Source: Halorussus sp. MSC15.2 (GTDB lineage: Archaea; Halobacteriota; Halobacteria; Halobacteriales; Haladaptataceae). Taken from it: a stretch of 64,000 nucleotides of DNA. The notes beneath the pieces are model-generated. The model did no database searches. It saw only the letters and a program-made list of their open reading frames with translations, and was not told the origin of the DNA. The stretch spans positions 62,001-126,000 of the forward strand of contig NZ_VSLZ01000001.1 of NCBI RefSeq assembly GCF_010747475.1, written 5' to 3'. Shown piece by piece: positions 1 to 64,000 of the stretch. The first letter of the stretch is position 1. Every line of letters starts with the position of its first letter. Position numbers and translations under genes: made by a program.

Positions 1-867
1 CTCGTAGTTCTCGCGGACCTTCAGGCCGAGCATGCGGTCTTCCATCATGTCGGTGCGGCCGACGCCGTAACTCCCGGCGAGGTCGTTGAGGTACTCGATT
101 AGCTGGACGGCGGGCATCTCTTCCCCGTCTTCAACCGGCGGTTGAAGGCTCGTCGAGGTTCCCTCGACGGTGTCGATGGCGACCGGGTAGCCGTCCTCGA
201 AGGCGATTTCGATGGTCTCGAACTCGCCGTCCTCGGTCGTCTGCTGGCCGGGCGCGTCGGTCCACTCGTAGATGTCCTCCGGCGGGACGTAGCCGGGGTC
301 TTCGAGGTCCGCGCCCTCGACCGAGCGACTCCAGAGGTTGGTGTCGATGGACCAGTCGCCCTCGTTACCGCCCTCGACGGGGAGGCCCTTCTCGTCGGCG
401 TACTCCATCTCCCACTCGCGTGTCAGGCCGAGTTCGCGGACGGGCGCGATGACCTCCAAGTCCGAGTCGCGCCAGACCGCCTCGAAGCGCAGTTGGTCGT
501 TTCCTTTGCCGGTACAGCCGTGGGCGACGGCGTCGCAGTCGTTCTCCACGGCCACGTCGAGGATGGCCTCGGCGATGACGGGGCGCGCCAGCGCGGTGCC
601 GAGCGGGTAGCCCTGATACGTCGCGTTGGCCTTCACTGCGTCGAGGCACTGGTCGGCGAACGCGTCTTTCGCGTCCACGACGTAGTGGTCGAGGTCGAGC
701 GCGTCGGCGGTCTCCTCGGCCTCGTCGAACTCCTCGGCGGGTTGGCCGACGTCTACCGTGACGCCGATTACTTCGTCGTAGTCGTACTCCTCTTCGAGCA
801 GCGGGACGCATACTGTGGTGTCGAGTCCGCCCGAGAAGGCGAGCGCGACGGTGTTGTTATCTGTCAT
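1..867 (-). CDS. argG: Argininosuccinate synthase, C-terminus cut by window edge
   Basis: This enzyme condenses citrulline and aspartate to argininosuccinate with ATP, the penultimate step of arginine biosynthesis in the cytoplasm. The protein starts at an ATG and reads MTDNNTVALAFSGGLDTTVC, which holds the N-type PP-loop ATP-binding motif (SGGLDT). Further on it has AHGCTGKGNDQLRFE, a family signature for substrate binding. About 289 residues are visible and the family has about 400, so the missing part is the C-terminal multimerisation region. A TATA-like stretch lies about 27 nt upstream of the ATG. Its usual partner argH is not in the window and would be expected to the left. Confidence 0.96.
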   Translation of the reverse strand, partial: MTDNNTVALAFSGGLDTTVCVPLLEEEYDYDEVIGVTVDVGQPAEEFDEAEETADALDLDHYVVDAKDAFADQCLDAVKANATYQGYPLGTALARPVIAEAILDVAVENDCDAVAHGCTGKGNDQLRFEAVWRDSDLEVIAPVRELGLTREWEMEYADEKGLPVEGGNEGDWSIDTNLWSRSVEGADLEDPGYVPPEDIYEWTDAPGQQTTEDGEFETIEIAFEDGYPVAIDTVEGTSTSLQPPVEDGEEMPAVQLIEYLNDLAGSYGVGRTDMMEDRMLGLKVRENYE

Positions 868-1177
868 GTTGGGTGTAGTGTGTTGTCGTGTGTCTTATTC
901 GGAACGTGGTTCGCTGACGATACGGGTGACGTCGGCGGCAAACTCGGAACAATCGTGGGATGAGGATAAGGTGGGGTCTAAAGGGACCCCGGTCGTCGTC
1001 GCGGCGCGAGAACGAGGGTGGACACGCGGCTCTGGGCGGGTGCGAACGAACCCGAGCCGTGAGTCCCTGTCATCGTCATCTCCTTCGGGTCCGAGGGGTT
1101 TAAACTCTATCGGCGCGGCAAGGATTACAGTCAATGGGGCGACACCTACTCGCCGAACGGAACCAGTCGCGAGTCCG
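868..1177. other. Intergenic region between argG and the sensor kinase gene
   Basis: No convincing gene is visible. Near 891-900 is a TATA-like stretch for argG on the minus strand. A second TATA-like TTTAAA near 1100 faces no recognisable downstream gene. The 3' end of the minus-strand kinase gene enters from the right. Confidence 0.4.
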
Positions 1178-2737
1178 TCAGAACCGGACTTCGAATCGCG
1201 CACCGCCGGAGTCGCTCTCGGCGACCGAGACGGTCCACCCGTGGGCCTCCGCGATACGCCGAACGATTGCGAGTCCCAGTCCGGTCCCGCCGTCGTCGGT
1301 CGAGAAGCCGTGTTCGAACACCGACTCGCACTGGTCTTCGGGGATGCCCGACCCGTCGTCGGCGACGTAGAACCCGTCTTCACCGTCGAGCGGACCGACC
1401 CGAACGGTCACTGTTCGGCCGCCGTGTTCTATCGAGTTGCGGAAGAAGTTCTCGAGCAACTGCTGGAGGCGGTCGCGGTCGGACTCGACCACTACGTCGT
1501 CTTCCACCCGGCAGGTGGCGTCGTCGGTATCGACGTTCTTCCACGCGTCGGCCGCCACTGCCGACAGGTCGTGGTCGGTCACGTCGTCCAGCGCGTCACC
1601 CTGCTCGGCCAACGTCAGCAGGTTCTGAATCAACTGCTCCATCCGTTCGAGAGCGCTCTCGACCTGCTCGAAGTCCTCCTCGGCACCGGTCTCCTCGGCC
1701 ATGTTGAGGTAGATTCTGGCAACGTTCAGCGGGTTGCGAAGGTCGTGGCTGACCACGCTGGCGAACTCTTCGAGTCGGTCGTTCTGCTCGCGGAGCGCGC
1801 GCTCGTCGGCCATCTGCTCGTACTCGTAGCGCAACCACTGGGAGATGAGTTCGACGTATATCTTCTCGTTCTCGGAGAACGACCGGTCTCTGGGGTTTCG
1901 GTCGGCGAAACAGAGCGTTCCGTAGAAGTCGTCGCTTACGAACATCTTCGCGCCGACGTAACAGCCCAGACCGTAGGTCTCGTACGTCGGGTCGTCGAGC
2001 CATTCCTCCGACTCGGCGTCCTCCACGCTCAGCAGTCCCTCGTCGTCGATGGTCCTCCGGCAGTAGGTCTCGGCCAGCGGCGCGGTCTCGTCGGATTGGA
2101 GCAGTTCGTGAGACCCCACCGCATCGACGATTTCGAAGGTGTCGTCCTCGATGCGCGAGACGAACCCCACGTCCACGTCGAGGCGCTCTCGGCCGAGTTC
2201 CAGTAGCCGTCGTCGCTTCTGTTCGTAGGAGAGTTCCGTGTTCGACGCGGTTCGGTAGAGTTTCCGTAGGTACGTCTCGTTCTCCCTGAGTTCGGTCGCG
2301 ATGCGGGCGTAGTCGTCGTCGGTCGTCTCCTGTGTGACGAGCGTCCCGACGAGTCCGCCAGAGGTCCGGCGCACCACGGCGTTCTCGACGCGGGTGACCA
2401 GCAGCGCCGACTGGTCGCGGTCGGACCGTCGTTCGAGGTAGTCGGTCGCGCCGCGCGCGAGCGCCTCCTCGGCGCTGTCGTCTCCCTCTCCCGCGACGAA
2501 CACGTACGGGAGGTCGGGCCAGCGGTCTCGGACGGCGTCGAGTAGTTCGAATCCGGCGGCCACGTCGCCCACGACGCAGTCGAACTCATCGGTCTCCAGA
2601 CAATCGAGTGCGCTCTCTCGGTCCGCGGCGACAGTCACGGTGAACGCTTCCTCGCGGCGGACGCTTCGCGCGAACGCCTCGGTCCCCGGTCTGTCGCCGA
2701 CGAAGAGAACCCGAATCGCTTCTCCGGAGAACTCCAT
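1178..2737 (-). CDS. GAF-domain sensor histidine kinase with receiver-like N-terminus
   Basis: Predicted cytoplasmic signal-transduction kinase of 519 residues. Residues 1-120 resemble a response-regulator receiver fold with a TDEFDCVVGDV segment. Residues about 170-310 look like a GAF sensor domain (YVGAKMFVSDDFYGTLCFAD). A HisKA dimerisation domain carries the phospho-acceptor H-box SHDLRNPLN. The HATPase_c domain has an N-box (FFRNSIEHGG), G1 (DDGSGI) and G2 (GGTGLGLAIV). No membrane segment is seen. I chose the ATG at 2737 (MEFSGEA); a TTG nine bases upstream is possible but less likely. The aspartate in the receiver-like part is not clearly in the canonical site, so it may be a pseudo-receiver. 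No cognate regulator lies beside it. Its signal is unknown. Confidence 0.9.
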   Translation of the reverse strand: MEFSGEAIRVLFVGDRPGTEAFARSVRREEAFTVTVAADRESALDCLETDEFDCVVGDVAAGFELLDAVRDRWPDLPYVFVAGEGDDSAEEALARGATDYLERRSDRDQSALLVTRVENAVVRRTSGGLVGTLVTQETTDDDYARIATELRENETYLRKLYRTASNTELSYEQKRRRLLELGRERLDVDVGFVSRIEDDTFEIVDAVGSHELLQSDETAPLAETYCRRTIDDEGLLSVEDAESEEWLDDPTYETYGLGCYVGAKMFVSDDFYGTLCFADRNPRDRSFSENEKIYVELISQWLRYEYEQMADERALREQNDRLEEFASVVSHDLRNPLNVARIYLNMAEETGAEEDFEQVESALERMEQLIQNLLTLAEQGDALDDVTDHDLSAVAADAWKNVDTDDATCRVEDDVVVESDRDRLQQLLENFFRNSIEHGGRTVTVRVGPLDGEDGFYVADDGSGIPEDQCESVFEHGFSTDDGGTGLGLAIVRRIAEAHGWTVSVAESDSGGARFEVRF

Positions 2738-2882
2738 TCGTCGCAACGATGGGTCCCGAGTTCAATAAGTGTAGGCCCTCGAAAATTCCTCGCCGAACGA
2801 CCACCGAGGGCGGTCCGCTCGCGCTGGAACGTCCGCCGTCCCCGAGTCGCTCTCGCGGCCGTTCGGACTCGGCGCGTCGTAA

Positions 2883-3356
2883 CTACGCGGGTTCGACTCG
2901 ACGACGAACAGTGAGCGTACTGTACGCTGCGGCGGCGAACACGACGACTGCGAGTACGGCGGCGATTGCTCGGTGTTCCGAAGCCGTCAGGACCGTCAGC
3001 GCGGGCAGTCCGCCGACGAACAGGAGGAGGGCGTACGGGACGTATCTCCGGTCGAGAGACGTCGAGAGCAGGACCAGCGACCCGATAATCCACAGCTGCG
3101 GTCCCAGAGCGAATCCGACGAGTCAGGCCGGGAAGAGCAAGAGACCGATGGCCGTGGCGATACCTTCTCGCCCCGTACCGATGCTCGCGGCCGAGACGAT
3201 AGTCGCTCCGACGAGGACGCCGACGAGTGTCACCGTAGAGAGTTGCCGTGACCCGACCGGGGAGCCAACCACGTAGACTCCCAGCGCGATTGCGACGGCG
3301 ACTGCCGAAAGCACAGGGAGCAGTCGAAGAAGTTCCCGATTACCAGATGTGGACAC
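2883..3356 (-). pseudogene. Small polytopic membrane protein gene interrupted by an in-frame TGA
   Basis: From a GTG at 3356 the frame runs through hydrophobic helices (LLPVLSAVAVAIALGVYVVG, then LVGVLVGATIVSAAS) to a TGA at 3123-3125. The same frame continues past it with more membrane-type sequence (LVGFALGPQLWIIGSLVLL and similar) to a TAG at 2883-2885. Without the TGA the product would be about 157 residues with five or six membrane helices. A single change from TGG (Trp) to TGA would explain it. No family was recognised. It could be a true nonsense mutation, a sequencing error, or two separate genes, though the second part has no good start codon. Confidence 0.6.
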
Positions 3357-3593
3357 GATTAATGTTTCGTAGTGACAAGTTAACGCGTTGGCGTGGTCCA
3401 GACCGCGTACCACGTACCGCTCTGTGCGGTCCCGAAGCGAAGATGGTCGTTCCTCGGTGCCACAACGTACAATCGCTCACGCGTTCGTGCAACGCGCGTC
3501 TCTCGGAACGCCGACCGTCGCTGGCGGCCCACCTTCCATGGCACGCCCACCGAACCGTCATCCTCTTGGCTCGCGCGAACCGACGCTCCGACA

Positions 3594-4100
3594 GTGTACA
3601 GCCTCAACGTCGCGGTTCCCGGCGAAGTCGAGCGACTCGTCGAGGACCTCCGGCCCGCGCTCCTCGACTTCGACGCGATTCGAGAGCGCCACACCCTCCT
3701 CTGCAAGCGCCTCGGCGACTCGCCGCCGGGAGGAGTCGCACGTCTGCGCGAGCAGGTCCGCACGGCGCTCGGGGACGCGCCGGCTTTCGAGGTCCGCGTC
3801 ACCGGTCTCGACTACTTCGCCTACCCGCCCCTCGGCGAGGGACCGGTCGTCTACCTCGCGGTCGAGAGTCCCGGTCTCCGGCGGATTCACCGCAGACTGC
3901 TCGACGAGTTCTCCGCGATAGCGGAGTTCGAGGGCGACGACTACGTGCCCCACGTCACGCTAGCCCGCGGCGGCGACGTGGAGACCGCGCGTCGATTCGT
4001 GGAGCGCGACATCGAACCCGTGACGTGGACTGTGAATCGACTCGCCCTCTGGGACGCGACCTACGAGGAGGAGGTCGCCACGTTCTCGCTGCCCGCCTGA
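3594..4100 (+). CDS. 2'-5' RNA ligase / 2H phosphoesterase superfamily protein
   Basis: A 168-residue protein of the LigT-like 2H phosphoesterase superfamily, whose members hydrolyse or form 2',5'- or cyclic-phosphate bonds in RNA or nucleotides. The two catalytic H-x-T motifs are visible: ERHTLLCKRL near residue 40 and PHVTLARGG near residue 121. The frame is open much further upstream, but family similarity begins at VYSLNVAVPG, so I chose the GTG at 3594. This is one of two 2H proteins in the window (the other is thpR near 45 kb). The exact substrate cannot be told from sequence. The gene converges with the helicase gene on the other strand. Confidence 0.8.
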   Translation: MYSLNVAVPGEVERLVEDLRPALLDFDAIRERHTLLCKRLGDSPPGGVARLREQVRTALGDAPAFEVRVTGLDYFAYPPLGEGPVVYLAVESPGLRRIHRRLLDEFSAIAEFEGDDYVPHVTLARGGDVETARRFVERDIEPVTWTVNRLALWDATYEEEVATFSLPA

Positions 4101-4194
4101 GTCAACAGTCGTCGCCCGCCGGGTCGTCGCGCCCGGCGTCGTTCGGCTGTCGCTTCGTCGTCGCCGTTCGGTTTCCGGGTCATTTTCGCGAGTT

Positions 4195-6381
4195 TCACGG
4201 CGTCGGCGGGTCGCCGGTCCACGCCTGTTTGTCACTGTAGAAGTTCAGCATCGCGAATTTCAGCTTCTCGGCCTGCACGTCCAGCATCTCGCCGCGCTCC
4301 TCGGGCGGGAACGTATCGCGGACACTGTACTTGCCCATCTCGCGCTGTCCCGCTTCGGTGTAACGCTTGTCCACCAGCACGCGGACGCCGAAGTCGTCGG
4401 GCGACCGGATGACTCGCCCCAGCGCTTGGCGCGTCTTGCGAATCGTCGGAATCTCGACGGCGTACTCCCACCCGGAGTCCCGGCCCGAGCGGTCCGCGAA
4501 CGTCCGGTCGTACGCCTCTTGGACCGCCTCCATCCGGTCGTTCAGGTGCGGGTAGGGCACGCCGACCACGACCACGGTCCGGGCCTCGTCGCCGTCGAAA
4601 CTCACCCCTTCCGCGAGGGTGCCCCAGAGCGACGTGAACAGCGCGGCGTCGTCGTCGGCGACGAACCGCTGGCGCAGGTCCTCCACCGACGTCCCGGGTT
4701 CGTCCATGTAGAGGGTCGCGTCGCCGCCGAACTCCCGTCCGAGTCGGTCGTAGTACCGCTCGGCCTCGGCGTAACTCGGGAAGAACAGTAGGGTGTTGCC
4801 CGCAGTGAACTCCACCGCGTCCCGGAGGACGCCAGCGATGGCCTCTTGGGTGTCTAGGTCGTCTCGCTCGCTGGAGAAGAGCGCGGGCGTCTCGACCGCG
4901 AACGTCCGGCGGTTCTCCTCGGGGAACTGGAGACCGTAGGCGATTTCGGCGGGGTCCTCCAGCCCCAAAACGTCCGAAATCACGTCGAACGGCCGGAGCG
5001 TCGCGCTCATCAGCACCGTGGCGTACACCTCGTCGAAGAGTTCCTCGGTGACTTCCCGCGGGATGCAGGTGTAGAGTTCCGCGCGGCCGTACACCTCCTC
5101 GGTCGCCTCGTCGCGCCGGACCGACACCACGGGGTACTGGCCCAGTTCCGCGCTCTCGTCCATGAACGACTGGACGAACCTCGCGGCCTGCAGGGTCTGG
5201 CACTCCTGTCGTGTGGTGGACTCGCCGTTCTTGTACGCCTCCTCGTACTCCTCGTCCAACTCCTTGCCGAGGTGAACGGCGAGTTCGAGTTCCGTGTCGA
5301 TTCCCTTGCCGGTGTACTGCTGGAGGAAGTTGAGTGTCAGGTCGTCGCGCTTGCCCTCGTTCGCGATGGAGAGGTCCTCCCAGTTGTCGCCGACCTGCTC
5401 GCGGTCGCCGAATCCCAAGTTGTCCTCGTAGGTCTCTTCGAGCGCCGCCCGGAACGCCGAGATGACGTTGTAGGCGGGTTCGGCCCGGGCGTCGTCGGAG
5501 TCCTGCAGTTCGTCGAGCGCGGAGTCGAGGGTGTTCTCGGTCAGCGTCCGAGTGGCGTGCTCGCGGGCGGTGTCCTCGACGTTGTGAGCCTCGTCGAAGA
5601 TTGTGATGACGTCCTCGGGGTCCCGGTCTAACCACCGGAAGAACTGCTCGCGTATCATGGGGTCGAGCAGGTGGTGGTAGTTGCAGACCACCAAATCCAC
5701 GCCCTCCATCCCGTCCTTCAGGAGTTCGTAGCCGCAGAGTTGCTGCTCCTCGGCGTAGTCGTAGATGTCGTCGGGCGTGCGCACGTCGTCGTAGAGCCAC
5801 GAGTAGAACTCGTCGTTGTCGCCGACGAGGTTGTTGTAGTAGTACTCGCAGGTGTTGTTCTCCTCGAGACTCTCGACGCGCTCTTGGACCTGTTCCAACT
5901 CGTCCATGACCGCGCTCCGGGCCTCGGCGGCGCGCTCGTCGCCCTCCTGACTCGCTTCCAGCAACTCCTCTTGGCGGTCCTCCAGTTCCGCGAGGTCGCT
6001 CTCGGCGTCCACGACCTCGTAGGTGTTGTCCCGCAGGACCTGACACTCCTCGAACCCCACGTCGATGTGACACATCGACCCCTTCCCCCGGAAGACCACC
6101 GCACGGATGGGTTCCTCTCGGGTGATGGCTCGCGCGTCGGCGACGAACTGGCGCATCTGCTGGTGGACGTTGGTCGTGATGACGACCGTCTTGTCCTCCT
6201 CGCGGGCGTACTCCAGCGCGGGGACGAGCGACGACAGCGTCTTGCCCGTCCCGCAGGCCCCCTCAAACAGCACGTCCTGCCCGCGGGTGAAGGTGTTGTA
6301 GATGCGGTCCATCGCCTCCCGCTGGTTCTCGTACGGCTCTTCGTAGGGGAAAAAGCGCATGTACCCGTTCGTCTCTGCCAC
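4195..6381 (-). CDS. XPD/Rad3-family ATP-dependent DNA helicase
   Basis: A superfamily 2, Rad3/XPD-like helicase of about 728 residues that would unwind DNA 5'-3' in repair or recombination. It has Walker A (EGACGTGKTLS), a DEAH box (IFDEAHNVEDTAREH), and late helicase motifs (LFTSLWGTLAEGVSFDG; QALGRVIRSPDDFGVRVLVD). Cysteines between motifs Ia and II (CHIDVGFEEC, NTCEYYY, QLCGYE) fit the iron-sulfur cluster ligands of the family. I start it at the GTG at 6381 (VAETNGYMRFF): a TTTAAA box at 6407-6412 lies about 26 nt upstream, which fits a leaderless mRNA. The ATG at 6360 is the alternative. Confidence 0.9.
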   Translation of the reverse strand: MAETNGYMRFFPYEEPYENQREAMDRIYNTFTRGQDVLFEGACGTGKTLSSLVPALEYAREEDKTVVITTNVHQQMRQFVADARAITREEPIRAVVFRGKGSMCHIDVGFEECQVLRDNTYEVVDAESDLAELEDRQEELLEASQEGDERAAEARSAVMDELEQVQERVESLEENNTCEYYYNNLVGDNDEFYSWLYDDVRTPDDIYDYAEEQQLCGYELLKDGMEGVDLVVCNYHHLLDPMIREQFFRWLDRDPEDVITIFDEAHNVEDTAREHATRTLTENTLDSALDELQDSDDARAEPAYNVISAFRAALEETYEDNLGFGDREQVGDNWEDLSIANEGKRDDLTLNFLQQYTGKGIDTELELAVHLGKELDEEYEEAYKNGESTTRQECQTLQAARFVQSFMDESAELGQYPVVSVRRDEATEEVYGRAELYTCIPREVTEELFDEVYATVLMSATLRPFDVISDVLGLEDPAEIAYGLQFPEENRRTFAVETPALFSSERDDLDTQEAIAGVLRDAVEFTAGNTLLFFPSYAEAERYYDRLGREFGGDATLYMDEPGTSVEDLRQRFVADDDAALFTSLWGTLAEGVSFDGDEARTVVVVGVPYPHLNDRMEAVQEAYDRTFADRSGRDSGWEYAVEIPTIRKTRQALGRVIRSPDDFGVRVLVDKRYTEAGQREMGKYSVRDTFPPEERGEMLDVQAEKLKFAMLNFYSDKQAWTGDPPTP

Positions 6382-6406
6382 GGGAGTGGGTTTGCTCGGC
6401 TTGAGG

Positions 6407-6412
6407 TTTAAA
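6407..6412 (-). promoter_or_regulatory. TATA box of the Rad3-type helicase gene
   Basis: TTTAAA on the minus strand, 26 nt upstream of the GTG at 6381. This is the usual archaeal TATA-to-start distance and supports a leaderless transcript starting at that GTG. Confidence 0.5.
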
Positions 6413-6470
6413 CTCTCGCTTGCGAGTGGAAGTGTCGGATTAGCGGAACGCACTCGGCGTCTTCAAGTTA

Positions 6471-6656
6471 TCACTCGCCGGCCCGGGACCTGATGAACTG
6501 AACGAACAGGTAGACGGGCATCCCGTAAAGTACCAGTATCGACGTGCCTGCCGCGAGTGTTCGGAATGCGCCAGAGGTCGTCGGGGAGGTGAGTTCGAGG
6601 GTAATCAGAGCGAGGAAGTACACGACGAGGGCGAGTAACCTATCCGTCCGGTTCAT
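6471..6656 (-). CDS. Small two-helix membrane protein, unknown function
   Basis: A 61-residue protein starting MNRTDRLLALVVYFLALITL. It has two hydrophobic helices (about residues 7-22 and 36-55) and a short charged tail (FIRSRAGE). It starts with a clean ATG and sits upstream of, and on the same strand as, the helicase gene. No family was recognised and no motif suggests a function. Confidence 0.55.
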   Translation of the reverse strand: MNRTDRLLALVVYFLALITLELTSPTTSGAFRTLAAGTSILVLYGMPVYLFVQFIRSRAGE

Positions 6657-6764
6657 ACGGCGACATCTAAGTGAAACTAGGTGAACCTGTCGCGTTCTGC
6701 CGACAGAATCGTTGCTAGCCGAGTAGAAGCCGTTCGATATCCCTTCGGAATTGCCAGTGCGGAA

Positions 6765-7736
6765 CTACCCCGCTTCCTCCTTCCTGCTCCGCCACCGCGT
6801 TTCCGGTTCGATGTACACCTTCGAGACGCTCCCGTTCTGCTCCATCAGCGCGTCCTCCAAGTCGGTAATCTTCTGGTCCATCTCGGCCGTGGCGATGCCC
6901 TTGTCGAAGGCGATGTCGGCGGTGAGAATCGCGTCCTCCGGGCCGAAGACCACGGTCCGGAAGTCAACGATGTTTACCACGCCGTCCCATCCCTCGATGA
7001 TATCCCGCAGTTCCCGCTCCTCGGACTTCGGCAGACTCTCGCCGAGCAGGAGGCGTTTGTTCTCCCACGCGAGCGCCACCGCGAACCCCATCAGGAGGAG
7101 ACCGATGAGCAGCGCCGCCACCGCGTCGTAAATCGGGTTCCCGGTGATTCTAGAGAGGTAGATTCCGAAGAGTGCGATGGCCGCACCGGACAGCGCGATG
7201 GTGTCCTCGGTGAACGCGGTCAGCGTCGTCACGTTGGTGGTCTTCTTGAACGCCTCGGTCAGTCCGCTCCAGTTGTGCTGCTCGATGTCCTTCTTCATGC
7301 CGGCCCACGCCTTCTTCAGCGCCCAGCCTTCGAACAGAATCGCGGCGATAAGCACACCGTAGTTGACCCAGACGCCAGGGAACGTGTATCCGAGCAGTGT
7401 GGCCGCGCCCTGCTCGGGCACGTGGGGGTGCATGATGGCGTCGTACCCGTGCTTGGCCGACTCCCACCCGGCGATGCCGAACAGCAGGACACTCACCAGA
7501 AAGCTGTAGAAGAACTGCGCCTTCCCGTAGCCGAACGGGTGTTCGCGACTCGCCTCCTTGTTGCTGTATCGGATGCCGATAAGCAGGAACACCTGATTGC
7601 CGGTGTCCGAGATGGAGTGGTACGTCTCCGAGAGCATCGCCGCGCTCCCGGTCAACAGGAATCCGAGGAACTTCAGCACGGCTATCGCCCCGTTGGCGAT
7701 GAGCGCGGCGATGACGACAGACTTGCTTTCCGCCAT
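6765..7736 (-). CDS. Cation diffusion facilitator (CDF) family metal transporter
   Basis: A 323-residue membrane transporter expected to export divalent metals such as zinc, iron or manganese in exchange for protons. Membrane helices begin at SVVIAALIANGAIAVLKFLG. Helix 2 has the metal-site pattern H-x3-D (TYHSISDTGNQ), and a second set of helices follows (LSGAAIALFGIYLS). A cytosolic C-terminal domain of about 90 residues (IIEGWDGVVNIVDFRTVVFG) resembles the CDF dimerisation domain. I start at the ATG at 7736 (MAESKSVVI), because the upstream extension overlaps the divergent promoter region. Substrate metal is unknown. Confidence 0.9.
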   Translation of the reverse strand: MAESKSVVIAALIANGAIAVLKFLGFLLTGSAAMLSETYHSISDTGNQVFLLIGIRYSNKEASREHPFGYGKAQFFYSFLVSVLLFGIAGWESAKHGYDAIMHPHVPEQGAATLLGYTFPGVWVNYGVLIAAILFEGWALKKAWAGMKKDIEQHNWSGLTEAFKKTTNVTTLTAFTEDTIALSGAAIALFGIYLSRITGNPIYDAVAALLIGLLLMGFAVALAWENKRLLLGESLPKSEERELRDIIEGWDGVVNIVDFRTVVFGPEDAILTADIAFDKGIATAEMDQKITDLEDALMEQNGSVSKVYIEPETRWRSRKEEAG

Positions 7737-7823
7737 TGGCGTAGCCTTCTCGCTCGGCGGACAAGAAAGTGATTGCAAGCAGAGACGGAAACGCTCACGA
7801 GTGGGGCGCTCCTACGACGAGCC

Positions 7824-8348
7824 ATGATAACCGTCGTCTCGGACACCCACAGTCGGTCCGGCCACGAACTGGCGGGGCGCACGGAGGAAGCGGTCGAGGA
7901 AGCAGACGTCGTCGTCCACGCCGGGGACTTTCTGAACGGGGCGGCACTCGACGCGTTCGAAGCAGTCAGCGACCGCCTCTACGGCGTGTACGGCAACAAC
8001 GCCACGCCCGACGTACGCGACCGTCTCCCGCCCGAACGCACCTTCGAGGTCGAGGGCGTCCGGTTCGTCCTGACGCACGGCGACGACCGCGGCGCGACCG
8101 GACTCTCGCTGCTGGGTCGCCAGCAGGCCGCCGACGTGGTCGTGTTCGGCCACTCCCACCGCCACGCGGTCAGCGAGGGCGAGGACGTGTTACTTCTCAA
8201 CCCCGGCAGTCACGCTCGACCTCGCGGCGGCGTCCCGACCCACGCGGAACTCCGGCCGACGGACGGCGACGCGGAGACCGACGCCAGACTCTCGGGCGAG
8301 ATTCGCCACCGCGACGGGTCGGTCGTCGAGTCGTTCGAGATAGAGTGA
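7824..8348 (+). CDS. YfcE/MJ0936-type metallophosphoesterase
   Basis: A 174-residue calcineurin-like phosphoesterase. All dimetal-site motifs are present in order: D-x-H (VVSDTHS), GD (VVHAGDF), GNN (VYGNNAT), H (LTHGDD) and GHSH (VFGHSHRHA), followed by LLNPGS, which is typical of the YfcE/MJ0936 group. These enzymes hydrolyse phosphodiesters in a Mn/Ni-dependent way; the physiological substrate is often unknown. It is divergent from the CDF exporter gene. The stop codon overlaps a possible small ORF by GTGA. Confidence 0.92.
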   Translation: MITVVSDTHSRSGHELAGRTEEAVEEADVVVHAGDFLNGAALDAFEAVSDRLYGVYGNNATPDVRDRLPPERTFEVEGVRFVLTHGDDRGATGLSLLGRQQAADVVVFGHSHRHAVSEGEDVLLLNPGSHARPRGGVPTHAELRPTDGDAETDARLSGEIRHRDGSVVESFEIE

Positions 8349-8446
8349 GGTGCGCTATCCCCTCCATCTCCGACGTCGCGCTGGTCCTGGGTCTGTTCGC
8401 ACTCGTCTGCGGCGGAACGTTCGGTACGTACGGATGGCGGCGCTGA
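8345..8446 (+). CDS. Possible 33-aa single-helix membrane peptide
   Basis: A GTG overlapping the stop of the phosphoesterase gene (GTGA) opens a 34-codon frame with one hydrophobic helix (DVALVLGLFALVCGGTFG) and a short basic end (YGWRR). The overlap suggests translational coupling and the composition suits a membrane peptide. There is no family evidence, so it may be chance. The next 259 bases up to the regulator gene show nothing else recognisable. Confidence 0.3.
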   Translation: MRCAIPSISDVALVLGLFALVCGGTFGTYGWRR

Positions 8447-8705
8447 GGACGCGGCGCGTACGGGTGGCGTCGGCGCTGACGCTGGCAGGCACTCGAACTC
8501 TGAAATCGATGACCGCCCCGCAGTGAGAGGCACAGGAGGGAGGGCGGCGGCGTATGGACACAGGGTGCGGGGAGTTCGGCGATGGTGGAGGGCCGAAGCG
8601 GGGCGGTACACTACTGCCTACGGTCCCGTATATCAAATACTTCCCGTAAGCTCAAAAAGCCGTTTTAGTTATCCCCGACAGTGCGTATTCATCGCTGTTG
8701 GCGAC

Positions 8706-9350
8706 TCACTCGCTGCGATTCGTGTAGTACCACCACGCGAACCCCAGCGCGATGACGAGCGCACCGCCGGCGAAGAAGACGAGACCCGGCGGCACGGCGT
8801 TGGCCGCGGCGTCGGCGGTCTGTTGGGCCGCGTCGGTCGATTGGACCGTCATCCCGCCGCCGGTTTCCGTGGCGGTGTCCCCGCCGGAGACACCGAAGAG
8901 CGTCCCGACCCCGTCGCCGAACGCCTGTTGGACCGCGACGCTCAGGAGACCGAGCGCGCCGAACGCGCCGAGCAGGCGCGAGAGGGCGGCTTTCAGTCCG
9001 GTCGTCTTCTCCTCGTTCCCGGCGAACACGACGAGCGGTTGGTCGGCGGGCGCGTACACCTTCATCTCGCGTCCCTTCTCGGAGTACACCGTGTCTACGA
9101 CCTGTATCACGTCGGCGTCCTCCAGTTTGCCGAGGTGGTACTGGGTGTTCTGGAGCGACGTGTCGATGGTGTCGGCGAGCGCGGAAGGCGTCGCGGGGTC
9201 GTCGTGGAGGGCCGCCAGCAGTTCGCGGGCCGTCTCCGAGGAGAGCGCCCCGAGAAGGTCGTCGGCGTCGTCGCTATCGACGCCGATGACCCTCGGTTCG
9301 GCGGACTGCGGGGCGGTCGCGTCAGAGGTGGAGGGCAGGAGGTCAGCCAT
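8706..9350 (-). CDS. Membrane-anchored winged-helix (ArsR-like) regulator
   Basis: A 214-residue haloarchaeal regulator. Residues about 30-100 form an ArsR-type winged helix: LLGALSSETARELLAALHDD, then ALADTIDTSLQNTQYHLGKL as the recognition region, and a wing ending near EMKVYAP. The C-terminal half has a helix around GAFGALGLLSVAVQQAFG and a clear last membrane segment (PPGLVFFAGGALVIALGFAW), so it probably sits at the membrane. Such proteins may couple envelope signals to transcription, but the target genes are unknown. It is divergent from a 44-residue membrane-protein gene. Confidence 0.8.
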   Translation of the reverse strand: MADLLPSTSDATAPQSAEPRVIGVDSDDADDLLGALSSETARELLAALHDDPATPSALADTIDTSLQNTQYHLGKLEDADVIQVVDTVYSEKGREMKVYAPADQPLVVFAGNEEKTTGLKAALSRLLGAFGALGLLSVAVQQAFGDGVGTLFGVSGGDTATETGGGMTVQSTDAAQQTADAAANAVPPGLVFFAGGALVIALGFAWWYYTNRSE

Positions 9351-9445
9351 AGGTCCCCGTTGCCACCCCTATCCCATCAACTTTGCCACCGTTCGGAGCG
9401 GCGAGCGTCGAAACGAATTTGGTTAGTCAACCGAATTGAACGCAC

Positions 9446-9580
9446 ATGGACTTCGTCTACAACAACCCCATGGTGGTCGGCTTCGTGGTGCTGCTGCTCG
9501 GGTTCGTCTTCTTCATGTACCTGTTCATCCGCCGAACCGTCACTGGGTTCCAAGAAGGCGTCCAAAACGGCCGACGGTAG
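9446..9580 (+). CDS. 44-aa single-pass membrane microprotein
   Basis: A short frame from ATG 9446 to TAG 9580 reads MDFVYNNPMVVGFVVLLLGF and onward, with one membrane helix followed by a basic segment (FIRRTVTGF). An AT-rich stretch about 30 nt upstream (TTTGGTTAGTC) could serve as promoter. It is divergent from the membrane-bound regulator gene, so the two may be functionally linked. The function is unknown. Confidence 0.6.
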   Translation: MDFVYNNPMVVGFVVLLLGFVFFMYLFIRRTVTGFQEGVQNGRR

Positions 9581-9601
9581 TCGGACCGCGTTCCGCCGAC
9601 C

Positions 9602-10624
9602 TTACCCTTCGACTACGTCGCCGATGCGGTCAGCGGCATCCGCGATATCGTCGCGGTCCACGTCCCAGTGAGTGCAGAAGCGCGCGACGTGCGTGTCGAA
9701 CTGCGTCCCGAGGACGCCCGCGTCCTCGCAGGCGTCGAGGAACTCGTCGGCGGTCAGGCCGGCTGCCTCGGTGTTCACGAGGACGATGTTCGTCTCCGGG
9801 TCCTGCACCGACAGGCCCTCGACTCCGGCGAGTCGCTCGGCCAGCAGTCGGGCGTTATCGTGGTCCTCCGAGAGGCGCTCGACGTTTTCGAGCGCAAGTA
9901 GCCCCGGCGCGGCCACGATTCCGGCCTGACGCATCCCGCCGCCGAACAGTTTCCGGTTGCGCCGCGCGCGTTCGACGAACTCCTCGCTCCCGGCCAGCAT
10001 CGACCCGACCGGTGCGCCGAGTCCCTTCGAGAGACAGAACATCACCGAATCGACGTTCTCGGTCACGCGCTCGACAGGCACGTCGTGAGCCACGGCCGCG
10101 TTGCAGACCCGCGCGCCGTCGAGGTGGACCGGGACGCCGAGTTCGCGAGCGGTCTCCGCCGCGGCGTCGATTTTCTCCGGCGTGACGGCGACGCCGCCCT
10201 TGCTGTTGTGCGTATTTTCGAGTGTGAGCAGTCCGGTTCCCGGTCGGTGGAGGTCCTCCTCGACGTACTCCTCGCGGACCTGCTCGGGGGTCGGAACGCC
10301 GCGTTCGCCGCCGTCGAGCGTCCGAACCTGCAGGGTCGATAGCTGGGCCATCCCGCCGAGTTCCCACTTGACGACGTGGCTCTCGCGCTCGGTCAGCACC
10401 TCCTGTCCGCGCTCGGTGTGGGTCCGGACCGCGACCTGATTGCCCATCGTGCCGGTCGGGACGTAGAGGGCGTCCTCCATGCCCACGAGGTCGGCGGCTT
10501 CCGCCTCCAACTGGTTGACGGTCGGGTCCTCGCCGTACACGTCGTCGCCCACGTCGGCGTCTCGGGCGGCGTCGCGCATCGCCTCGTCCGGTGTCGTCAC
10601 GGTGTCGCTCCGCAGGTCTATCAT
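9602..10624 (-). CDS. Threonine aldolase family PLP enzyme
   Basis: A 340-residue fold-type I PLP enzyme that should cleave L-threonine or L-allo-threonine to glycine and acetaldehyde. Seen directly: the N-terminal signature [19 protein letters not shown], the FGGGMRQAG segment, and the PLP lysine in [12 protein letters not shown] near residue 200. [18 protein letters not shown] contains the aspartate that pairs with the cofactor. I start at the ATG at 10624, where family similarity begins. It is divergent from the aminopeptidase gene, and both are amino-acid catabolic. Confidence 0.93.
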
Positions 10625-10791
10625 GCCCGTCCCTTGCTCGCGGCGGGTCAAATACCTCGCGGTGGCGTGTCAGTTCTGCCGCTGGTGTGACAGTGGAGGT
10701 GCAGTGTGATTGCGTGTCAGTCGCGGGTGCAGTGCGGCGATTCAGACCGTGGACCGAAAGCGGTTTCCCGGTCTCGTCAACATTTGCCTTT

Positions 10792-11895
10792 ATGGACCCC
10801 CGAGTCAGAGAGCACGCCGAAATCGTCGTGGACCATTCTACCGAAATCGAGACCGGTGACAACGTCGTCGTCAGCGCTTCCTCGGCAGCGGAAGACCTGA
10901 CGCTCGCGCTCTGTGAGACCATCGGCGAACGGGGTGGACTTCCGTTCCACGTCTCGTTCCGCAACGACCGGACGCGCGCGGCGTTCCTCGGAGGCGTCTC
11001 GCCCGAGGACGTCGATACGCCCGACCACGAACTCGCGCTGGCGGAGGCCGCCGACGTGTGGATTCACGTCCGCGCCCACGACAACGTCGCCGAGATGAGC
11101 GCGGTGGAGAGCGACACCATGGCGGCCTACCGGAAGGCCCAACTCCCCGTCCGCGAGGAGATTCTCGACACGACGTGGGTCCTCACCCAGTACCCCGCGC
11201 CCGCCGACGCCCAGAACGCCGAGATGAGTACCGAGGAGTACGAGGAGTTCGTCTGGTCGGCCATCGGCAAGGACTGGGCGGCCCAGAAGGCCCATCAGGA
11301 GGAGATGGTGGAAATCCTCGACGCGGGCGAGGAGGTCCGCATCGTCTCGGGCGACACCACCGACCTCACCATGAGCATCGAGGGGATGACCACCATCAAC
11401 GACCACGCGAAGAACAACCTCCCCGGCGGCGAGGTGTTCACCGCGCCGGTCGCCGACTCCGTGGAAGGCGAAGTGCTGTTCGACAAGCCGCTCATCCACG
11501 AGGGTCACGAGGTCGAGGACGGCTACCTCCGATTCGAGGGCGGCGAGGTCGTCGAGTACAGCGCCAGCAAGAACGAGGACGTGCTGGGGCAGGTCCTCGA
11601 CACCGACGAGGGTGCCCGCAGACTCGGGGAACTCGGCATCGGGATGAACCGCGACATCGACCGGTTCACCTACAACATGCTGTTCGACGAGAAGATGGGC
11701 GACACCATCCACCTCGCGGTCGGCCGCGCGTACGACGAGTGCCTGCCCGAGGGCGAGACGGGCAACGAGAGCGCGGTCCACGTGGACATGATTGTGGACA
11801 TGAGCGAGGACTCCTACATCGAAGTAGACGGCGAAGTCGTCCAGCGAAACGGCACGTTCCGATTCGAGGACGGGTTCGAGGAGAGCGAGGCCTGA
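10792..11895 (+). CDS. M29-family aminopeptidase (leucyl aminopeptidase)
   Basis: A 367-residue metallo-aminopeptidase of the M29/AmpS-like family, releasing N-terminal residues from peptides in the cytoplasm. Metal-ligand regions are recognisable in order: GGEVFTAP (Glu), RRLGELGIG (Glu), EKMGDTIHLAVGRAY (His) and HVDMIVDM (His, Asp). I chose ATG 10792 (MDPRVREHAEIVVDHST), which is the usual family start; the frame is open further upstream. The last 27 nt of unique coding sequence (11854-11880) recur downstream at 12026-12052. Confidence 0.92.
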   Translation: MDPRVREHAEIVVDHSTEIETGDNVVVSASSAAEDLTLALCETIGERGGLPFHVSFRNDRTRAAFLGGVSPEDVDTPDHELALAEAADVWIHVRAHDNVAEMSAVESDTMAAYRKAQLPVREEILDTTWVLTQYPAPADAQNAEMSTEEYEEFVWSAIGKDWAAQKAHQEEMVEILDAGEEVRIVSGDTTDLTMSIEGMTTINDHAKNNLPGGEVFTAPVADSVEGEVLFDKPLIHEGHEVEDGYLRFEGGEVVEYSASKNEDVLGQVLDTDEGARRLGELGIGMNRDIDRFTYNMLFDEKMGDTIHLAVGRAYDECLPEGETGNESAVHVDMIVDMSEDSYIEVDGEVVQRNGTFRFEDGFEESEA

Positions 11896-12052
11896 GCGGA
11901 GCGAAGGCCTCGAACCGAAGCGGGGAGCGAAGCGACCCGCGGAGGAGTAGGGTGGTCTTTTTTCATCGACGTTTTTCCAGGAGAGTCGCCGGAGGCGACT
12001 CGACGAGGAAAAAGGTCGGACGCGGACGTTCCGATTCGAGGACGGGTTCGAG
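11854..12052 (+). repeat. 27-nt direct repeat of the aminopeptidase 3' end
   Basis: Positions 11854-11880, inside the end of the aminopeptidase gene, recur exactly at 12026-12052. The following bases are also similar (GAGGCCTGAGCG versus GAGGGCTGAGCG, including the stop codon). The 145 bases between hold two hairpins with similar loops, a hairpin GAGTCGCC/GGCGACTC, and two T-runs. It looks like a local duplication with an insertion between the copies. Confidence 0.7.
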
Positions 12053-12352
12053 GGCTGAGCGTTCACCTTCTTCGCGAACGAGTCCGCTGTCACCGGAGGC
12101 ATCTCTTAAAAGCACGAACGACGCCGCGAGCGTAGCGAGGATTACCGAAGGGATGTAGTCGCCTCGAACGCCACCGTGACGACGGAGAATCTCCGTACGG
12201 CTTCGTGAATATATGCCATATATGATGACATTATTTCAATTTACTCTGACCATTATCCCAACTGTGACTCGGTTTTCGTGCGTCTCGGCCGTAAGATTTC
12301 TCTACTTAGCTTACATTGCAATTTAAGTGTTTGGGCCATAGACTCACACCTC
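11896..12352. other. Structured intergenic region downstream of the aminopeptidase gene
   Basis: No gene is seen. Hairpin 1 has arms CGAGGCCT/AGGCCTCG spanning the stop codon. Hairpin 2 has arms GCGGG/CCCGC. Their loops are almost the same (GAGCGGAGCGA and GAGCGAAGCGA). T-runs follow near 11957 and 11971. The second copy of the aminopeptidase 3' end lies at 12026-12052. The last 150 bases become AT-rich toward the next promoter. Confidence 0.5.
11951..11975 (+). terminator. Probable T-run terminator after the aminopeptidase gene
   Basis: Two oligo-T tracts (six and five T) within 25 bases, about 60 nt after the stop codon and just after two stem-loops. Oligo-T runs are the usual archaeal intrinsic termination signal. 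No transcript data are available. Confidence 0.4.
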
Positions 12353-12502
12353 GTGACAAAGGTATCGTGTCCCGACTGTGGTCGCAGTATCGCTATGCAC
12401 GAACTCGAAACCCGAACCGTTGCCCAGCGCAACGACTTCCAGACCAACTACAGATGCCCGTTCTGCCGGTCTGACATAAACGACGTAGGCGACTTATTCT
12501 GA
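12353..12502 (+). CDS. 49-aa zinc-ribbon-like small protein
   Basis: From GTG 12353 the frame reads MTKVSCPDCGRSIAMHELET and ends NYRCPFCRSDINDVGDLF. Two C-x2-C pairs (CPDC and CPFC), 28 residues apart, suggest one zinc site. TTTAAG at 12322-12327 lies about 29 nt upstream, so the mRNA would be leaderless and start at the GTG. The gene lies in AT-richer DNA than its neighbours. It could bind nucleic acid or protein; no family name is recognised. Confidence 0.6.
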   Translation: MTKVSCPDCGRSIAMHELETRTVAQRNDFQTNYRCPFCRSDINDVGDLF

Positions 12503-12698
12503 ATAGCGGGCTAGTTCGTTCCTCCTTCGACTCGACGCGGTCTCTCGTTGAAGTTGGCTCACTCACGGTCGAGAGACGAGAGTACCGCGAGTGTGCTCTG
12601 CCAACCTGTTCCTTCGAGAGCGAGGCCGCGACGAGTAGTCCGTCCGGTCGCCGCCGCTGGGTAACGAACGACGTAGTCACTCCGTCGATACAGCGGTG

Positions 12699-14048
12699 TC
12701 AGTCTGCGTGTTCCGTCCGGCCGGTGCCGATTCCTATCGCACTCCGAGCGTTCGAGACGCTTCGCTGGAGGAGTTCGCGGACACTTTCGCGACGTTTGAC
12801 GAACAACCCGACGCCGAAGACGATGTAGACCGCGGTATAGACGTAGAGGATAGCGATACTAATCGTCGATGCAGTTGCTTCAGCGTAGGTCTGAATCACG
12901 TAGAACTCCGCGAGAACCTGCGTAGCGAACAGGACGAGCAACACGATGGCCTCGCGAGTGCTAATCTCGAGGTTCGTCAGGATAGCGATGGCGAAGAGGC
13001 TCTGGGCGGCGGTAATCCAGATTTCCGCCGCCTGCTTCGAGTCGAACGAGAGCGTCCCGATAGCCCCCGCGGAGATGGAGTAGACGATGGCGAGTGTCCC
13101 GATGAGCAACGTCCACTGATTGAGCTTCGAAGAGATGAGCGCGTTGAATCCGGCGGTCGAACGCGCCTTGTTCACCAGATAGGCGACGACGATGAGTTCG
13201 GGACTCTCCGAGGCGAGCGGTGCGAGCCACTGAATCATGAAGAACTCGGGGATGCCGTACTGGAGACCCAACTGCTCCAGTCCCTCGGCGAACGGGTGGA
13301 CGGCAGTGAAGATTATCGCCCCCGAGAACGCGAACCCGAAGAGGATGAACGCAATCCGCGGTACCTTCGAGTACTTCTGGAAGTAGGCGGGGACGCCGAT
13401 GTGTTCTTCGGACGGTTCGACGTCACCGCGGATGACGACGAGGATATACAGCACGAACAGTCCGACGAGAAAGAGCGTATCGAGCGGCCCGATACCGCCG
13501 CTGAGCGGGATGAAAAACGCGTACGCCGTCGCGACGAGCAGGAACGCGATTTCGGTCGCGATTTTCGGGTCGAGCGTGACCGCGTCCGTGAGGAATCCCG
13601 ACCGGTACTCGACCGCCGGGTCGTCGGTGCGCTTCGCGCGGTAAATCGTGAACAGTGCGATGCCCGACCACCCGAGACCGATGAGAATCCGGTTCGCGCC
13701 GGTCATGTTGGCCACCGCGAGGTTGGCGGCTTCACTGGAGCCAGCACCGGCCTCCCACGCGTAGAGCGCGTCGACGGCGTACTCGGGGGCCACGGCCAGC
13801 ACCGCCAGCACCGCGATGGCGAACGCCTGTGGGACGTCCTTCTCGGCGGTTTCGGCCGCCCACGCGAGCAGGAACGCCGCGCCCACGATTGCGAGACCAC
13901 CGACGAGGACGGCCATTCCGGGCGTGATGTTCTCGCCCGGGTGCACGGTTCCGTACCCACCGGACGAGACGAACGTCGCTATCCACGGTACTGTCAAAGC
14001 TAAGGCGACGGCGACTGCGACGAGTGGGTGGCGAAACCGGTCCAGCAC
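12699..14048 (-). CDS. Sodium/calcium exchanger family membrane protein
   Basis: A 449-residue polytopic protein with two Na_Ca_ex-type repeats, expected to exchange cations such as Ca2+ for Na+ or H+. The first repeat has VLAVLAVAPEYAVDALYAWE and then NMTGANRILIGLGWS. The second has WLAPLASESPELIVVAYLVN and later STAGFNALISSKLNQWT. The acidic residues in APEYAVD and ASESPEL correspond to the alpha-repeat ion ligands. A long central loop (about 165-215) precedes the second half. The start is a GTG at 14048; no other start lies between it and the upstream in-frame stop, and a CATAAG promoter-like box lies about 30 nt upstream. Confidence 0.85.
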   Translation of the reverse strand: MLDRFRHPLVAVAVALALTVPWIATFVSSGGYGTVHPGENITPGMAVLVGGLAIVGAAFLLAWAAETAEKDVPQAFAIAVLAVLAVAPEYAVDALYAWEAGAGSSEAANLAVANMTGANRILIGLGWSGIALFTIYRAKRTDDPAVEYRSGFLTDAVTLDPKIATEIAFLLVATAYAFFIPLSGGIGPLDTLFLVGLFVLYILVVIRGDVEPSEEHIGVPAYFQKYSKVPRIAFILFGFAFSGAIIFTAVHPFAEGLEQLGLQYGIPEFFMIQWLAPLASESPELIVVAYLVNKARSTAGFNALISSKLNQWTLLIGTLAIVYSISAGAIGTLSFDSKQAAEIWITAAQSLFAIAILTNLEISTREAIVLLVLFATQVLAEFYVIQTYAEATASTISIAILYVYTAVYIVFGVGLFVKRRESVRELLQRSVSNARSAIGIGTGRTEHAD

Positions 14049-14191
14049 TAGTTCTTCAATGGTGAGTCGGACACCTACCTCTTATGCCCGTCGTCTCTCC
14101 GGGGGCGAGTGTCGTCCGTAGATGCTTCTCCTGAAGCCGTCCAGTAGTCTCCGCACCCGGCGGTATCCCAACTATCCTCGTTCGGAGAAAG

Positions 14192-14212
14192 GGGCACGAT
14201 GGGATTTGAACC
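14192..14212 (-). repeat. Duplicated 3' end of tRNA-Arg (possible att remnant)
   Basis: These 21 bases are identical to the 3' end of the tRNA-Arg gene (14305-14325), in the same orientation and 92 bases downstream of it. Integrative elements of archaea usually recombine at tRNA 3' ends and leave exactly this type of direct repeat. No integrase gene is present, so this would be an old or minimal remnant. Confidence 0.6.
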
Positions 14213-14263
14213 GGAGCCAGACGTGCTCACTTCGTTGTGCGCGACTGGCAGGGTTCAAATCCC
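14201..14263. repeat. tRNA T-arm-derived inverted repeat
   Basis: The outer arms are a perfect 12-bp inverted repeat of T-arm sequence (GGGATTTGAACC at 14201-14212, GGTTCAAATCCC at 14252-14263). Inside, GCCAG/CTGGC and more partly paired bases continue the arms toward a TTCGTT loop. The site resembles a tyrosine-recombinase crossover region formed from tRNA ends facing each other. No complete tRNA can be folded from it. Confidence 0.5.
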
Positions 14264-14304
14264 CTTTCGCGCCGGTTCACTCGTCATTTCGCTCCTCGTT
14301 GCAC

Positions 14305-14408
14305 GGGCACGATGGGATTTGAACCCACGACCGTCGGATGTCTTCTCCGACCGGAGTGACCGACCGGAATAGAAGTCCGACGCTCTTTCCAGACTGAGCT
14401 ACGTGCCC
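14305..14408 (-). tRNA. tRNA-Arg (TCT) with a 30-nt intron
   Basis: The minus strand folds into a complete tRNA: 7-bp acceptor stem GGGCACG/CGTGCCC, D stem GCTC/GAGC, anticodon stem TCGGA/TCCGA, T stem GTGGG/CCCAT with loop TTCAAAT. The anticodon loop is CTTCTA-A, anticodon TCT. A 30-nt intron interrupts it between standard positions 37 and 38 (14340-14369). The junctions form a bulge-helix-bulge: central helix CTTC/GAAG, 3-nt bulges TAT and ACA, and a 9-bp intron stem with a TCACT loop. The mature tRNA is 74 nt without encoded CCA. Confidence 0.95.
14340..14369 (-). other. tRNA-Arg intron (bulge-helix-bulge)
   Basis: The intron runs from the T after A37 to the C before A38. Its inner stem is TCCGGTCGG paired with CCGGTCGGA (two G-U pairs), closed by TCACT. 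The tRNA splicing endonuclease would cut both 3-nt bulges after their second base, giving a regular seven-base anticodon loop. Confidence 0.88.
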
Positions 14409-14556
14409 TCGTCGCTTTGTTCAGGCGGCCTCGGCAAAAGACCTTAGGATTTTACTCCCTGAATCGTTTCGGCTCCCGCGGCCGCTGAGAGAACTGCGTC
14501 GTAACTCCGTCTTCGGGTGAGCACTGAGGACGTGCGGTCCTCCGCTGAACATAGCG

Positions 14557-14562
14557 TTTATA
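14557..14562 (+). promoter_or_regulatory. TATA box of the UPF0200 gene
   Basis: TTTATA lies 26-31 nt upstream of the ATG at 14588, which suits a leaderless mRNA for the UPF0200-UPF0201 pair. Confidence 0.5.
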
Positions 14563-14587
14563 CCCAACTCCGCACTATCGATACCCA

Positions 14588-15160
14588 ATGAGAGTAATCG
14601 GAACCGTCGGCTTGCCGGGGAGCGGCAAGGGCGAGGCCGCCACCGTCGCCGAGGAACTCGCCATTCCCGTCGTGACGATGGGCGACGTGATTCGCCGGGA
14701 GTGCCGCGACCGGGGACTCGACCCGGCCGAACACCACGGCGAAATCGCCAGCGCGCTCCGGGAAGAGAACGGTCCCGACGCCATCGCCCAGCGGTCGCTC
14801 CCCGTCGTCGAGGAGGCGCTCGAAGAGAGCGACACCGTCCTCGTGGACGGCATCCGAGCGGGCGTGGAAGTCAAGCGCTTCGAGGAGGCGTTCGGCGACG
14901 CGTTCACGCTGGTCAGCATCGAAGCGCCGTTCGAGGTCCGGGCGGAACGCGTCCAATCGAGAGGTCGAGACGCCACCGACGCCGAAACCCTGCGGGAGCG
15001 CGACGAGCGCGAGCGCGGATTCGGCATGGACGAGGCCATCGCCCGCGCCGACGCCGCGATAGACAACACAGCGACGCTGGAGGCGTTCCACGAGAAGATT
15101 CGCGTCCTGATGACCGAGGGCGTCGAGGGACTCGAACGCGAACGCGCACAGGAGGCCTGA
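14588..15160 (+). CDS. UPF0200-type P-loop kinase-like protein
   Basis: A 190-residue nucleoside-kinase-like P-loop protein of the archaeal UPF0200 family, often labelled dephospho-CoA kinase-like. The Walker A motif is at the very start (VGLPGSGKGEA). It continues with VVTMGDVIRRECRDRGL and a Walker B-like strand (SDTVLVDGIRAGVEV), then a lid-like arginine-rich region (LRERDERERGFGMDEAI). The substrate is not established. It is followed after 8 nt by the UPF0201 gene, a pairing kept in many archaea, so the two probably act together. Confidence 0.85.
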   Translation: MRVIGTVGLPGSGKGEAATVAEELAIPVVTMGDVIRRECRDRGLDPAEHHGEIASALREENGPDAIAQRSLPVVEEALEESDTVLVDGIRAGVEVKRFEEAFGDAFTLVSIEAPFEVRAERVQSRGRDATDAETLRERDERERGFGMDEAIARADAAIDNTATLEAFHEKIRVLMTEGVEGLERERAQEA

Positions 15161-15168
15161 TTCTACCA

Positions 15169-15588
15169 ATGATATACAGCATCGACGTGCAGATTACCGC
15201 ACCCGTCGCCGACACCGAAATCGCGGACCGAGTCGCCACGGCCATCACCAACATCTTCCCCGGTGCCGAAACCGAGGAGCGCCACGGCGAAATCACGGCA
15301 GAGACCCACTCGCTCGACCACTTCTCGGAACTGCTCCACCGTCAGGAGATACTCGACACCGCTCGCGGCGAGTTCTTCGGGAGTCGCCGGGGGAACACCC
15401 TCGCGTTCGACCTGAAGAAACAGGCCGCCTTCGAGGGCGTCGTCAACTTCGCGGTCGGTAACCCCGACGAACTCGGCGACATCCACGTTCGAGTTCGCGT
15501 CGAGGAACCGAGCGTCGAGGAGTTCGTTGACCACGTAGCTCCGCCGACGGAGGAGGGGAAACCTGTCACGCAGGACGACTTCGAGTAG
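15169..15588 (+). CDS. UPF0201 family protein
   Basis: A 139-residue protein of the archaeal UPF0201 family, starting MIYSIDVQITAPVADTEIAD. Conserved features include AITNIFPGAE near residue 30, the central FSELLHRQEILDTARGEFF, and the late VNFAVGNPDELGDIHVRV. The fold in this family resembles ribosomal protein L5-like RNA-binding domains; the biological role is not known. Start ATG 15169, 8 nt after the UPF0200 stop, indicates an operon. Confidence 0.88.
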   Translation: MIYSIDVQITAPVADTEIADRVATAITNIFPGAETEERHGEITAETHSLDHFSELLHRQEILDTARGEFFGSRRGNTLAFDLKKQAAFEGVVNFAVGNPDELGDIHVRVRVEEPSVEEFVDHVAPPTEEGKPVTQDDFE

Positions 15589-15769
15589 AACAATCTACTA
15601 GGTGACGTTCTTCGGGTTTTACTTTTCGAAGCTATCGCAGGACGCAGCGCTTCTGTGACCGCCTCGTCGGTGGCTACTCGATTGGTGCGGCGAGAACCAT
15701 ACCGAGACTATTTCGACTATTACTGTTTGGTTCAAAATACTTATTCCATACAAGTTTTAACTTCTGTCA

Positions 15770-15868
15770 ATGACTAAATCCAAACACATCATAAAAGATA
15801 CCTCTGTAGATGGGGCGGTTCAGTTCGGGAACCCGATAATCGACGACTCCCCGGAGGTCCCCGTATGA
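15770..15868 (+). CDS. 32-aa leader ORF overlapping the subtilase start
   Basis: ATG 15770 opens a frame MTKSKHIIKDTSVDGAVQFG that ends with a TGA at 15866-15868. The TGA overlaps the subtilase start codon (ATGA), so ribosomes could re-initiate on the protease. AT-rich promoter-like sequence (AAAATACTTATT, 15735-15746) lies about 27 nt upstream, so the mRNA may start at this ATG. The peptide may be a leader that couples or regulates translation, or a chance ORF. Confidence 0.45.
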   Translation: MTKSKHIIKDTSVDGAVQFGNPIIDDSPEVPV

Positions 15869-18563
15869 GCCGAGACCGTTTCTCTGCAGTCTTCCTCACG
15901 ATTCTGCTGGTCGTCTCGGCGACGACTGCGGCCGTTCCGGCGTCGGCGTTCGCCCCGAACGACGTGCGAACGCCGCGTCGGACGCGGCCGGAAACGCCGC
16001 AGGCAACGACGAGACGACGACACTGCCGACAACCACGACACGGAAAACGACGACTGCGACCGCCGGAAACGACGAAACGACGACGCTCGCGACGACGAAA
16101 CGGTCCGAGCGGTCGTCTCGGAAGTCGGACCCCAATATCTCCTCGTCGCTACTCGAACGCGTGGACTCGTCGGAGAACGGTCCGAGTGCCGACAGCGTCG
16201 GCGACACCGAGTTCGTGCAGGTCGTCGTTCGGGCCGCGTCTGGACGGAGTGACGAGGCCGCCCGACTGGTGGGAACCCACGGCGGCGACGTGCGGACTCG
16301 TCACGAGAATCTCGTGCAGGCACGCGTACCCGCGAGCGCGGTGGAGGCGCTCGGGGTTTCACCAGCAGTCGAGTTCGTTCGCCGACCGCGCGAGGCGGTC
16401 GCCACCGACGTCACGAGCGAGGGCCTGAGCAACATGGACGTCGGGACCGTCCACGGGACGAACTACACCGGCGAGAACACCACTGTCGCGGTAGTGGACC
16501 TCGGTTTCGACGTGACCAACCCCGAAATCGCGGACCAAGTCGTCGATTGGCGAAATTTCAGTTCGCCGGAGAGTCCCCGAACCATGGCGAACGAGAGCGG
16601 TCTCCACGGGACCGGCACCGCCGAACTCGTGGCCGAAACCGCACCGAACGCCTCGATAATCGCGGTGAAGGTGAACTACCCTCTCGAACTCTACGACGCC
16701 ATCGACTGGATAAAGAACAACACTTCGGCCGACGTGGTCTCGATGTCCGTCGGGTGGTACAACGTCGGTCCGCTCGACGGGTCCGCGGAGATGAACCGCG
16801 AAATCAGGACCTCCGTCGAGTCCGGCACTCCGTGGGTCGTCTCCGCCGGAAACGAGGCCGACGGCAATCACTGGAACGGAACGTGGTCGAACCCCGACGG
16901 CGACCAGTGGATGAACTTCCGCGACTCGGACGAGCGGATGAACGTCACCCCCGCAGGCGGTTCCGGAACGCTCAGAACGGCGATTAGCTGGAACGACTGG
17001 CCCGTCAGCCACGAAGACTACGACGCGATTCTGGTCAACGAGAGCGGGGACGTGGTCGATTTCTCGGTTACCGTCCAGAACGGCACGCAGCAACCCACGG
17101 AGTACATCTACCACTACGCGACCCAGAACGTCTATCTGAAACTTCGGAACGACGACGCCAACGAATCGGCCGACTTCGACGTCTTCTTCCGGGGGAGCGC
17201 CGACCCCGAGTACGACACGGCCGCGAGAAGTGTCACCATCCCGGCGACCGGTCCGAGGGTCATCACGGTCGGGGCCGCGTACTACGGAACGAACGAACTC
17301 GAGGACTTCTCCTCGCGCGGTCCGACCATCGACGGCCGCCGAAAGCCCGACGTGGTCGCGCCGGACGGCGTGAGTTCCACGGCGTATCCCGACGGGTTCT
17401 ACGGTACCTCCGCGGCCACGCCCCACACCGCGGGCGTTGCGGCGCTGATGCTCGACGCGGACCCGACTCTCACGCCGGCCGAGGTCAAGGAGCGCCTGCG
17501 GTCGTCGGCGGTCCCCCTCCGCGGGACCGAACCGAACAACCGGACCGGCTACGGTCTGGTGGACGCCGACGGCGCGATTCGGTCGGTCGAGGAGCGGTAC
17601 CCCGACCGCGTGACCTACTCGGGGTCCGTCTCCGAGACCGACGGCGACCCCGCGGTCAACGACCCCGTCCGTGCCTACGCGCTGGATTCGTCTCGGAGCC
17701 ACAGTAACGCCACCGACGCCGCAGGGAACTTCTCCATCGACGCCTCGGGTGGCAACGACAGCTACGTTCTCGGCTACTATCAGGGCGACTCCGGGTCGCT
17801 GCTCGACGACGGGTCGCCGGACCTGCAGGCGCTCGACCTCGTGAACGGGTCGAGTTCGACCGACCTCGGCGACGTGACGCTTCCGCAGGCACACGTCCTG
17901 AACGTGACGGTCGTGGACGAGACCGGGACTCCCGTCCCGAACGCCGACGTGGAAGTCGCGGACTTCGTCCACGAAGGCGGCGACCACGCCTACGTCTCGC
18001 ACTCGGCCGAGACCGACGCCGACGGGAAACTCGTCGTCGGCGCGGCGGCGGGCATCGAACTCTCCGGCGACGTGCGGGTGATGGCCGCCCCGCCGGACGG
18101 CAGTTCGCGGTTCGCCGGAGCGAACTACTCGGACGTCATCGACGTGCAGAGCGACACTAACGTCACGCTCACGCTGAACGGGAAGGGTGCCACGGTCTCC
18201 GGACGAGTGACCGACGCCGACGAAAACCCCTCCGCGGACGACGGTATCCTCGTCGCCAGCGACGCGACGGGGTACCTCGAGGTGGTCACGACCGACAAGA
18301 CGGGGCGCTTCACCGCCACCGGCGTCGAAGAGGGCGACCCCTACTCTGTCGGCTACTTCCAGAACTGGAGTTCGGATACGGCCTTCCCCGAGGACGGAAT
18401 CGCCGACATCTACACGCTAGCACGGGTGAACGTCACCGGTGACGTGGACGTTGGCACTCGTACCGTCCCGAACGCCTCGCTCCTGAACGTTCGCATCGTG
18501 GACGAGAGCGGCGACCCGGTGACCGACGCACCGTCGAGGTGGACCACAACCGTCTGGGACTGA
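15865..18563 (+). pseudogene. Secreted S8 subtilase, N-terminal part (frame broken near 15970 and 18532)
   Basis: First part of a secreted serine protease locus that spans 15865-23352 (about 2,500 codons). It starts MSRDRFSAVFLTILLVVSAT, a Sec-type signal peptide. After a net -1 shift at GTGCGAACG (about 15968) the next frame runs to 18563 (GTG 16161 gives its longest start-codon ORF). It has a Thr-rich linker, an inhibitor-like propeptide (VQVVVRAASGRSDEAARLV) and the S8 catalytic domain. The triad is visible: Asp in AVVDLGFD (about residue 211), His in LHGTGTAE (247), Ser in GTSAATPH (515), with oxyanion Asn in SAGNEADGN. Carboxypeptidase regulatory-like repeats follow (VSGRVTDADENPSADDG). 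The frame stops at 18563 after a second -1 shift at GCACCGTCGAG. The shifts may be assembly errors. Confidence 0.8.
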
Positions 18564-19255
18564 CCAGCGGTCTCGGCAACGTCTCCATCGACTCTCAGGG
18601 GTACCTAGCTCCCGGCGACGGCCGCGGCATCGAGATGACGGGTAACGTCGATATCACGGTCACGCCGCCCGACACCCCGCGCTACCTGAACCGGACGTAC
18701 ACGCGGAATCTGACGATGGACCGCGACCGGAACCTCACCGTGCAGTTAGAGAAGCAGGCCGTCGGGTCACCCGACATCTCGGCGTTCGACGTGTCTGCGA
18801 CCGGCCAAGACGTGGACCTCAGGTTCGAGTCCAACGAGCAGTTGTCGAACGTCACGGTCGAACTCGGCGGCGACGCCGCCGGAACCCTGACGCTCGCGGA
18901 CTTCTCGGAGACGAACAATTCGGGCACGTACGTCTACAGCGCCGACGTCTCGTCGGGCCGCGACGGCACCTTCCGCGCCACGCTGATTCGCGCCGAGGAC
19001 GCCGACGGGGACGACGGCGCGAGCGGTCGGTCCGAATCCGTGACCGTGGACACCGAAGCACCGTCGGTGAACGTCACGGTCCGCGACGCCACCGACGGGA
19101 ACGGCGTCGTGAACGACGGCGACGAGGTCCGCATCGAGGCCACGGTGGTCGAGAACGTGACGAGCGTGGCGAACGTGACCGCGGACGCGACCGGTCTCGG
19201 TGCCGGAGTCGTCGAACTCACGCGCCGCAGTCCGACGCCTACGCCGCGACGGTGA
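18539..19255 (+). pseudogene. Subtilase, middle segment in a second frame
   Basis: Continuation of the S8 protease in another frame. Translation makes sense from about VEVDHNRLGLTSGLGNVSID, just after the shift at 18532. It contains the end of a regulatory-like repeat and the first Ig-like beta-sandwich repeats (VSATGQDVDLRFESNEQLSN, then SVTVDTEAPSVNVTVRDATD). Near 19216-19235 the sense continues in the next frame (SDAYAATVTVTGADDG), a third net -1 shift. The nominal start codon of this segment is not a real start. Confidence 0.7.
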
Positions 19256-22200
19256 CAGTCACCGGTGCGGACGACGGCACGGCGACTGTCACGGCGAACG
19301 CGACCGACGAAACCGGCAACGAGAACGCCGCCGACGGGTCGATAGAAGTGGACAACGCGGCTCCTAATATAAGTTACTTGGAAGTTAAGTCCGTATCGAA
19401 CGAAGAGAACCAACTCCTCGTTCGTTTCAAACCTAATGAAGAATTGACGACTCATCGGGTGAATTTGACCGACGCTGACGGGAACGTAGTCGATACGCTC
19501 ACCGAGTTCAACCTGATAAAGGAGCCAGACAATAATATCTATCGCACCAGTACTATAGTAGACAGCGATGGTACGTACCGCGCTAACCTCGTTACCGCTA
19601 CCGACGCGGCAGGCAACGCCTTCGTCGGCGAGGCAACCGACAACACCACGGTGGACACGACCCCACCGGCGATTACGGACCTCGACCTGACGACCAACTC
19701 CGGGTCGCTCGACGTGTCGGTGTCCGCCGACGAACCGCTCGACGCGTCCTCCGTAGTCGCCGAAGTCACGGACGAAAGCGGCACCACGGTCGCCACGCTG
19801 AACTCATTCAACGAGAGCGACGCAACGAACGAGTACGCGGACAGCTACGACCTCCCCGACGGTGCCAACGAGACGTGGACCGTGAACGTCACGCGGGCCG
19901 AGGACGACCACGGTCTCGACGGCGCGTCGGGCCAGAACGCGTCGGTGTTCGTGGACACGGTCGCGCCGGCCGTCTCGAACTTCACCGCCACGTTCGACAA
20001 CGGCACGGTCACGGTCACGTTCGACGCCGACGAGTCGCTCTCGACCGACGCGGGCGACACGGTGGTCGAGTTCTCCGACCCGGACGGTGACCCCGTAACG
20101 GAGAAGACGGTCACCGCACTCGGCGGCCGGTCCTACGAGGTCACGTACAACGTCGAGGCGGGCGTCGAAGGGAACTACACTGCGAACCTGACTTCGGTCA
20201 GGGATACGGCGGGTAACGTCGGTGCGAGCGGAGCAGCCGACACGGCGTTCGTGGACACCGGCCCTCCCGCCGTCTCGAACTTCACGGCGACTAATCCCAC
20301 AGACCAGACGATTCGAGTCTCGTTCGGCGCGGACGAATCGTTGACCGACATCTCGGTCGGCGTCTCCGGCCCCGAGAACGCGACGCTGACGGAGACCGAT
20401 TTCACCGCCGCCGGCGGGACGTACACCGTGACGTACGCCGTCAGCGATGACGGCGAGTACGAGGTGACGCTGGAGACCGCCGCCGATACTCACGACAACG
20501 ACGGGGCCGACGGCCAGCGCAAAAACGTGACCGTCGATTCGACCGCGCCGACCGTCACGGACTACGAAGTGACCAACGCCGACGGCGACGGCGCGGTCTC
20601 GGACGGCGAACGCGTGTCGGTAGTCCTGACCGCGTCGGACGAGTTCAGTACCGTCGAGAACGTTACCGCCAACGTCTCCGAACTCGGCGCTGGCACGGTC
20701 GAACTCGCTGGTTCGGGCGCCGACGGCGTCTACCGCGGCAACTTCACGGTGGACGCGTCGAACGTTCCGGACGGAAACGCCGCGCTCTCGGTGAACCTGA
20801 CGGACGTGCGGGGAAACGCCCACGAAGTATTCGTCCGGTATCTCCTGCTCGACGCCCACAACCCGAACACGACCCACACGTTCGGCGGAACGCCGAACGA
20901 AAACGGCTGGTACAACTCCTCGGTCGAGATTAACCTCACCGCCAGCGACGGAATGTCCGGCACGGCCACGACCGAGTACCGCCTCACGAGCGACGGGACG
21001 ACCGACGACAACTGGACGACCTACGACGGGAACGTCACGGTCTCGGCGGACGGGTCGCACACCATCACGTACCGGAGTGTAGACCATACAGGAAACGCCG
21101 AGGAGAACCGGACCGCCGAGTTCGACGTGGACACGACGACTCCGATGACCACGTCCGGAACGAACGCCACGCCCAACGAGAACGGCTGGTACACCTCCGA
21201 CGTGAACGTGACGCTCACGCCCATCGACGTGTCCAGCGGCGTGAACGCGACCTACTATCGCGTGGACGGCGACTGGAAGCAGTACGACGCCAGTACGGGC
21301 GTCCACCTGACGACCGACGGGAATCACACCGTCGAGTTCTACAGCGTGGACGAGGCAGGCAACGAGGAAGCCCACCGGACTCGGACGGTCAAAATCGACA
21401 CGAAGAAGCCGACTCTCTCGGACCCGCCGGGGCTGAATCGGACCGAGGGAATCCTGCCCGAACAAGCCGTTCGAGTCGTCGTGAACGCCACCGACGGTAA
21501 CGGCGTCGCCGACGTTATCGTGGACGGCAAGCGGGTCGGAAAGAACGGCGAGGGCTTCGTTCCGGTCGCACCTGCGCTCGGCGACCACACCTTCGAGGTA
21601 GTCGTCCGCGACGTCGCGGGCAACGAACTGACGGTCAGCAACGAATCGACTGCCTACAGCGTCGGCCGGACGGTCGAGATGCGCCAGACCGCCAACGACA
21701 CGTTCTCGGCCGAGACGAACGACACGAACGTCGGCGCGGTGTCCATCCGGGCCGACGCGACGAACGAGACCACCGCGAGCGTCGCGGTCGGAACCGCGAA
21801 GTCGAACCCCGAACCGAACCGGACCGACCCGAAGGGGACCTCGCTGTACTTCCCGCAGATAGACACGTCGGTCTCGAACGACGACATCACGAACGCGACG
21901 GTCACGGTGACGGTAGACCGGTCGCGGGTCCGTCAGAAGTACGTCCGGCCAGACTCGGTGGCGTTCTGGGTCGAGGAGGAGAACCGAGCGACGGGTTGGG
22001 AGACGGTGGACGCCCGACGAACCGACGCCAACGAGTCCGACGGTACTTACACCTACGAAGTCGAGGCCCCGCACTTCTCGACCTACGCCGTCACGGGCGA
22101 GACTGAGTCGGCTGCTCCGAACGCGTCGCTCGGCGTCGCTACCGACTCGCCGACGCCCGGCAACGTCACCCTCACGGCGTCGTACGGCGACGGCTACTCT

Positions 22201-23352
22201 GGCGTCGACCCGGCGAACGTCACGTTCCGGTTCGAGGGGACCGACCGGACCGCCGAGGCGACGGTGGGCGAGTCCGCTCTCACCTACACGCGAAATCTCA
22301 GTGCAGGCACCTACAACGCCACGCTGTTCGTGACCGACAACGCGGGCAACCCGCTCGCGGAACCCGAGACGGTCTCGTTCTCGGTCGAGAAGTCCGCCGG
22401 TGGCGGTAGCGGAGGCGGTGGTGGTGGCGGAGGCGGTGGAAACGTCCCCGACCCGTCGGTGCAGGTGCGGGTGACCGACCTGACGGCGAGTAGCCTCCGG
22501 GCGAAGGTCGTCAGCGCGCGCTCGGACTCACCGGGCGACGTCTCGCCCGATGGCGGCATCTCGGCGGGCGACGTGACCGTCCGGGAACTCCGCGTCACGC
22601 CCGCGAGCGGCGACCCCGAACCCCGGTTCTTCGTGGACGCCAGCGTCACCGAGACGCCGCCGGGCGGCGCGGACGCGCCCGACGTCCCCGCGCTGGGTTA
22701 CCTCCGCGTCGGCACGACGTTCATCTCCACGTCGGCGTTGGCCGAGGTCGGCGTCGAGTTCGCGGTGCCCGCCGACGTCGCGGCCGCGCCCGAGAACGTC
22801 GTGGTCTATCGTCTCGACGGCGACTCGTGGCGCGCGGTCGAAACCGAGGTCGTCGAAACCGGCGGCGGACGGTACGTCCTCCGCGCGGCCGCCTCGGACA
22901 CCGGCACCTTCGCGGTCGGCGTCCGGAGCGGCGCGGTCTCGGTGACGGACGCCTCGGTCGGCGCGAGCAGCGTCGCGCCCGGCGAAACCGTGCCAGTCAC
23001 CGCGACGGTGGAGAACACCGGCGACGGCGTCAGCGCCACGACTGCGAGAGTCTCGGTGGACGGCGACGTCGTCGCTCGGGAACCGGTCGAACTCTCGGCC
23101 GGTGAGTCGAAAACCGTCACCGTCGATGTGACGCTCGACTCGCCCGGGACCCACGAAATCGCGGTGAACGGCGCGTCGGCCGGGTCGGTCTCGGTCGGCG
23201 GCGAGACGACGAGTTCGGACGGCAACGACCCCGACGAGACGACCGGCGGACCCACGGACGACGGTAGCAGTGGCGACATCCCCGGATTCGGCGTCTCGAC
23301 GGCACTGGTCGCGCTGGTGGCCGCGCTACTGGTCGCCCGGTACCGCCGATAG
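19252..23352 (+). pseudogene. Subtilase, C-terminal repeat region with PGF-CTERM anchor
   Basis: The last 1,366 codons of the locus. About ten Ig-like repeats share phrases such as FVDTVAPAVSNFTATF and ADESLSTDAGDTVVEFSD. A later pair has NENGWYNSSVEINLTA-type repeats with hydroxylated, N-glycosylatable Asn. A Gly-rich linker (about 22395-22440) precedes a PGF-pre-PGF-like domain and a CARDB-like domain (VTATVENTGDGVSATT). The tail is an acidic Thr/Ser/Gly-rich stretch, then IPGFGVSTALVALVAALLVA and RYRR. That is the PGF-CTERM signal, so archaeosortase A would process it and attach a lipid, fixing the protease to the cell surface. One repeat (19360-19610) uses AT-richer codons. Confidence 0.82.
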
Positions 23353-23481
23353 AACCGTTCGCGCGAACCATCCCTTCATCCCGGCGCACTGGTCTTCCTC
23401 CCGGAGTACTGGTCTTCATCTCGGCGCAGTGATGTCGTCACGCTTCGAGTGCGATTGCTCTGTAGGCGCGACGAGTTCGAC

Positions 23482-24444
23482 TCACAGCGACCGGAGTTCC
23501 TCGCCGATGTCGTCCAGCGCCTCGTCGGCCGCGCTCACCGACTCGCTCGTGCTGAGGAAGCCGTGAGGTTGGTCGGGATAGTGGTCGTGGCGGACCGCGA
23601 CGCCCGCGGCGTCGAGACGCTCCGCGTACGCCACGCCCTCGTCGCGGAGCGGGTCGAACCCGCAAGTGACCACCGTCGCGGGCGGGAGTCCCGACAGGTC
23701 CGGCGCGCGAAGCGGCGAGGCGTAGGGGTTCGCGCCGTCCACTTCGCTCCGGAGGTAGCGGTCCCAGAACCAGCGCATGTCGGTCTCGGTCAGGAGCGGC
23801 CCGTCGCCGTTCTCCGCGTAGGAGTCGGTGTCGAAGGCGTAGTCGGTGATTGGGTAGAGCAGGAACTGCGGGGCGACTTCCGGCAGGTCGCGCCCGGCGT
23901 CGCTCGCCGCCGACCCTCGCAGGGCCGTGACAGCGGCCAAATTCCCGCCCGCGCTCGTCCCGCCGACTGCGAGTCGTTCGGAATCGCCGCCGAAGGCGTC
24001 GGCGTTCTCGGCGACCCACCGGAGCGAGGCGACTGCGTCGTCTACCGCGGCGGGGAAGGGGTGTTCCGGTGCGAGTCGGTAATCGACAGAGACGACCACA
24101 CACTCCCCACGCCGGGCGAGTCGGCGACAGACGCCGTCGATGGAGTCCAGCGTGCCGAGTACCCACCCGCCACCGTGGTAGTAGACGAGCACCGGCGCGG
24201 GGTCGCCGGTCGCGGGATTCGAACCCCGGTAGACTCGAATCGGAATCGCCGTCTCCGGACCCGGAATCTCCAAATCGCGGACGAACTCGACCTCCGGCGG
24301 GTCGCCGCCCGAGAACACCTCGTCTTCGATTCGGCGGGCGGACTCGACCGACATGGCCGACCACTCCGGGACGCCCGCGGCTTCGATTTCGTCGATTACG
24401 TCTTCGACTTCCGGGTCCAGTTCGGTTCGTAGGGGGGTGGGCAT
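23482..24444 (-). CDS. Alpha/beta hydrolase, HSL-family esterase/lipase
   Basis: A 320-residue esterase of the hormone-sensitive-lipase group, hydrolysing carboxyl esters, likely of short acyl chains. Seen: the oxyanion motif HGGGW (YYHGGGWVLGTL), the nucleophile elbow GTSAGGN (Ser), an Asp in CGFDPLRDEG and the catalytic His in DQPHGFLS. It begins at ATG 24444 (MPTPLRTELDPEVEDVIDEI). No signal peptide is visible, so it is probably cytoplasmic. Its neighbours give no pathway. Confidence 0.93.
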   Translation of the reverse strand: MPTPLRTELDPEVEDVIDEIEAAGVPEWSAMSVESARRIEDEVFSGGDPPEVEFVRDLEIPGPETAIPIRVYRGSNPATGDPAPVLVYYHGGGWVLGTLDSIDGVCRRLARRGECVVVSVDYRLAPEHPFPAAVDDAVASLRWVAENADAFGGDSERLAVGGTSAGGNLAAVTALRGSAASDAGRDLPEVAPQFLLYPITDYAFDTDSYAENGDGPLLTETDMRWFWDRYLRSEVDGANPYASPLRAPDLSGLPPATVVTCGFDPLRDEGVAYAERLDAAGVAVRHDHYPDQPHGFLSTSESVSAADEALDDIGEELRSL

Positions 24445-24574
24445 GTTCCGGAGGTTGGTCGGCGAACGGGAAAGTACTGGCCCCGTTTCGTCCGAATCAG
24501 ACACTCCTCTCCGGCACCCTCCGCGTCTCTTCGTTGCCGCAACTCCAATCCCGGACAGTGGAGCGGGTCCGGCG

Positions 24575-25045
24575 TTATCGTGTCACGTCGAACGAGCGGT
24601 CGTGCGTCGTCGGTTCGTCGCCGAACGTCGCTCCGTCCCCGGACGCCTCCTCCGCGTCGATTTCACCCGGCGCGGAGACGAGTTGTTCGAGTCGATGCTC
24701 GAACTCCTCCTCGGCAATCTCACCTTCCGCGTAGCGCCGCTTCAGAACCGCGACCGGGTCGTCTTCCGCCGTAGAATCCCGTGAGCCCGTCGTGGAGCGT
24801 CTCGGAGCGAACAGCACTGTCGGAACTGCCGCCGCCGACAGTAGCGTGAGCACTGCACCGACACCGACCAGCAGGTTCGGTAGCGTGCCAGTCCACTTGC
24901 TCGAAATCAGCAACACGGTGTAGTAGAACAGGACGACCGAGGCGACCGCCGCTCCGCCGGACAGCAGTAGCCGCCACCGGCGGCTATCGGGAGTCAACGC
25001 GGCGAGGACCTCGGAGGGACGCGTCGCGTCTCGGGACTCGACCAT
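24575..25045 (-). CDS. SHOCT-domain membrane protein
   Basis: A 156-residue protein with two membrane helices (LLLSGGAAVASVVLFYYTVL and LPNLLVGVGAVLTLLSAA) followed by a SHOCT motif (VAVLKRRYAEGEIAEEEFEH). The SHOCT domain is a short C-terminal helix pair often found on membrane proteins, possibly for oligomerisation. The function is unknown. Start ATG 25045; it is divergent from kynU. Confidence 0.8.
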   Translation of the reverse strand: MVESRDATRPSEVLAALTPDSRRWRLLLSGGAAVASVVLFYYTVLLISSKWTGTLPNLLVGVGAVLTLLSAAAVPTVLFAPRRSTTGSRDSTAEDDPVAVLKRRYAEGEIAEEEFEHRLEQLVSAPGEIDAEEASGDGATFGDEPTTHDRSFDVTR

Positions 25046-25212
25046 ACGACCGTCGTTGTCCGAGAAGTGTAAAAATACTTTCCGTTACCTGCCGTCTGGG
25101 TCTCCGTCGCGCCGTTTCCGCGTCTCGCGTCTTCCTCGGTCTTCGGCGTCCTCGCCCGTCCCGCGTACCGGGATACCAAACTACTAACTCGGCTCCACGA
25201 CTCGAGTCGGTC

Positions 25213-26538
25213 ATGGACGCCGACTTCGAACTCGGGGCGGAGTACGCCGCTCGGCGGGACGAGACCGACCCGCTGGCCCACCTCGCCGACCGATTCTACG
25301 ACCCCGAGGACGAGTGGTACGTGGACGGCAACTCGCTGGGGCTGCTTTCCGAGGACGCCGAGGACGCGCTCGACCGGGCCGTCTCGGAGTGGCGCGACCT
25401 CGCCATCCGCGGGTGGACCGACGCCGACCCGCCGTGGTTCCACTACGGCGAGCGATTGGGCGACCGACTCGCGCCCCTCGTCGGCGCGAACCCCGAGGAG
25501 GTCGTCGTCGCCAACTCCACGACGGTCAACATCCACACGCTAATCGGCACCTTCTACGACCGCGCCGAGGGGTCGAACATCGTCGTGGACGAACTCGACT
25601 TCCCGACCGACCACTACGCCGTCCGCGCCCAACTCCGCCAGCGCGGGACCGACCCCGACGAGGCCCTGACCGTGGTCGAGAGCCGCGACGGTCGGACCAT
25701 CGAGACCGAGGACGTCGTCGCCGCGATGGACGACGACACCGCCATCGTCTTCCTCCCGTCCGTCCTCTACCGGAGCGGCCAGTTGCTCGACGTGGAGCGA
25801 ATCACGGCGGCGGCCCACGAACGGGACATCCTCGCCGGGTTCGACCTCGCCCACTCGGTCGGCGCGGTCCCTCACGACCTCTCGCAAATCGGCGTGGACT
25901 TCGCGGTGTGGTGCAGCTACAAGTACCTCAACGCCGGACCGGGCGCTATTGCGGGTCTCTACGTCAACGAGCGCCACTTCGGCGAGACGCCCGCGCTGGC
26001 CGGGTGGTGGGGCCACGAGAAGGAGACCCAGTTCGAGATGAACCCCACCTACACCCCGGCCGAGAACGCCGGAGCGTACCAAATCGGGACGGTTCCGGTT
26101 CTGTCGGCCGCCCCGCTCGCGGGGTCGCTCGACGTCTTCGCGGACGCTGGCGAGGCGGTCGAAGGCGCGACCGACGACGCGGACGCACTCCTCGGAACCG
26201 GTATCGAGGCGGTCCGCGAGAAGTCTCTGCGACTCACCGAGTACCTAATCTACCTCGTGGACGAGCGCCTGCCCGACTGCGAGGTGGGGACGCCCCGCGA
26301 CCCCGAGCGCCGGGGCGGCCACGTCGCGATAGAACACCCGGAGGGCTACCGCGTCAGCGAGGCGCTGAAGGAGCGCGGCGTGGTCGTGGACTTCCGACCG
26401 CCGAACGTGGTCCGAATCTGCCCCTCGCCGCTGTACACCGGCTACGAAGACGTCTGGCAAGTCGTCGAGCAGTTGCGGCAGGTCGTCGAGGACGAGGAGT
26501 ACGAGCGGTTCGAGGAGCGCGGCGGCGGCGTGACGTGA
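25213..26538 (+). CDS. kynU: Kynureninase
   Basis: A 441-residue PLP enzyme that cleaves L-kynurenine to anthranilate and alanine (tryptophan catabolism). Seen: substrate-binding and PLP motifs YVDGNSLGLLSEDA near residue 36, NSTTVNIHTLIGTFYDRAEG, the Asp in AGFDLAHSVGAVPHDL, and the PLP lysine in WCSYKYLNAGPGA near residue 238. The C-terminal domain ends near DFRPPNVVRICPSPLYTGY. The genes for tryptophan dioxygenase and formamidase are not adjacent, so the pathway is not shown here. It runs toward the lipoprotein gene on the other strand. Confidence 0.93.
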   Translation: MDADFELGAEYAARRDETDPLAHLADRFYDPEDEWYVDGNSLGLLSEDAEDALDRAVSEWRDLAIRGWTDADPPWFHYGERLGDRLAPLVGANPEEVVVANSTTVNIHTLIGTFYDRAEGSNIVVDELDFPTDHYAVRAQLRQRGTDPDEALTVVESRDGRTIETEDVVAAMDDDTAIVFLPSVLYRSGQLLDVERITAAAHERDILAGFDLAHSVGAVPHDLSQIGVDFAVWCSYKYLNAGPGAIAGLYVNERHFGETPALAGWWGHEKETQFEMNPTYTPAENAGAYQIGTVPVLSAAPLAGSLDVFADAGEAVEGATDDADALLGTGIEAVREKSLRLTEYLIYLVDERLPDCEVGTPRDPERRGGHVAIEHPEGYRVSEALKERGVVVDFRPPNVVRICPSPLYTGYEDVWQVVEQLRQVVEDEEYERFEERGGGVT

Positions 26539-26541
26539 ACG

Positions 26542-27123
26542 CTACTCGGTGACCTCGAACTCGACGCAGAGCGCGTCGAACTCGTCGCCGACGCCCCAGT
26601 AGAGGAATCGGTAGGTGCCCGCTCGGAGCGGTTCGCAGGCGGCGTGCCTGTCGCCCTCGACGGAGAGTCCGCTTTGCGAAAGTCGTCGCCGCCAAACGAA
26701 CCCCGTGCCCGGTGGGTGATTTATCCCGAGGTCTTCGTACGCCGCCGACGCCGCGAACAGCACGGACCGCCACCCGTCGGGGGTCCGGCGCTGGATACTG
26801 TACTTCTCCTCGATGCCGGTCATCTGCTCCTCTTCGCTCCGATTGGTGAGTCGGACGGTCAGGCAGTCCCCGAGAGCGACCGTCGCCGGTTCGGCGGTCA
26901 ACTCGAACCCCGCACCGGTCCCGAGTCGAACGTCGCCTTCGGTGTACGCTCCGACGCGCTCGAAATCGCCGCCGCAGGTCGGGGCGGGGGCGTCCTTCGG
27001 CGGACAGTCGGTCGTGGTCGTGAGCGTCCGGTCGGGACTCCCCTGCTCGCCTCCGAGACATCCGGCTGTCGGGAGACCGATTGAGGCGCTGGCGACGACT
27101 CGAAGGGCGGTTCGACGGCGCAT
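26542..27123 (-). CDS. Secreted lipoprotein, unknown function
   Basis: A 193-residue protein with a twin-arginine-like N-terminus (MRRRTALRVVASASIGLPTA) and a lipobox (TAGCLGG), so it is probably exported and anchored by lipid on the cysteine near residue 22. The mature part holds an Ig-like fold (ELTAEPATVALGDCLTVRLT; KYSIQRRTPDGWRSVL) and several cysteines (CPP, TCGG, DC, AACEP, LCVE) that could form disulfides. No enzyme motif was found. It converges with kynU with only 3 nt between. Confidence 0.65.
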   Translation of the reverse strand: MRRRTALRVVASASIGLPTAGCLGGEQGSPDRTLTTTTDCPPKDAPAPTCGGDFERVGAYTEGDVRLGTGAGFELTAEPATVALGDCLTVRLTNRSEEEQMTGIEEKYSIQRRTPDGWRSVLFAASAAYEDLGINHPPGTGFVWRRRLSQSGLSVEGDRHAACEPLRAGTYRFLYWGVGDEFDALCVEFEVTE

Positions 27124-27196
27124 GGTCGGGGCTGTTCTCCGTTGGGATAAACCTCTTGTGTCGGCGACACGACCACGGCCGCTCGCGGCGGTCCGG

Positions 27197-27664
27197 CTAC
27201 GCGGGCACCCACGTGGTGACCGTCGCGTTCGGGCGAGTCGTCCCCTGCGGACAGACGAAGGTCGCCTCGCTGCGCCCGCCTGCGGGGACGTACGACAGCG
27301 ATGTCGACGGCTGAGGCTGGTCGCACCCCACCTCGACCGTGGCCGAAATCAGTCCCGTGTCGCCCCGGTTCACCAGTTTCGCCCGCACCAGAACGCTCCC
27401 GTTCGAGAGCGTCTCCGTCTCCACGACGTGCGCCTCCGGGGGGACGTGGCTCGGCGGTTGCACGGCGTGCCACGCGACGTAGCCGAACACCAACACCGTG
27501 ACCAAGACGCTGACTCCGGTCAGTACCTTCTCCGCGGTCGAGGGGGCCGGTCGCTGCTCGTCGCCGCCCTGCTCTCCGCCACTCTGCTCGTCGCCGTCCT
27601 GTTTTCCGCCACTCTGCTCTCCGCCACTCTGCTCGTCGTCGCTGTCCGTGCCCCCCTCGCTCAT
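27197..27664 (-). CDS. TIGR02588-like membrane-anchored protein
   Basis: A 155-residue protein with a highly repetitive acidic N-terminus rich in Gly, Glu and Gln, one membrane helix (VLTGVSVLVTVLVFGYVAWH) and a beta-rich exterior domain (LVRAKLVNRGDTGLISATVE). Its start overlaps the stop of the next upstream gene (ATGA), whose product resembles the TIGR02587 membrane family. The pair TIGR02588-TIGR02587 is a known association in bacteria and haloarchaea without assigned function, which supports the call. Confidence 0.6.
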   Translation of the reverse strand: MSEGGTDSDDEQSGGEQSGGKQDGDEQSGGEQGGDEQRPAPSTAEKVLTGVSVLVTVLVFGYVAWHAVQPPSHVPPEAHVVETETLSNGSVLVRAKLVNRGDTGLISATVEVGCDQPQPSTSLSYVPAGGRSEATFVCPQGTTRPNATVTTWVPA

Positions 27665-28503
27665 TGTATCACTACCTCCGCGGCGCTCGCCCCGATGGAC
27701 GAAACGAACGAGATGATAACTATCAACTGGACCATCACGGACGGCGGTGCGTCCCTGAAGTGGCCGAACGCGGCGAGCAGGCCGGTGCCGACCACCATCG
27801 AGACGGCGTAGACGACGAACGCCTGCCCGACCTGCCAGACCTTCGCGCGTTGCTGGAGGCGACTCCCCTCACCTTGGAATCCGAGTTCGTAGAGCATGAG
27901 GTACGAGACGAGAAGCGACAGCAGGACCAGCACCGCGGTGTGTTCCCACTCCATGTACGCGGCGATTAGCTCCATCTCCTGAGTCGGCGAGATGCCGCCG
28001 GCGATGAACACCGCGCCGACGCTGTAAATCGCGACCGTCGTGGTCACCGACCGCCTCGTCGCCTGTTTGTCGCCCTGCAGTACCTCGTTGGCGAGTGCGG
28101 CCCCGAATCCCAGCGGAACGACCTCGATGAGTCCGAGGCGAGCGATTACAATCAAAGAGTCGCCGAGTTCGATGACACCGAAGACGAACAAAACGATGTA
28201 CGTGGCGGTGAAACTCTGGAGGACTAGCTCGGCGAAGTCGGTCACGGTCGTCCGAATCGCGTTCTTCGTTCCCCCGTCTCCTTGAGCGTCCCTCCGGAAA
28301 CTGACTCTCCGCGTGATGGCGAGAATGACTCCCAGTCCGACGACCGCGTAGACGAGCAGGTGGGGCGTCGGGAGAACTCTTCCCCACCACCACGTTTCCA
28401 TCGTGTACAGGAACGTGGTGCCGACGACCAACAGCGCCCCGACGATGGCCCGACCCTGCTCGCGCAGTTCGTCCGCGGGACTCTGCGTCCCTCTCTGACT
28501 CAT
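27661..28503 (-). CDS. TIGR02587-like integral membrane protein
   Basis: A 280-residue protein with about eight membrane helices: AIVGALLVVGTTFLYTMETW, VYAVVGLGVILAIT, TYIVLFVFGVIELGDSLIVI, VAIYSVGAVFIAGGISPTQ, VLVLLSLLVSYLMLY and VVGTGLLAAFG. The segment METWWWGRVLPTPHLL resembles the TIGR02587 family. The 4-nt overlap with the TIGR02588-like gene suggests translational coupling of a two-protein membrane unit. No transport or catalytic motif is visible. Confidence 0.7.
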   Translation of the reverse strand: MSQRGTQSPADELREQGRAIVGALLVVGTTFLYTMETWWWGRVLPTPHLLVYAVVGLGVILAITRRVSFRRDAQGDGGTKNAIRTTVTDFAELVLQSFTATYIVLFVFGVIELGDSLIVIARLGLIEVVPLGFGAALANEVLQGDKQATRRSVTTTVAIYSVGAVFIAGGISPTQEMELIAAYMEWEHTAVLVLLSLLVSYLMLYELGFQGEGSRLQQRAKVWQVGQAFVVYAVSMVVGTGLLAAFGHFRDAPPSVMVQLIVIISFVSSIGASAAEVVIQ

Positions 28504-28556
28504 CGTTACCTACTGTCACTGTGAAGGGGGTTCAACGCTCCGGCCGACTCGCCGCC

Positions 28557-29114
28557 TCAGACCAACACCTGCACGACGACGAACAGCACCACCACGCCGA
28601 GCACGTCACAGACGTTGGTCACGACCGGAATCACCACGTCGTCGGGGTCGAGCTTGAACCGGTAGGCGGCGTAGGTGGCGACCAGCGTGACGACGACGGC
28701 GAGGACGGCCAGCGAGAGTCCCGAAACCAGCGAGACGGCGACCACGGTCCCGACGAACAACTGCGCGCCGCCGGTGACGAACGCCAGCGCCCACCCGCCC
28801 ACGCCGACCACCGGGAAGACGGTCGCCGCGAGCGCGACGGTCGCCACCGCGTTACCTGCGAGTTCGTCGTCACCGGGGTCGAACGACAGCGTCCCGAGGT
28901 GGAACGCCGTCGAGAGGCGCGCCGCGAGGATGCTCCCGAGGTTGCCCGCGGTGCCTATCATCGCCGGAACGAGGACGAGCAGCGAGGGGTACCGCAGGAG
29001 TTGGGCCTCGAACGTGTCGAGGACGAGTCCGCTCCCCACTTCGACGACCGCCAGCACCACGAGCAGCGGGAGCATCGCGCGGGTGATGCCGCGGACCGAC
29101 CACGTCGCCCGCAT
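28557..29114 (-). CDS. MgtE/SLC41-type divalent cation transporter, half 2
   Basis: A 185-residue membrane protein resembling one half of the MgtE integral membrane domain, likely moving Mg2+. Helices include ITRAMLPLLVVLAVVEVGSG, SLLVLVPAMIGTAGNLGSIL and FVGTVVAVSLVSGLSLAVL. The motif PAMIGTAGNLGSILAARLST is typical of the pore region, and the C-terminus has DPDDVVIPVVTNVCDVLGV. It begins directly after the stop of the neighbouring half (TAG then ATG), so the two probably form a heterodimer. It lacks the N and CBS domains of bacterial MgtE. Confidence 0.78.
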   Translation of the reverse strand: MRATWSVRGITRAMLPLLVVLAVVEVGSGLVLDTFEAQLLRYPSLLVLVPAMIGTAGNLGSILAARLSTAFHLGTLSFDPGDDELAGNAVATVALAATVFPVVGVGGWALAFVTGGAQLFVGTVVAVSLVSGLSLAVLAVVVTLVATYAAYRFKLDPDDVVIPVVTNVCDVLGVVVLFVVVQVLV

Positions 29115-29693
29115 CTACCCCCCTCCGAGCGCGAGTACCAGTCGGACCGCCGCCAGCAGCGCGGCCATCCCGAACACGTCGCCGGTCGTCGTGACCACCG
29201 GTCCCACGAGGGTGTCGGGGTTGAGACCGCGTCGGTACCCGGCGAACACGGCCGCGACGACGACGATAGTCAGCGCGATACCGGACAGCACGCCCGCGAC
29301 CAGCGCCACGCCCGCGAGCGTGGCGAGCGACGCGCTCGGCCGGGCTAACGAGACGAGGACGGCGTATGTGACCACCGCCGCGAACACGCTGATGACGACG
29401 CCGTTCAGCATCGCGGCCGACACCGCGGTGTACACCCGGCGGTCGTCGGGCACGGGGTTCGCGTCGATGAGTCCCTGATGGAGTGCGGTCGAGAGCTTCG
29501 CGCCCATCGCGCCGTACACGTTACCTCGGGTCGCCAACAGCGCGGGCACCAGAACGAGGAGTCCCGACACTTCCCGGAGGTCGCCCCGCATCCCACCTAG
29601 CACGAGTCCCGCGAACAGGCCGCCGACCGCACTGACCGCCAGTACGGGGAGGGCTTCGCGGTACGCCCGTTCGGCCACGTCGCGGACTGCCAT
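29115..29693 (-). CDS. MgtE/SLC41-type divalent cation transporter, half 1
   Basis: A 192-residue membrane protein paralogous to the next gene. Matching features are EVSGLLVLVPALLATRGNVY, GAMGAKLSTALHQGLIDA and a C-terminal GLNPDTLVGPVVTTTGDVFG. In full-length transporters these two halves are fused; here they are separate genes in the order half 1, half 2 with zero spacing. It starts at ATG 29693. Confidence 0.8.
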   Translation of the reverse strand: MAVRDVAERAYREALPVLAVSAVGGLFAGLVLGGMRGDLREVSGLLVLVPALLATRGNVYGAMGAKLSTALHQGLIDANPVPDDRRVYTAVSAAMLNGVVISVFAAVVTYAVLVSLARPSASLATLAGVALVAGVLSGIALTIVVVAAVFAGYRRGLNPDTLVGPVVTTTGDVFGMAALLAAVRLVLALGGG

Positions 29694-29743
29694 CTACCGG
29701 TACCTCACGTCCCCCGGTCAAAAAAGCGGCGTGTCGGTCGTTC

Positions 29744-30724
29744 TCAGTCGAGTTCGACGCGGCGCTTCACGAGGTATGGCACCGCAGCGAAGAGACCGAA
29801 CACGATTACCGCGATAGCCCACAGTTCCTCGTTGGGGTCCCAGTCGGTCGTCTCCTCGACGTACTCGGCGTCGAAGTAGACCGCGAAGGGGAGGAACGTC
29901 CATCCGACGAACAGCACCATCCCGGCAGTCGCCTCCGAGAGACCGCTGAGGGCGACCGCGACCGGAATCGCGGCGAGACTGGCGAAGATGCCCTTGTACC
30001 ACCGCTCGGACCCCTCGCCGGACGTCGGTCCCGAGAGCGTGACGCGCCGGTCCAGCAGATACGCGATGGCGACCGAGTAGTTGAGGAGCGGCACGGCACC
30101 GCCGACGGTCCACAGCGCGGTCTTGACCGACCGCCCCGTGGCGTCTTCGAGTCGCTTCCCGTCGAGGTAGATTCCGGCCGGGATTCCGACCAACGAGACC
30201 ATCAACAGCAGTCCGGCGAACATCTCGCTGAGTACCCCGACGGGTATCGCCAGCAGACCGGCCCCGAGCGCTCCGGCGAGCAGGTTGCGCGACCGGTCCA
30301 GCGACTCGTCGCCCGCGGCCAACTTCGCGCCCCGCATCGCCGCGGTCCGCTCGGCGTCGATTCCGTGCCAGCCGTTCTCGGAGTCGAGCGCGACCCGGTC
30401 GCCGTAGACGTTGGCGAACTCGTCGCGTTCCCGGCCGAGCGCGCCGAGTAACCTCCCGACGTGGTCGCTCTCCTCGTCCTCGCCCGGCCACTCCAGATAC
30501 GTCGCGACCGTCTCTCCGTCGGGCGTCTCCACGTTCAGTTGGAGCGCCTGTCGGGTCCGAATCGCCACGGGGTAGTCGTCGGGGACCTCGCTCGCCGGAA
30601 TCTTCGCCGCCTCGGAGATGTTGCCCTCCTCGTAGGTCTCCGAGGCCCGTCGCCCGGCGCTGAGTTCCCGTTCGAGTTCGAGGAACTCGTCCACCTGCGC
30701 GTCCGGGTCGCCGTGTTGGCTCAT
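29744..30724 (-). CDS. Uncharacterised membrane protein
   Basis: A 326-residue protein of unknown function. Residues 1-140 are soluble and acidic (FLELERELSAGRRASETYEE; LEWPGEDEESDHVGRLLGAL). The second half has paired helices: LLAGALGAGLLAIPVGVLSE, FAGLLLMVSLVGIPAGIYLD, WTVGGAVPLLNYSVAIAYLL, FASLAAIPVAVALSG and LWAIAVIVFGLFAAVPYLVK. The repeated pattern GIYLDGKRLE and AVYFDAEYVE hints at an internal duplication. The gene is alone between the MgtE pair and srp54. Confidence 0.6.
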   Translation of the reverse strand: MSQHGDPDAQVDEFLELERELSAGRRASETYEEGNISEAAKIPASEVPDDYPVAIRTRQALQLNVETPDGETVATYLEWPGEDEESDHVGRLLGALGRERDEFANVYGDRVALDSENGWHGIDAERTAAMRGAKLAAGDESLDRSRNLLAGALGAGLLAIPVGVLSEMFAGLLLMVSLVGIPAGIYLDGKRLEDATGRSVKTALWTVGGAVPLLNYSVAIAYLLDRRVTLSGPTSGEGSERWYKGIFASLAAIPVAVALSGLSEATAGMVLFVGWTFLPFAVYFDAEYVEETTDWDPNEELWAIAVIVFGLFAAVPYLVKRRVELD

Positions 30725-30842
30725 ACCTCACGTCTTACAAGTCATCGAAGTTAACGGTGCGGGTTCCCGGACACGACCGCGGTCGCGGCGAACGATTCGG
30801 TCCGCGGAGAATAGCCGTGCGACCGAGGGGCAGTCTGGCGGT

Positions 30843-32243
30843 TCAGTCGCCGAACGGCCCCATTCCGCCCATACCGCCGCCACCGCCGCCGCCACCGCCC
30901 TGCATCTTCTTCATCATGCGCTCCATGTTCCCTTGGCCCATTCCTTGGAACTGCTTGAGGGTCTGGGACATCATCTTGTGCTGTTCGAGGAGTTCGCGCA
31001 CGCGCTCCTCGTCCTTCCCGCTCCCCTTCGCGATGCGCTCGACCTGACTCGCGCCGATGGCGCGGGGGTTCTCCAGTTCCGCCTCGGTCATCGAGTCCAT
31101 GATGACCTCGAACGACCGCATCCGGTCTTGGGTCACGTCCATAGCGTCGTCCGGGAGTTCGTCCATCAGACCGCCGCCACCGCCCATACCGGGAATCATG
31201 TCCATCACTTGGTCGAGCGGTCCCATGTTGTTCATCGCCTGCATCTGGCGGCGCATGTCCTTCAGGGTGAACTCGCCCTTCAGCATGTCCTCGGGGTCCC
31301 AGTCCTCTTCCTCCTCCTGCGTCTCCTGCATCGCGCGCTCGACGCGCTCGGTGAGTTGCTTCAGGTCGCCCATCCCGAGCAGGCGCGAGATGAACCCGGA
31401 GGGTTCGAACCGCTCGATGTTCTTGACCTCCTCGCCGGTACCGAGGAACGCGATGGACGAGTCGGTCTCGTTGACGGCGGTCAGCGCACCGCCACCCTTC
31501 GCGGTCCCGTCGAGTTTCGTGACGATGACGCCCTCGATACCGATGGAGTCGTCGAACTGGCTGGCTTGGTCCTTCGCGCCCTGTCCGATGGCGGCGTCGA
31601 GGACGAGTAGGTTCCGGTCGGGGTCCACCGCGCGCTCGATATCCTCTATCTCGTCGATGAGGTCGTCTTCGAGCGCGTGGCGACCCGCGGTGTCCACGAT
31701 GTGGACGTCGGCGTCGCTCGTGGCTTCGAGACCGTCGCGGGCGATTTTCACCGGGTCCTCCTCGTCAGGGTCGCCGTAGAAGTCCACTTCCGCGCGCCCG
31801 GCCATCTCCTTGGCTTGGTCGTACGCGCCGGGGCGGAAGGTGTCGGTCTGGACGATAGCGGGCCGAAGCCCCTTCTTCGAGAACCACCACGCCATCTTGG
31901 CCGCGGTGGTCGTCTTCCCCGACCCCTGTAGACCGGCGAGCAGGATGGTCTGCTCTTCGAGCGGAATCTCGGTGCTGTCGCCCACGAGAGACACCATCTC
32001 CTCGTAGACGATGCTGAGGACGTGGTCGCGCGCCGAGGTTCCGGCCGGCGACTCCTCCTCCAGCGCGCGCTCCTTGATGGAGTCCGAGAGGTCCATCACG
32101 AGGCTGACTTCGACGTCGGCCTGCAGGAGCGACCGCTGAATCTCCTTGACGATTTCCTCCACGTCCTCCTCGGTCACGCGGGACTGCCCGCTGAGTTTAC
32201 CGAGAGAGTCGCGGAGGGAGTTTCCGAGGTCGTCGAGTACCAT
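30843..32243 (-). CDS. srp54: Signal recognition particle protein Srp54
   Basis: The 466-residue GTPase that binds signal sequences and 7S RNA and targets ribosomes to the membrane. The N domain is residues 1-90. The G domain has G1 [21 protein letters not shown]2 [18 protein letters not shown]3 IVDTAGRH and G4 [14 protein letters not shown]. The M domain starts after about residue 300 ([17 protein letters not shown]) and has the RNA-binding [20 protein letters not shown] region. The C-terminus is methionine- and glycine-rich with a long Gly run and GGMGPFGD. ftsY lies about 1 kb upstream. A TTTAAC box sits near 32272. Confidence 0.97.
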
Positions 32244-32362
32244 TGTTACCGTAGATAGACCGCGTGGGCGTTAAAGGCTTTTTCTACCGCTATAGGTTAG
32301 GTGGCAGCTATCGAGTTGAGGACGCCCTCGTCGAGAATCCGACCAAGGCAGAGACCCCTCCC

Positions 32363-32515
32363 CTATTCGGGGTTATCGGGGTCGCTGTCTGCCGACACAG
32401 TCAGGCCCCATGGCCTGACCTTCAGGTCTACGCTTTCCCAACGCTTCGGTACGAGCCGAAGACTGAGAATACCGACGATAATCAGCACGACCAGAAGTAG
32501 AGATATCCACATCAT
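32363..32515 (-). CDS. 50-aa single-pass membrane microprotein
   Basis: From ATG 32515 the frame starts MMWISLLLVVLIIVGILSLR, one membrane helix, then a polar tail ending DSDPDNPE. An ATATTTAAG TATA box at 32573-32580 lies about 28 nt from a 24-nt hairpin (32525-32548). The hairpin would therefore sit at the very 5' end of the mRNA, 9 nt before the start codon. A degraded second copy of both hairpin and start region lies upstream (32650-32738). The function is unknown. Confidence 0.5.
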   Translation of the reverse strand: MMWISLLLVVLIIVGILSLRLVPKRWESVDLKVRPWGLTVSADSDPDNPE

Positions 32516-32524
32516 GTTTTCTCA

Positions 32525-32548
32525 CGCGCGGTGCTAGGACACCGCGCG
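32525..32548 (-). promoter_or_regulatory. 5'-terminal mRNA hairpin of the microprotein gene, copy 1
   Basis: A 9-bp perfect stem (CGCGCGGTG paired with CACCGCGCG) closed by a six-base loop. Given the TATA box at 32573-32580, transcription should begin at or next to the first base of this stem. This could protect the 5' end, block ribosomes, or bind a regulator at the DNA level. Confidence 0.5.
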
Positions 32549-32716
32549 AAAAGCACTTACTACGCTCTCATCTTAAATATTACAAAATAATTCGGTGACG
32601 GTTCCGGTGGCGTTCTTACCAAAACGCATAAGTCACATACCGAGTAAGAATAGAATGTAGCCGAAGACTGAGACGGATTCAGTCGTCGCAACCAGAAGAC
32701 TATCCACATCACGGTT

Positions 32717-32738
32717 GCGCGGTGCTAGGACACCGCGC
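32717..32738 (-). repeat. Hairpin copy 2 with decayed ORF start
   Basis: The same stem and loop as the hairpin at 32525-32548 (GCGCGGTG, loop, CACCGCGC). It is followed after 5 nt by GTGATGTGGATA, matching the start ATGATGTGGATA of the 50-aa gene. The downstream frame has diverged into low-similarity sequence. Confidence 0.6.
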
Positions 32739-32900
32739 AGGATTCTCTCTGCATAATTACGGCCAGTTGTTACTTTTTCAACGCCTTACGCTCTCTCTGT
32801 TCATACTGACGTGAATTCACCTTCGACAGCAGTTTCTGTCTCATCTAGCCGATACGCTTATAATGTCTCCTCAAAAAGCTCACTTGCATAACTTCAATGC

Positions 32901-33170
32901 ATGGCACGCGATTTAAACAAGGCACGCGATAACTCGGTGGGAACGACCCGCGAACGCACCGACGTGGCAGGCGAAACGAGCGGCGGCACGGCCGGTCTGG
33001 CGAGCGAACTGGCGGCCGACGCGTACAACATCGTCGCCGCGCTCGGCCTTCTGTTGACGGCCTACTGGCTCCTCTTTCGGAATCTCCCGGTCGAACTGTT
33101 CACGCTCGGTCTCGTGACGACCGCGCTCATCGCGGCGAACGTCGTGGTCGCGTTGCGATACCGCGACTAA
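32901..33170 (+). CDS. 89-aa two-helix membrane protein
   Basis: Starts MARDLNKARDNSVGTTRERT, a polar N-terminus of about 40 residues, then two hydrophobic helices (NIVAALGLLLTAYWLLF and LFTLGLVTTALIAANVVVAL) and a short basic end. TTATAA lies near 32850. It lies between srp54 and ftsY on the opposite strand. The family is unknown. Confidence 0.6.
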   Translation: MARDLNKARDNSVGTTRERTDVAGETSGGTAGLASELAADAYNIVAALGLLLTAYWLLFRNLPVELFTLGLVTTALIAANVVVALRYRD

Positions 33171-33213
33171 ACGGGTCGATTTCGAACTTGGCGCGAAAAA
33201 TGAGGTCCCCGAA

Positions 33214-34320
<1,107 letters not shown>

Positions 34321-34326
34321 CGCCGA

Positions 34327-34791
34327 TTACTCGTCCTCGTCTTCCTGCTGGCCCTGCATCTGCTGCATCTGCTGCTGCATCTGCTGTTGCTGGAGTTGCT
34401 GGGCCTTCTGCTCCAGTTCCGAACTCTCCTCCTCGATTCGGCTGACCTCGTCCTCGAACTCCGAGATGCGCTCGTCGAGGACGTCCTGCTTGTTCTCGAG
34501 GGTCTCGACCGCGTCTTCTTCCTCGCGCTCGGCCGCGAAGCCGCCGCCCAGTTCCACGACGATTTCGTCGAGGTCCTGCACTTCCGCGTGGACGTGTGCG
34601 CCGCCGCCGATGGGGACCTGCACGACCGACCCGGTGTCGAGCGCGTCGATGGTCTCGATGGCCTCGTCGATGTCGCTCTTCTCCTCGCGGAGGTCCTCGA
34701 TTTCGGCCTCGATTTCCTCTTGCTGCTCTTCGAGTTCCTGCAGCTGCTGGGAGAGTTCCTGCAGTTCGGGGTTGCCGCCGCCGCCCATCAT
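34327..34791 (-). CDS. pfdA: Prefoldin subunit alpha
   Basis: A 154-residue hexameric chaperone subunit passing unfolded proteins to the thermosome. Two long coiled coils flank a beta-hairpin core: LQELSQQLQELEEQQEEIEA before, SGSVV-like GSVVQVPIGGGAHVHAEVQD in the middle, and a second coil from about residue 90. It ends in an unusual Gln/Met-rich tail (QQLQQQQMQQQMQQMQ). The start ATG at 34791 overlaps the rplX stop (ATGA). Confidence 0.95.
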   Translation of the reverse strand: MMGGGGNPELQELSQQLQELEEQQEEIEAEIEDLREEKSDIDEAIETIDALDTGSVVQVPIGGGAHVHAEVQDLDEIVVELGGGFAAEREEEDAVETLENKQDVLDERISEFEDEVSRIEEESSELEQKAQQLQQQQMQQQMQQMQGQQEDEDE

Positions 34792-34964
34792 TGTGCCTCG
34801 ACCTCCTCGACCTCGACCTGCGTCCGCTTCAGACCGTGGCGACCGCCGAAGTTGGCGTAGGTGTGCTCCTCGGCGACGTCCTCGTTCGTAGCGTCGACGC
34901 TCGTTTCGAACTCCTGCCAGCCGTCTCTGGCTTGGAACTTACCGCGAACAGTAAACTCACTCAT
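34788..34964 (-). CDS. rplX: Ribosomal protein LX (L18Ae, L20a)
   Basis: A 58-residue archaeal large-subunit protein starting MSEFTVRGKFQARDGWQEFE and ending in RTQVEVEEVEAQ. It has the expected size and composition for LX. It heads the rplX-pfdA-ftsY operon and overlaps pfdA by 4 nt. In many haloarchaea tif6 lies directly upstream; here tif6 is about 7.8 kb away (see the findings). Confidence 0.93.
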   Translation of the reverse strand: MSEFTVRGKFQARDGWQEFETSVDATNEDVAEEHTYANFGGRHGLKRTQVEVEEVEAQ

Positions 34965-35139
34965 GGACGTATCTGGGATACGCGGAGGGAAGAATCTTCC
35001 TACTCGGGGACAGCCGACCCGAACCCGGTCCGGGAGTTTCGCGACACTCTGGCGGGCGCGGTGGGCGACGCGGCACTCACCGTTCGGACTCGCCCTCGAC
35101 CGGCCGGTCGCTCTCCGGTTCGCTCTGCCGTTCGGTGGC

Positions 35140-35562
35140 TCACTCGCGTTGGAGTTCGTCGAACAGGTCCGCGACGCGCTCCTCGATTTCGTCGCGAATC
35201 GCCCGCACCGCGTCGAGGTCCCGTCCGTCTGGGTCGTCGAGTCCCCAGTCGCGGTTCTCGCCCGACCACGTCGCGGGACACACATCGTTCGCCGAACAGC
35301 CCATCGTGACGACGTAATCGCACTCCTGCAACTCCTCGTGAGTCACTTCCCGCGGCGTCCAGTCGGAGAGGTCCATTCCGCGCTCGCGCATGACCTCGAC
35401 CACTTCCTCGTGGACGTGGTCGGCGGGGTCGGTGCCGCCCGTGACGATTGCCACGTCCTCGGCCCCGCGCTCCTCGCGTTCCCGCTCGGCGAACGCCGTC
35501 GCCATCTGGCTCCGCCCGGCGTTCTGGACGCAGACGAAGGCGACTCGGGTCTCGTCGCTCAT
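35140..35562 (-). CDS. Low-molecular-weight phosphatase / ArsC-type arsenate reductase
   Basis: A 140-residue protein with the LMW-PTP/ArsC phosphate loop near the N-terminus (VAFVCVQNAGRSQMATAFAE; C-x5-R-S is seen as CVQNAGRS). Later it has cysteines in VVTMGCSANDVCPATW and the DWGLDDPDGRDL segment that carries the catalytic Asp, all typical of thioredoxin-coupled ArsC. It may reduce arsenate or dephosphorylate tyrosine. It starts at ATG 35562, which overlaps a short duplicate of its own 5' end. No arsenite transporter is adjacent. Confidence 0.87.
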   Translation of the reverse strand: MSDETRVAFVCVQNAGRSQMATAFAEREREERGAEDVAIVTGGTDPADHVHEEVVEVMRERGMDLSDWTPREVTHEELQECDYVVTMGCSANDVCPATWSGENRDWGLDDPDGRDLDAVRAIRDEIEERVADLFDELQRE

Positions 35563-35693
35563 CGCCCTACCTCCGCGGTCGCCATCTGACTCCGTCCGGC
35601 GTCCCCGCGAGCGAATCGAGCGGGGGCTCGAAGCGGCTCTGCCGCTTCGGTGTTCTGGACGCAGACGAAGGCGAGTCGGGTCTCGTCGTTCAT
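35559..35693 (-). pseudogene. Duplicated 5' end of the ArsC-like gene carrying a 51-nt insertion
   Basis: From ATG 35693 a 44-codon frame reads MNDETRLAFVCVQN, then 17 foreign residues, then AGRSQMATA and a few more to a TGA. Without the insertion it matches the first 23 residues of the intact gene. The TGA overlaps the real gene's ATG (ATGA). The phosphate loop is split by the insertion, so it cannot be active. The insertion (35602-35652) carries a 43-bp two-hairpin element also found at 48049-48091. Confidence 0.75.
35607..35649 (+). mobile_element. 43-bp two-hairpin element, copy B
   Basis: It begins GCGAGCGAATCGAGC and has a first hairpin (CGAGC, four bases, GCTCG), then a second with a 9-bp stem (CGAAGCGGC, loop TCT, GCCGCTTCG). 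The total length and the 22-nt spacing from start to second stem match the copy at 48049-48091. The flanks (GCGTCCCC and GTGTTCTG) are degraded 8-bp copies of the undisturbed target GCGTTCTG. Confidence 0.6.
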
Positions 35694-35800
35694 CGCTCCG
35701 CCTCCGCGGTCGCCGTCTGCAATCGAGCGTTCACGTCGCTCTGACGGTTGTCCTCACTCTCTTCGGAAACGCGTCGCCGGAGACGGTCGGCTTCGGGCAT
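35690..35800 (-). CDS. 36-aa small acidic/basic ORF upstream of the ArsC duplicates
   Basis: From ATG 35800 the frame reads MPEADRLRRRVSEESEDNRQ and ends TATAEAER at a TGA overlapping the next ATG (ATGA). The end resembles the tail of the duplicated fragment (TATAEVGR), so it belongs to the same tandem arrangement. The three frames overlap in series and could be translated in a coupled way. It has no recognised family and may be the leader of the original gene. Confidence 0.4.
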   Translation of the reverse strand: MPEADRLRRRVSEESEDNRQSDVNARLQTATAEAER

Positions 35801-36029
35801 CGTTCGACCGATTGAGCGAGCATTCAGATAACTGTTCCGCGTCCGCGCTCGGTCCGTTTCACCGTCGGCACTCACACGTTCGGTGAACTCGCGTCCTCGC
35901 CGAACTCACACCGATGGCGAACTCGCTATCGATTCGGAAACCGGCGATTCGTCTCGAAAACGTAGCGTCTTCCCAGAAATACGGAACCATTCCCGTCCGC
36001 GAGACCGCTGACCAGACCGACCGAAACGA

Positions 36030-37133
36030 TTAGGCCTCGAACGCTCGGAGCGCGTCGAGGCGGCCCTCGGCGCTCCCGTCGGCGAGCGCGTCGCGGGCCA
36101 GTTCGACGCCCGCTCCGACCGAATCGGCGTCGCCGCCCGCGTAGATGCGGAAGCCGGCGTTGAGCGCGACGGCGTCGGCGACCGGACCGTCGCGTTCGCC
36201 CGACAGCACGCGCTCGGTGATGCGGGCGGAGTCGGCCGGGAGGTCGTCCACTTCGAGGTCGTCGCGCTCGAACTCGACGCCGAGCGCGGCCGTCTCGACC
36301 GTGTCGTCCCGAATTTCGCCGTCGCTTCGCTCGGCATCCCACACGGCGAACCGGGTCGTCCCCGGGCGCACGTCGTCGTACCCTTCCATTCCCTGCGCCA
36401 TCACGACTCGCTCGTTGGGGAGTTCGCGGCTCTCGCGGACGGTCCCGGCGATTCGCTCGGCGTACGAGAGGTGGTAGAAACTCCCGAAGTGGACGCTCGC
36501 GTTCGCGGGGTTCGCCAGCGTCTCGACCGTGTTGATGGAGGTCCGAACGCCGATGGACTTCCGGGCTGGCCGACGCTCGTGGACGAGCGGATTGAACCGC
36601 GACTGGGCGTAGAAGCCGAACCCGACGTCGTCCACCATCGCGGCGCTCCGTTCGGGGTCGAGGTCGGTGGGGACGCCCAACTCGTCCAGAACGTCGCCGT
36701 AGGTCGTGCCGTACTTGGCGGGGAGCGAGGGACCGCTGTGGGCGACCACGGGCGTTCCCGCCGCGGCCGCGACCAGTCCCGAGGCGACGCCCAGCACGGC
36801 CGTCTTCTGCTTGCCGTCGTAGTTGCCACCGCAGTCCACCGGGTCGGCGTCGGGTTCCGCCACTACGACCGACCGCTCGCGCATGGCGTCCACGAACCCG
36901 GCCAGTTCCTCGGGCGTGCTCTCCTTCCAGCGGTTCGCCAGCAGGAACGCCCCGAGCGTCTCCGGGTCGGCGTCCCCGACGAGGACGCGGGCGAACGCCT
37001 CTCTGGCCTGCTCGTAGGTCATGTCGTCGGCGGTCTTCGGGCCGGAGCCACAGACCTCGGTCAGGAGTCGGAGGAGCGTCCACTCGCCCTCGACTTCCGC
37101 GCCGCCGCCGGTCGATGCTCGGTCGCTGCTCAC
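36030..37133 (-). CDS. Anthranilate phosphoribosyltransferase-like protein (TrpD2 type)
   Basis: A 367-residue protein of the glycosyltransferase family 3 with an N-terminal helical domain (MTYEQAREAFARVLVGDADP; LGAFLLANRWKESTPEELAG) and a phosphoribosyl-binding domain (DCGGNYDGKQKTAVLGVASG; VVAHSGPSLPAKYGTTYGDV). The canonical TrpD motif is altered, so it is likely a TrpD2/YbiB-type protein rather than a tryptophan enzyme. It starts with a GTG overlapping the cobA stop (GTGA), which makes it the last gene of the nitrite/siroheme operon. Confidence 0.8.
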   Translation of the reverse strand: MSSDRASTGGGAEVEGEWTLLRLLTEVCGSGPKTADDMTYEQAREAFARVLVGDADPETLGAFLLANRWKESTPEELAGFVDAMRERSVVVAEPDADPVDCGGNYDGKQKTAVLGVASGLVAAAAGTPVVAHSGPSLPAKYGTTYGDVLDELGVPTDLDPERSAAMVDDVGFGFYAQSRFNPLVHERRPARKSIGVRTSINTVETLANPANASVHFGSFYHLSYAERIAGTVRESRELPNERVVMAQGMEGYDDVRPGTTRFAVWDAERSDGEIRDDTVETAALGVEFERDDLEVDDLPADSARITERVLSGERDGPVADAVALNAGFRIYAGGDADSVGAGVELARDALADGSAEGRLDALRAFEA

Positions 37134-37981
37134 TGCTGGTTCACCTCGATTTCGTCCTCGACTCGACCGACGCCGACCGCCGGTCCGAGTTCGCTCGCGC
37201 TCCCGCCCAGACAGTTCTCGACCGTCTCGCGGACGTTCACCACGTCGCCGACGACGGTGACCGCGGGCGGTTCGATATCGGCGTTCCGTGCGCGCTCGAC
37301 GATGGTGTCGAGCGACCCCGTCACGGTCCGCTCGGACGGGAGCGTCGCGCGCTCGACCATCGCGACCGGCGTGTCCGCGCCGACCCCGTGCGATTCGAGC
37401 GCCGCGACGTTGTCCGGCAGTCGCCCCACGCCCATCAGGACGACGAGCGTGCCGCCCGCCGAGACGATGTTTGCGAGCGCCTCCCAGTCTATCGCGCTGT
37501 CGGGTTTCGTGGGGTCCTCGTGGCCCGTGACGACGGCGAGCGCGGAGGCGTGGTCGCGGTGGGTCGCCGGGATGCCTCCGGCGCTCGGTCCCGCGATGGC
37601 GCTGGTCACGCCGGGCACGAACTCGAAGGGGACGCCGTGGCGCGCGAGGTATTCGGCCTCCTCGCCGCCGCGGCCGAACAGGGTCGGGTCGCCGCCCTTG
37701 AGTCGCACCACGTCGCGGCCCGCCCGCGCCTCGCGGACCAGCATGTCGTTGATTTCGGCCTGCGGCGTCCGGTCGCCGCCGGGTCGCTTCCCGACGTTCT
37801 CGACGGTCGTGCAGTCTGGAATCGATTCGACGAGGTCGTCGCCCACGAGGTTGTCGTGGAAGACGACGTCGGCCTCGTCGAGCAGTCGCCGGGCCTTCAC
37901 GGTCAGCAGTTCGGGGTCGCCCGGTCCCGCTCCGACGAGGGAGACGGTGCCGGTGGTCGCGTTTCTGTTCGGGTGGCTCAT
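37130..37981 (-). CDS. cobA: Uroporphyrinogen-III C-methyltransferase
   Basis: A 283-residue SAM-dependent methyltransferase making precorrin-2 for siroheme and cobalamin. Seen: VSLVGAGPGDPELLTVKARR at the start, LKGGDPTLFGRGGEEAEYLA, PGVTSAIAGPSAGGIPATHR and VVLMGVGRLP. These are the standard family motifs. ATG 37981 overlaps the upstream chelatase stop (ATGA). Siroheme is the cofactor of the nitrite reductase encoded upstream in the same operon, so this gene probably feeds that enzyme. Confidence 0.95.
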   Translation of the reverse strand: MSHPNRNATTGTVSLVGAGPGDPELLTVKARRLLDEADVVFHDNLVGDDLVESIPDCTTVENVGKRPGGDRTPQAEINDMLVREARAGRDVVRLKGGDPTLFGRGGEEAEYLARHGVPFEFVPGVTSAIAGPSAGGIPATHRDHASALAVVTGHEDPTKPDSAIDWEALANIVSAGGTLVVLMGVGRLPDNVAALESHGVGADTPVAMVERATLPSERTVTGSLDTIVERARNADIEPPAVTVVGDVVNVRETVENCLGGSASELGPAVGVGRVEDEIEVNQQ

Positions 37982-39567
37982 GGTTGTGGTCTGGTCTGGT
38001 CGGCGTCTCGCGCCCGCCGGTAGCGAACTCGGTAGACGTTCGCGGGGTCGGTCATGTCGCCCCGCGGGACGGACGCGTCGCTCTCGGTCGGGTGTTCTGC
38101 TGTCGATTCGGACTCGTGGTGGTGGAACTCGCGGGCCGCGGCGACGAAGAACGAACACGGCTCCCGGCAGGGAATCGCGTCGCCCTCGGAACCGACGTCA
38201 CCGCAGGACGATTCGTCGGCGTCCGGCGCGTCGCCCTCGGCGTCGCCCGCGTCCCACTCCCGGCGCTTCTCGCAGTTCTCGCAGCACGCCGCGACCGTGC
38301 CCGCCACTTCCTCCGGCGAGCAGTCCGCGACGGACTCGTAGATGCCGGTCTGTCGGTCGGCGACGGCGCGGAACGGGACCGGGTCGAGGTCGCCCGCGCG
38401 CTCGGCGGCCCAGTGTTCGACGCTCGCCGGGTAGACGGTCGAGACCGCACGCAGCAGTCCCTCGCGGTCGAGACCGGTGAGGACCCACCCCGCGGGGAGC
38501 GTCGATTCGCCCGCGAACGGGCGATACCGGCCGTCGTCGGCGTACCGGACCAGTTCCGGCAGTTCGCCGACGGACTGCTCGTCGAGGTCGGCGGTGGCCG
38601 CCTCGCGGTCGCTGCGGTGGCGCAGGTCGTACTCGCCCGCGCCGGTCGCGGTGACGGCGAGTTCGCCCCAGACGCGGGTCCCGTCGCCGGACGCGTCGGA
38701 CGCGCTCTCGACCCACGAGACGAACTCGTTCCCGGCCGCCTCGCGGACCGGGCGCTCCGGACCCGCGGCGGCGGAGTCGAGGTCCGCGCCCGCCTCCGCG
38801 GCGCGCTCCAGCACCACGTCCAAGACGAGGGGGTCGGTACCCACCGCCGAGGCGTACCAGATGCGCCGACCCTCGACGGTTCCCGGGACGGGGTAGCCCG
38901 ACCTCGGGTCGTCGGTGAGGCCCAGTAGCTCGGGAATCTCGTCCTGCGTGTGGAATCCGTCGGCGACGAACAGCGGGACGACGGCCACCTCGTCGGCCGA
39001 GAACTCGTCCAGAACGTCTTCGACGTAGGGGGCCTCGTCCATGAACAGCGCGTCGACTTCGGCGAACTCGCTGCGCTCGCGGAGCGCCTCGACGTGGTCG
39101 TAGACGGCGTCCGCGCTGTTCGGGTTGCGCTCGGTGCCGTGACCGATGACGGCGAGCGCGGCGTCTTCGGGGTCCGCACTCCCGTGGGCGTCGCCCTCGC
39201 CCTCCAGCATCCGCCGGGCGCGGGCCGCGATGACGTCGGTCATGTCGGGGTGGGTGCCGACCGGGTCGGCGTACCGGACGGTCGGCCCGTCGTCGCCCCT
39301 GTCGTCCTCGCCGAGACCGAACTCCCGGGGGAGGACCTGCTCCACGAAGTAGCCCTCGCTGACGAACAGCGGAACGACGATGGCCTCGTCGGCGTCGATG
39401 GTGTGCAGGACGTCCCGGAACGACGGGGCCTCCTTCCAGTACGCCGGGCGGACCTCGGCGAAGTTCCCGCGCTCGCGTGCGGCCTCGACCGCGACGCGAA
39501 CCGGGGTCGCGGAGTCCGGATTGCGGTGAGAGCCGTGGCCCGCGACGACGAGCGCCTGTTCAGTCAT
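37978..39567 (-). CDS. CbiX/SirB-type chelatase fused to a DR2241-like domain
   Basis: A 529-residue protein. Two CbiX repeats come first: LVVAGHGSHRNPDSATPVRV near residue 6 and LAVIGHGTERNPNSADAVYD near 135, each with the chelatase His; each repeat has a VVPLFVSEGYF or VVPLFVADGFH strand. The C-terminal DR2241-like domain has cysteines TVAACCENCEKRREW, SSCGDV and IPCREPCSFF, which fit an iron-sulfur cluster. It probably inserts Fe (siroheme) or Co (cobalamin). The start ATG 39567 overlaps the preceding stop (ATGACTGA). Confidence 0.88.
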   Translation of the reverse strand: MTEQALVVAGHGSHRNPDSATPVRVAVEAARERGNFAEVRPAYWKEAPSFRDVLHTIDADEAIVVPLFVSEGYFVEQVLPREFGLGEDDRGDDGPTVRYADPVGTHPDMTDVIAARARRMLEGEGDAHGSADPEDAALAVIGHGTERNPNSADAVYDHVEALRERSEFAEVDALFMDEAPYVEDVLDEFSADEVAVVPLFVADGFHTQDEIPELLGLTDDPRSGYPVPGTVEGRRIWYASAVGTDPLVLDVVLERAAEAGADLDSAAAGPERPVREAAGNEFVSWVESASDASGDGTRVWGELAVTATGAGEYDLRHRSDREAATADLDEQSVGELPELVRYADDGRYRPFAGESTLPAGWVLTGLDREGLLRAVSTVYPASVEHWAAERAGDLDPVPFRAVADRQTGIYESVADCSPEEVAGTVAACCENCEKRREWDAGDAEGDAPDADESSCGDVGSEGDAIPCREPCSFFVAAAREFHHHESESTAEHPTESDASVPRGDMTDPANVYRVRYRRARDADQTRPQP

Positions 39568-39885
39568 CGGTGTTCTCGGTCGGTTCTGACTCCTCGGTCT
39601 GGTCGTCGGCCTGTGCCTCTTCGACTCTCTCGGCGTACTTTTCGAGGTCCGCGGCCAGCGCCCGGGCCTGCTCCGGCGAGAGGTCCGCGCGGTCCGCGTG
39701 GGTCGGCAGCGCGTCGAGACTCGTGTTGTCGAGTTCGAACTGGAGTTCGCGCGGTCGGGGTCGTTGCGCGGCGCGGTCACGTTCAGCGTGGCGTACGCCG
39801 ACTCCTCGAAGTCGTGGCCCTCGGCGCGGGCCTCCACGAGGTCCAGCGTCGTGTACGCGTTGACTTTCAGTACGCGGTCTGCCAT
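39560..39885 (-). pseudogene. DUF6360-like small protein, frame broken near 39751
   Basis: Starts MADRVLKVNAYTTLDLVEAR and continues well to VTAPRNDPDR. At that point the sense switches frame and goes on RELQFELDNTSLDALPTHAD to a coiled end (EQARALAADLEKYAERVEEA) and a stop at 39560-39562 that overlaps the CbiX-type start. The locus length is one base short of a multiple of three. With one base restored it gives about 108 residues. It resembles the haloarchaeal DUF6360 family. Function unknown; position suggests a link to siroheme or nitrite reduction. Confidence 0.65.
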
Positions 39886-39887
39886 TG

Positions 39888-41663
39888 TCAGTCGTCGCTC
39901 GTGATGGGGTTCCCCCGCGCGTCGGTCGGCGCGGGCGAGTCGTCCATCGCGTCGTCCTCGGCGTAGGGGTACCACGTCATCTTCGTGTTGTGCATGTAGG
40001 GGTCCTCGTAGTCGGTCTCCTCGGGGTCGGCGAGCGCCTGCACCTCGTCCTCGTCGCGCTGCCGGATGAAGTCCCGGAAGCTCTCGCCGTCCTCGCGCTC
40101 GGCCTCGTAGACCTCCAGCAGGTTCCGGATGTAGCCCGGAATCTCGTCGGCGGGCACGCGCATCTCGACCCAGTCGGCGAACTCGGGGTTCTCGCCGAGA
40201 CCGCCGCCGAGACCAACGTCGAACGCTTCGACGGGTTCGCCGTCCTTGCGGGCCTTCATCCCGCGGAGCGAGATGTCGGCAATCTGGGGCTGGGCGCAGG
40301 AGGCGGTGCAGCCAGAGAGGTGGATGTGGAAGTCCTCGACGCCCTCGGGCACCGGCACGTTCTCCTTGAGCCAGCGGGCGTACCGGACCATCCGGTTCTT
40401 CGTCTCGACGATGGACAGCGAGCAGTACTCGGTGCCGGTACACGCGATGGACCCCCGGAGGAACGGATGGGGGTCGGGCGAGTACTCGTCGAGCAGCGGT
40501 TCGTCGAGGAAGGCGTCGAGTTCCTCGGCGGGGATGTCGCCCACGATGAGGTTCTGGCGCTGGGTGACGCCAATCATCTCGGAGCCGTAGGAGTCCGCGA
40601 GGTCGGCGAGTTCGATGACCTCCTCGGCGCTCATCCGGCCGACCAGCACCGAGAGACCGACGAAGTGGTCGCCGTCGTTCTGGTCGTGGACGCCGACGTA
40701 GTCGCCCGGCGCGTCGGACCGTCCGGCGTTGTAGTCGTACTGGTCGCGCAGGTTCTCCCCGGCGGTCGGGAGTTCGTAGTCCACGTACTCGTCCTGCAGG
40801 ACCGAGCGGACCTTCTCCGGCCCCCACTCGTCCACGAGGAACTTCATGCGAGCGCTGAAGCGGTCCTCGCGGTCGCCGTAGTCGCGGAACAGTCCCGAGA
40901 GGCCCGCCGCGACCTCGGCCGCGTTCTCCGGGCGGCAGAACACGTCGATGTCCCGGGCGAACCGGGGTTCCTTCCGGGCGAGACCGCCGCCGACTCGGAC
41001 GTTGAACCCATCGACCTCTTCGCCGTCGATGGTCTTGACCGCGGGTTCGAAGGCGAGGTCGTTGATGTCGCCCTGTCCCGCCCCGCGGGTGTCGCCGGTG
41101 ACCGCGACCTTCCACTTGCGGGGGAGGTTCTCGTACAGGTCGTTGCCCTTGAACTCGTCGTGGAGGTTCTGGACGACGGGCCACACGTCGAGGTGTTCGT
41201 CGGCGTCGCGTCCGGCCACGGGGGACCCGACGATGTTCCGCCACGAGTCGCCGCAGGCCTGAATAGTAGAGAGACCGACAGACTCCAGTTTCTCGAAGAT
41301 GTCCGGGATGTCTTCGACCTTTATCCAGTGGAGCTGGATGGACTGGCGCGTCGTGAAGTCGGCGTAGGCGTCGCCGAACTCGGGATTCTCGACCGGGCCG
41401 GTCGCGTACTCCCGCGCCACCTCGCCGACGACGCGGAGCTGTTCGGGCGTGAGTCGGCCCATCGGGACGCCGATGCGCATCATGAAGTACGACTCTTGCC
41501 CCTTCCGCTGGTGGTAGAGACCCCACCACTTGAACCGCTCGAACCACGCGTCGTGTTCGTCGTCGGGGATGGCGTCCCACCCCTCTTCGGCGAATCGCTC
41601 GAGGTGGTCGCGTATCTCCACTCCGTATATCTCGTCCTTCCAGGTCTCGACTTTACTCGGCAT
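39888..41663 (-). CDS. nirA: Ferredoxin-dependent nitrite/sulfite reductase (siroheme, 4Fe-4S)
   Basis: A 591-residue assimilatory reductase that takes nitrite to ammonia, or sulfite to sulfide, with ferredoxin. Two nitrite/sulfite reductase half-domains (FTTRQSIQLHWIKVEDIPDI; MIGVTQRQNLIVGDIPAEEL) and siroheme/4Fe-4S ligands are visible: C-x5-C in ACTGTEYCSLS and C-x3-C in SGCTASCAQPQ. ATG 41663 with a TTTATT box at 41686-41691 suggests a leaderless mRNA. It heads an operon with siroheme genes. Nitrite is more likely by haloarchaeal context, but specificity is not proven. Confidence 0.92.
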   Translation of the reverse strand: MPSKVETWKDEIYGVEIRDHLERFAEEGWDAIPDDEHDAWFERFKWWGLYHQRKGQESYFMMRIGVPMGRLTPEQLRVVGEVAREYATGPVENPEFGDAYADFTTRQSIQLHWIKVEDIPDIFEKLESVGLSTIQACGDSWRNIVGSPVAGRDADEHLDVWPVVQNLHDEFKGNDLYENLPRKWKVAVTGDTRGAGQGDINDLAFEPAVKTIDGEEVDGFNVRVGGGLARKEPRFARDIDVFCRPENAAEVAAGLSGLFRDYGDREDRFSARMKFLVDEWGPEKVRSVLQDEYVDYELPTAGENLRDQYDYNAGRSDAPGDYVGVHDQNDGDHFVGLSVLVGRMSAEEVIELADLADSYGSEMIGVTQRQNLIVGDIPAEELDAFLDEPLLDEYSPDPHPFLRGSIACTGTEYCSLSIVETKNRMVRYARWLKENVPVPEGVEDFHIHLSGCTASCAQPQIADISLRGMKARKDGEPVEAFDVGLGGGLGENPEFADWVEMRVPADEIPGYIRNLLEVYEAEREDGESFRDFIRQRDEDEVQALADPEETDYEDPYMHNTKMTWYPYAEDDAMDDSPAPTDARGNPITSDD

Positions 41664-41685
41664 GGACAGCAAAACGCAGTCTACC

Positions 41686-41691
41686 AATAAA
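41686..41691 (-). promoter_or_regulatory. TATA box of the nirA operon
   Basis: TTTATT on the minus strand lies about 25 nt before the ATG at 41663, the expected distance for a leaderless transcript of nirA and the genes that follow. Confidence 0.5.
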
Positions 41692-41822
41692 GCGCCAGTT
41701 CCCCCGTCAAGCTTCCCCGATGCTCCGAACAACCGGCGGGAATTGCGGCTTCCGGTGACGGCCGTCTCGGGCCACGTCTCCCCCGTTCCTGTCTCCGACC
41801 GTCCGTCACACCCGCGACTCGC

Positions 41823-42158
41823 CTACTCCGGGTTCGCCAGCCGCGTCCGTCGCTCCGGAACGTGGACGCTCGACGGGACGACCTGCCTGAACTCGCCGGT
41901 CTCGCGGTTCACCCGCCCCAGCGTCAGCCAGTCGGTGACGCCGCTGGCTCCGCAGACGACGCACTGCCCGGCGATGCGCCCCTCGATGTCGGGCCAATCG
42001 ACGCCGACCTCCACGAACCCCTCCGCGAGGAAATCCGCCTGCTCGCACCCGCAGAAGTCGTGGCGCGCGAGGAGCCACAGTTGGCTCACCGGGACCGACC
42101 GCGAGTCGTTGACGCTGAGCCAAGCCCCGTCGTCTAACTGGTGGACGGATACGACCAT
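41823..42158 (-). CDS. 111-aa protein with a possible zinc site, unknown function
   Basis: Starts MVVSVHQLDDGAWLSVNDSR. It has C-x-C (FCGCEQADF) near residue 37 and C-x2-C (QCVVCGASG) near 66, which could bind one metal, and ends ERRTRLANPE. No membrane segment. It lies upstream of the nirA operon and on the same strand, separated by about 160 nt, so it may be co-regulated. Family not recognised. Confidence 0.6.
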   Translation of the reverse strand: MVVSVHQLDDGAWLSVNDSRSVPVSQLWLLARHDFCGCEQADFLAEGFVEVGVDWPDIEGRIAGQCVVCGASGVTDWLTLGRVNRETGEFRQVVPSSVHVPERRTRLANPE

Positions 42159-42406
42159 ACGACCGTGGAGTACCAGCCGGGGGGTAAGGGTGTCGCCGCC
42201 CGCGACGCTTGCCGACTGTCACGTGATTCGCTGACGTCGAAGTACCGTCGAAACCCACGACGTTGGCCCGCCGCCGTCGCTCCGTGACCGTCTCGGCCGA
42301 CCGAGCGCCGTCGTCGGTACCGGATAGAACCGCCTCTGTATCCGAGCATCGGTAGCGATTACGGACGAGCACGGCCTTATCTACGTCGTCTGCGTACACC
42401 GTATCA

Positions 42407-42559
42407 ATGACCGCCGAGGAAACACTCGACGAGCCGCCCGCGAGCGACGAATCGACAGACGAGCGGAGTCACTTGGAAGACGTCGAAGACGGGGCGGGGT
42501 GCACCGAAATCTGGGAACACCTGAGCGAACGTCGCGAAGACGAGACCGACGAGGAGTAG
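42407..42559 (+). CDS. 50-aa acidic microprotein
   Basis: A frame from ATG 42407 to TAG 42559: MTAEETLDEPPASDESTDER, then a short helical part with GCTEIWEHLSERRED and an acidic end. More than a third of residues are acidic, as usual in haloarchaea. A CTTATC box about 30 nt upstream may be its promoter. The C-T-E-I-W-E-H-L segment looks conserved-protein-like, but no family is assigned. Confidence 0.5.
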   Translation: MTAEETLDEPPASDESTDERSHLEDVEDGAGCTEIWEHLSERREDETDEE

Positions 42560-42767
42560 GTCGGTGGTTCGGAGCAGTACGACCCGCAGTATTCTCTCCG
42601 CCCGTCAACCTCGGAGCGCGGCGTCCAGCGGTACGCACGCTCTCCGTTCTGCATACCCTCGGCTAAGAGGACGAGTTCGCGGTCAGTGAAAAGTTACAGC
42701 TTCATAGCGACACGGCACTACCGAGACGAAGAAGGGGCGGTGACGCCCGCCGGACGGTCGAGTCCCG

Positions 42768-43433
42768 CTACTCGATGTATCCGAGCGCTTGGTCGATGCG
42801 ACCGAGTTCCGGCCCGGTCGTCTCCTGTCCGACGACGTAGCCGTGTTCGTTGGCGAGCAGTCCCGACCCGACCAGGGGAGCGCCGTAGTTGATGGTGCCG
42901 ATGTCCGCGGGCACGTCCAGCACTTCCTCCAGTCGGTCGAGTTGGTCGTCGGTCGCCTTCGGGTGACAGAGGACGCCTTCGTTGGTGGCGACGGCGGCGG
43001 TGCCGACCGTCCGCACGTCCGCGAGGTCGCCTCGCTCCACGTCCACTTCCAGCGCCTCCTCGACGGCCCGCATCGCGTCGCGCGAGAGGTCCGGGTGGAC
43101 GTAGGCCCCTTTGTCGTTGGCGAGGACGACGTTCCCCGCGGCGTTTATCTTGCCCGGTAGTTCGGTCACGTCGAGTTCCGTGATTTCGGCGATTCGGTCG
43201 CGCTCGCGGTCGGTGACGCGACTGCTGACCAGCAGTCCGTTCTCGTTGCCGACCGCCAGCGCGCCGACGGTCGAAGAGCCGCCGACCGTGGTCTCGACGG
43301 CTTCGACGTCGAGTTCGTCGCTCACGTCGGCGATTACGTCGTCCTCCAAGTCCGGACGGACCAGCAGGTGCTCGTCGGTCGCACGAGCGAAGACCCCGAC
43401 GTAAGACGACCCGACGAAGGCGGCGCGGAGCAA
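42768..43433 (-). CDS. tif6: Translation initiation factor aIF-6
   Basis: A 221-residue anti-association factor that binds the large ribosomal subunit. The fold repeats show as GTxA-type strands: [80 protein letters not shown]. The start is a TTG at 43433 ([20 protein letters not shown]), 4 nt after the rpl31e stop; no ATG or GTG gives the conserved N-terminus. The tight coupling to rpl31e supports it. Confidence 0.95.
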
Positions 43434-43437
43434 AGCT

Positions 43438-43716
43438 CTACTCGGCGTGTTCCGCTTCGACGATGGTCTCGCCCTCTTCCTCGAATCGGGCGGCGCGGAC
43501 GCGAAGCTTGCTCGGCGGCTTCTTGCGGCCGCGCGACCAGACTTCCTCGTTGATGGAGGGGTCGAGACGCACTTCGTCGTCCTCGACCTTGAAGTGCTGC
43601 GAGAGGTGGTCGCGGACGAGCGACATCGCCTTGTCGGCGCGTTCGTGCTTCGGTGCGGCCTTGGCGTCGCGGAGCGGCACCGTGATGACGCGCTCCTCGA
43701 AGTCGTTCGCGCTCAT
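43438..43716 (-). CDS. rpl31e: Ribosomal protein L31e
   Basis: A 92-residue large-subunit protein: [40 protein letters not shown] and [20 protein letters not shown] are typical L31e. ATG at 43716 overlaps the rpl39e stop by one base (TAATG). It lies in the order rpl39e-rpl31e-tif6, the standard archaeal cluster. Confidence 0.95.
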
Positions 43717-43868
43717 TATTCGTCGGTGTCCTGACGCCGCCAGTTACGGCGCTTCGGGTTCTGCATCGTCTCGCGGTCGGTCTTCATGATGACCCACGCC
43801 GGAACGCGACTGTTCTGACGGTCGAGCTTGGACAGACGCTTTTTCTTCGCTTTCGATTTCTTGCTCAT
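43716..43868 (-). CDS. rpl39e: Ribosomal protein L39e
   Basis: A 50-residue basic protein, [20 protein letters not shown] with [20 protein letters not shown], matching L39e. Its stop overlaps the rpl31e start (TAATG), so translation is coupled. It is strongly basic, unlike most proteins here, as expected for L39e in the exit tunnel. Confidence 0.95.
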
Positions 43869-43929
43869 GGTACCACGTTCTTCCCCGCCGTAGCTTAAAA
43901 TCTTGTTCCTTTGGGGTCGCTCGCCCGCG

Positions 43930-44517
43930 TCAGGTCTGCACCGAATCCTCGCCCGTCGAGAGCGCGGTCTCGAACCGCTCGCTCGTTCGGACGTTCGCGA
44001 GATATCGCGGTTCGTCCGGGTCTTCGGGGCGGTCCCGCAACTGCGACTGCCACCACCCGACGTCGCGCCACTCCCCGCGCTTGAAACCGACCGATTCGTA
44101 GACGCCCACTCGCTCGAAGCCGAACGACTCGTGGAGCGCGACGCTCGCGGGGTTCGGAAGTGCGATACCCGCGTAGGCGTTACAGAACCCCTGCAAACGA
44201 AGGATTTCGAACAGCGACTCGTAGAGGCCTCGACCGACGCCCCGCCGTCGGTGGTCCGCCGCGACGTACACCGACACGTCCACCGACCAACGGTAGGCCC
44301 CGCGCTCGCGGTGGCGACCCGCGTAAGCGTAGCCCGCGATTTCGTCGTCGATTTCACAGACCAGCCACGGAAACTCGGGGAACGCGTCGGCGACGCGGTC
44401 GGCCATCTCCGCGGCGCTCGGCGGGTCGTCCTCGAAGGAGATGGCGGTGTTCCGAACTATCGGGGCGTACACGGACCGAATCGCGGGCGCGTCCCCCTCG
44501 TCGGCGAGTCGAATCAT
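43930..44517 (-). CDS. GNAT N-acetyltransferase, phosphinothricin-acetyltransferase-like
   Basis: A 195-residue GNAT protein that would transfer acetyl from acetyl-CoA to an amine. The acetyl-CoA loop is visible ([21 protein letters not shown]-x2-G-x-G type as RRRGVGRGL), with [20 protein letters not shown] near the C-terminus, as in the PAT/Bar group. The N-terminus [20 protein letters not shown] is typical. ATG overlaps the thpR stop (ATGA). The substrate is unknown; family members acetylate phosphinothricin or methionine sulfoximine-like amines. Confidence 0.87.
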
Positions 44518-45071
44518 TCTAGCGCGAACGACTCCACCGTCGAGTACTCCGGACCCTCGTCGGTCAGCACGCTCTCGGTCAACCGAACCTCGGTGACTTC
44601 GGTGGTCCCGACGGTCGGGTCCAACTCCTCGACGTTCTCCTGTACCAGTTCCTTGCCGCCGGCGTGTTCCATCCGCGCGAGGGTGACGTGGGGCGTGAAG
44701 TCGTGGTCCTCGGGGTCGAACCCGAGCCTCGTCACCTCCCGCTCGATGGTCTCGTGGAGGTCGGTCATCTGCTCGCTCCCCTCGCCCACCCCGAGCCAGA
44801 GGACCTTGATGTAGCCGATGTCCGGAAAGACGCCGACACCCTCGTAGGTCGTCTCGAAGGGTTCGACTCCGGACTTCTCGATAGCCCGTCGGACGGCGTT
44901 CTTCACCCGCGGGAGTTCGCCCTGATTCACGTCGCCGAGGAACTTGAGCGTGACGTGGGCCTGCTCGGGGTCGGTGAAGTTCAGGCCGGTCGCGTCCGCG
45001 AACTGGGCTTGGACCTGCTCGACCTCCGCGGCGAAGTCGTCGGGCAAGTCGATGCTCACGAAGAGTCTCAT
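44514..45071 (-). CDS. thpR: RNA 2',3'-cyclic phosphodiesterase
   Basis: A 185-residue 2H phosphoesterase. It starts MRLFVSIDLPDDFAAEVEQV, and the two catalytic motifs are HVTLKFLGDV near residue 39 and HVTLARMEHA near 129, the classic LigT/ThpR spacing. It would open 2',3'-cyclic phosphates in RNA. It is followed by the GNAT gene with a 4-nt overlap. Confidence 0.9.
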   Translation of the reverse strand: MRLFVSIDLPDDFAAEVEQVQAQFADATGLNFTDPEQAHVTLKFLGDVNQGELPRVKNAVRRAIEKSGVEPFETTYEGVGVFPDIGYIKVLWLGVGEGSEQMTDLHETIEREVTRLGFDPEDHDFTPHVTLARMEHAGGKELVQENVEELDPTVGTTEVTEVRLTESVLTDEGPEYSTVESFALE

Positions 45072-45252
45072 TCGGTTCGAGTTTCGTCGGTGGCGTGCTT
45101 GAAGGTGGGTGGTCGTGAGGACGGACGGCCGAGAAGTGAATCGGTCTCGGTGGTCTCCCGCGGAACCGAACCGAAACCGTGGACCCAGAGCGTATTCCCG
45201 CCCGATTCCTATGGCGTAGTCCTTAACACCGCTGAACGCCAAACACCGAGAC

Positions 45253-46005
45253 ATGACTGACCCCGAGGACCACGACTTCTCCGAGGACGAGCGGTTCGAC
45301 GACCCCTACGAGGGGTTCGACCTCGACCCGCCCGAGTTGGACGTGGACCCCGACAAGGTGGACCCGGTGGACTCCCGCGTCGTCGCCGACCTGCTCGACC
45401 AGCAGAACGTCGGCGATAACGTGGACGTGGAGGAACTCATCGACGTGGGCCTGAACTACATGCGAATCAACCGCTTCGAACAGGCCGCCGACACCTTCGA
45501 GCGCGCCGCCCAGTTCGCCCCAGACGACAGTAAACTCGAACAGGAAGCGTGGACGAACAAGGGCGCGGCCCACGCCGAACTAGAAGAGTGGGACGCCGCC
45601 ATCGGCGACTATCGGGAGGCCATCCGCATCGACGAGGACAGCGAACACGCCGCCACCGCCGAGACGAATCTGGCCTACGCCCTCTGGGAGTCCGGCCGGA
45701 GCGAACAGGCGCTCGAACACGCCGAGAAGGCGGTCGAAATCGACGAGCGGTTCGCCGAGGCGTGGTTCAACCGCGGGTTCTTCCTGCTCGAACGCGGTCT
45801 CGCCGAGGACGCCCTGACCAGCCTCGAAAACGCCATCCGACTCGGCCTGCGCAACTCCCAGATACTGGACGAGAAGGCCCGCGCTCTCGAAGAACTCGGT
45901 CAGTACGACGAGGCCGAGGAAATCGCGGAGGAGGCCGAAGAACTCCGCGAACAGGCCGAACAGGAACTCATCGACGAACAGGAGGAACAGCGACGACAGC
46001 AATGA
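45253..46005 (+). CDS. Tetratricopeptide repeat protein
   Basis: A 250-residue acidic protein. After a disordered acidic N-terminus (residues 1-60) it has about four TPR units: GLNYMRINRFEQAADTFERA, GAAHAELEEWDAAIGDYREA, NLAYALWESGRSEQALEHAE, and WFNRGFFLLERGLAEDALTS. It ends in a charged Glu/Gln coil. TPRs mediate protein contacts. The stop overlaps the DUF424 start (ATGA). Confidence 0.88.
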   Translation: MTDPEDHDFSEDERFDDPYEGFDLDPPELDVDPDKVDPVDSRVVADLLDQQNVGDNVDVEELIDVGLNYMRINRFEQAADTFERAAQFAPDDSKLEQEAWTNKGAAHAELEEWDAAIGDYREAIRIDEDSEHAATAETNLAYALWESGRSEQALEHAEKAVEIDERFAEAWFNRGFFLLERGLAEDALTSLENAIRLGLRNSQILDEKARALEELGQYDEAEEIAEEAEELREQAEQELIDEQEEQRRQQ

Positions 46006-46292
46006 TACTCAACGAGCGCGAGACCGACGAGGGGTTGCTCGTCTCGGTCTGTGACGACGACGTTCTCGGCGAGACGTTCGAGGACGACGGCGTCTCGCTG
46101 ACGGTCACCGAAGAGTTCTACGGCGGCGACGAGGCCGACGAACAGACCGTCGTGGACAGTCTCGCCCGCGCCTCGGTCGCCAACCTCGTCGGGACCGAAG
46201 CGGTCGAACTCGCGATTCGTGAGGGGTTCGTGGACGAGGCGAACGTCCTCGACGTGGAGACGACCCGTCACGCCCAGTTTCTCCGGATGTAG
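46002..46292 (+). CDS. DUF424 domain-containing protein
   Basis: A 96-residue archaeal protein starting MILNERETDEGLLVSVCDDD and ending in ANVLDVETTRHAQFLRM. The core LGETFEDDGVSLTVTEEFYG and the VDSLARASVANLVGTEAVEL helix are typical of DUF424, whose role is not settled. ATG 46002 overlaps the TPR stop, so the two are coupled. Confidence 0.85.
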   Translation: MILNERETDEGLLVSVCDDDVLGETFEDDGVSLTVTEEFYGGDEADEQTVVDSLARASVANLVGTEAVELAIREGFVDEANVLDVETTRHAQFLRM

Positions 46293-46532
46293 CTACTCCT
46301 CGGCGGCGCTCTCGGTTTCGCCGCCGGTCTCTTCGTCGTCGTCACTTCCGTCGCCGTCGCCGAGCATCGGGAGGTTGACGACCATCATCGACAGCACAGA
46401 GATTCCCGTCACCCCCGCCCCGACGGACGCCAGTCCGGTGTCGAACGCGATGGCCGCCACCGCGTGGAACGCGCCGACGAACGCGAGACCCAGCAGGAGC
46501 AGGTTCGCGCCGAGTCGTCGTTTGGAGACCAT
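46293..46532 (-). CDS. 79-aa membrane protein with acidic tail
   Basis: Starts MVSKRRLGANLLLLGLAFVG, with a second helix (GLASVGAGVTGISVLSMMVV) and an acidic, Ser/Glu-rich cytosolic tail. Two membrane helices. It converges with the DUF424 gene with no gap. Unknown function. Confidence 0.6.
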   Translation of the reverse strand: MVSKRRLGANLLLLGLAFVGAFHAVAAIAFDTGLASVGAGVTGISVLSMMVVNLPMLGDGDGSDDDEETGGETESAAEE

Positions 46533-46713
46533 ACGGTGGCATCGGGTCGCAGGGTCTTAATCCCGTCCCCGAGTCGCCTTCTCCTTGCTCTTCACTTCTC
46601 CTTCGCCTTCGGTTTCGTCGCCCGAACGTGCCGGTCGCGGCGAAACCGGTTCCGGTTACGAACCGTCGCCGGGACCGAAGGAATGTTCTTGCTAGAAACC
46701 GTATCTCCGCACA

Positions 46714-47958
46714 ATGGGACTGCAACAATCGGACGCGCTCGACGTGGCCCGAATCCGGGAGGACTTCCCTATCCTGCAACGGGAGTTCGACGGCCAGCAG
46801 GTCGTCTACCTCGACAACGGCGCGACGAGTCAGAAGCCGAATCAGGTCATCGACGCCATCGCCGACTACTACCGCAACTACAACGCCAACGTCCACCGCG
46901 GCATCCACCAGTTGAGCCAAGAAGCCTCCATCGCCTACGAGGAGGCCCACGACACGGTGGCCGAGTTCGTCGGCGCGGACGGCCGCGAGGAGATGATTTT
47001 CACGAAGAACACCACCGAGGCCGAGAATCTCGTGGCCTACGCGTGGGGCCTCAACGAACTCGGGCCGGGCGACGAAATCGTCCTGACCGAGATGGAACAC
47101 CACGCCTCGCTGGTGACGTGGCAACAAATCGGCGAGAAGACCGGCGCGGACGTGAAGTACATCCCCGTGACCGAAGACGGCTACCTCGACATGGACGCCG
47201 CCGCCGAACTGATTACCGACGACACCGAGATGGTCAGCGTCCTCCACGTCTCGAACACGCTCGGGACCGTCAACCCCGTCTCGGAACTGGCCGACCTCGC
47301 CCACGACCACGACTCGTACATCTTCGTGGACGGCGCGCAGTCGGTGCCTAACCGTCCGGTGGACGTGAAGGACATCGACGCCGACTTCTACGCCTTCTCG
47401 GCCCACAAGATGGTCGGCCCGACCGGCGTCGGCGGTCTCTACGGCAAGCGCGAAATCCTCGAGGCGATGGAACCGTTCCAGTACGGCGGCGACATGATAA
47501 AGAAAGTCACCTTCGACGAGGCCAAGTGGAACGACCTGCCGTGGAAGTTCGAGGCCGGGACGCCCGTCATCGCGCAGGGCATCGGCTTCGCCGAAGCGGT
47601 CGAGTACCTCGAAGACGTGGGCATGGACGCGATTCGCCGCCACGAGGAGACGCTGGCGGAGTACGCCCTCGACCGGATGGCCGAGTTCGACGACATCGAA
47701 ATCTACGGTCCGACCGACCCGACCGACCGCGGCGGACTCGTCGCGTTCAACCTCGACGGGGTCCACGCCCACGACCTCGCCTCCATCATGAACGACCACG
47801 CGGTCGCCATCCGGGCGGGCGACCACTGCACCCAACCGCTCCACGACAAACTCGGCGTCGCGGCCTCCGCGCGGGCGTCGTTCTACCTCTACAACACCAC
47901 CGACGAAATCGACGAACTGATGGAGGCCATCGACAGCGCGCGGCAGTTGTTCGCCTAA
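46714..47958 (+). CDS. sufS: Cysteine desulfurase SufS
   Basis: A 414-residue PLP enzyme that takes sulfur from cysteine for iron-sulfur clusters. Seen: VVYLDNGATSQKPNQVIDAI, NANVHRGIHQLSQEASIAYE, IVLTEMEHHASLVTWQQIGE, the PLP lysine in FSAHKMVGPTGVGGLYG near residue 233, and the persulfide cysteine in IRAGDHCTQPLHD near 373. It is the SufS (group II) type. sufU lies 1.9 kb downstream on the same strand, so the two probably act together. Confidence 0.96.
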   Translation: MGLQQSDALDVARIREDFPILQREFDGQQVVYLDNGATSQKPNQVIDAIADYYRNYNANVHRGIHQLSQEASIAYEEAHDTVAEFVGADGREEMIFTKNTTEAENLVAYAWGLNELGPGDEIVLTEMEHHASLVTWQQIGEKTGADVKYIPVTEDGYLDMDAAAELITDDTEMVSVLHVSNTLGTVNPVSELADLAHDHDSYIFVDGAQSVPNRPVDVKDIDADFYAFSAHKMVGPTGVGGLYGKREILEAMEPFQYGGDMIKKVTFDEAKWNDLPWKFEAGTPVIAQGIGFAEAVEYLEDVGMDAIRRHEETLAEYALDRMAEFDDIEIYGPTDPTDRGGLVAFNLDGVHAHDLASIMNDHAVAIRAGDHCTQPLHDKLGVAASARASFYLYNTTDEIDELMEAIDSARQLFA

Positions 47959-47997
47959 TCCGACTCCTTTTTCCGGCTCTCCTGTGTTTCGGATGAT

Positions 47998-48675
47998 ATG
48001 AGACGGGAGGTGCGTGAACGCGCCGAGACGTACTTCGACAGCGTCTCGGCGAGCGAATCGAGCCGAGGCTCGTCAGAGCGAAGCTCTGACGGCGTCTCGC
48101 CCGCCCACGACTGGCATCACGTCGAGCGCGTGGCCCGAATCGCCGAGACGCTCACCGAGGAGTACGACGCGGACGAGGACGTGCTGTTCGCGGCGGTCTG
48201 GCTCCACGACATCGGCCGAGCGAGGGAGGACCGCGGCGAAATCGACGACCACGCCGAGTGGGGCGCGCGGGAGGCGGGCGAAATCCTCCGGGACCTCGGC
48301 GCGGACGCCGAGACCGTCGAGGCGGTCCAGCACTGCGTCCGGGCGCACCGCTACTCCAACGACGTGGAACCCGAGACCCGCGAGGCCGAGATTCTCTCCG
48401 ACGCAGACAACCTCGACGCGCTCGGCGCGGTCGGAATCGCCCGGTGTTTCTCCTACGGCGGCGAACTCGGCAGTCCGATACACGACCCCGACCTGCCGCC
48501 GGAGGCGGACGACAGCCCGGTCGGCGAGACGCAGTTCAACCACCTCCACAAGAAAGTCCTCGCGCTCCCCGAGCGAATGTACACAGAGGCGGGCCGGGAA
48601 GTCGCCGAGGAGCGCCGGGCGTACGTTGCCGAGTTCGCCGAGCGATTCGAGCGTGAAGTCGCGGGGGATGCCTAA
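47998..48675 (+). CDS. HD-domain phosphohydrolase with an in-frame 51-nt insertion
   Basis: A 225-residue HD-superfamily hydrolase. The metal motif is spread over AHDWHHVERVARIAETL, VWLHDIGRA and DDHAEWGAREAGEILRDLG. Substrates in this group are nucleotides or phosphomonoesters; not known here. Residues 18-34 (ASESSRGSSERSSDGVS) interrupt the usual join between YFDSVS and PAHDWHH. This is a 51-nt in-frame insertion at 48049-48099 made of a 43-bp hairpin element plus an 8-bp duplicated target. The added serine-rich loop sits just before the catalytic HD region and may be tolerated. Confidence 0.85.
   Translation: MRREVRERAETYFDSVSASESSRGSSERSSDGVSPAHDWHHVERVARIAETLTEEYDADEDVLFAAVWLHDIGRAREDRGEIDDHAEWGAREAGEILRDLGADAETVEAVQHCVRAHRYSNDVEPETREAEILSDADNLDALGAVGIARCFSYGGELGSPIHDPDLPPEADDSPVGETQFNHLHKKVLALPERMYTEAGREVAEERRAYVAEFAERFEREVAGDA
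48049..48091 (+). mobile_element. 43-bp two-hairpin element, copy A
   Basis: Begins GCGAGCGAATCGAGC, has a first hairpin (CGAGC, four bases, GCTCG) and a second with a 9-bp stem (CGTCAGAGC, loop GAA, GCTCTGACG). It is flanked by exact 8-bp repeats GCGTCTCG at 48041-48048 and 48092-48099. Element plus one target copy is 51 nt, so the host frame is kept. The first 15 bases and the 22-nt spacing match copy B at 35607; the second stems differ in sequence but both pair perfectly. Confidence 0.65.
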
Positions 48676-48775
48676 ACGGTGACAGACGAGCGGTGACGGT
48701 GTACGAACGACGATATAAGCGACGTACAGGTGTCGATTTCCTATTCAGGAGTGTTCTCTCGACCGATATACTCGC

Positions 48776-49234
48776 TCAGTTATCCGGAAGTAACTTCGTG
48801 TGATGAATCGACAGCGAACCGTTCGGTTCGAACTCCGTATGACTACTGAGGCTGACATCTTCTTCGTCTGGCCGGACCTGTCCGACGAGCGTGGCGGTCA
48901 TCTGCTCACTGAAGCGTGGTTCAGAAATCACTGTCTCGTCTCGTAATTCGTCGCCTTCGTTGAATTTGAGGACCATCCGCGTCGGTTCGAGGTCGTCGGT
49001 CGCTCCTGTAAGCTCCGTCCTGACCCGGATTCGTATTTCGGAGTCGGCCCACTCTTTGACGGTCGCTTCGAACGTCTGATTGACCGACTCCGGGAGGCTC
49101 GCGCGTACCTTCTGTGGCGGCCGTTGCGTCGGTCGGGATTCGGGCGACTTGGAGAGCCTGCCGAGGCACCCTCCGACACCGATTAAACTGTTTCCAAGTA
49201 CCGAGCAGACGAACGTTCGTCTGGAGGGCATCAT
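48776..49234 (-). CDS. Secreted lipoprotein, unknown function
   Basis: About 152 residues from ATG 49234 (MMPSRRTFVCSVLGNSLIGV; the second ATG at 49231 is equally possible). The SRRTF twin-arginine-like start and the lipobox GVGGCLG suggest export and a lipid anchor. The mature part is beta-rich and polar (VLKFNEGDELRDETVISEPR). A TAAGATAAT promoter-like box lies near 49261-49270. Codon use is a little less GC-rich than in its neighbours. No function can be given. Confidence 0.55.
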   Translation of the reverse strand: MMPSRRTFVCSVLGNSLIGVGGCLGRLSKSPESRPTQRPPQKVRASLPESVNQTFEATVKEWADSEIRIRVRTELTGATDDLEPTRMVLKFNEGDELRDETVISEPRFSEQMTATLVGQVRPDEEDVSLSSHTEFEPNGSLSIHHTKLLPDN

Positions 49235-49374
49235 GTCGGTCCGACGTTTCGGCTCGTCGGACAATTATCTTACTTCGTGTCAAACTGCCACTAATATGTC
49301 GGGGCGAGGAAGACCATCCGGCCCGTTCGTCCGGAACCGGCCGCTTTTTGCCAGTTCCGTCACACACTCCGGAC

Positions 49375-49821
49375 ATGGTAGACTGGACTATCGCGTCCCT
49401 GATGGCGATTCACGTACTGATGGCCGTCCTCTGGACCGGCGGCTACCTCGTGACCGGGATGCTCGTCCTGCCCGCGGCCCGGCGAAACGACGCGCCCGGG
49501 TTCGCGCTGGACGTGCTGGACTCGCTGAAGTGGTTCGCGCTCGGCGGCATCGTGGTGATGGGCGCGTCGGGCGGCGGCGCGCTCTGGTACCTGTACGACA
49601 ACGAACTCCCCGAGGGGCTTCGCGGGACCGCCCTTATCGCCATGATGACGCTCTACGGCGTCTTCGCGCTGACGAGCGTCTGGTCGTGGTACGAGACCAA
49701 GAGCGCCCGCGAGGCGAACGTCCGCGAACTCCCGACTCGACTGAAGATGGCGTTCCGGACGAACTCGCTGGTCGCCACCCTGCTCGTGGTGGACGCCGCG
49801 CTCATCAACTACGTGGTGTAG
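49375..49821 (+). CDS. Four-helix CopD-like membrane protein
   Basis: A 148-residue protein with helices LMAIHVLMAVLWTGGYLVTG, WFALGGIVVMGASGGGALWY, LIAMMTLYGVFALTSVWSWY and SLVATLLVVDAALINYVV. The first helix has H and W-x-G-G, a pattern seen in CopD-like and related heme or copper membrane proteins. That link is weak. The function is unknown. It starts at ATG 49375. Confidence 0.6.
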   Translation: MVDWTIASLMAIHVLMAVLWTGGYLVTGMLVLPAARRNDAPGFALDVLDSLKWFALGGIVVMGASGGGALWYLYDNELPEGLRGTALIAMMTLYGVFALTSVWSWYETKSAREANVRELPTRLKMAFRTNSLVATLLVVDAALINYVV

Positions 49822-49879
49822 TCGCGCAATTGCGTCTGCGCAACCCTTTTACGCCGTACTCACCTATCTGCGTTCAACA

Positions 49880-50308
49880 ATGGGCATGGGCTCGGACATG
49901 TATCGCCAGCAGATTCTCGACCACTACAAGAACCCGCGTAACTACGGGGAACTGGAAGAGAAGACGTTCTCTCACGCTGGCGAGAACCCGATGTGTGGCG
50001 ACGAAATCACGATAGACGTACAACTCGACGAGGACGACGAGGTCATCGAGCGAGTCGCGTTCCGCGGCGACGGCTGCGCCATCAGTCAGGCCAGCGCGAG
50101 CATGCTGAGCAAGGAGCTGAAGGGCATGTCCGTCGCGGAGATGCAGGAACTCGACCGCGACGACGTCATCGACCTACTCGGGGTGGACATCAGCCCGATG
50201 CGGGTCAAGTGTGCGGTCCTCGCAGAGAAGGTCGTGCAGGACGGTGCGGAGATTTACGAGGGCGAGAAGGACCTCGACAAGACGACGACCGAAGACGACG
50301 ACGAGTAA
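49880..50308 (+). CDS. sufU: Iron-sulfur cluster scaffold SufU/IscU-like
   Basis: A 142-residue scaffold or sulfur-transfer partner of SufS. The three conserved cysteines are present: NPMCGDEITI, GDGCAISQASASM and VKCAVLAEKV. The N-terminus MYRQQILDHYKNPRNYGELE is typical. An insertion between the second and third Cys points to the SufU type. It lies 1.9 kb downstream of sufS, not directly adjacent. A short T-run follows the stop. Confidence 0.93.
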   Translation: MGMGSDMYRQQILDHYKNPRNYGELEEKTFSHAGENPMCGDEITIDVQLDEDDEVIERVAFRGDGCAISQASASMLSKELKGMSVAEMQELDRDDVIDLLGVDISPMRVKCAVLAEKVVQDGAEIYEGEKDLDKTTTEDDDE

Positions 50309-50410
50309 CTCGGCGGTTCCGTTTTTCACCGCGAGCGAACGTAGCGATTCGTCTGTTCCCGTGAGCGACGCCATTCTGCGATTCTATACGCCCGAACCAT
50401 CGGGGACCGG

Positions 50411-51400
50411 TCACGCGAGGTCGTAGTACTCCTCGAACACCTCGACGGTCGCCTTGAACAGCGCGAGGATGATGGGGCCGACGAAGATACCGATAGCCCC
50501 GAGGAAGTACGCCGCACCGAACACGCCGAGGAGGACGACCCCGGAGTGAAGCGACGACTCCTTGTCGATGACGAGCGCTCGCAGGTAGTCGTCGGTAATC
50601 GCGACGACCGTCATCCCGTAGACGACCAGCAGAGCGGCGGCGAGCGGTCGCCCCTCCACGACGAGATAGATGGTCGCACCGCCCATGACCGGAGCGACGC
50701 CGACTATCGGGACCATCGCCAGAAACATCATCACGACCGTCCAGAAGGCGGCGTCGGGGACTCCGAGCGCGAAGAGACCGAGTCCGGAGACGAACCCCTG
50801 TAGAGAGGCGACGAAGACGTGGCCCTTCAGGACCGCCCACGTCACTTCCTCGGCCGCGCCGTAGAGTCGGTTCTGCACGTCTTCCGGAAGCGGTGTGACG
50901 TCTTTGGCCCAGCGAACGAGGGTATCACCGTCTTTGAGCAGGTAGTAGAGCAGGAATAGGAACAGGAGAACGCCGAGGAAGACATGGACGCCGGTACTCG
51001 CCAGACTGGAACTCCGCTCGGCGACCATCGACCCGAGACTCTCGATGAACCCACTGACTTGGGGTCCGATTTGAACGCCGAAGGTTCGCTCGACGAATCG
51101 CTCGGCCGACTGAAACGTGGGGAGTTCGCTCAGACTCGTCGGCACGTCGCCGACGCCTTCCAACGCGGCCCGAATCAGGAACGCGGCCGGTCCAACGAAG
51201 AGGACGACCGTCACGGCGACGAGCAAGAGTGCGGAGACCCGCTCCCCGATTTCCGGTGCTAACCGCCGCTGGGCCGGTGTGAGTACGAACGCCACTAGCA
51301 TCGCCGCGAGGAGATAATCGAGGAACGGCCTGACGACGAGTATCGAGAGAACCGCGAGAGTGCCGACTAGAACGACTGCGAACGCGGTTCGGGCCTTCAT
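50411..51400 (-). CDS. AI-2E/PerM family membrane protein
   Basis: A 329-residue protein with about eight membrane helices in the AI-2E transporter/PerM pattern: FAVVLVGTLAVLSILVVRPF, YLLAAMLVAFVLTPAQRRLA, ALLLVAVTVVLFVGPAAFLI, VFLGVLLFLFLLYYLLKDGD, and later MMFLAMVPIVGVAPVMGG with VFGAAYFLGAIGIFVGPIIL. The segment VPIVGVAP and the GIFVGPI motif are typical. Members export small molecules or act as Na/H antiporters; the substrate here is not known. ATG 51400. Confidence 0.87.
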   Translation of the reverse strand: MKARTAFAVVLVGTLAVLSILVVRPFLDYLLAAMLVAFVLTPAQRRLAPEIGERVSALLLVAVTVVLFVGPAAFLIRAALEGVGDVPTSLSELPTFQSAERFVERTFGVQIGPQVSGFIESLGSMVAERSSSLASTGVHVFLGVLLFLFLLYYLLKDGDTLVRWAKDVTPLPEDVQNRLYGAAEEVTWAVLKGHVFVASLQGFVSGLGLFALGVPDAAFWTVVMMFLAMVPIVGVAPVMGGATIYLVVEGRPLAAALLVVYGMTVVAITDDYLRALVIDKESSLHSGVVLLGVFGAAYFLGAIGIFVGPIILALFKATVEVFEEYYDLA

Positions 51401-51555
51401 GTATCTCCATAGATGTGACTGGTGCGTAAAGGCAGACGGGCCGACTCGACAGCTAGGGTCGTGTGCGTACGCTTCGACCGACCAGTCTCGGCCATCTGTC
51501 ACGCCGACCGAGTATCTACGACGAGAGAAGCGAAGAGTAGAAAACGAATACCGCC

Positions 51556-52589
51556 TTACTCGGGCTTCAGACCGCCGTCTTCCACGCGCATGACGGCCTC
51601 GCCGTCGGCGAGATTCGGCGCGTCCACGAGGCGGACGATACGCTTGTCGCCTTTCGATTTCCGGAGATAGATGCGGAACGTGGACTTGTGACCGAGGATG
51701 TTCCCGCCGATGGGCTGGGTCGGGTCGCCGAAGAACGAGTCGGGGTTCGACGCGACCTGATTCGTCACGACCACCGCGGTGTTGTGGAGGTTACCCACCT
51801 TGTCGAGGTCGTGGAGGTGCTTGTTGAGTTTCTGCTGGCGCTCGGCGAGTTCGCCACGGCCGACGTACTCCGCGCGGAAGTGGGCCGTCAGCGAGTCCAC
51901 GCAGAGCAGGCGGACGGGATACTCGTCGTCTTGGGTCTCGTTGGCGAGTTCCTCAGCCTTCTCGGCAAGGAGCATCTGGTGGTTGGAGTTGAACGCCTTC
52001 GCGACGTGAATCTTATCGAGGAAGTCCTCGACGAGTTCCTCCATCGCCTCGTCGTCGTCGGGCGTGCCCTCGATTTCGCGCTCGTCCATCGCGGCCTGAA
52101 TCGCCTCGTCCGGGAGACCCCGAACCATGTCGTCGATACGCTCGGGTCGGAACGTGTCCTCGCTGTCCACGAACATGGCGCTCCCGCCGAGACCGCCGTG
52201 TTCGCGCGGGAGTTGGACGTTGACCGCCAGCTGGTGGGTGACCTGCGACTTCCCGGCACCGAACTCGCCGTACACTTCGGTGATGGACTGGGTCTCGACG
52301 CCGCCACCCAGGAGGTCGTCCACCTCGTCGATTTTCCACTTGAGCTTACCGATTTTCTCGCGGCGTTCCAGCACGGCCGCGCCGGTCTCGAACCCGCCCA
52401 CGTCGCGGCCTCGCGGGCCGCCTGAACGATGTCGGAGGCGGTCGAGTCGCCGACGTCGGCGGTGTTCGAGAGTTCGCTAGGGGCCGCGACCGCGAGGCCC
52501 TCGTAGGAGTCGAAGCCTGCGTCTCGGAGCTTTTCCGCCGTCGCCGGACCGACGCCCGGCAGTTCTTCGAGGTCTACGTCTGCTGCCAT
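51556..52589 (-). pseudogene. radA: RadA recombinase, frame broken by one base near 52404
   Basis: The archaeal RecA/Rad51 recombinase. Residues 1-60 form the helix-hairpin-helix N-domain ([20 protein letters not shown]) and read on to IVQAAREAA. At GCGACGTGGGCG the sense switches frame and goes on [20 protein letters not shown] with Walker [10 protein letters not shown], Walker [16 protein letters not shown] and the L2-region [12 protein letters not shown]. The locus length is one base short of a multiple of three; restoring one base gives about 344 residues, the normal size. Since RadA is central to recombination, a sequence error is more likely than loss. No intein. A strong TATA box lies at 52615-52622. 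Confidence 0.9.
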
Positions 52590-52614
52590 CGTACACTTCG
52601 CTTGTGCTCCCCAT

Positions 52615-52622
52615 CATATAAA
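52615..52622 (-). promoter_or_regulatory. TATA box of radA
   Basis: TTTATATG on the minus strand, with G-rich sequence upstream. It lies about 27 nt before the ATG at 52589, so the radA mRNA should be leaderless or nearly so. Confidence 0.6.
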
Positions 52623-52779
52623 CCCCCGCTAACACCATAGTGAAAGTGAAAATGGCAGACGTGACCGGGATGGACGAATACGCTTATCGGGATTTAAAAA
52701 GGATAATCGCGAGTCGAACGACATCAGCGAGTCCGTCGGGAACGCGTCTCACGAGGTCAGTTCCGTCTCTCCGAACTCA

Positions 52780-53673
52780 CTAGAGGTCGGCGTCTTGGAA
52801 CCGCCAGTACCCCGCGACGACCGGTACGACGCCCCACGCGACCAACACGACCGCCGAGAACCAGTCTTCGAGGTAGAACGGAACGTCGCCGGCGAGACGG
52901 TTGGCGAGTGCGAGTTGCTCGGGCGTGGCGGTGGCCGGGACGTCTTCGAGGGGGAACTGGGGAACCTCGCTCACCCGCCGGTCGAGGGCCGCGCCGGCGA
53001 GGACGCGGTACGCTTCGAGCGGGTTGAGGCGCTTCAGGAGGAAGTACCACGGTTCGGCGCGGAGACCGGGGACCGAGCCGGTAACCGCGTAGTAGGCCCC
53101 GACGGCCACCGGTTTCCAGAAGAACACCATCCCGACGAACGACCCGATGGTGAGCGTCATCGCCCGGCCCCGGGTCGCCGCCGCGGCGGACCCGCCGACG
53201 GCCACTCCCGTGAACGTCAGACCGACCAGTACGCCGGCGGCGACGAACCCCGCGAACGTCGCGGCGTCGGGGGCACCGTACAGTACCACGACGAGGACGC
53301 TGGCCGCGGCGAACCCGACCGCTAGCGCCGTGCCGGTGACAAGTCCTCGCCCGGCGAGCTTCCCCACCACCACGTCGAACCGGGAGAACGGGTAGCTCAG
53401 CAACACCCGCAGGCTCCCCGACCGGCGCTCGCCGACCACGGACATGTAGCCCGCGACCAGTGCGATACCCGGGACGAACAGTTGCGCCAGCATCGCCACC
53501 CCCGTCAGCGCCATCGCGGCGTCGACGGTCACGGGGTCCGGAAAGAGCTGTTCGGCCGAGAGCAGCGACATCACGAGGAAGGCCACGAAGACCGCGATGA
53601 TTCCCCAGAGAAGCTTCGAGCGCACGGCGTCCTCGAAGTCCTTGCGGGCCACGTCCGCCCAAGTCGCCGTCAC
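52780..53673 (-). CDS. ABC-2 type transporter permease
   Basis: A 297-residue permease with six membrane helices: LLWGIIAVFVAFLVMSLLSA, ALTGVAMLAQLFVPGIALVA, GLVTGTALAVGFAAASVLVV, GFVAAGVLVGLTFTGVAVGG, GSFVGMVFFWKPVAVGAYYA and LVAWGVVPVVAGYW. The YMSVVGERRSGSLRVLLSYP segment after helix 2 is typical of ABC-2 permeases (NosY-like). GTG start overlaps the ATPase stop (GTGA), so both subunits are translated together. The substrate is not known. Confidence 0.88.
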   Translation of the reverse strand: MTATWADVARKDFEDAVRSKLLWGIIAVFVAFLVMSLLSAEQLFPDPVTVDAAMALTGVAMLAQLFVPGIALVAGYMSVVGERRSGSLRVLLSYPFSRFDVVVGKLAGRGLVTGTALAVGFAAASVLVVVLYGAPDAATFAGFVAAGVLVGLTFTGVAVGGSAAAATRGRAMTLTIGSFVGMVFFWKPVAVGAYYAVTGSVPGLRAEPWYFLLKRLNPLEAYRVLAGAALDRRVSEVPQFPLEDVPATATPEQLALANRLAGDVPFYLEDWFSAVVLVAWGVVPVVAGYWRFQDADL

Positions 53674-54626
53674 GCCGACACCCCCTTCACGGTGACCGGT
53701 TCCTCGTCCCCAGTGTCGGGACCGCCGTCCGTCGTGTACGCCGCGAACACGTCTTCGAGGGACGCCGCCTCCGAGTCCACGTCGAGTATCTCGACGCCGG
53801 CGTTCGCGAGTCGCGTGACGACCCGCGCTTTCGCACGCGAGTCCGAACACTCGACGCGGAGGATACCGTCCGCCGACGCCGCCGACTCGACGCCCGTGAT
53901 GTCGGTCACGTCGAACTCGACGGGTTCAGTCACGCGTAGGCGAAGTTCGGAACCGGCACCGACGGTCCGCCGAAGCCCTTCGACGGTATCGACGGCGACC
54001 AGTTCGCCGTCGTCGAGGATTCCCACGCGGTCGCAGACCGCCTCGACCTGTCCGAGGACGTGGCTGGAGAAGAACACCGTCGTTCCGCGCGCGGCCTCCT
54101 CGCGGACGAGTTCCCGCATCCGCCGGATGCCGTTGGGGTCCAACCCGGCGGACGGTTCGTCGAGGACGAGCAGGTCTGGGTCGCCGACCAGCGCCATCCC
54201 GAGCGCGAGTCGCTGTCGCATGCCCTTCGAGTAGTCGCCGACCGACCGAGCGGCGTCGTCCCGGTCCAGTCCGACCCGGTCGAGAACCGCGTCGGGGTCG
54301 TCGGCGGCGTCCTTCCACTCGGTCGCGAATTCGAGGTGGCGGCGTCCCGAGAGGCGGTCGTAGAGACCGAACCCCTCCGGGAGGACGCCGACGCGTTTCC
54401 GCAGTTCCTCGGACTCCGCGCGAACGTCCATACCGAGTACCGTCGCGGTCCCCTCGGTGGGGCGCACGTAGTCCAGTAGCACGTCGATGGTCGTGGATTT
54501 GCCCGCGCCGTTCGGCCCGAGGAAGCCGAACACCTCGCCCTCCTCGACGCGCAGGTCGAGGTCGTCGACGGCCACGACGCCTCCGTCGAACCGTTTAGTG
54601 AGTCCGTCCGTCTGGATGGCAATCAT
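53670..54626 (-). CDS. ABC transporter ATP-binding protein
   Basis: A 318-residue ATPase of the CcmA/NatA type. Seen: Walker A FGFLGPNGAGKSTTIDVLLD, the Q-loop region LPEGFGLYDRLSGRRHLE, signature YSKGMRQRLALGMALV, Walker B LLVLDEPSAGLDPNGIRRM and switch His in FFSSHVLGQVEAVCDRVGIL. A C-terminal domain of about 90 residues follows. It pairs with the overlapping permease gene as an exporter. A GATATAAATC promoter box lies at 54682-54691. Confidence 0.93.
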   Translation of the reverse strand: MIAIQTDGLTKRFDGGVVAVDDLDLRVEEGEVFGFLGPNGAGKSTTIDVLLDYVRPTEGTATVLGMDVRAESEELRKRVGVLPEGFGLYDRLSGRRHLEFATEWKDAADDPDAVLDRVGLDRDDAARSVGDYSKGMRQRLALGMALVGDPDLLVLDEPSAGLDPNGIRRMRELVREEAARGTTVFFSSHVLGQVEAVCDRVGILDDGELVAVDTVEGLRRTVGAGSELRLRVTEPVEFDVTDITGVESAASADGILRVECSDSRAKARVVTRLANAGVEILDVDSEAASLEDVFAAYTTDGGPDTGDEEPVTVKGVSA

Positions 54627-54681
54627 CGTCGTGGCCGTACTGCAAGCGTGACCAAGGACTGTTCTCCGGATATGCTGGGAC

Positions 54682-54691
54682 GATTTATATC
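54682..54691 (-). promoter_or_regulatory. TATA box of the ABC transporter operon
   Basis: GATATAAATC on the minus strand, about 60 nt before the ATG at 54626, giving a leader of about 30 nt. It shares the intergenic region with the promoter of the divergent HTH regulator gene (ATTTATTGG at 54750-54758), so the regulator may control both. Confidence 0.5.
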
Positions 54692-54784
54692 CCCCACGAG
54701 CGACAGAGGAAACGGTCGCTCCGGGATGAGGGACTGCGTGGCACCTCACGATTTATTGGCTCTCGGGATGTGGTACCGGATATC

Positions 54785-55417
54785 ATGAAGGAGGCCCGCG
54801 TCACAATCGACGACTCGGAGTTCGATGCGATGGGAATCGCGCGACTCGTGTCGCTCTGTCGCGAAGCGGGACTTCGGAACGTCGAGGAACTCGTCTGCCG
54901 CGGAACCGGTGCCGTCGTGCAGGTGGAGGTGGAGACGCCGCTCGACGAAGCGCGACTCTCGTCGCTCGACTGCGTGGACCGGTGGGAGCGCGTCGCCGAA
55001 CTGGCCGACACGCGGCTCTACGTCGTCGCGTTCACGGCACCGAAACTCCCCGAACGCCTCGCGGACACCGCGGACGACCTCGTCGGCACCTGCGACCCGG
55101 CGGTTACCGACCGCGGTGCGACCGTGTCGTTCGTGGGACCGCAGGAGGCGATAGCCGGTCTCGTCGAGGAGTACGAAACCGCCGGCGTCTCGCCCGACCT
55201 CAGAAAACTGGGGGCGTACGCCGGCGACGACCGACCGCTCGACGAGTTGACCGACCGCCAGCGCGAGGCGGTACGGACCGCCTACGAGATGGGGTACTAC
55301 GAGGTGCCGCGAGAGGCGACGACCGAAGACGTCGCCGCCGAGTTCGGCGTCGATTCCTCGACGGTCGCCGAACATCTCCAGCGCGCCGAGCGAAATCTGT
55401 TGGGCCACCACCTGTAG
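54785..55417 (+). CDS. Bat-type helix-turn-helix regulator (HTH-10)
   Basis: A 210-residue haloarchaeal transcription factor. Residues 1-150 form a sensor-like domain (RVTIDDSEFDAMGIARLVSL). The C-terminus is the bacterio-opsin-activator HTH: LTDRQREAVRTAYEMGYYEV, then PREATTEDVAAEFGVDSSTV and AEHLQRAERNLL. The ATG at 54785 is about 30 nt after the ATTTATTGG box. The gene is divergent from the ABC exporter, a likely target. Confidence 0.88.
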   Translation: MKEARVTIDDSEFDAMGIARLVSLCREAGLRNVEELVCRGTGAVVQVEVETPLDEARLSSLDCVDRWERVAELADTRLYVVAFTAPKLPERLADTADDLVGTCDPAVTDRGATVSFVGPQEAIAGLVEEYETAGVSPDLRKLGAYAGDDRPLDELTDRQREAVRTAYEMGYYEVPREATTEDVAAEFGVDSSTVAEHLQRAERNLLGHHL

Positions 55418-55460
55418 CGCCGACTGGCCGGACGCCGGTCTCGTTCGGGGAGACGCCGCG

Positions 55461-56111
55461 TCACTCCCACGGGTGCCGACCGCGAGTGTTCGGGAGGAGA
55501 GCGTACCAGTACTCCTTGTTCTCCTCGATGTCGAGTTCGCCGTCGAGATTGCTCTCCAGTTTGAACTCGGCGCTGGAGTCGCGGTCGTTCGTCCCCTTCG
55601 GCACGAGGGGGTAGTACGCGCCTCGCCGGAACGAGTACACCCAGTAGGCGTACTGACCGTCGGCGGTTCCACCGCCTCCCGTTCGATGCGTCTGCGACGC
55701 ATCGCCCTTCTCGAACGCGAAGAGGGCCGCGAGCAAACGCGACCCGTACCCCCGCTCCATCAGCGTGTCGGCGGCGAAGTTGAGACTGGTCACGAGGTCC
55801 TCGAAGTCGTCGTCCCGGAGGATGACCCACGAGTAGCCGTAGTCGTCGGTGTGGGCCTCGGTCTCGGTGCCGGTCTCCTCCGCGCCGACCTCCAGAATCT
55901 CGTGTACCTCCTCGACCGTGTCCGCGAAGTCCGCGCTATCGACCTCGGAGAAGCAGAGCGCGGCCTCGCCGACTGCCTCGTAGCCCAGTTCGGCCTCCAT
56001 CGTGATGTAGGCGGTACTCATCCCGAACAGGTCGTCGGGGTCGGCCTTCCGGGTCGCGTCGGTCTCGGCGCGGATACCCAGCACTTCCCGCAGTCCGTCG
56101 AGCAGTCCCAT
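55461..56111 (-). CDS. pspAB: PspA-associated protein PspAB
   Basis: A 216-residue haloarchaeal protein starting MGLLDGLREVLGIRAETDAT and DLFGMSTAYITMEAELGYEA, with the middle DDYGYSWVILRDDDFEDLVT and the end NKEYWYALLPNTRGRHPWE. These match the PspAB family as I recall it; its members lie near htpX or pspA, and htpX lies 1.1 kb away here. It may act in envelope stress. No membrane segment or catalytic motif is visible. Confidence 0.7.
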   Translation of the reverse strand: MGLLDGLREVLGIRAETDATRKADPDDLFGMSTAYITMEAELGYEAVGEAALCFSEVDSADFADTVEEVHEILEVGAEETGTETEAHTDDYGYSWVILRDDDFEDLVTSLNFAADTLMERGYGSRLLAALFAFEKGDASQTHRTGGGGTADGQYAYWVYSFRRGAYYPLVPKGTNDRDSSAEFKLESNLDGELDIEENKEYWYALLPNTRGRHPWE

Positions 56112-56229
56112 GGCTACGCATACGGACTCCCCGATAAAAAGCCGTGTCTCCCGGTCGCGCCACGCCCTCGGTCGCGCCGAACGTGCGAGGAATCGCGCGA
56201 CAATCCGACGTGGGGCGGCCCAGACCGTC

Positions 56230-57132
56230 TCAGTCGTTCGAGACGTGGAACACCACCTTGTAGAGGCGGCCGTCGTACCCGATGCGTTCGCCGGTCGTCT
56301 CCTCCGGAAGCGCGCTCCCGAAGACGCGTTCGAGGAGCGCGCGGTAGTCGGCCGAGAGGTCGCCCGACTCGGCGTACTCGCCGGACGTAGCCCTCTCGAA
56401 GATGGTTCGCTGACTCCCCGAGAGGTTCGTCCCGTCTAGCCAGACGCCGACGACCTCCTCGCGGACGAACTCGCGGAACGCGGTCGTGGAGTTCGCCACC
56501 TTCGTCGCCGCGTAGGTGAACTCCATCTCGGTGAGTCGGCGGCGTTCGACGGAGAGCCGCACGACCGAATCGCCGTACTCGACGTACTCGTACTTCGGTT
56601 CCGGCAGGAGTTCGCTCACCTCGGGGTCGCGGTTACGGAGGACGTAGAAATCGCGCTCTCGCCCGGCCGCGTCGTCCGGGTCGCCGCGACTCGTCGCCTT
56701 CTTCGCAACTTGACTCACCGCGTGGTCGTCCGCCCGAGGATACGCCGACAACTCGACGGCCTTCCGCTCGGCCGCCTCGCTCTCGGCGACCGCACCGCGG
56801 AGTATCGGCCGCTCGTGCGTCCGCCGCCCGGTCTCCTCGACGGTGACGCGATAGAACCGACCGCCGTACTCGACCAGCGTCCCGTCGTCGAAGACCGTGT
56901 AGCCGTACGTCCGCGGGTTCCCGTCGAGCGTCGCCGAGAAGACGCTCAGTGCCTCGTCCGATAGCCCTCCGGCTTGCGTCGCGAAGGCTACTCGAATCCC
57001 ATCGTCACCGATGGGGTGCGCCTCCAGCGCGTAGCTCGTACCGCGCGCCTCGGTTTCCGCCCGAGGTCGGGTACACCCGGCGAACCACGGGACCGCGGCA
57101 CCGACGCCAGCGACGAACCGCCGTCTGTTCAT
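56230..57132 (-). CDS. Secreted lipoprotein, unknown function
   Basis: A 300-residue protein with the start MNRRRFVAGVGAAVPWFAGC, a twin-arginine-like signal with lipobox cysteine at residue 20. The rest is soluble (FYRVTVEETGRRTHERPILR; FYVLRNRDPEVSELLPEPKY) with no known motif. It lies between pspAB and htpX on the same strand and may belong to a surface-stress group. The function is unknown. Confidence 0.65.
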   Translation of the reverse strand: MNRRRFVAGVGAAVPWFAGCTRPRAETEARGTSYALEAHPIGDDGIRVAFATQAGGLSDEALSVFSATLDGNPRTYGYTVFDDGTLVEYGGRFYRVTVEETGRRTHERPILRGAVAESEAAERKAVELSAYPRADDHAVSQVAKKATSRGDPDDAAGRERDFYVLRNRDPEVSELLPEPKYEYVEYGDSVVRLSVERRRLTEMEFTYAATKVANSTTAFREFVREEVVGVWLDGTNLSGSQRTIFERATSGEYAESGDLSADYRALLERVFGSALPEETTGERIGYDGRLYKVVFHVSND

Positions 57133-57180
57133 GCGAAAGAACGTTCGGAGAAACGACGAATAATTTCGGGTTCGACTCGA

Positions 57181-58047
57181 CTACATCTCGCGTTCGAGTT
57201 GGCGAAGTCGCTCGACCCGCTTCTCCGTGCTCGGGTGCGTGCTGAACACCTTGCCGATGAAGTCGCTCTTGATGGGGATGATGAAGAAGGCGTTCATCTC
57301 GGACTGCTCGCGGAAGTCGTCCTTCGGAACCTTCTCCATCCCGCTGTCGATGGTCATCAGCGCCGAGGCCAGCGCCGAGGGCTTGCCCGTGATGGTCGCG
57401 CCCCCGCGGTCGGCCGCGAACTCGCGGTAGCGCGAGAGCGCCCTGATGAGCAGGAAGCTGATTATCCAGACCACCAGCGACGCCGCGATAGCGACCCAGA
57501 CCTGCGGTTGGCCCTTCTCGCGGTTCCCGCCGCCGAACCACCAGCCCCACCGGACGACGAGGAAGGCGATGGTCGAGAGGAACGACGCGATGGTCATCAC
57601 CATCACGTCGCGGTTCTTGACGTGGGCGAGTTCGTGGGCCAGCACGCCCTCCAACTCGTCTTGGTCGAGCGTCTTCATCAGGCCGGTCGTCACCGCGACG
57701 GCGGAGTTCTTCTGGGAGCGCCCGGTGGCGAACGCGTTCGGGACTCTGCTGTCCACGACCGCCACCTTCGGTTTCGGCAGGTCGGCCTGCTGGGAGAGGC
57801 GGCCCAGCGTCCGATGGAGTTCGGGATACTCGTCCTCGCTGACCTGCTTCGCGCCCATGCTCCACAGCGCGAGTTTGTCGCTGAAGAAGAACTGGGCGAT
57901 GGAGAAACTACCCAGTAGTGCGACCGCGAGGAAGATGTTGTTGAAGTACAACAACAGGCCGCCGACGAAGGCCACGTACAGCGCGAACAGCAGGAACATC
58001 GTGAGGGCCATCCGTCCCCGGAGTCCCCAGTCTGCTTTCCACTTCAT
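57181..58047 (-). CDS. htpX: Zinc metalloprotease HtpX
   Basis: A 288-residue membrane protease that degrades damaged membrane proteins. Two N-terminal helices (MALTMFLLFALYVAFVGGLL; NIFLAVALLGSFSIAQFFFS), the zinc motif H-E-x2-H in LEGVLAHELAHVKNRDVMVM near residue 140, two further helices (VWVAIAASLVVWIISFLLI), and the third ligand region YREFAADRGGATITGKPSAL. It ends FSTHPSTEKRVERLRQLERE. ATG 58047. Confidence 0.95.
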   Translation of the reverse strand: MKWKADWGLRGRMALTMFLLFALYVAFVGGLLLYFNNIFLAVALLGSFSIAQFFFSDKLALWSMGAKQVSEDEYPELHRTLGRLSQQADLPKPKVAVVDSRVPNAFATGRSQKNSAVAVTTGLMKTLDQDELEGVLAHELAHVKNRDVMVMTIASFLSTIAFLVVRWGWWFGGGNREKGQPQVWVAIAASLVVWIISFLLIRALSRYREFAADRGGATITGKPSALASALMTIDSGMEKVPKDDFREQSEMNAFFIIPIKSDFIGKVFSTHPSTEKRVERLRQLEREM

Positions 58048-58173
58048 GTGCGACCATAGGGTTTCACCCCGTTTAAACGTTCGTCGGCCGCCCGCGGTCG
58101 CTCCGCGCCGACACCGGCGGGCGGTTCGAGCGCCGCTAAATCTACTTGGTCCTCCCCGTGTCAGTTCTCGACG

Positions 58174-58932
58174 ATGTCTCATCAGTCTCCGGACCCCGTC
58201 CGTCGCATCGGGGTCGCCACCGGACTCACCGTCCTCGGAGTCGTTCTCAGTGTTCTGTTGTCGATTCCGGCGCTCGCCGTCTCGCTGAACGCGCTCGCGC
58301 AGTTCGGCGTCGCGCTCGTCCTCTCGGAACTGGGGTTCGTCGCGGCCGCACTGCTGTTCCTCCGAGTCACCGACCGCGACATCGACTCGCTCCGCATTCG
58401 GGTTCCGACTCCGAGCGCGCTCGGGGTCGTCGTCGCGGGAACGGTCGCGCTCTTCGTCTATCGATTGGTCGCCATTCTGGCCGCGCAGGCCGTCGGTCTC
58501 CCGCTCGCGGGCAACTCCGTCACGCAACTCGCCGAACAGGGCGTCCTGAACACCCTGCTCCTGCTGGTCCCGCTGTCCGTCCTCGTCGTCGGCCCGGCCG
58601 AGGAACTCCTCTTTCGCGGGGTCATCCAGTCGTACCTCGACGGCGCGTTCTCGCGCGGGGCCGCCGTCGTCCTCGCCAGCGTCTTATTCGCGCTGGTCCA
58701 CCTGCCGACGACGTGGGTCGCTACCCCTGACCTGCTCGCGGTCGGCGTGACGCTGACTATCCTGTTCGGTCTCTCGATTCTGCTCGGGTATCTCTACGTC
58801 TGGACCGACAATCTGGTCGTGCCCATTCTGGTTCACGGTCTCTACGACGCCCTGCTGTTCGGACTGGCGTACGTGGTGTTGTCGTCGGACGCGGTTTCGG
58901 AGGGCGGTTCGATGGTGGCCCTGAACGTTTAG
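58174..58932 (+). CDS. CPBP-family intramembrane metalloprotease
   Basis: A 252-residue membrane protein of the CAAX prenyl protease/ABI (CPBP) family. Motif 1 is EELLFRGVIQSYL near residue 147, motif 2 VLASVLFALVHLPTTW, and motif 3 VPILVHGLYDALLFG, all with the expected Glu and His. About seven helices. In prokaryotes these may process peptides or act in self-immunity to bacteriocins, but no peptide gene adjoins it. ATG 58174; divergent from htpX. Confidence 0.92.
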   Translation: MSHQSPDPVRRIGVATGLTVLGVVLSVLLSIPALAVSLNALAQFGVALVLSELGFVAAALLFLRVTDRDIDSLRIRVPTPSALGVVVAGTVALFVYRLVAILAAQAVGLPLAGNSVTQLAEQGVLNTLLLLVPLSVLVVGPAEELLFRGVIQSYLDGAFSRGAAVVLASVLFALVHLPTTWVATPDLLAVGVTLTILFGLSILLGYLYVWTDNLVVPILVHGLYDALLFGLAYVVLSSDAVSEGGSMVALNV

Positions 58933-58956
58933 GTCCGTCTGGTCCTACCTCTGTCC

Positions 58957-59852
58957 GTGTCGAAGCAAGTTATCGTCACTGGCGGTCTGGGACGCTCCGG
59001 TCGCTGGATAGCCGACCACCTCGCCGACGAGGGCTGGCAGGTCGTCTGCGTTGACCAGCACCACCCCGGGTGGGAGATAGACGCCCGCGAGAATCTGGAC
59101 TTCCGGGCCGCGGACCTCACCGACCGCGGGCAGGCCCTCGACTTACTTGCCGACCTCGACCCCGACGCGGTGGTCCACTGGGCCGCGCTCCCCTCGCCGA
59201 CGCGCCACGCCGGGGGTCGCGTCTTCGAGACGAACGTACTGGCGACGTACAACGTCCTCGTGGGCGCGGTCGGGCGGGCGCACGCGTCGCGTGGGCCTCC
59301 AGCGAGAGCGCTTACGGCTACGCCTTCGCCGAGGAGAAGCGCCCGCCGGACCGACTGCCAATCCGGGAGGCCCACGCCCTCCGGCCGGAGGACCCCTACG
59401 GCACCTCGAAGGTCGTCGGTGAGGAGGTCGGCAAGATGGTGGCGCGCCGGTTCGGCGTCTCCGTGGCCGCCATCCGACCGTCGTGGATACAGTACCCCGG
59501 CGAGTACGAGTGCGTGGACGCCCGCGAGGACCTCGCTGCGGGCGCGGGTAACTTCTGGTCCTACGTGGACGTGCGCGACGTGGCGACTATCGTGGCGGCG
59601 GCGCTGGAGGCGGACTTCTCCGGACACGAACCCTTCCACGCCGCCGCGGCGGACAACTACCTGACGACGCCCATCGAGGACGCGCTCCGGGAGTTCTTCG
59701 GCGAACTACCCGACGACTGCAACGTCTCGGGCGACGATGCGGCGCTCTCAGTGGGGAAAGCCGATGAAGTGCTGGACTGGGAACCGGACCACTCGTGGCG
59801 CGATGCGGCCGACGAGGCGGTCGAAGGGCCGGAGTTGGTGCGTCGGGAGTGA
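58957..59852 (+). pseudogene. NAD-dependent epimerase/dehydratase, frame broken near 59275
   Basis: An SDR-type sugar-nucleotide epimerase. From GTG 58957 the Rossmann motif is VIVTGGLGRSGRWIADHLAD, and it runs well to ETNVLATYNVLVGAVGRA. The sense then switches frame: ARVAWASSESAYGYAFAEEK, with the catalytic Tyr-x3-Lys in DPYGTSKVVGEE and later FWSYVDVRDVATIVAAALEA. The locus is one base short of a multiple of three. With one base restored it would be about 298 residues. The error or mutation lies in a G/C-run at 59268-59282. Confidence 0.82.
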
Positions 59853-60261
59853 GTCCGGTCGCCCCCATCGTCGGCGTCGGCCGAACGCTCGTCCCACTCC
59901 CAACGCGGCATTACCTCGCGGTAGCGACGTGATTGGTTCCGCGTCGGTACCGTTACCGACGAATACCGAGTCGCCGGACAGTTCACTCCGGACCGCTCAG
60001 TGGCGGTTCCGATTTCGGCAACTCGGGCCGCGGTGGGTGAGTAACGACACCTGACGCTTCGTTTTCGACAGACTGAACCACGCTCGACCAGCGCGGTAGT
60101 CGTGAAAGCATGGGACGAATCGTACGGTCGGAGAGTATTCGCTTACCGAATGGGGGAACTTGGCGATTACGACCGCGTAACCTCGATGTGACGAAATGAG
60201 ATATAATTATCCTCCCGAACGATGGTCGTGATTGAACTACCCCAGAGTGTGCCATGATATC
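59853..60261. other. Intergenic region upstream of the LVIVD gene
   Basis: No gene is convincing here; short frames on both strands have poor composition. The right end holds a TATA box (ATATAATTAT, 60201-60210) and part of a palindromic operator for the LVIVD gene. Confidence 0.45.
60202..60209 (+). promoter_or_regulatory. TATA box of the LVIVD-repeat gene
   Basis: TATAATTA, preceded by GAAATGAGA, which could act as a BRE. Transcription should start near 60230-60236, so the 22-bp palindrome at 60248-60269 would lie within the first 40 transcribed bases and over the start codon. Confidence 0.6.
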
Positions 60262-60269
60262 ATGGCACA
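60248..60269. promoter_or_regulatory. Perfect 22-bp palindrome over the start codon (operator candidate)
   Basis: The left half TGTGCCATGAT is followed directly by its exact reverse complement. The ATG at 60262-60264 lies inside the right half. A dimeric repressor bound here would block the ribosome-entry region at DNA level and the transcription path 15-40 bases after the TATA-directed start. Confidence 0.65.
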
Positions 60270-61563
60270 AGATTGGGCGCCATCCACGACAGCATCCCGA
60301 CGCACGGTCCTCGAACTCCTCGGCGCGGCGGTAGCGACGACAGGGAGCGTCGGCGCGGCGGCCGCGCGCGACCAGTCAGCGAGCGGTACGCTGGAGAAGG
60401 TCGGTCACTCGCTGCTCTCGAACGTCGAAGGGGGATACACCGAGGCCGCCATTCGAGACGACGGTCGGTTCGGTCTCACGGGGAGTTTCTTGGGGAGCGG
60501 GGGGAGTTACCTCGTCGACCTCGAAGACCCGAGCGACCCGACGGAAGTCCACCGACTCCCGTCGTCGCCGCTGGTCAGGAACGCCGACGTGAAGTTCGAC
60601 AGTCGAGACGGACTCTACTACCGGTCGGAGGAACCGAACAGGGGCGACGTGACGGTGGACGGCGTCGCCGTTATCGACTACGGGTTCGCCGAAGGGTCCC
60701 CCGAAGAGCCGGTCTTCCTCTCGCAACTCAACGCCGGGCCGACGCACAACCTCTTCCCGCACCCGAACGCGCCGGTCGTGTACACAGTGAACGCCCATCA
60801 CGGCGAGTTCGGCTTGGACGTCTTCGACGTCAGCGACCCCGCCAACCCGGAGAAAGTACGGGTGGCCGGACCGCCGGGCGAACTTCACGACGTCGTCGTC
60901 GACCCGGAGAACGAACACATGCACGCGGCGTACATCGGCGGGGAGACGCGAGGCTACGTCATCCTCGACGTGAGCGACCCACTGAAGCCCGCGGAAATCG
61001 GCCGGTTCAGCTACGAGAGGAAGCCGACGTACAGCGACGCGGGAATCGTCGGGTTCGAGAACTGCCACTTCGCGGACTACGACCCCGAGCGGGGAATCGG
61101 AATCGTGGGCGACGAGATGGCGTACGGCATCCCCGGCGGAAAGCACTTCTTCGACATCGGCTGGAAGGACGGGTCGCCGAGCGACCCGAGACACGTCGGG
61201 TTCACCCGGTCGCCAAACGCCGAAATGATGAACCCCGACCCCGACGAGGACGGCGAGGTCGAGGGATGGGAGTCCTACGACTGGACGACGCACAACCACG
61301 ACGTGGTGCCGAGGGGCGACCGGTCGCTGCTCGTCAGCGGCGACTACCTCGAAGGGATGGTCCTCTACGACGTGACGGACCCGACGAACCCGACGCCCGT
61401 GGACCGGTACGCCACGGACGACATGGCCGACCAAGCCGAAGGGCCGATATTCGGCGTGGGGGGCGCGCCGTTCTGCTGGGGCGGTAACTACAACCGGGAG
61501 CGCGACCTCGTGTTCGCCAGCGACATGGTCACGGGCGTGTACACGTTCCGGGTCAACGCGTAG
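60262..61563 (+). CDS. LVIVD-repeat protein with twin-arginine signal
   Basis: A 433-residue exported protein. The start MAQDWAPSTTASRRTVLELL carries a twin-arginine motif (SRRTVLELL) followed by a hydrophobic stretch ending AAAARDQS. The mature part is a beta-propeller of LVIVD-type repeats: LVDLEDPSDPTEVHRLP, LDVFDVSDPANPEKVRV, VILDVSDPLKPAEIGRF and LYDVTDPTNPTPVDRY. Several histidines and cysteines (HNLFPH, NAHHGEF, TTHNHDVV) could bind metal. I start at the ATG in the palindrome at 60262; earlier GTG or TTG starts are possible. Function unknown. Confidence 0.82.
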   Translation: MAQDWAPSTTASRRTVLELLGAAVATTGSVGAAAARDQSASGTLEKVGHSLLSNVEGGYTEAAIRDDGRFGLTGSFLGSGGSYLVDLEDPSDPTEVHRLPSSPLVRNADVKFDSRDGLYYRSEEPNRGDVTVDGVAVIDYGFAEGSPEEPVFLSQLNAGPTHNLFPHPNAPVVYTVNAHHGEFGLDVFDVSDPANPEKVRVAGPPGELHDVVVDPENEHMHAAYIGGETRGYVILDVSDPLKPAEIGRFSYERKPTYSDAGIVGFENCHFADYDPERGIGIVGDEMAYGIPGGKHFFDIGWKDGSPSDPRHVGFTRSPNAEMMNPDPDEDGEVEGWESYDWTTHNHDVVPRGDRSLLVSGDYLEGMVLYDVTDPTNPTPVDRYATDDMADQAEGPIFGVGGAPFCWGGNYNRERDLVFASDMVTGVYTFRVNA

Positions 61564-61627
61564 TCCCGCGCACCGACGACCGAACTCCGGCCCCGGCGGT
61601 TTTCCTGTCGGCGACCGACCACCCTCT

Positions 61628-62077
61628 ATGAGTCGGCCCGACCGCGGAAGCGGTCTCCTCCTCGGCGCGGGGGCGTTCGGTTTCGGACTCGGCGCGCTCC
61701 TCGACGTGGTGGTCTTCCACCTGATTCTCCAGTGGCATCACCTGCTCTCGGACCGCATTCGGACGACGACTCTGGACGGTCTGCGGGCGAACATCTACTA
61801 CGACGGCCTGTTCTCGCTGGCCATGGTCGGCGTGCTGCTGGTCGGCGCGGGCCTGCTGTGGCGGGCGCTGAATCGGTCGGCGGAGTCGCGCTCGGCGGTG
61901 CGAGCGTTCGGCGGTGTCCTCGTCGGTACCGGAGTGTTCAACGTCTTCGACGGAATCGTGGACCACTACGTGCTGAACATCCACGACGCGGTCCACGGGA
62001 CGCAGGCGTTCAATCCCCACTGGGTCGGTGCGAGTCTGCTGCTCCTCGGGGCGGGTATTCTGGTCGTGACGAGGTAG
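61628..62077 (+). CDS. DUF2243-family membrane protein
   Basis: A 149-residue protein with four helices: LLLGAGAFGFGLGALLDVVV, YYDGLFSLAMVGVLLVGAGL, GGVLVGTGVFNVFDGIVDHY and WVGASLLLLGAGILVVTR. Conserved histidines lie near membrane faces (FHLILQWHHLLSD; DHYVLNIHDAVHG), the DUF2243 pattern. The family may bind heme or metal, but this is not shown. It follows the LVIVD gene by 64 nt on the same strand. Confidence 0.8.
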   Translation: MSRPDRGSGLLLGAGAFGFGLGALLDVVVFHLILQWHHLLSDRIRTTTLDGLRANIYYDGLFSLAMVGVLLVGAGLLWRALNRSAESRSAVRAFGGVLVGTGVFNVFDGIVDHYVLNIHDAVHGTQAFNPHWVGASLLLLGAGILVVTR

Positions 62078-62193
62078 CACCAGTCGTCGCTCTCTTCGTC
62101 CAGACCCCGAAATCGACATGCAGTCGGATTGGCAGGGGGACTCACTGCACGTCGGAGCGGGGAGTCCGGGTCGAAACGTACCCCTTCGCGGTG

Positions 62194-63009
62194 TTACGAT
62201 TCGTGGAGACGTCTGTACAGTTCCGTCGGCAAGATTAGGACGCGAGGCGGTCCAGTTTCACCGCGGACGGGGAACATCGTCACGTTACCGACTTCGACTG
62301 CTCCGAGCACGTTCATCGTCGAGAGGTCGTAGCAGCGGTCCGAGTCGCCGACGCGATACATCTCACTCGTCACATCTACGGACCCCGAAAGTGGGACGAG
62401 TATCGAAAGGACGGCGTCGGCTACCTTGAGAAGTATCGGAACGAGAATCACCGCCGTTCCGAGGATGTGGTCCGGAACGTATGCAATCGAAGCTGCAGCG
62501 AACCACGCTCCCAGTACCACTGCCGCCGAGAGTCGGCCGATATCGATAGAATCGAATACACGCTTTCCATCGACTCCCATCACTGTGACGACCTGTCCAA
62601 GCGAACGTTTCCCGCCGAACATGTAGACTGTCAGCACGATACCGACGATACCGAGCGACGAAACGCCGGACAGCACGACGTACCGCCACGACTCGGAAAC
62701 GAGGCGGTCTGACGACGGTGAGAGTAGGAGTAGTGGGACGTTCGAGAGGACGAACACGAGGAAGCCATACACTCCACCGAACTTTGCGTACGCGAACGCC
62801 CGAAGCGGTCGCCACGAATCGAAGTCGACTCGCCAACTGACGAGTCCCGGTCTCACGTTCTCGTTCGGTTCCATCGGTATCGCTGTCAGTCGAGACACAC
62901 TCGACGAGGAGGGAGAATCTTGTGGTCGCTCGTGGAGTCGAGTTCTCAGACGAACGGTGGCGTCCACGATGTACTTGTCGATGCACTGAACGACAGTTCC
63001 GCAGTCCAT
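62194..63009 (-). CDS. Membrane protein downstream of a halocin-like remnant (possible immunity role)
   Basis: A 271-residue protein from ATG 63009 (MDCGTVVQCIDKYIVDATVR). Four or five helices follow: VYGFLVFVLSNVPLLLLSPS, YVVLSGVSSLGIVGIVLTVY, LSAAVVLGAWFAAASIAY, and ILGTAVILVPILLKVADAVL. A soluble C-terminus ends EVGNVTMFPVRGETGPPRVL. The ATG lies 6 nt after the stop of a cysteine-rich halocin-like frame, so they would be co-transcribed. An internal ATG at 62874 (MEPNENVRPG) is an alternative. Immunity or export are guesses from the position only. Codon use is AT-richer than in its neighbours. Confidence 0.6.
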   Translation of the reverse strand: MDCGTVVQCIDKYIVDATVRLRTRLHERPQDSPSSSSVSRLTAIPMEPNENVRPGLVSWRVDFDSWRPLRAFAYAKFGGVYGFLVFVLSNVPLLLLSPSSDRLVSESWRYVVLSGVSSLGIVGIVLTVYMFGGKRSLGQVVTVMGVDGKRVFDSIDIGRLSAAVVLGAWFAAASIAYVPDHILGTAVILVPILLKVADAVLSILVPLSGSVDVTSEMYRVGDSDRCYDLSTMNVLGAVEVGNVTMFPVRGETGPPRVLILPTELYRRLHES

Positions 63010-63015
63010 GAAGTT

Positions 63016-63248
63016 CTAGAAGTCATCGCCACAGACGTGGGAGATACAGCTGAAACACGCCGCGTAATCTGCCCATCCGGCGAGTTCACCCGATTTACAA
63101 GCAAGTCTGCAGTAACTACAAGCGCTAGGGAACGCGAGGTCCGCAGCACACGCGCCGAAACTGACGAGACACTCTTCCTTGACGCCTTCGGGATGATAAC
63201 CAGTACGGACTCGCCATCCGCTTCTTCAGACTTAAACCCTCGAAACCC
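63016..63248 (-). pseudogene. 5'-truncated halocin-C8-like cysteine-rich peptide gene
   Basis: The minus strand encodes SEEADGESVLVIIP, then after a one-base loss in a CCC run (63190-63192) EGVKEECLVSFGAC and on to a TAG at 63016-63018. The C-terminal part has eight cysteines with spacing C-x6-C-x9-C-x2-C-x3-C-x13-C-x2-C-x4-C, and the ending CGDDF. This is like the C-terminal bacteriocin domain of halocin-C8-type precursors: hydrophobic strand, acidic join, then a Cys-rich core. No start codon is found before the upstream TAG (63249-63251), so the exported precursor part is missing. Confidence is limited. Confidence 0.45.
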
Positions 63249-63260
63249 CTACCTCCCTCC

Positions 63261-64000
63261 ATGACTACCGAGGCCCGCGAGTTCTGTCCGAACTGCGGGG
63301 ACCCCATCGAGAACGACCCCGCCGAGCGGACGCCCCTCCCCGACGCGACTGGCAAACGCGGCAGGGAACAGAAGCTCTGCGATTCGTGCTACTTCGACCG
63401 ATTCGACCTCGTGGACGCGCCCGAGCGCATCGAGGTCCGCGTCTGCTCGCAGTGCGGTGCGGTCCACCGCGGCAACCGCTGGGTGGACGTTGACGCCCGC
63501 GACTACACCGACATCGCCATCGAGGAGGTCAGCGAGGCGCTGGGCGTCCACCTCGACGCCCACGACGTGTCGTGGCAGGTGGACCCCGAGCAGGTGGACC
63601 AGAACACGATTCGGATGCACTGTCACTTCTCGGGCATCGTCCGGGACACGTTCGTCGAGGAGGACGTGGTCGTCCCCGTGAAGATTTCGCGCCAGACCTG
63701 CGACCGGTGCGGGCGAATCGCCGGGGACTACTACGCCAGCATCGTGCAGGTCCGCGCGGTGGACCGCACCCCCACCGCCGAGGAGATAGAGCGCGCCGAG
63801 GAGATAGCCAACGAAATCGTCGCCGAGATGGAGGCGACGGGCGACCGGAACGCCTTCGTCACGGAGGTCAGCGAGACCGACGATGGCGTGAACCTCAAGG
63901 TCTCGACCAACAAGATAGGCATGAAGATATCCCAGAAGATAGTCGAGGAGTTCGGCGGTAGCTTCTCGGACTCCGAGACGCTCGTGACCGAGGACGAGGA
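63261..64000 (+). CDS. NMD3-like protein, 3' end cut by the window
   Basis: 246 codons are visible of an archaeal NMD3-family protein, whose eukaryotic relative exports the 60S subunit. Four C-x2-C zinc pairs are visible: FCPNCGDPIEND, KLCDSCYFDRFD, VRVCSQCGAVHRG and QTCDRCGRIAG. Then comes EEIANEIVAEMEATGDRNAF and VSTNKIGMKISQKIVEEFGG. A CTTAAA box near 63231-63236 lies about 27 nt upstream of the ATG. The role in archaea is not established; ribosome biogenesis is likely. Confidence 0.9.
   Translation, partial: MTTEAREFCPNCGDPIENDPAERTPLPDATGKRGREQKLCDSCYFDRFDLVDAPERIEVRVCSQCGAVHRGNRWVDVDARDYTDIAIEEVSEALGVHLDAHDVSWQVDPEQVDQNTIRMHCHFSGIVRDTFVEEDVVVPVKISRQTCDRCGRIAGDYYASIVQVRAVDRTPTAEEIERAEEIANEIVAEMEATGDRNAFVTEVSETDDGVNLKVSTNKIGMKISQKIVEEFGGSFSDSETLVTEDE

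Follow-up and report, generated by a model that had tools for sequence, protein, structure and literature searches.

The two 51-nt units described here are probably copies of a short, non-autonomous, REP-like mobile repeat that has spread through haloarchaeal chromosomes, is moved as folded single-stranded DNA, and may have its stems kept paired by template switching. Both were located in a window of 64,000 nucleotides (the whole stretch analysed) from Halorussus sp. MSC15.2 (contig NZ_VSLZ01000001.1, positions 62,001 to 126,000 of the forward strand), in which the original prediction had placed two 43-bp sequences sharing their first 15 bases, at 48049-48091 and 35607-35649. Both sequences were present, but the inserted unit was 51 nt rather than 43 bp long, at 48044-48094 (copy A) and 35602-35652 (copy B). 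With a covariance model, copy A (48040-48094) scored 71.6 bits (E 4.7e-13) and copy B (35598-35652) 69.5 bits (E 1.3e-12); both copies were among the 37 training sequences of the model, and the scores were far above chance.

Copy A was a complete unit of the form T-hairpin 1-GCT-hairpin 2-GCG on the forward strand (48044..48094), lying in frame and in sense orientation within the gene for an HD-domain protein of 225 aa (47998..48675, forward strand; Pfam PF01966, E 2.8e-16). Hairpin 1 (CTCGGC / GAGCGAATCGA / GCCGAG, 48045..48067) was followed by the linker GCT (48068..48070), assigned from linker conservation over 93 distinct copies, by hairpin 2 (CGTCAGAGC GAA GCTCTGACG, 48071..48091) and by the tail GCG (48092..48094); the final G of hairpin 2 and this tail together formed a GGYG end. 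Both hairpins were assigned by DNA folding and by covariation within the family. The 5' target tetranucleotide was AGCG (48040..48043), which was GGCG in G004 and in the empty site L250.

Copy B, also a complete 51-nt unit on the forward strand (35602..35652), was antisense to a truncated tandem duplicate of the start of an LMW-PTP/ArsC-like gene. Its hairpins, assigned by DNA folding, were CCCCGC / GAGCGAATCGA / GCGGGG (35603..35625) and CGAAGCGGC TCT GCCGCTTCG (35629..35649), and its linker GCT (35626..35628) and tail GTG (35650..35652) were taken from the covariance-model match. The tetranucleotide before it was GGCG (35598..35601), and the intact paralogue carried the same GGCGT preceding TCTGGACG. 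That paralogue (35140..35562, reverse strand; Pfam PF01451, E 4.6e-30) served as an empty site for copy B within the window. The duplicate itself (35563-35700) comprised the first ~40 codons of the gene and was absent from G004.

Hairpin 1 had been drawn in the original prediction as CGAGC-N4-GCTCG. This was incorrect; the N4 pairs with the four bases upstream of the 15-mer (CTCG/CGAG in copy A, CCCC/GGGG in copy B), and with the two pairs supplied by the ends of the 15-mer both copies have a 6-bp stem around the loop GAGCGAATCGA. The two-hairpin structure was the minimum-energy fold of both copies when folded as DNA. The element had been reported as present twice in the window; the two copies stand, and a third, divergent member of 45 nt was found on the forward strand at 128..172 (T CTTCAACC GGC GGTTGAAG GCT CGTCGAGG TTC CCTCGACG GTG), with a model match at 124-172 (27.8 bits, E 5.1e-4). 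Its hairpin 1 was a plain 8-bp stem with a 3-nt loop and without the GA/GA core described below.

The covariance model (R1) and its alignment were built from 37 copies, and structure statistics were taken from 93 distinct copies. The unit was T–hairpin 1–GCT–hairpin 2–GYG, mostly of 48-53 nt and of 45-53 nt overall. In hairpin 1, six covarying pairs led to a GA/GA internal mismatch that was invariant; beyond it came two further pairs, covarying for the most part, and a triloop of the form GNN, usually GNA. Hairpin 2 stood on a CG..CG base, likewise invariant, with about six pairs above it that mostly covaried. Changes on both sides were found at 15 of the 16 tested pairs, in agreement with the proposal that structure rather than sequence is kept. 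Paired cells amounted to 97.4%, against 76.6% in shuffled alignments and 28-43% with slid partners. The inner pairs and those formed by the ends of the 15-mer were absent from the model, so their covariation was not built in. The GA/GA core was intact in 91 of 93 copies, with covarying pairs on either side, and the GCT linker was similarly conserved (T in 93 of 93 copies, C in 91, G in 86). The four-nucleotide tail was GGCG or GGTG in 142 of 145 copies, and G-U pairs occupied 8 of 744 cells in hairpin 2. Some members, including the one at 128-172 of the window, had a plain short-loop hairpin 1.

By analogy, the GA/GA core fits a sheared tandem G·A motif with a GNA minihairpin cap, stable in single-stranded DNA; d(GCGNAGC) hairpins are established as stable single-stranded DNA minihairpins. 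A pseudoknot between GCTCG and a CGAGC loop was considered and rejected, as GAAC or GAGT loops occur with GCTCG unchanged.

The whole collection was scanned with a pattern consisting of the 15-mer, N4 and GCTCG. Many haloarchaeal contigs were matched, those of Halorussus foremost, and the N4 was complementary to the four bases preceding the 15-mer (CCTC/GAGG, CTGC/GCAG, CTTG/CAAG, ATTT/AAAT, CGTT/AACG). All four flanking Watson-Crick pairs were present in 32 of 39 haloarchaeal matches vs 0 of 43 others, and the scan had selected nothing on the complementarity of these pairs. The matches in Myxococcales and other bacteria were rejected as members, being without the stem. The Myxococcales MAG ACE_MYX12 (L055, L056, L058, L080 and similar loci) contained many copies of an unrelated GCGAGCGAAGCGAGC-GTAG-GCTCG repeat with no stem pairing. 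Carriage by viruses was likewise rejected; the single pattern match in viral contigs was poorly paired.

Across 247 evenly sampled genomes of the phylum, the family was present in 41 of the 43 genomes of this haloarchaeal order and matched in 0 of the 204 genomes from the rest of the phylum. Genome searches gave about 20 copies at E<1e-3 in the genome that holds the window and 15 to 128 per genome in 17 congeners; degraded copies and partial remnants also occurred. Copies also formed head-to-tail arrays, for example at C3:702721-702987 (L208) in the genome that holds the window, where the period was 53 and each unit began with the GGTG that ended the one before. This array comprised about five units of two alternating types, with a period of 106 at 97% matches, a pattern that amplification of a dimer would give. 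Some intergenic copies (L320, L332, L375 and similar loci) were enclosed by larger palindromes to which their flanks gave rise and which may be terminators or composite repeats, and at L345:330-382 an Rfam leuA-Halobacteria RNA (RF03001) lay upstream of a copy.

Empty sites from related genomes were obtained at eight loci and indicated precise insertion after a GGCG-like tetranucleotide. Of the 15 HD-domain gene orthologues aligned from the genus, 12 lacked the copy A insert, which was shared with G004 and G016; it measured 51 nt in nearly every row of the orthologue alignment. For copy B the adjoining intact paralogue was the empty site, and G004 carried neither the duplicate nor the element. 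A third copy from the genome that holds the window, of 48 nt at C7:105500, was absent from G004 (89% DNA identity) and from the other orthologues read. Five further loci had the same precise junctions, among them an HMG-CoA reductase-like gene (filled in G004 only) and a HAD-like hydrolase gene; gene names at these five loci were read from translated flanks. The HAD-like site (L441, L430, L442 and L451, with L429 empty) was filled in G004 and G014, held remnants in G005 and G001 and was cleanly empty in G000, the closest relative of G004. Judged from sequence, this pattern may mean that the element was lost precisely or that an empty allele replaced the filled one by exchange. Further covarying copies had been sought, as had host orthologues sharing the inserts; many dispersed covarying copies and insert-free homologues of both host genes were found, and the proposal of a mobilised miniature element survived.

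Target tetranucleotides seen were GGCG, GGTG, GAGG, GGGG, GACG and GGCA, the first four being the commonest 5' flanks, and a GGYG-like tetranucleotide was the only sequence that recurred across sites. The preference for GGCG-like targets may stem in part from Asp-Gly codons tolerant of inserts. Copy A had been described as flanked by an 8-bp target duplication. The exact 8-bp repeat exists as sequence, but a duplication of fixed length does not: the terminal repeat measured 8 nt at both copy A and the C7 copy (12 nt at copy A if one mismatch is allowed), copy B had 5 nt with one mismatch, and the repeats at other sites were shorter. The tail remained GGYG even at GACG or GGGG targets, so that it belongs to the element, and the direct repeat reflects resemblance to the target. 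The exact GCGTCTCG repeat at copy A arose because a hairpin 1 arm happens to match the downstream codons. No terminal inverted repeats were present in the family.

Orthologous insertions gave some indication of how the stems stay paired. Near a UspA-like gene, the arms of hairpin 1 were CCCGGC/GCCGGG in G007, TCTGAC/GTCAGA in G002 and CCTGCC/GTCAGG in G004, with hairpin 2 nearly identical in all three. Among the copy A orthologues, hairpin 1 was CTCGTC/GACGAG in G016 vs CTCGGC/GCCGAG in G000, and the hairpin 2 loop was GAA in G000 and G016 and its reverse complement, TTC, in G004; family-wide, GAA and TTC loops were each found 12 times. Template switching in replication makes paired changes in one event (PMC8794818). 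On the basis of these two loci, it would plausibly explain the pairing of the stems without selection at each site; selection on DNA structure may be an alternative cause. Formation of the stems anew from the target was rejected. Many copies in G011 and G013 share the imperfect G·T pair CTGCGC/GTGCAG, which indicates that stems were inherited from parent copies and not made at insertion. A 5' arm that fails to match the target was also found at several copies, the C7 copy and copy B among them.

Under the proposed mechanism, the GA/GA core of hairpin 1, the GCT linker, the CG..CG base of hairpin 2 and the GYG tail would be the features by which an enzyme recognises the element. The folded single-stranded DNA would then be cut out and joined to the 3' side of a tetranucleotide that matches, in the manner of HUH/Y1 transposases acting on IS200/IS605. 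After insertion, and with less certainty, replication may fold back on the hairpin so that one arm templates the other; such copying would account both for the flip of the loop between GAA and TTC and for the paired substitutions seen where insertions are orthologous. Insertion is precise and lies 3' of a tetranucleotide, the end of the element is target-like, the hairpins are subterminal, and inverted repeats and a fixed duplication are lacking; as an analogy of outcome, these features resemble the marks of HUH transposition.

A mobilising enzyme was sought among 18 genomes of the genus, and none was found. PF01797 (Y1) matches were found in 10 of them; the 8 with no match included one with 125 copies. 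Copy number did not correlate with enzyme gene counts over the 18 genomes (Y1 rho 0.18, TnpB rho 0.04). When R1 was run over 56 Y1/TnpB loci from the genus, no convincing case emerged of the element as a transposon end; two matches fell below E 1e-3 (L395, L404), neither established as such an end. Linkage to Y1 or TnpB was therefore rejected, the counts being uncorrelated and the sampled loci without the element. An autonomous relative was not found in the genus, and no credible Rfam family covered the element at the ten loci searched.

Several other explanations were weighed. The description given in the original prediction implied a MITE of a DDE transposon with an 8-bp target duplication, and exact 8-bp repeats do flank copy A and the C7 copy. 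This origin is very improbable: terminal inverted repeats are lacking, the length of the direct repeat depends on the site, copies at GACG or GGGG targets have a 5' tetranucleotide unlike the 3' one, and the near-constant GGCG/GGTG tail, whatever the target, assigns the 3' repeat to the element. The case for an insert kept for its protein product comes from copies inside genes. These encode similar acidic linkers, e.g. GVSASEASGGSSDESDG, and acidic Ser/Gly-rich linkers (VSASEASGGSSDESDG) suit halophilic proteins, so that the hairpins could be a by-product. The frame was also kept. With coding status inferred from GC at codon positions, length was divisible by three in 28 of 29 intragenic vs 64 of 111 intergenic copies, and under a stricter coding test 15 of 15 were in frame, with lengths of 48 or 51. 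Most of the copies examined were intergenic, however, often with lengths that are not multiples of three and with the same covariation, and synonymous choice does not predict paired changes. The protein-level account is thus largely refuted and would be the least probable of all. A selected RNA element, acting in transcripts as a processing, termination or binding site, had also been suggested. It could draw on the covarying stems and on the orientation of intragenic copies (26 sense vs 3 antisense); tandem GA and GNA motifs are also known in RNA. This suggestion was weakened by the intergenic copies, 44 of which were on the same strand as the upstream gene and 33 on the opposite strand, since so little preference argues against a function at the transcript level; copy B is itself antisense. 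The absence of a matching Rfam family, the scarcity of G-U pairs in hairpin 2 and insertion into unrelated genes, which resembles tolerance and not function, leave the RNA reading improbable.

Less remote, though still unlikely, is that the repeat was formerly mobile and is now dormant, in which case most genomes have lost the IS200/IS605- or RAYT-like enzyme behind its spread and the present copies are relics diversified by mutation and template switching. The Y1-free genomes of the genus, some of them copy-rich, are in keeping with this, as are the degraded copies and partial remnants, and CGTC-tagged REPs without a dedicated transposase provide a parallel (PMC3733652). Against it stand the species-private insertions: the C7 copy and copy B are absent from G004, and the HMG-CoA reductase-like insert occurs in G004 only. 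Read from sequence comparison, these suggest activity since the species split, although gain or loss of a copy at the level of strains was not observed. The reading of a REP-like repeat moved as folded single-stranded DNA is thus retained as the probable one.

No earlier description of the family was found in the literature searched, which mostly excluded subscription journals. In the way it works the family is akin to REP-type and RPE-type repeats, but it does not carry their tags, having no GTAG and no invariant CGTC. It shares with REP/REPIN sequences and their RAYT enzymes (PMC3116915, PMC2817692) short dispersed hairpin repeats, compensatory stem changes, clusters and a proposed Y1 single-strand transposition, the HUH/Y1 route having been put forward for REPINs (PMC3116915). 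Unlike them, it shows no GTAG in its consensus columns, consists of two hairpins that differ from each other and keep a fixed order, not of a REP pair in inverted orientation, has no linked RAYT that could be found, resides in haloarchaeal hosts and includes many intragenic in-frame copies. The CGTC-tagged REPs, including some Rickettsia palindromic elements (PMC3733652), are likewise short and palindromic, in some cases in frame in genes, and have no dedicated transposase. They have a single hairpin with an 8-9 bp stem, a 4-5 nt loop and often a CCA tail, whereas the haloarchaeal family has two hairpins, the GA/GA core and a GYG tail. Many haloarchaeal copies start ..CGTC, but not invariantly, the first tag position being C in 51, G in 22 and T in 18 of 93. 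Like Rickettsia palindromic elements as described, the family inserts in frame into unrelated protein genes, here with empty orthologues. PATEs of Haloquadratum walsbyi (PMC3119063) are haloarchaeal, with palindromes near their ends, no inverted terminal repeats, no target duplication, and a conserved oligonucleotide at the terminus that has been interpreted as a targeting sequence. They share end palindromes with resident IS605-type transposons, a relation not found for the present family, and among them only the 52-bp core-deleted HqIRS46 form is near the 45-53 nt unit in size (PMC3119063). IS200/IS605 elements insert 3' of a short conserved oligonucleotide and have subterminal hairpins and no target duplication; the haloarchaeal repeat differs in that it lacks coding capacity, and an autonomous relative did not turn up in the genus. 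From DDE-type MITEs it differs in its element-encoded tail as well as in the missing inverted repeats and fixed-length duplication.

It is possible, although the weight of probability lies somewhat against it, that the family is an undescribed class: a two-hairpin single-stranded DNA mobile repeat, haloarchaea-wide, with the GA/GA core as recognition signal and a mover other than an IS200/IS605-type Y1 enzyme, that adds in-frame acidic linkers to proteins. The repeats appear to form a REP/RPE-like family that extends through an entire archaeal order, and even genes for conserved enzymes (HMG-CoA reductase-like) offer clean pairs of empty and filled sites. It is relevant to annotators and structural biologists that many haloarchaeal insertions of 16-17 aa ("VSASEAS...") are inserted repeat DNA. 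Orthologous inserts in protein genes provide a natural test of whether pairing is maintained by selection or by template switching, and an orphan element of this kind makes the question of what moves REP-like repeats without a RAYT testable in cultivable, genetically tractable organisms.

Follow-up and report, generated by a model that had tools for sequence, protein, structure and literature searches.

A probable remnant of a provirus-borne, halocin-like precursor gene beside an orphaned candidate immunity gene in Halorussus sp. MSC15.2

The DUF2243-nmd3 intergenic segment

The window analysed here is a stretch of 64 kb from Halorussus sp. MSC15.2. Towards its end, two host genes, encoding a DUF2243 membrane protein and an nmd3-family protein, enclose a segment that contains a gene for a further membrane protein and the 3' end of a cysteine-rich precursor gene (Table 1). 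The DUF2243 stop codon and the nmd3 start codon, 61-192 bp apart in six congeners, are separated by 1,183 bp in this window and by 1,021 bp in Halorussus aquaticus. Because the site is near-empty in the six congeners, the AT-rich pair of about 1.1 kb was gained. Its GC content is 57.9% (55.1% in the remnant) versus 65.4% for the window, and equally low values occur in 2.2% of windows of equal size. An earlier note on this DNA had proposed transfer from the AT-richness of both genes; the low GC content is confirmed, and transfer is supported by the near-empty site in the six congeners and by an intact pair in a provirus of another genome. In H. aquaticus, the left junction is the same, most of the cysteine-rich part is missing and the membrane-protein gene is kept. 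The simplest history is a gain in the common ancestor of Halorussus sp. MSC15.2 and H. aquaticus, followed by decay.

Table 1. Features at the locus, in window coordinates
Feature	Position	Strand	Remarks
DUF2243 membrane protein gene	61628..62077	+	other host flank; PF10002, E=9e-35
Acquired segment	62078..63211		between DUF2243 gene and nmd3 leader; 57.9% GC
Membrane protein gene	62194..62874	-	226 aa; candidate immunity/accessory protein; PHROG 24788
Remnant, 3' end of ten-Cys Tat-signal precursor gene	62959..63183	-	matches P0001 residues 240-315
Cys 9 and Cys 10 codons (..DCGTVVQC..)	62983..63003	-	aligned with P0001; earlier taken as start of the membrane protein
In-frame TAG splitting the remnant	63016..63018	-	eight Cys before, two after
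nmd3 leader/promoter	63212..63260	+	CTTCTTCAGACTTAAACCC; present across the genus
nmd3-family gene	63261..64000	+	host flank; runs off the window; PF04981, E=5e-54

The remnant was noticed as a minus-strand open frame that reads ...EECLVSFGACAADLAFPSACSYCRLACKSGELAGWADYAACFSCISHVCGDDF* up to the TAG and contains, as the earlier note had described, eight cysteines in the spacing C-x2-C-x3-C and C-x2-C-x4-C. A scan of all six frames of the window for the strict signature C-x2-C-x3-C-x(6-24)-C-x2-C-x4-C gave a single match, at the remnant, and none of 20 triplet-shuffled windows contained it. Searches of Pfam and NCBIfam gave no match for the remnant, and its use as a query against other members of the genus Halorussus revealed no relative. 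The neighbouring membrane protein, used as the query across the order, pointed to G101, a genome from another genus of the same family, which encodes the intact precursor P0001. The remnant is 77% identical to P0001 (E=1.6e-35) with one internal TAG, and tblastn gives 78% over 74 aa, in agreement with the earlier proposal that the C-terminal part of a secreted, Cys-rich precursor survives here. By this homology, the eight-cysteine frame belongs to the 3' quarter of a defunct precursor gene, and it is real and no product of chance.

All ten cysteine codons of the precursor C-domain are kept in the window, and the columns of Cys 9 and Cys 10, which follow the TAG, are invariant in the 13-member family alignment. 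Since the homology to P0001 spans the whole remnant, across the TAG and beyond the ATG at 63009, this ATG encodes an internal methionine of the defunct precursor and does not start the membrane-protein gene. Compared with H. aquaticus, the window has one additional base close to the natural end of the remnant, and the frame therefore continues into the spacer, which accounts for the long frame of 271 aa. At the other end, homology stops at 63183 and the N-terminal three quarters are gone; the nmd3 leader stands where the N-terminal part of the precursor should be. The window copy is thus a fragment that carries the ten invariant cysteines and the CxxCxxxC/CxxCxxxxC signature of the family, split by the TAG, and lacks the Tat signal and the N-domain, as the earlier note had recognized. 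Without start, signal and N-domain, the peptide cannot be made from it. A frame correction at a CCC run, where the note had suspected a lost base, was rejected because the homologous part begins only after this run, which falls within or next to the nmd3 leader; the peptide encoded upstream of the run matches nothing.

The intact precursor and its family in haloarchaea

P0001 has 318 aa, a twin-arginine signal (NRRIFLQS) and a hydrophobic C-terminus with ten cysteines, the GRAVY values being 0.78 for the C-domain and -0.44 for the N-part. The piece MDCGTVVQCIDKYIVD, with which the membrane protein was formerly taken to begin, forms the C-terminal end of P0001 in G101. The intact pair is present in two copies with 46-48% GC within a tandem element of 27,768 bp, which also carries integrase, terminase-like and head-protein genes at 61-65% GC. 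The pair is low-GC cargo of a tandemly repeated provirus. The duplicated provirus (G101:C1:1952000-2015000; L095, L010, L096, L011 and L097) additionally encodes a low-GC (41%) Tat-signal protein of 329 aa and has a gene resembling a PIN-domain toxin. P0001 and P0002 match PHROG 23815 and PHROG 24788, respectively, over their full length, and both PHROGs are labelled 'unknown function'. The window copy differs from them in lying on the chromosome with a defunct precursor. A search of viral contigs with P0001 returned eight pattern matches but no relative among them, a search of the INPHARED phages returned no relative, and the PDB contained no relatives of the precursor or the membrane protein beyond Tat signals.

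Precursors of the P0001 family, with a Tat signal, an N-domain of about 200 aa and a Cys-rich end, were found in about 40 of the 384 genomes of the order, a number counted by hand from matches that extend beyond the signal; the tally of 188/384 obtained with the family alignment consists mostly of matches to the Tat signal only. Homologues with the same cysteine pattern, the lack of which would have spoken against the earlier note, do exist, the signature being present in 14 of the 22 precursors found with P0001. The alignment of 13 relatives has a mean column identity of about 30%, and the pair of Tat arginines and the ten cysteines are invariant in it, as expected of a secreted disulfide-rich peptide. 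For a second subgroup, hhalign recovered the relationship of the N-domain (probability 98%) but no detectable one for the Cys domain, and this pattern suggests exchangeable C-terminal peptides. For the family representatives tested, no Pfam or NCBIfam model matched beyond the Tat signal. This widespread precursor family, which is built like halocin C8 but differs from it in sequence, is apparently undescribed.

The genome of Halorussus sp. MSC15.2 encodes two more ten-Cys members. The first (C1:830018; L159, G000:C1:829000-832500, ORF 1019-2116) is an apparently intact Tat-signal precursor of 365 aa, with a gene for a 129-aa membrane protein upstream on the opposite strand. The second (C5:228454; L160, G000:C5:227500-230500, ORF 922-1767) is an apparently intact precursor of 281 aa. 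Shortly upstream of it, a 64-aa frame with 16 cysteines (L160, 155-349) may encode a metal-binding peptide or be a chance frame. In another genome, four Cys-rich Tat precursors with interspersed small membrane proteins form an arsenal-like array within about 7 kb (L161, G241:C17:300000-312000).

The membrane-protein gene

The gene for the membrane protein most likely starts at 62874 (MEPNENV...) and not at 63009. The earlier note, which had placed the Cys-rich frame directly before its ATG, was thus right about a linked membrane-protein gene and wrong about its start. The protein matches the PHROG 24788 profile over 225 of its 226 residues (E=2.6e-75) and is 88% identical to an intact ORF of H. 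aquaticus and 52% identical to P0002, while the longer frame in which the gene lies had no match in Pfam or NCBIfam. A low-confidence AlphaFold2 model from the single sequence (mean pLDDT 48) has about four helices and, at the C-terminus, a small beta part.

In a search of 392 genomes with this protein, all five strong loci adjoin a ten-Cys precursor or its remnant. About 29 weak, mostly partial matches sit elsewhere, and none of the 26 checked has a precursor within 1.5 kb. The co-occurrence that the earlier note had named as support therefore holds for the strong loci and fails for the weak ones. Distant relatives, mostly matching in the C-terminal part, stand alone. A second, distant pair of precursor and partner is located on a plasmid of Natronococcus occultus. 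Its partner, P0006, aligns end to end with the window protein (pairwise E 5e-6 to 2e-5), and both match one stand-alone haloarchaeal family in their C-terminal ~90 residues; with a profile built without it, P0006 hardly exceeds the top score among 2,000 shuffles. The case for homology between the two proteins is only moderate.

Small membrane proteins also recur beside other precursors. They are encoded next downstream of 11 of 30 family precursors (p=0.02) and of 14 of 24 TIGR04449 proteins (p=0.0002), in comparison to 7 of 49 background genes, which were taken from the 64-kb window only; two tandem precursors were disregarded, and duplicates in the TIGR04449 set were removed by eye. Many family precursors in this test are without an adjacent membrane gene. 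The recurring neighbours would fit immunity proteins that vary with the peptide.

Between Halorussus sp. MSC15.2 and H. aquaticus, dN/dS is 0.67-0.79 for the membrane gene, 0.09 for nmd3 and 0.13-0.22 for the DUF2243 gene. The 26 amino-acid changes observed are close to the 27 expected at random placement, and the two-species dN/dS gave no sign of purifying selection on the membrane gene. Its ORF shows no indels in 678 bp, as compared with about six in 300 bp of the flanks. With no indels at this dN/dS, the frame is kept while the sequence drifts or diversifies, and retention for immunity is possible. A competing explanation, which we consider tentative but take seriously, assigns the gene to export or processing, or to another role in the virus that carried it, and sees it now drifting to loss. 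The dN/dS between the two species and the stand-alone distant relatives are consistent with such a role; the position directly downstream of a precursor or remnant in every close relative, the small membrane neighbours of different precursors and the intact, indel-free frame argue against it.

Relation to known systems and proposed role

Halocin C8 precursors share the overall design of P0001: they comprise about 280-320 aa with a Tat signal, a non-Cys N-part and a hydrophobic C-domain with about ten cysteines, and are often followed by a small membrane protein. ProC8 is exported by the Tat pathway and yields HalI and a 76-aa C-terminal peptide, and immunity to halocin C8 resides in HalI, the N-part of the precursor itself (PMC11509114), whereas the P0001 family has a separate candidate membrane immunity protein. 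Many C8-like genes (L043-L045, L099-L128) are nevertheless followed by a small membrane protein of 61-68 aa or 120-132 aa, despite the immunity attributed to the N-part. Our comparisons are based on annotated C8-like proteins, which were found at up to 58% identity with a C8 reference peptide as the lead query. TIGR04449 proteins were detected in 51 of 392 genomes, including Halorussus sp. MSC15.2 (C4:191504). The locus in the latter (L163, G000:C4:190500-192800) contains a genuine TIGR04449 protein at 999-1637, followed by an 83-aa membrane protein with two helices (679-930, minus strand).

The window could accordingly contain a pseudogene of the true halocin C8 family, in line with the size, Tat signal, two-part layout and ten cysteines of P0001, with the occurrence of TIGR04449 proteins in genomes including this very one, and with a weak resemblance of the TIGR04449 protein L032 to P0001, located in the signal region. 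We consider this unlikely. Neither the remnant nor P0001 matches TIGR04449 at E<=10, while real C8-like proteins score 46-49 bits at a cut-off of 24 bits. The spacing C-x2-C-x3-C..C-x2-C-x(3-4)-C, found in the remnant and in the P0001-search precursors, is absent from all 31 proteins of the TIGR04449 group. In hhalign comparisons, both halves of the P0001 group reach probabilities of 0.3-1.3% against C8, the same as reversed or permuted controls. P0001 and the family alignment thus combine a Tat signal and a ten-Cys C-terminal peptide in one precursor, but share neither the model match nor the cysteine spacing nor the profile homology of N- and C-parts. The halocin C8-type assignment made earlier is retained for the design and not for the family: by model match, cysteine spacing and profile comparison, membership of the remnant in the halocin C8 family was not detectable.

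The Tat pathway often exports folded cofactor proteins, and CxxC motifs can bind metal. On this basis, the precursor might instead be a secreted metal- or haem-binding redox protein, with the membrane gene unrelated to it. This, too, appears improbable, because the ten cysteines are invariant while little else is conserved, the C-domain is hydrophobic, the distribution is patchy with carriage on a plasmid and a provirus and in multi-gene arrays such as that on C17 of G241, and the family proteins match no redox family. A chance Cys-rich frame in non-coding DNA, as the missing start codon and signal peptide in the window might suggest, can be dismissed given the close match to an intact gene, the ten retained cysteines and the absence of the signature from shuffled controls.

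We regard the locus as probably the remnant of a provirus-borne halocin-like precursor, together with an orphaned candidate immunity or accessory protein. As the family is not recognized by the halocin C8 model, its antimicrobial function is suggested by its architecture, and the published maturation of ProC8 would serve as a natural model for P0001-type precursors. By analogy, the precursor would be exported via Tat and cleaved before the first cysteine, which would release the hydrophobic ten-Cys C-domain, possibly stabilized by five disulfides. The released peptide would most likely attack the membranes of other haloarchaea and work like halocin C8, and the downstream membrane protein would most likely act in immunity or as an accessory protein, shielding the membrane of the producer. 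The pair probably came from a virus or plasmid; in the simplest history it entered this site, with DUF2243 on one side and nmd3 on the other, before Halorussus sp. MSC15.2 and H. aquaticus diverged. The peptide gene then died by loss of its N-terminal part, an in-frame stop and a slipped end, and the membrane gene has stayed open.

Two other archaeal systems offer parallels by description. SSV9 B310 and its relatives are secreted toxins of Sulfolobus spindle-shaped viruses that are accompanied by small linked genes and occur as broken alleles in some viruses (PMC8628083). They resemble the P0001 pair in these respects but belong to another archaeal phylum and other hosts. Carriage by a provirus would benefit the infected host, as described for these virus toxins (PMC8628083). 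HmHapP/HFX_0892 of Haloferax mediterranei is likewise a haloarchaeal secreted precursor, activated by protease to give an antagonistic fragment (PMC12893001), but there the activity is in the N-terminal fragment.

Few halocins are known at the sequence level, and annotation pipelines recognize the C8 domain only. Whether the P0001 family represents a second class of haloarchaeal antimicrobials, with a conserved secreted N-domain, exchangeable Cys-rich peptides and their own small membrane immunity proteins, present in about a tenth of the genomes and spread by proviruses and plasmids, seems to us evenly balanced. If true, this class, defined by ten invariant cysteines, would have been overlooked despite being about as common as halocin C8 (about 40/384 genomes compared with 51/392 for TIGR04449), and it would come with a candidate immunity protein in the membrane and with proviruses as a vehicle of spread. 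The constant N-domain with its differing C-terminal peptides would then provide a handle for mining archaeal anti-archaeal peptides, the targets of which are poorly known.
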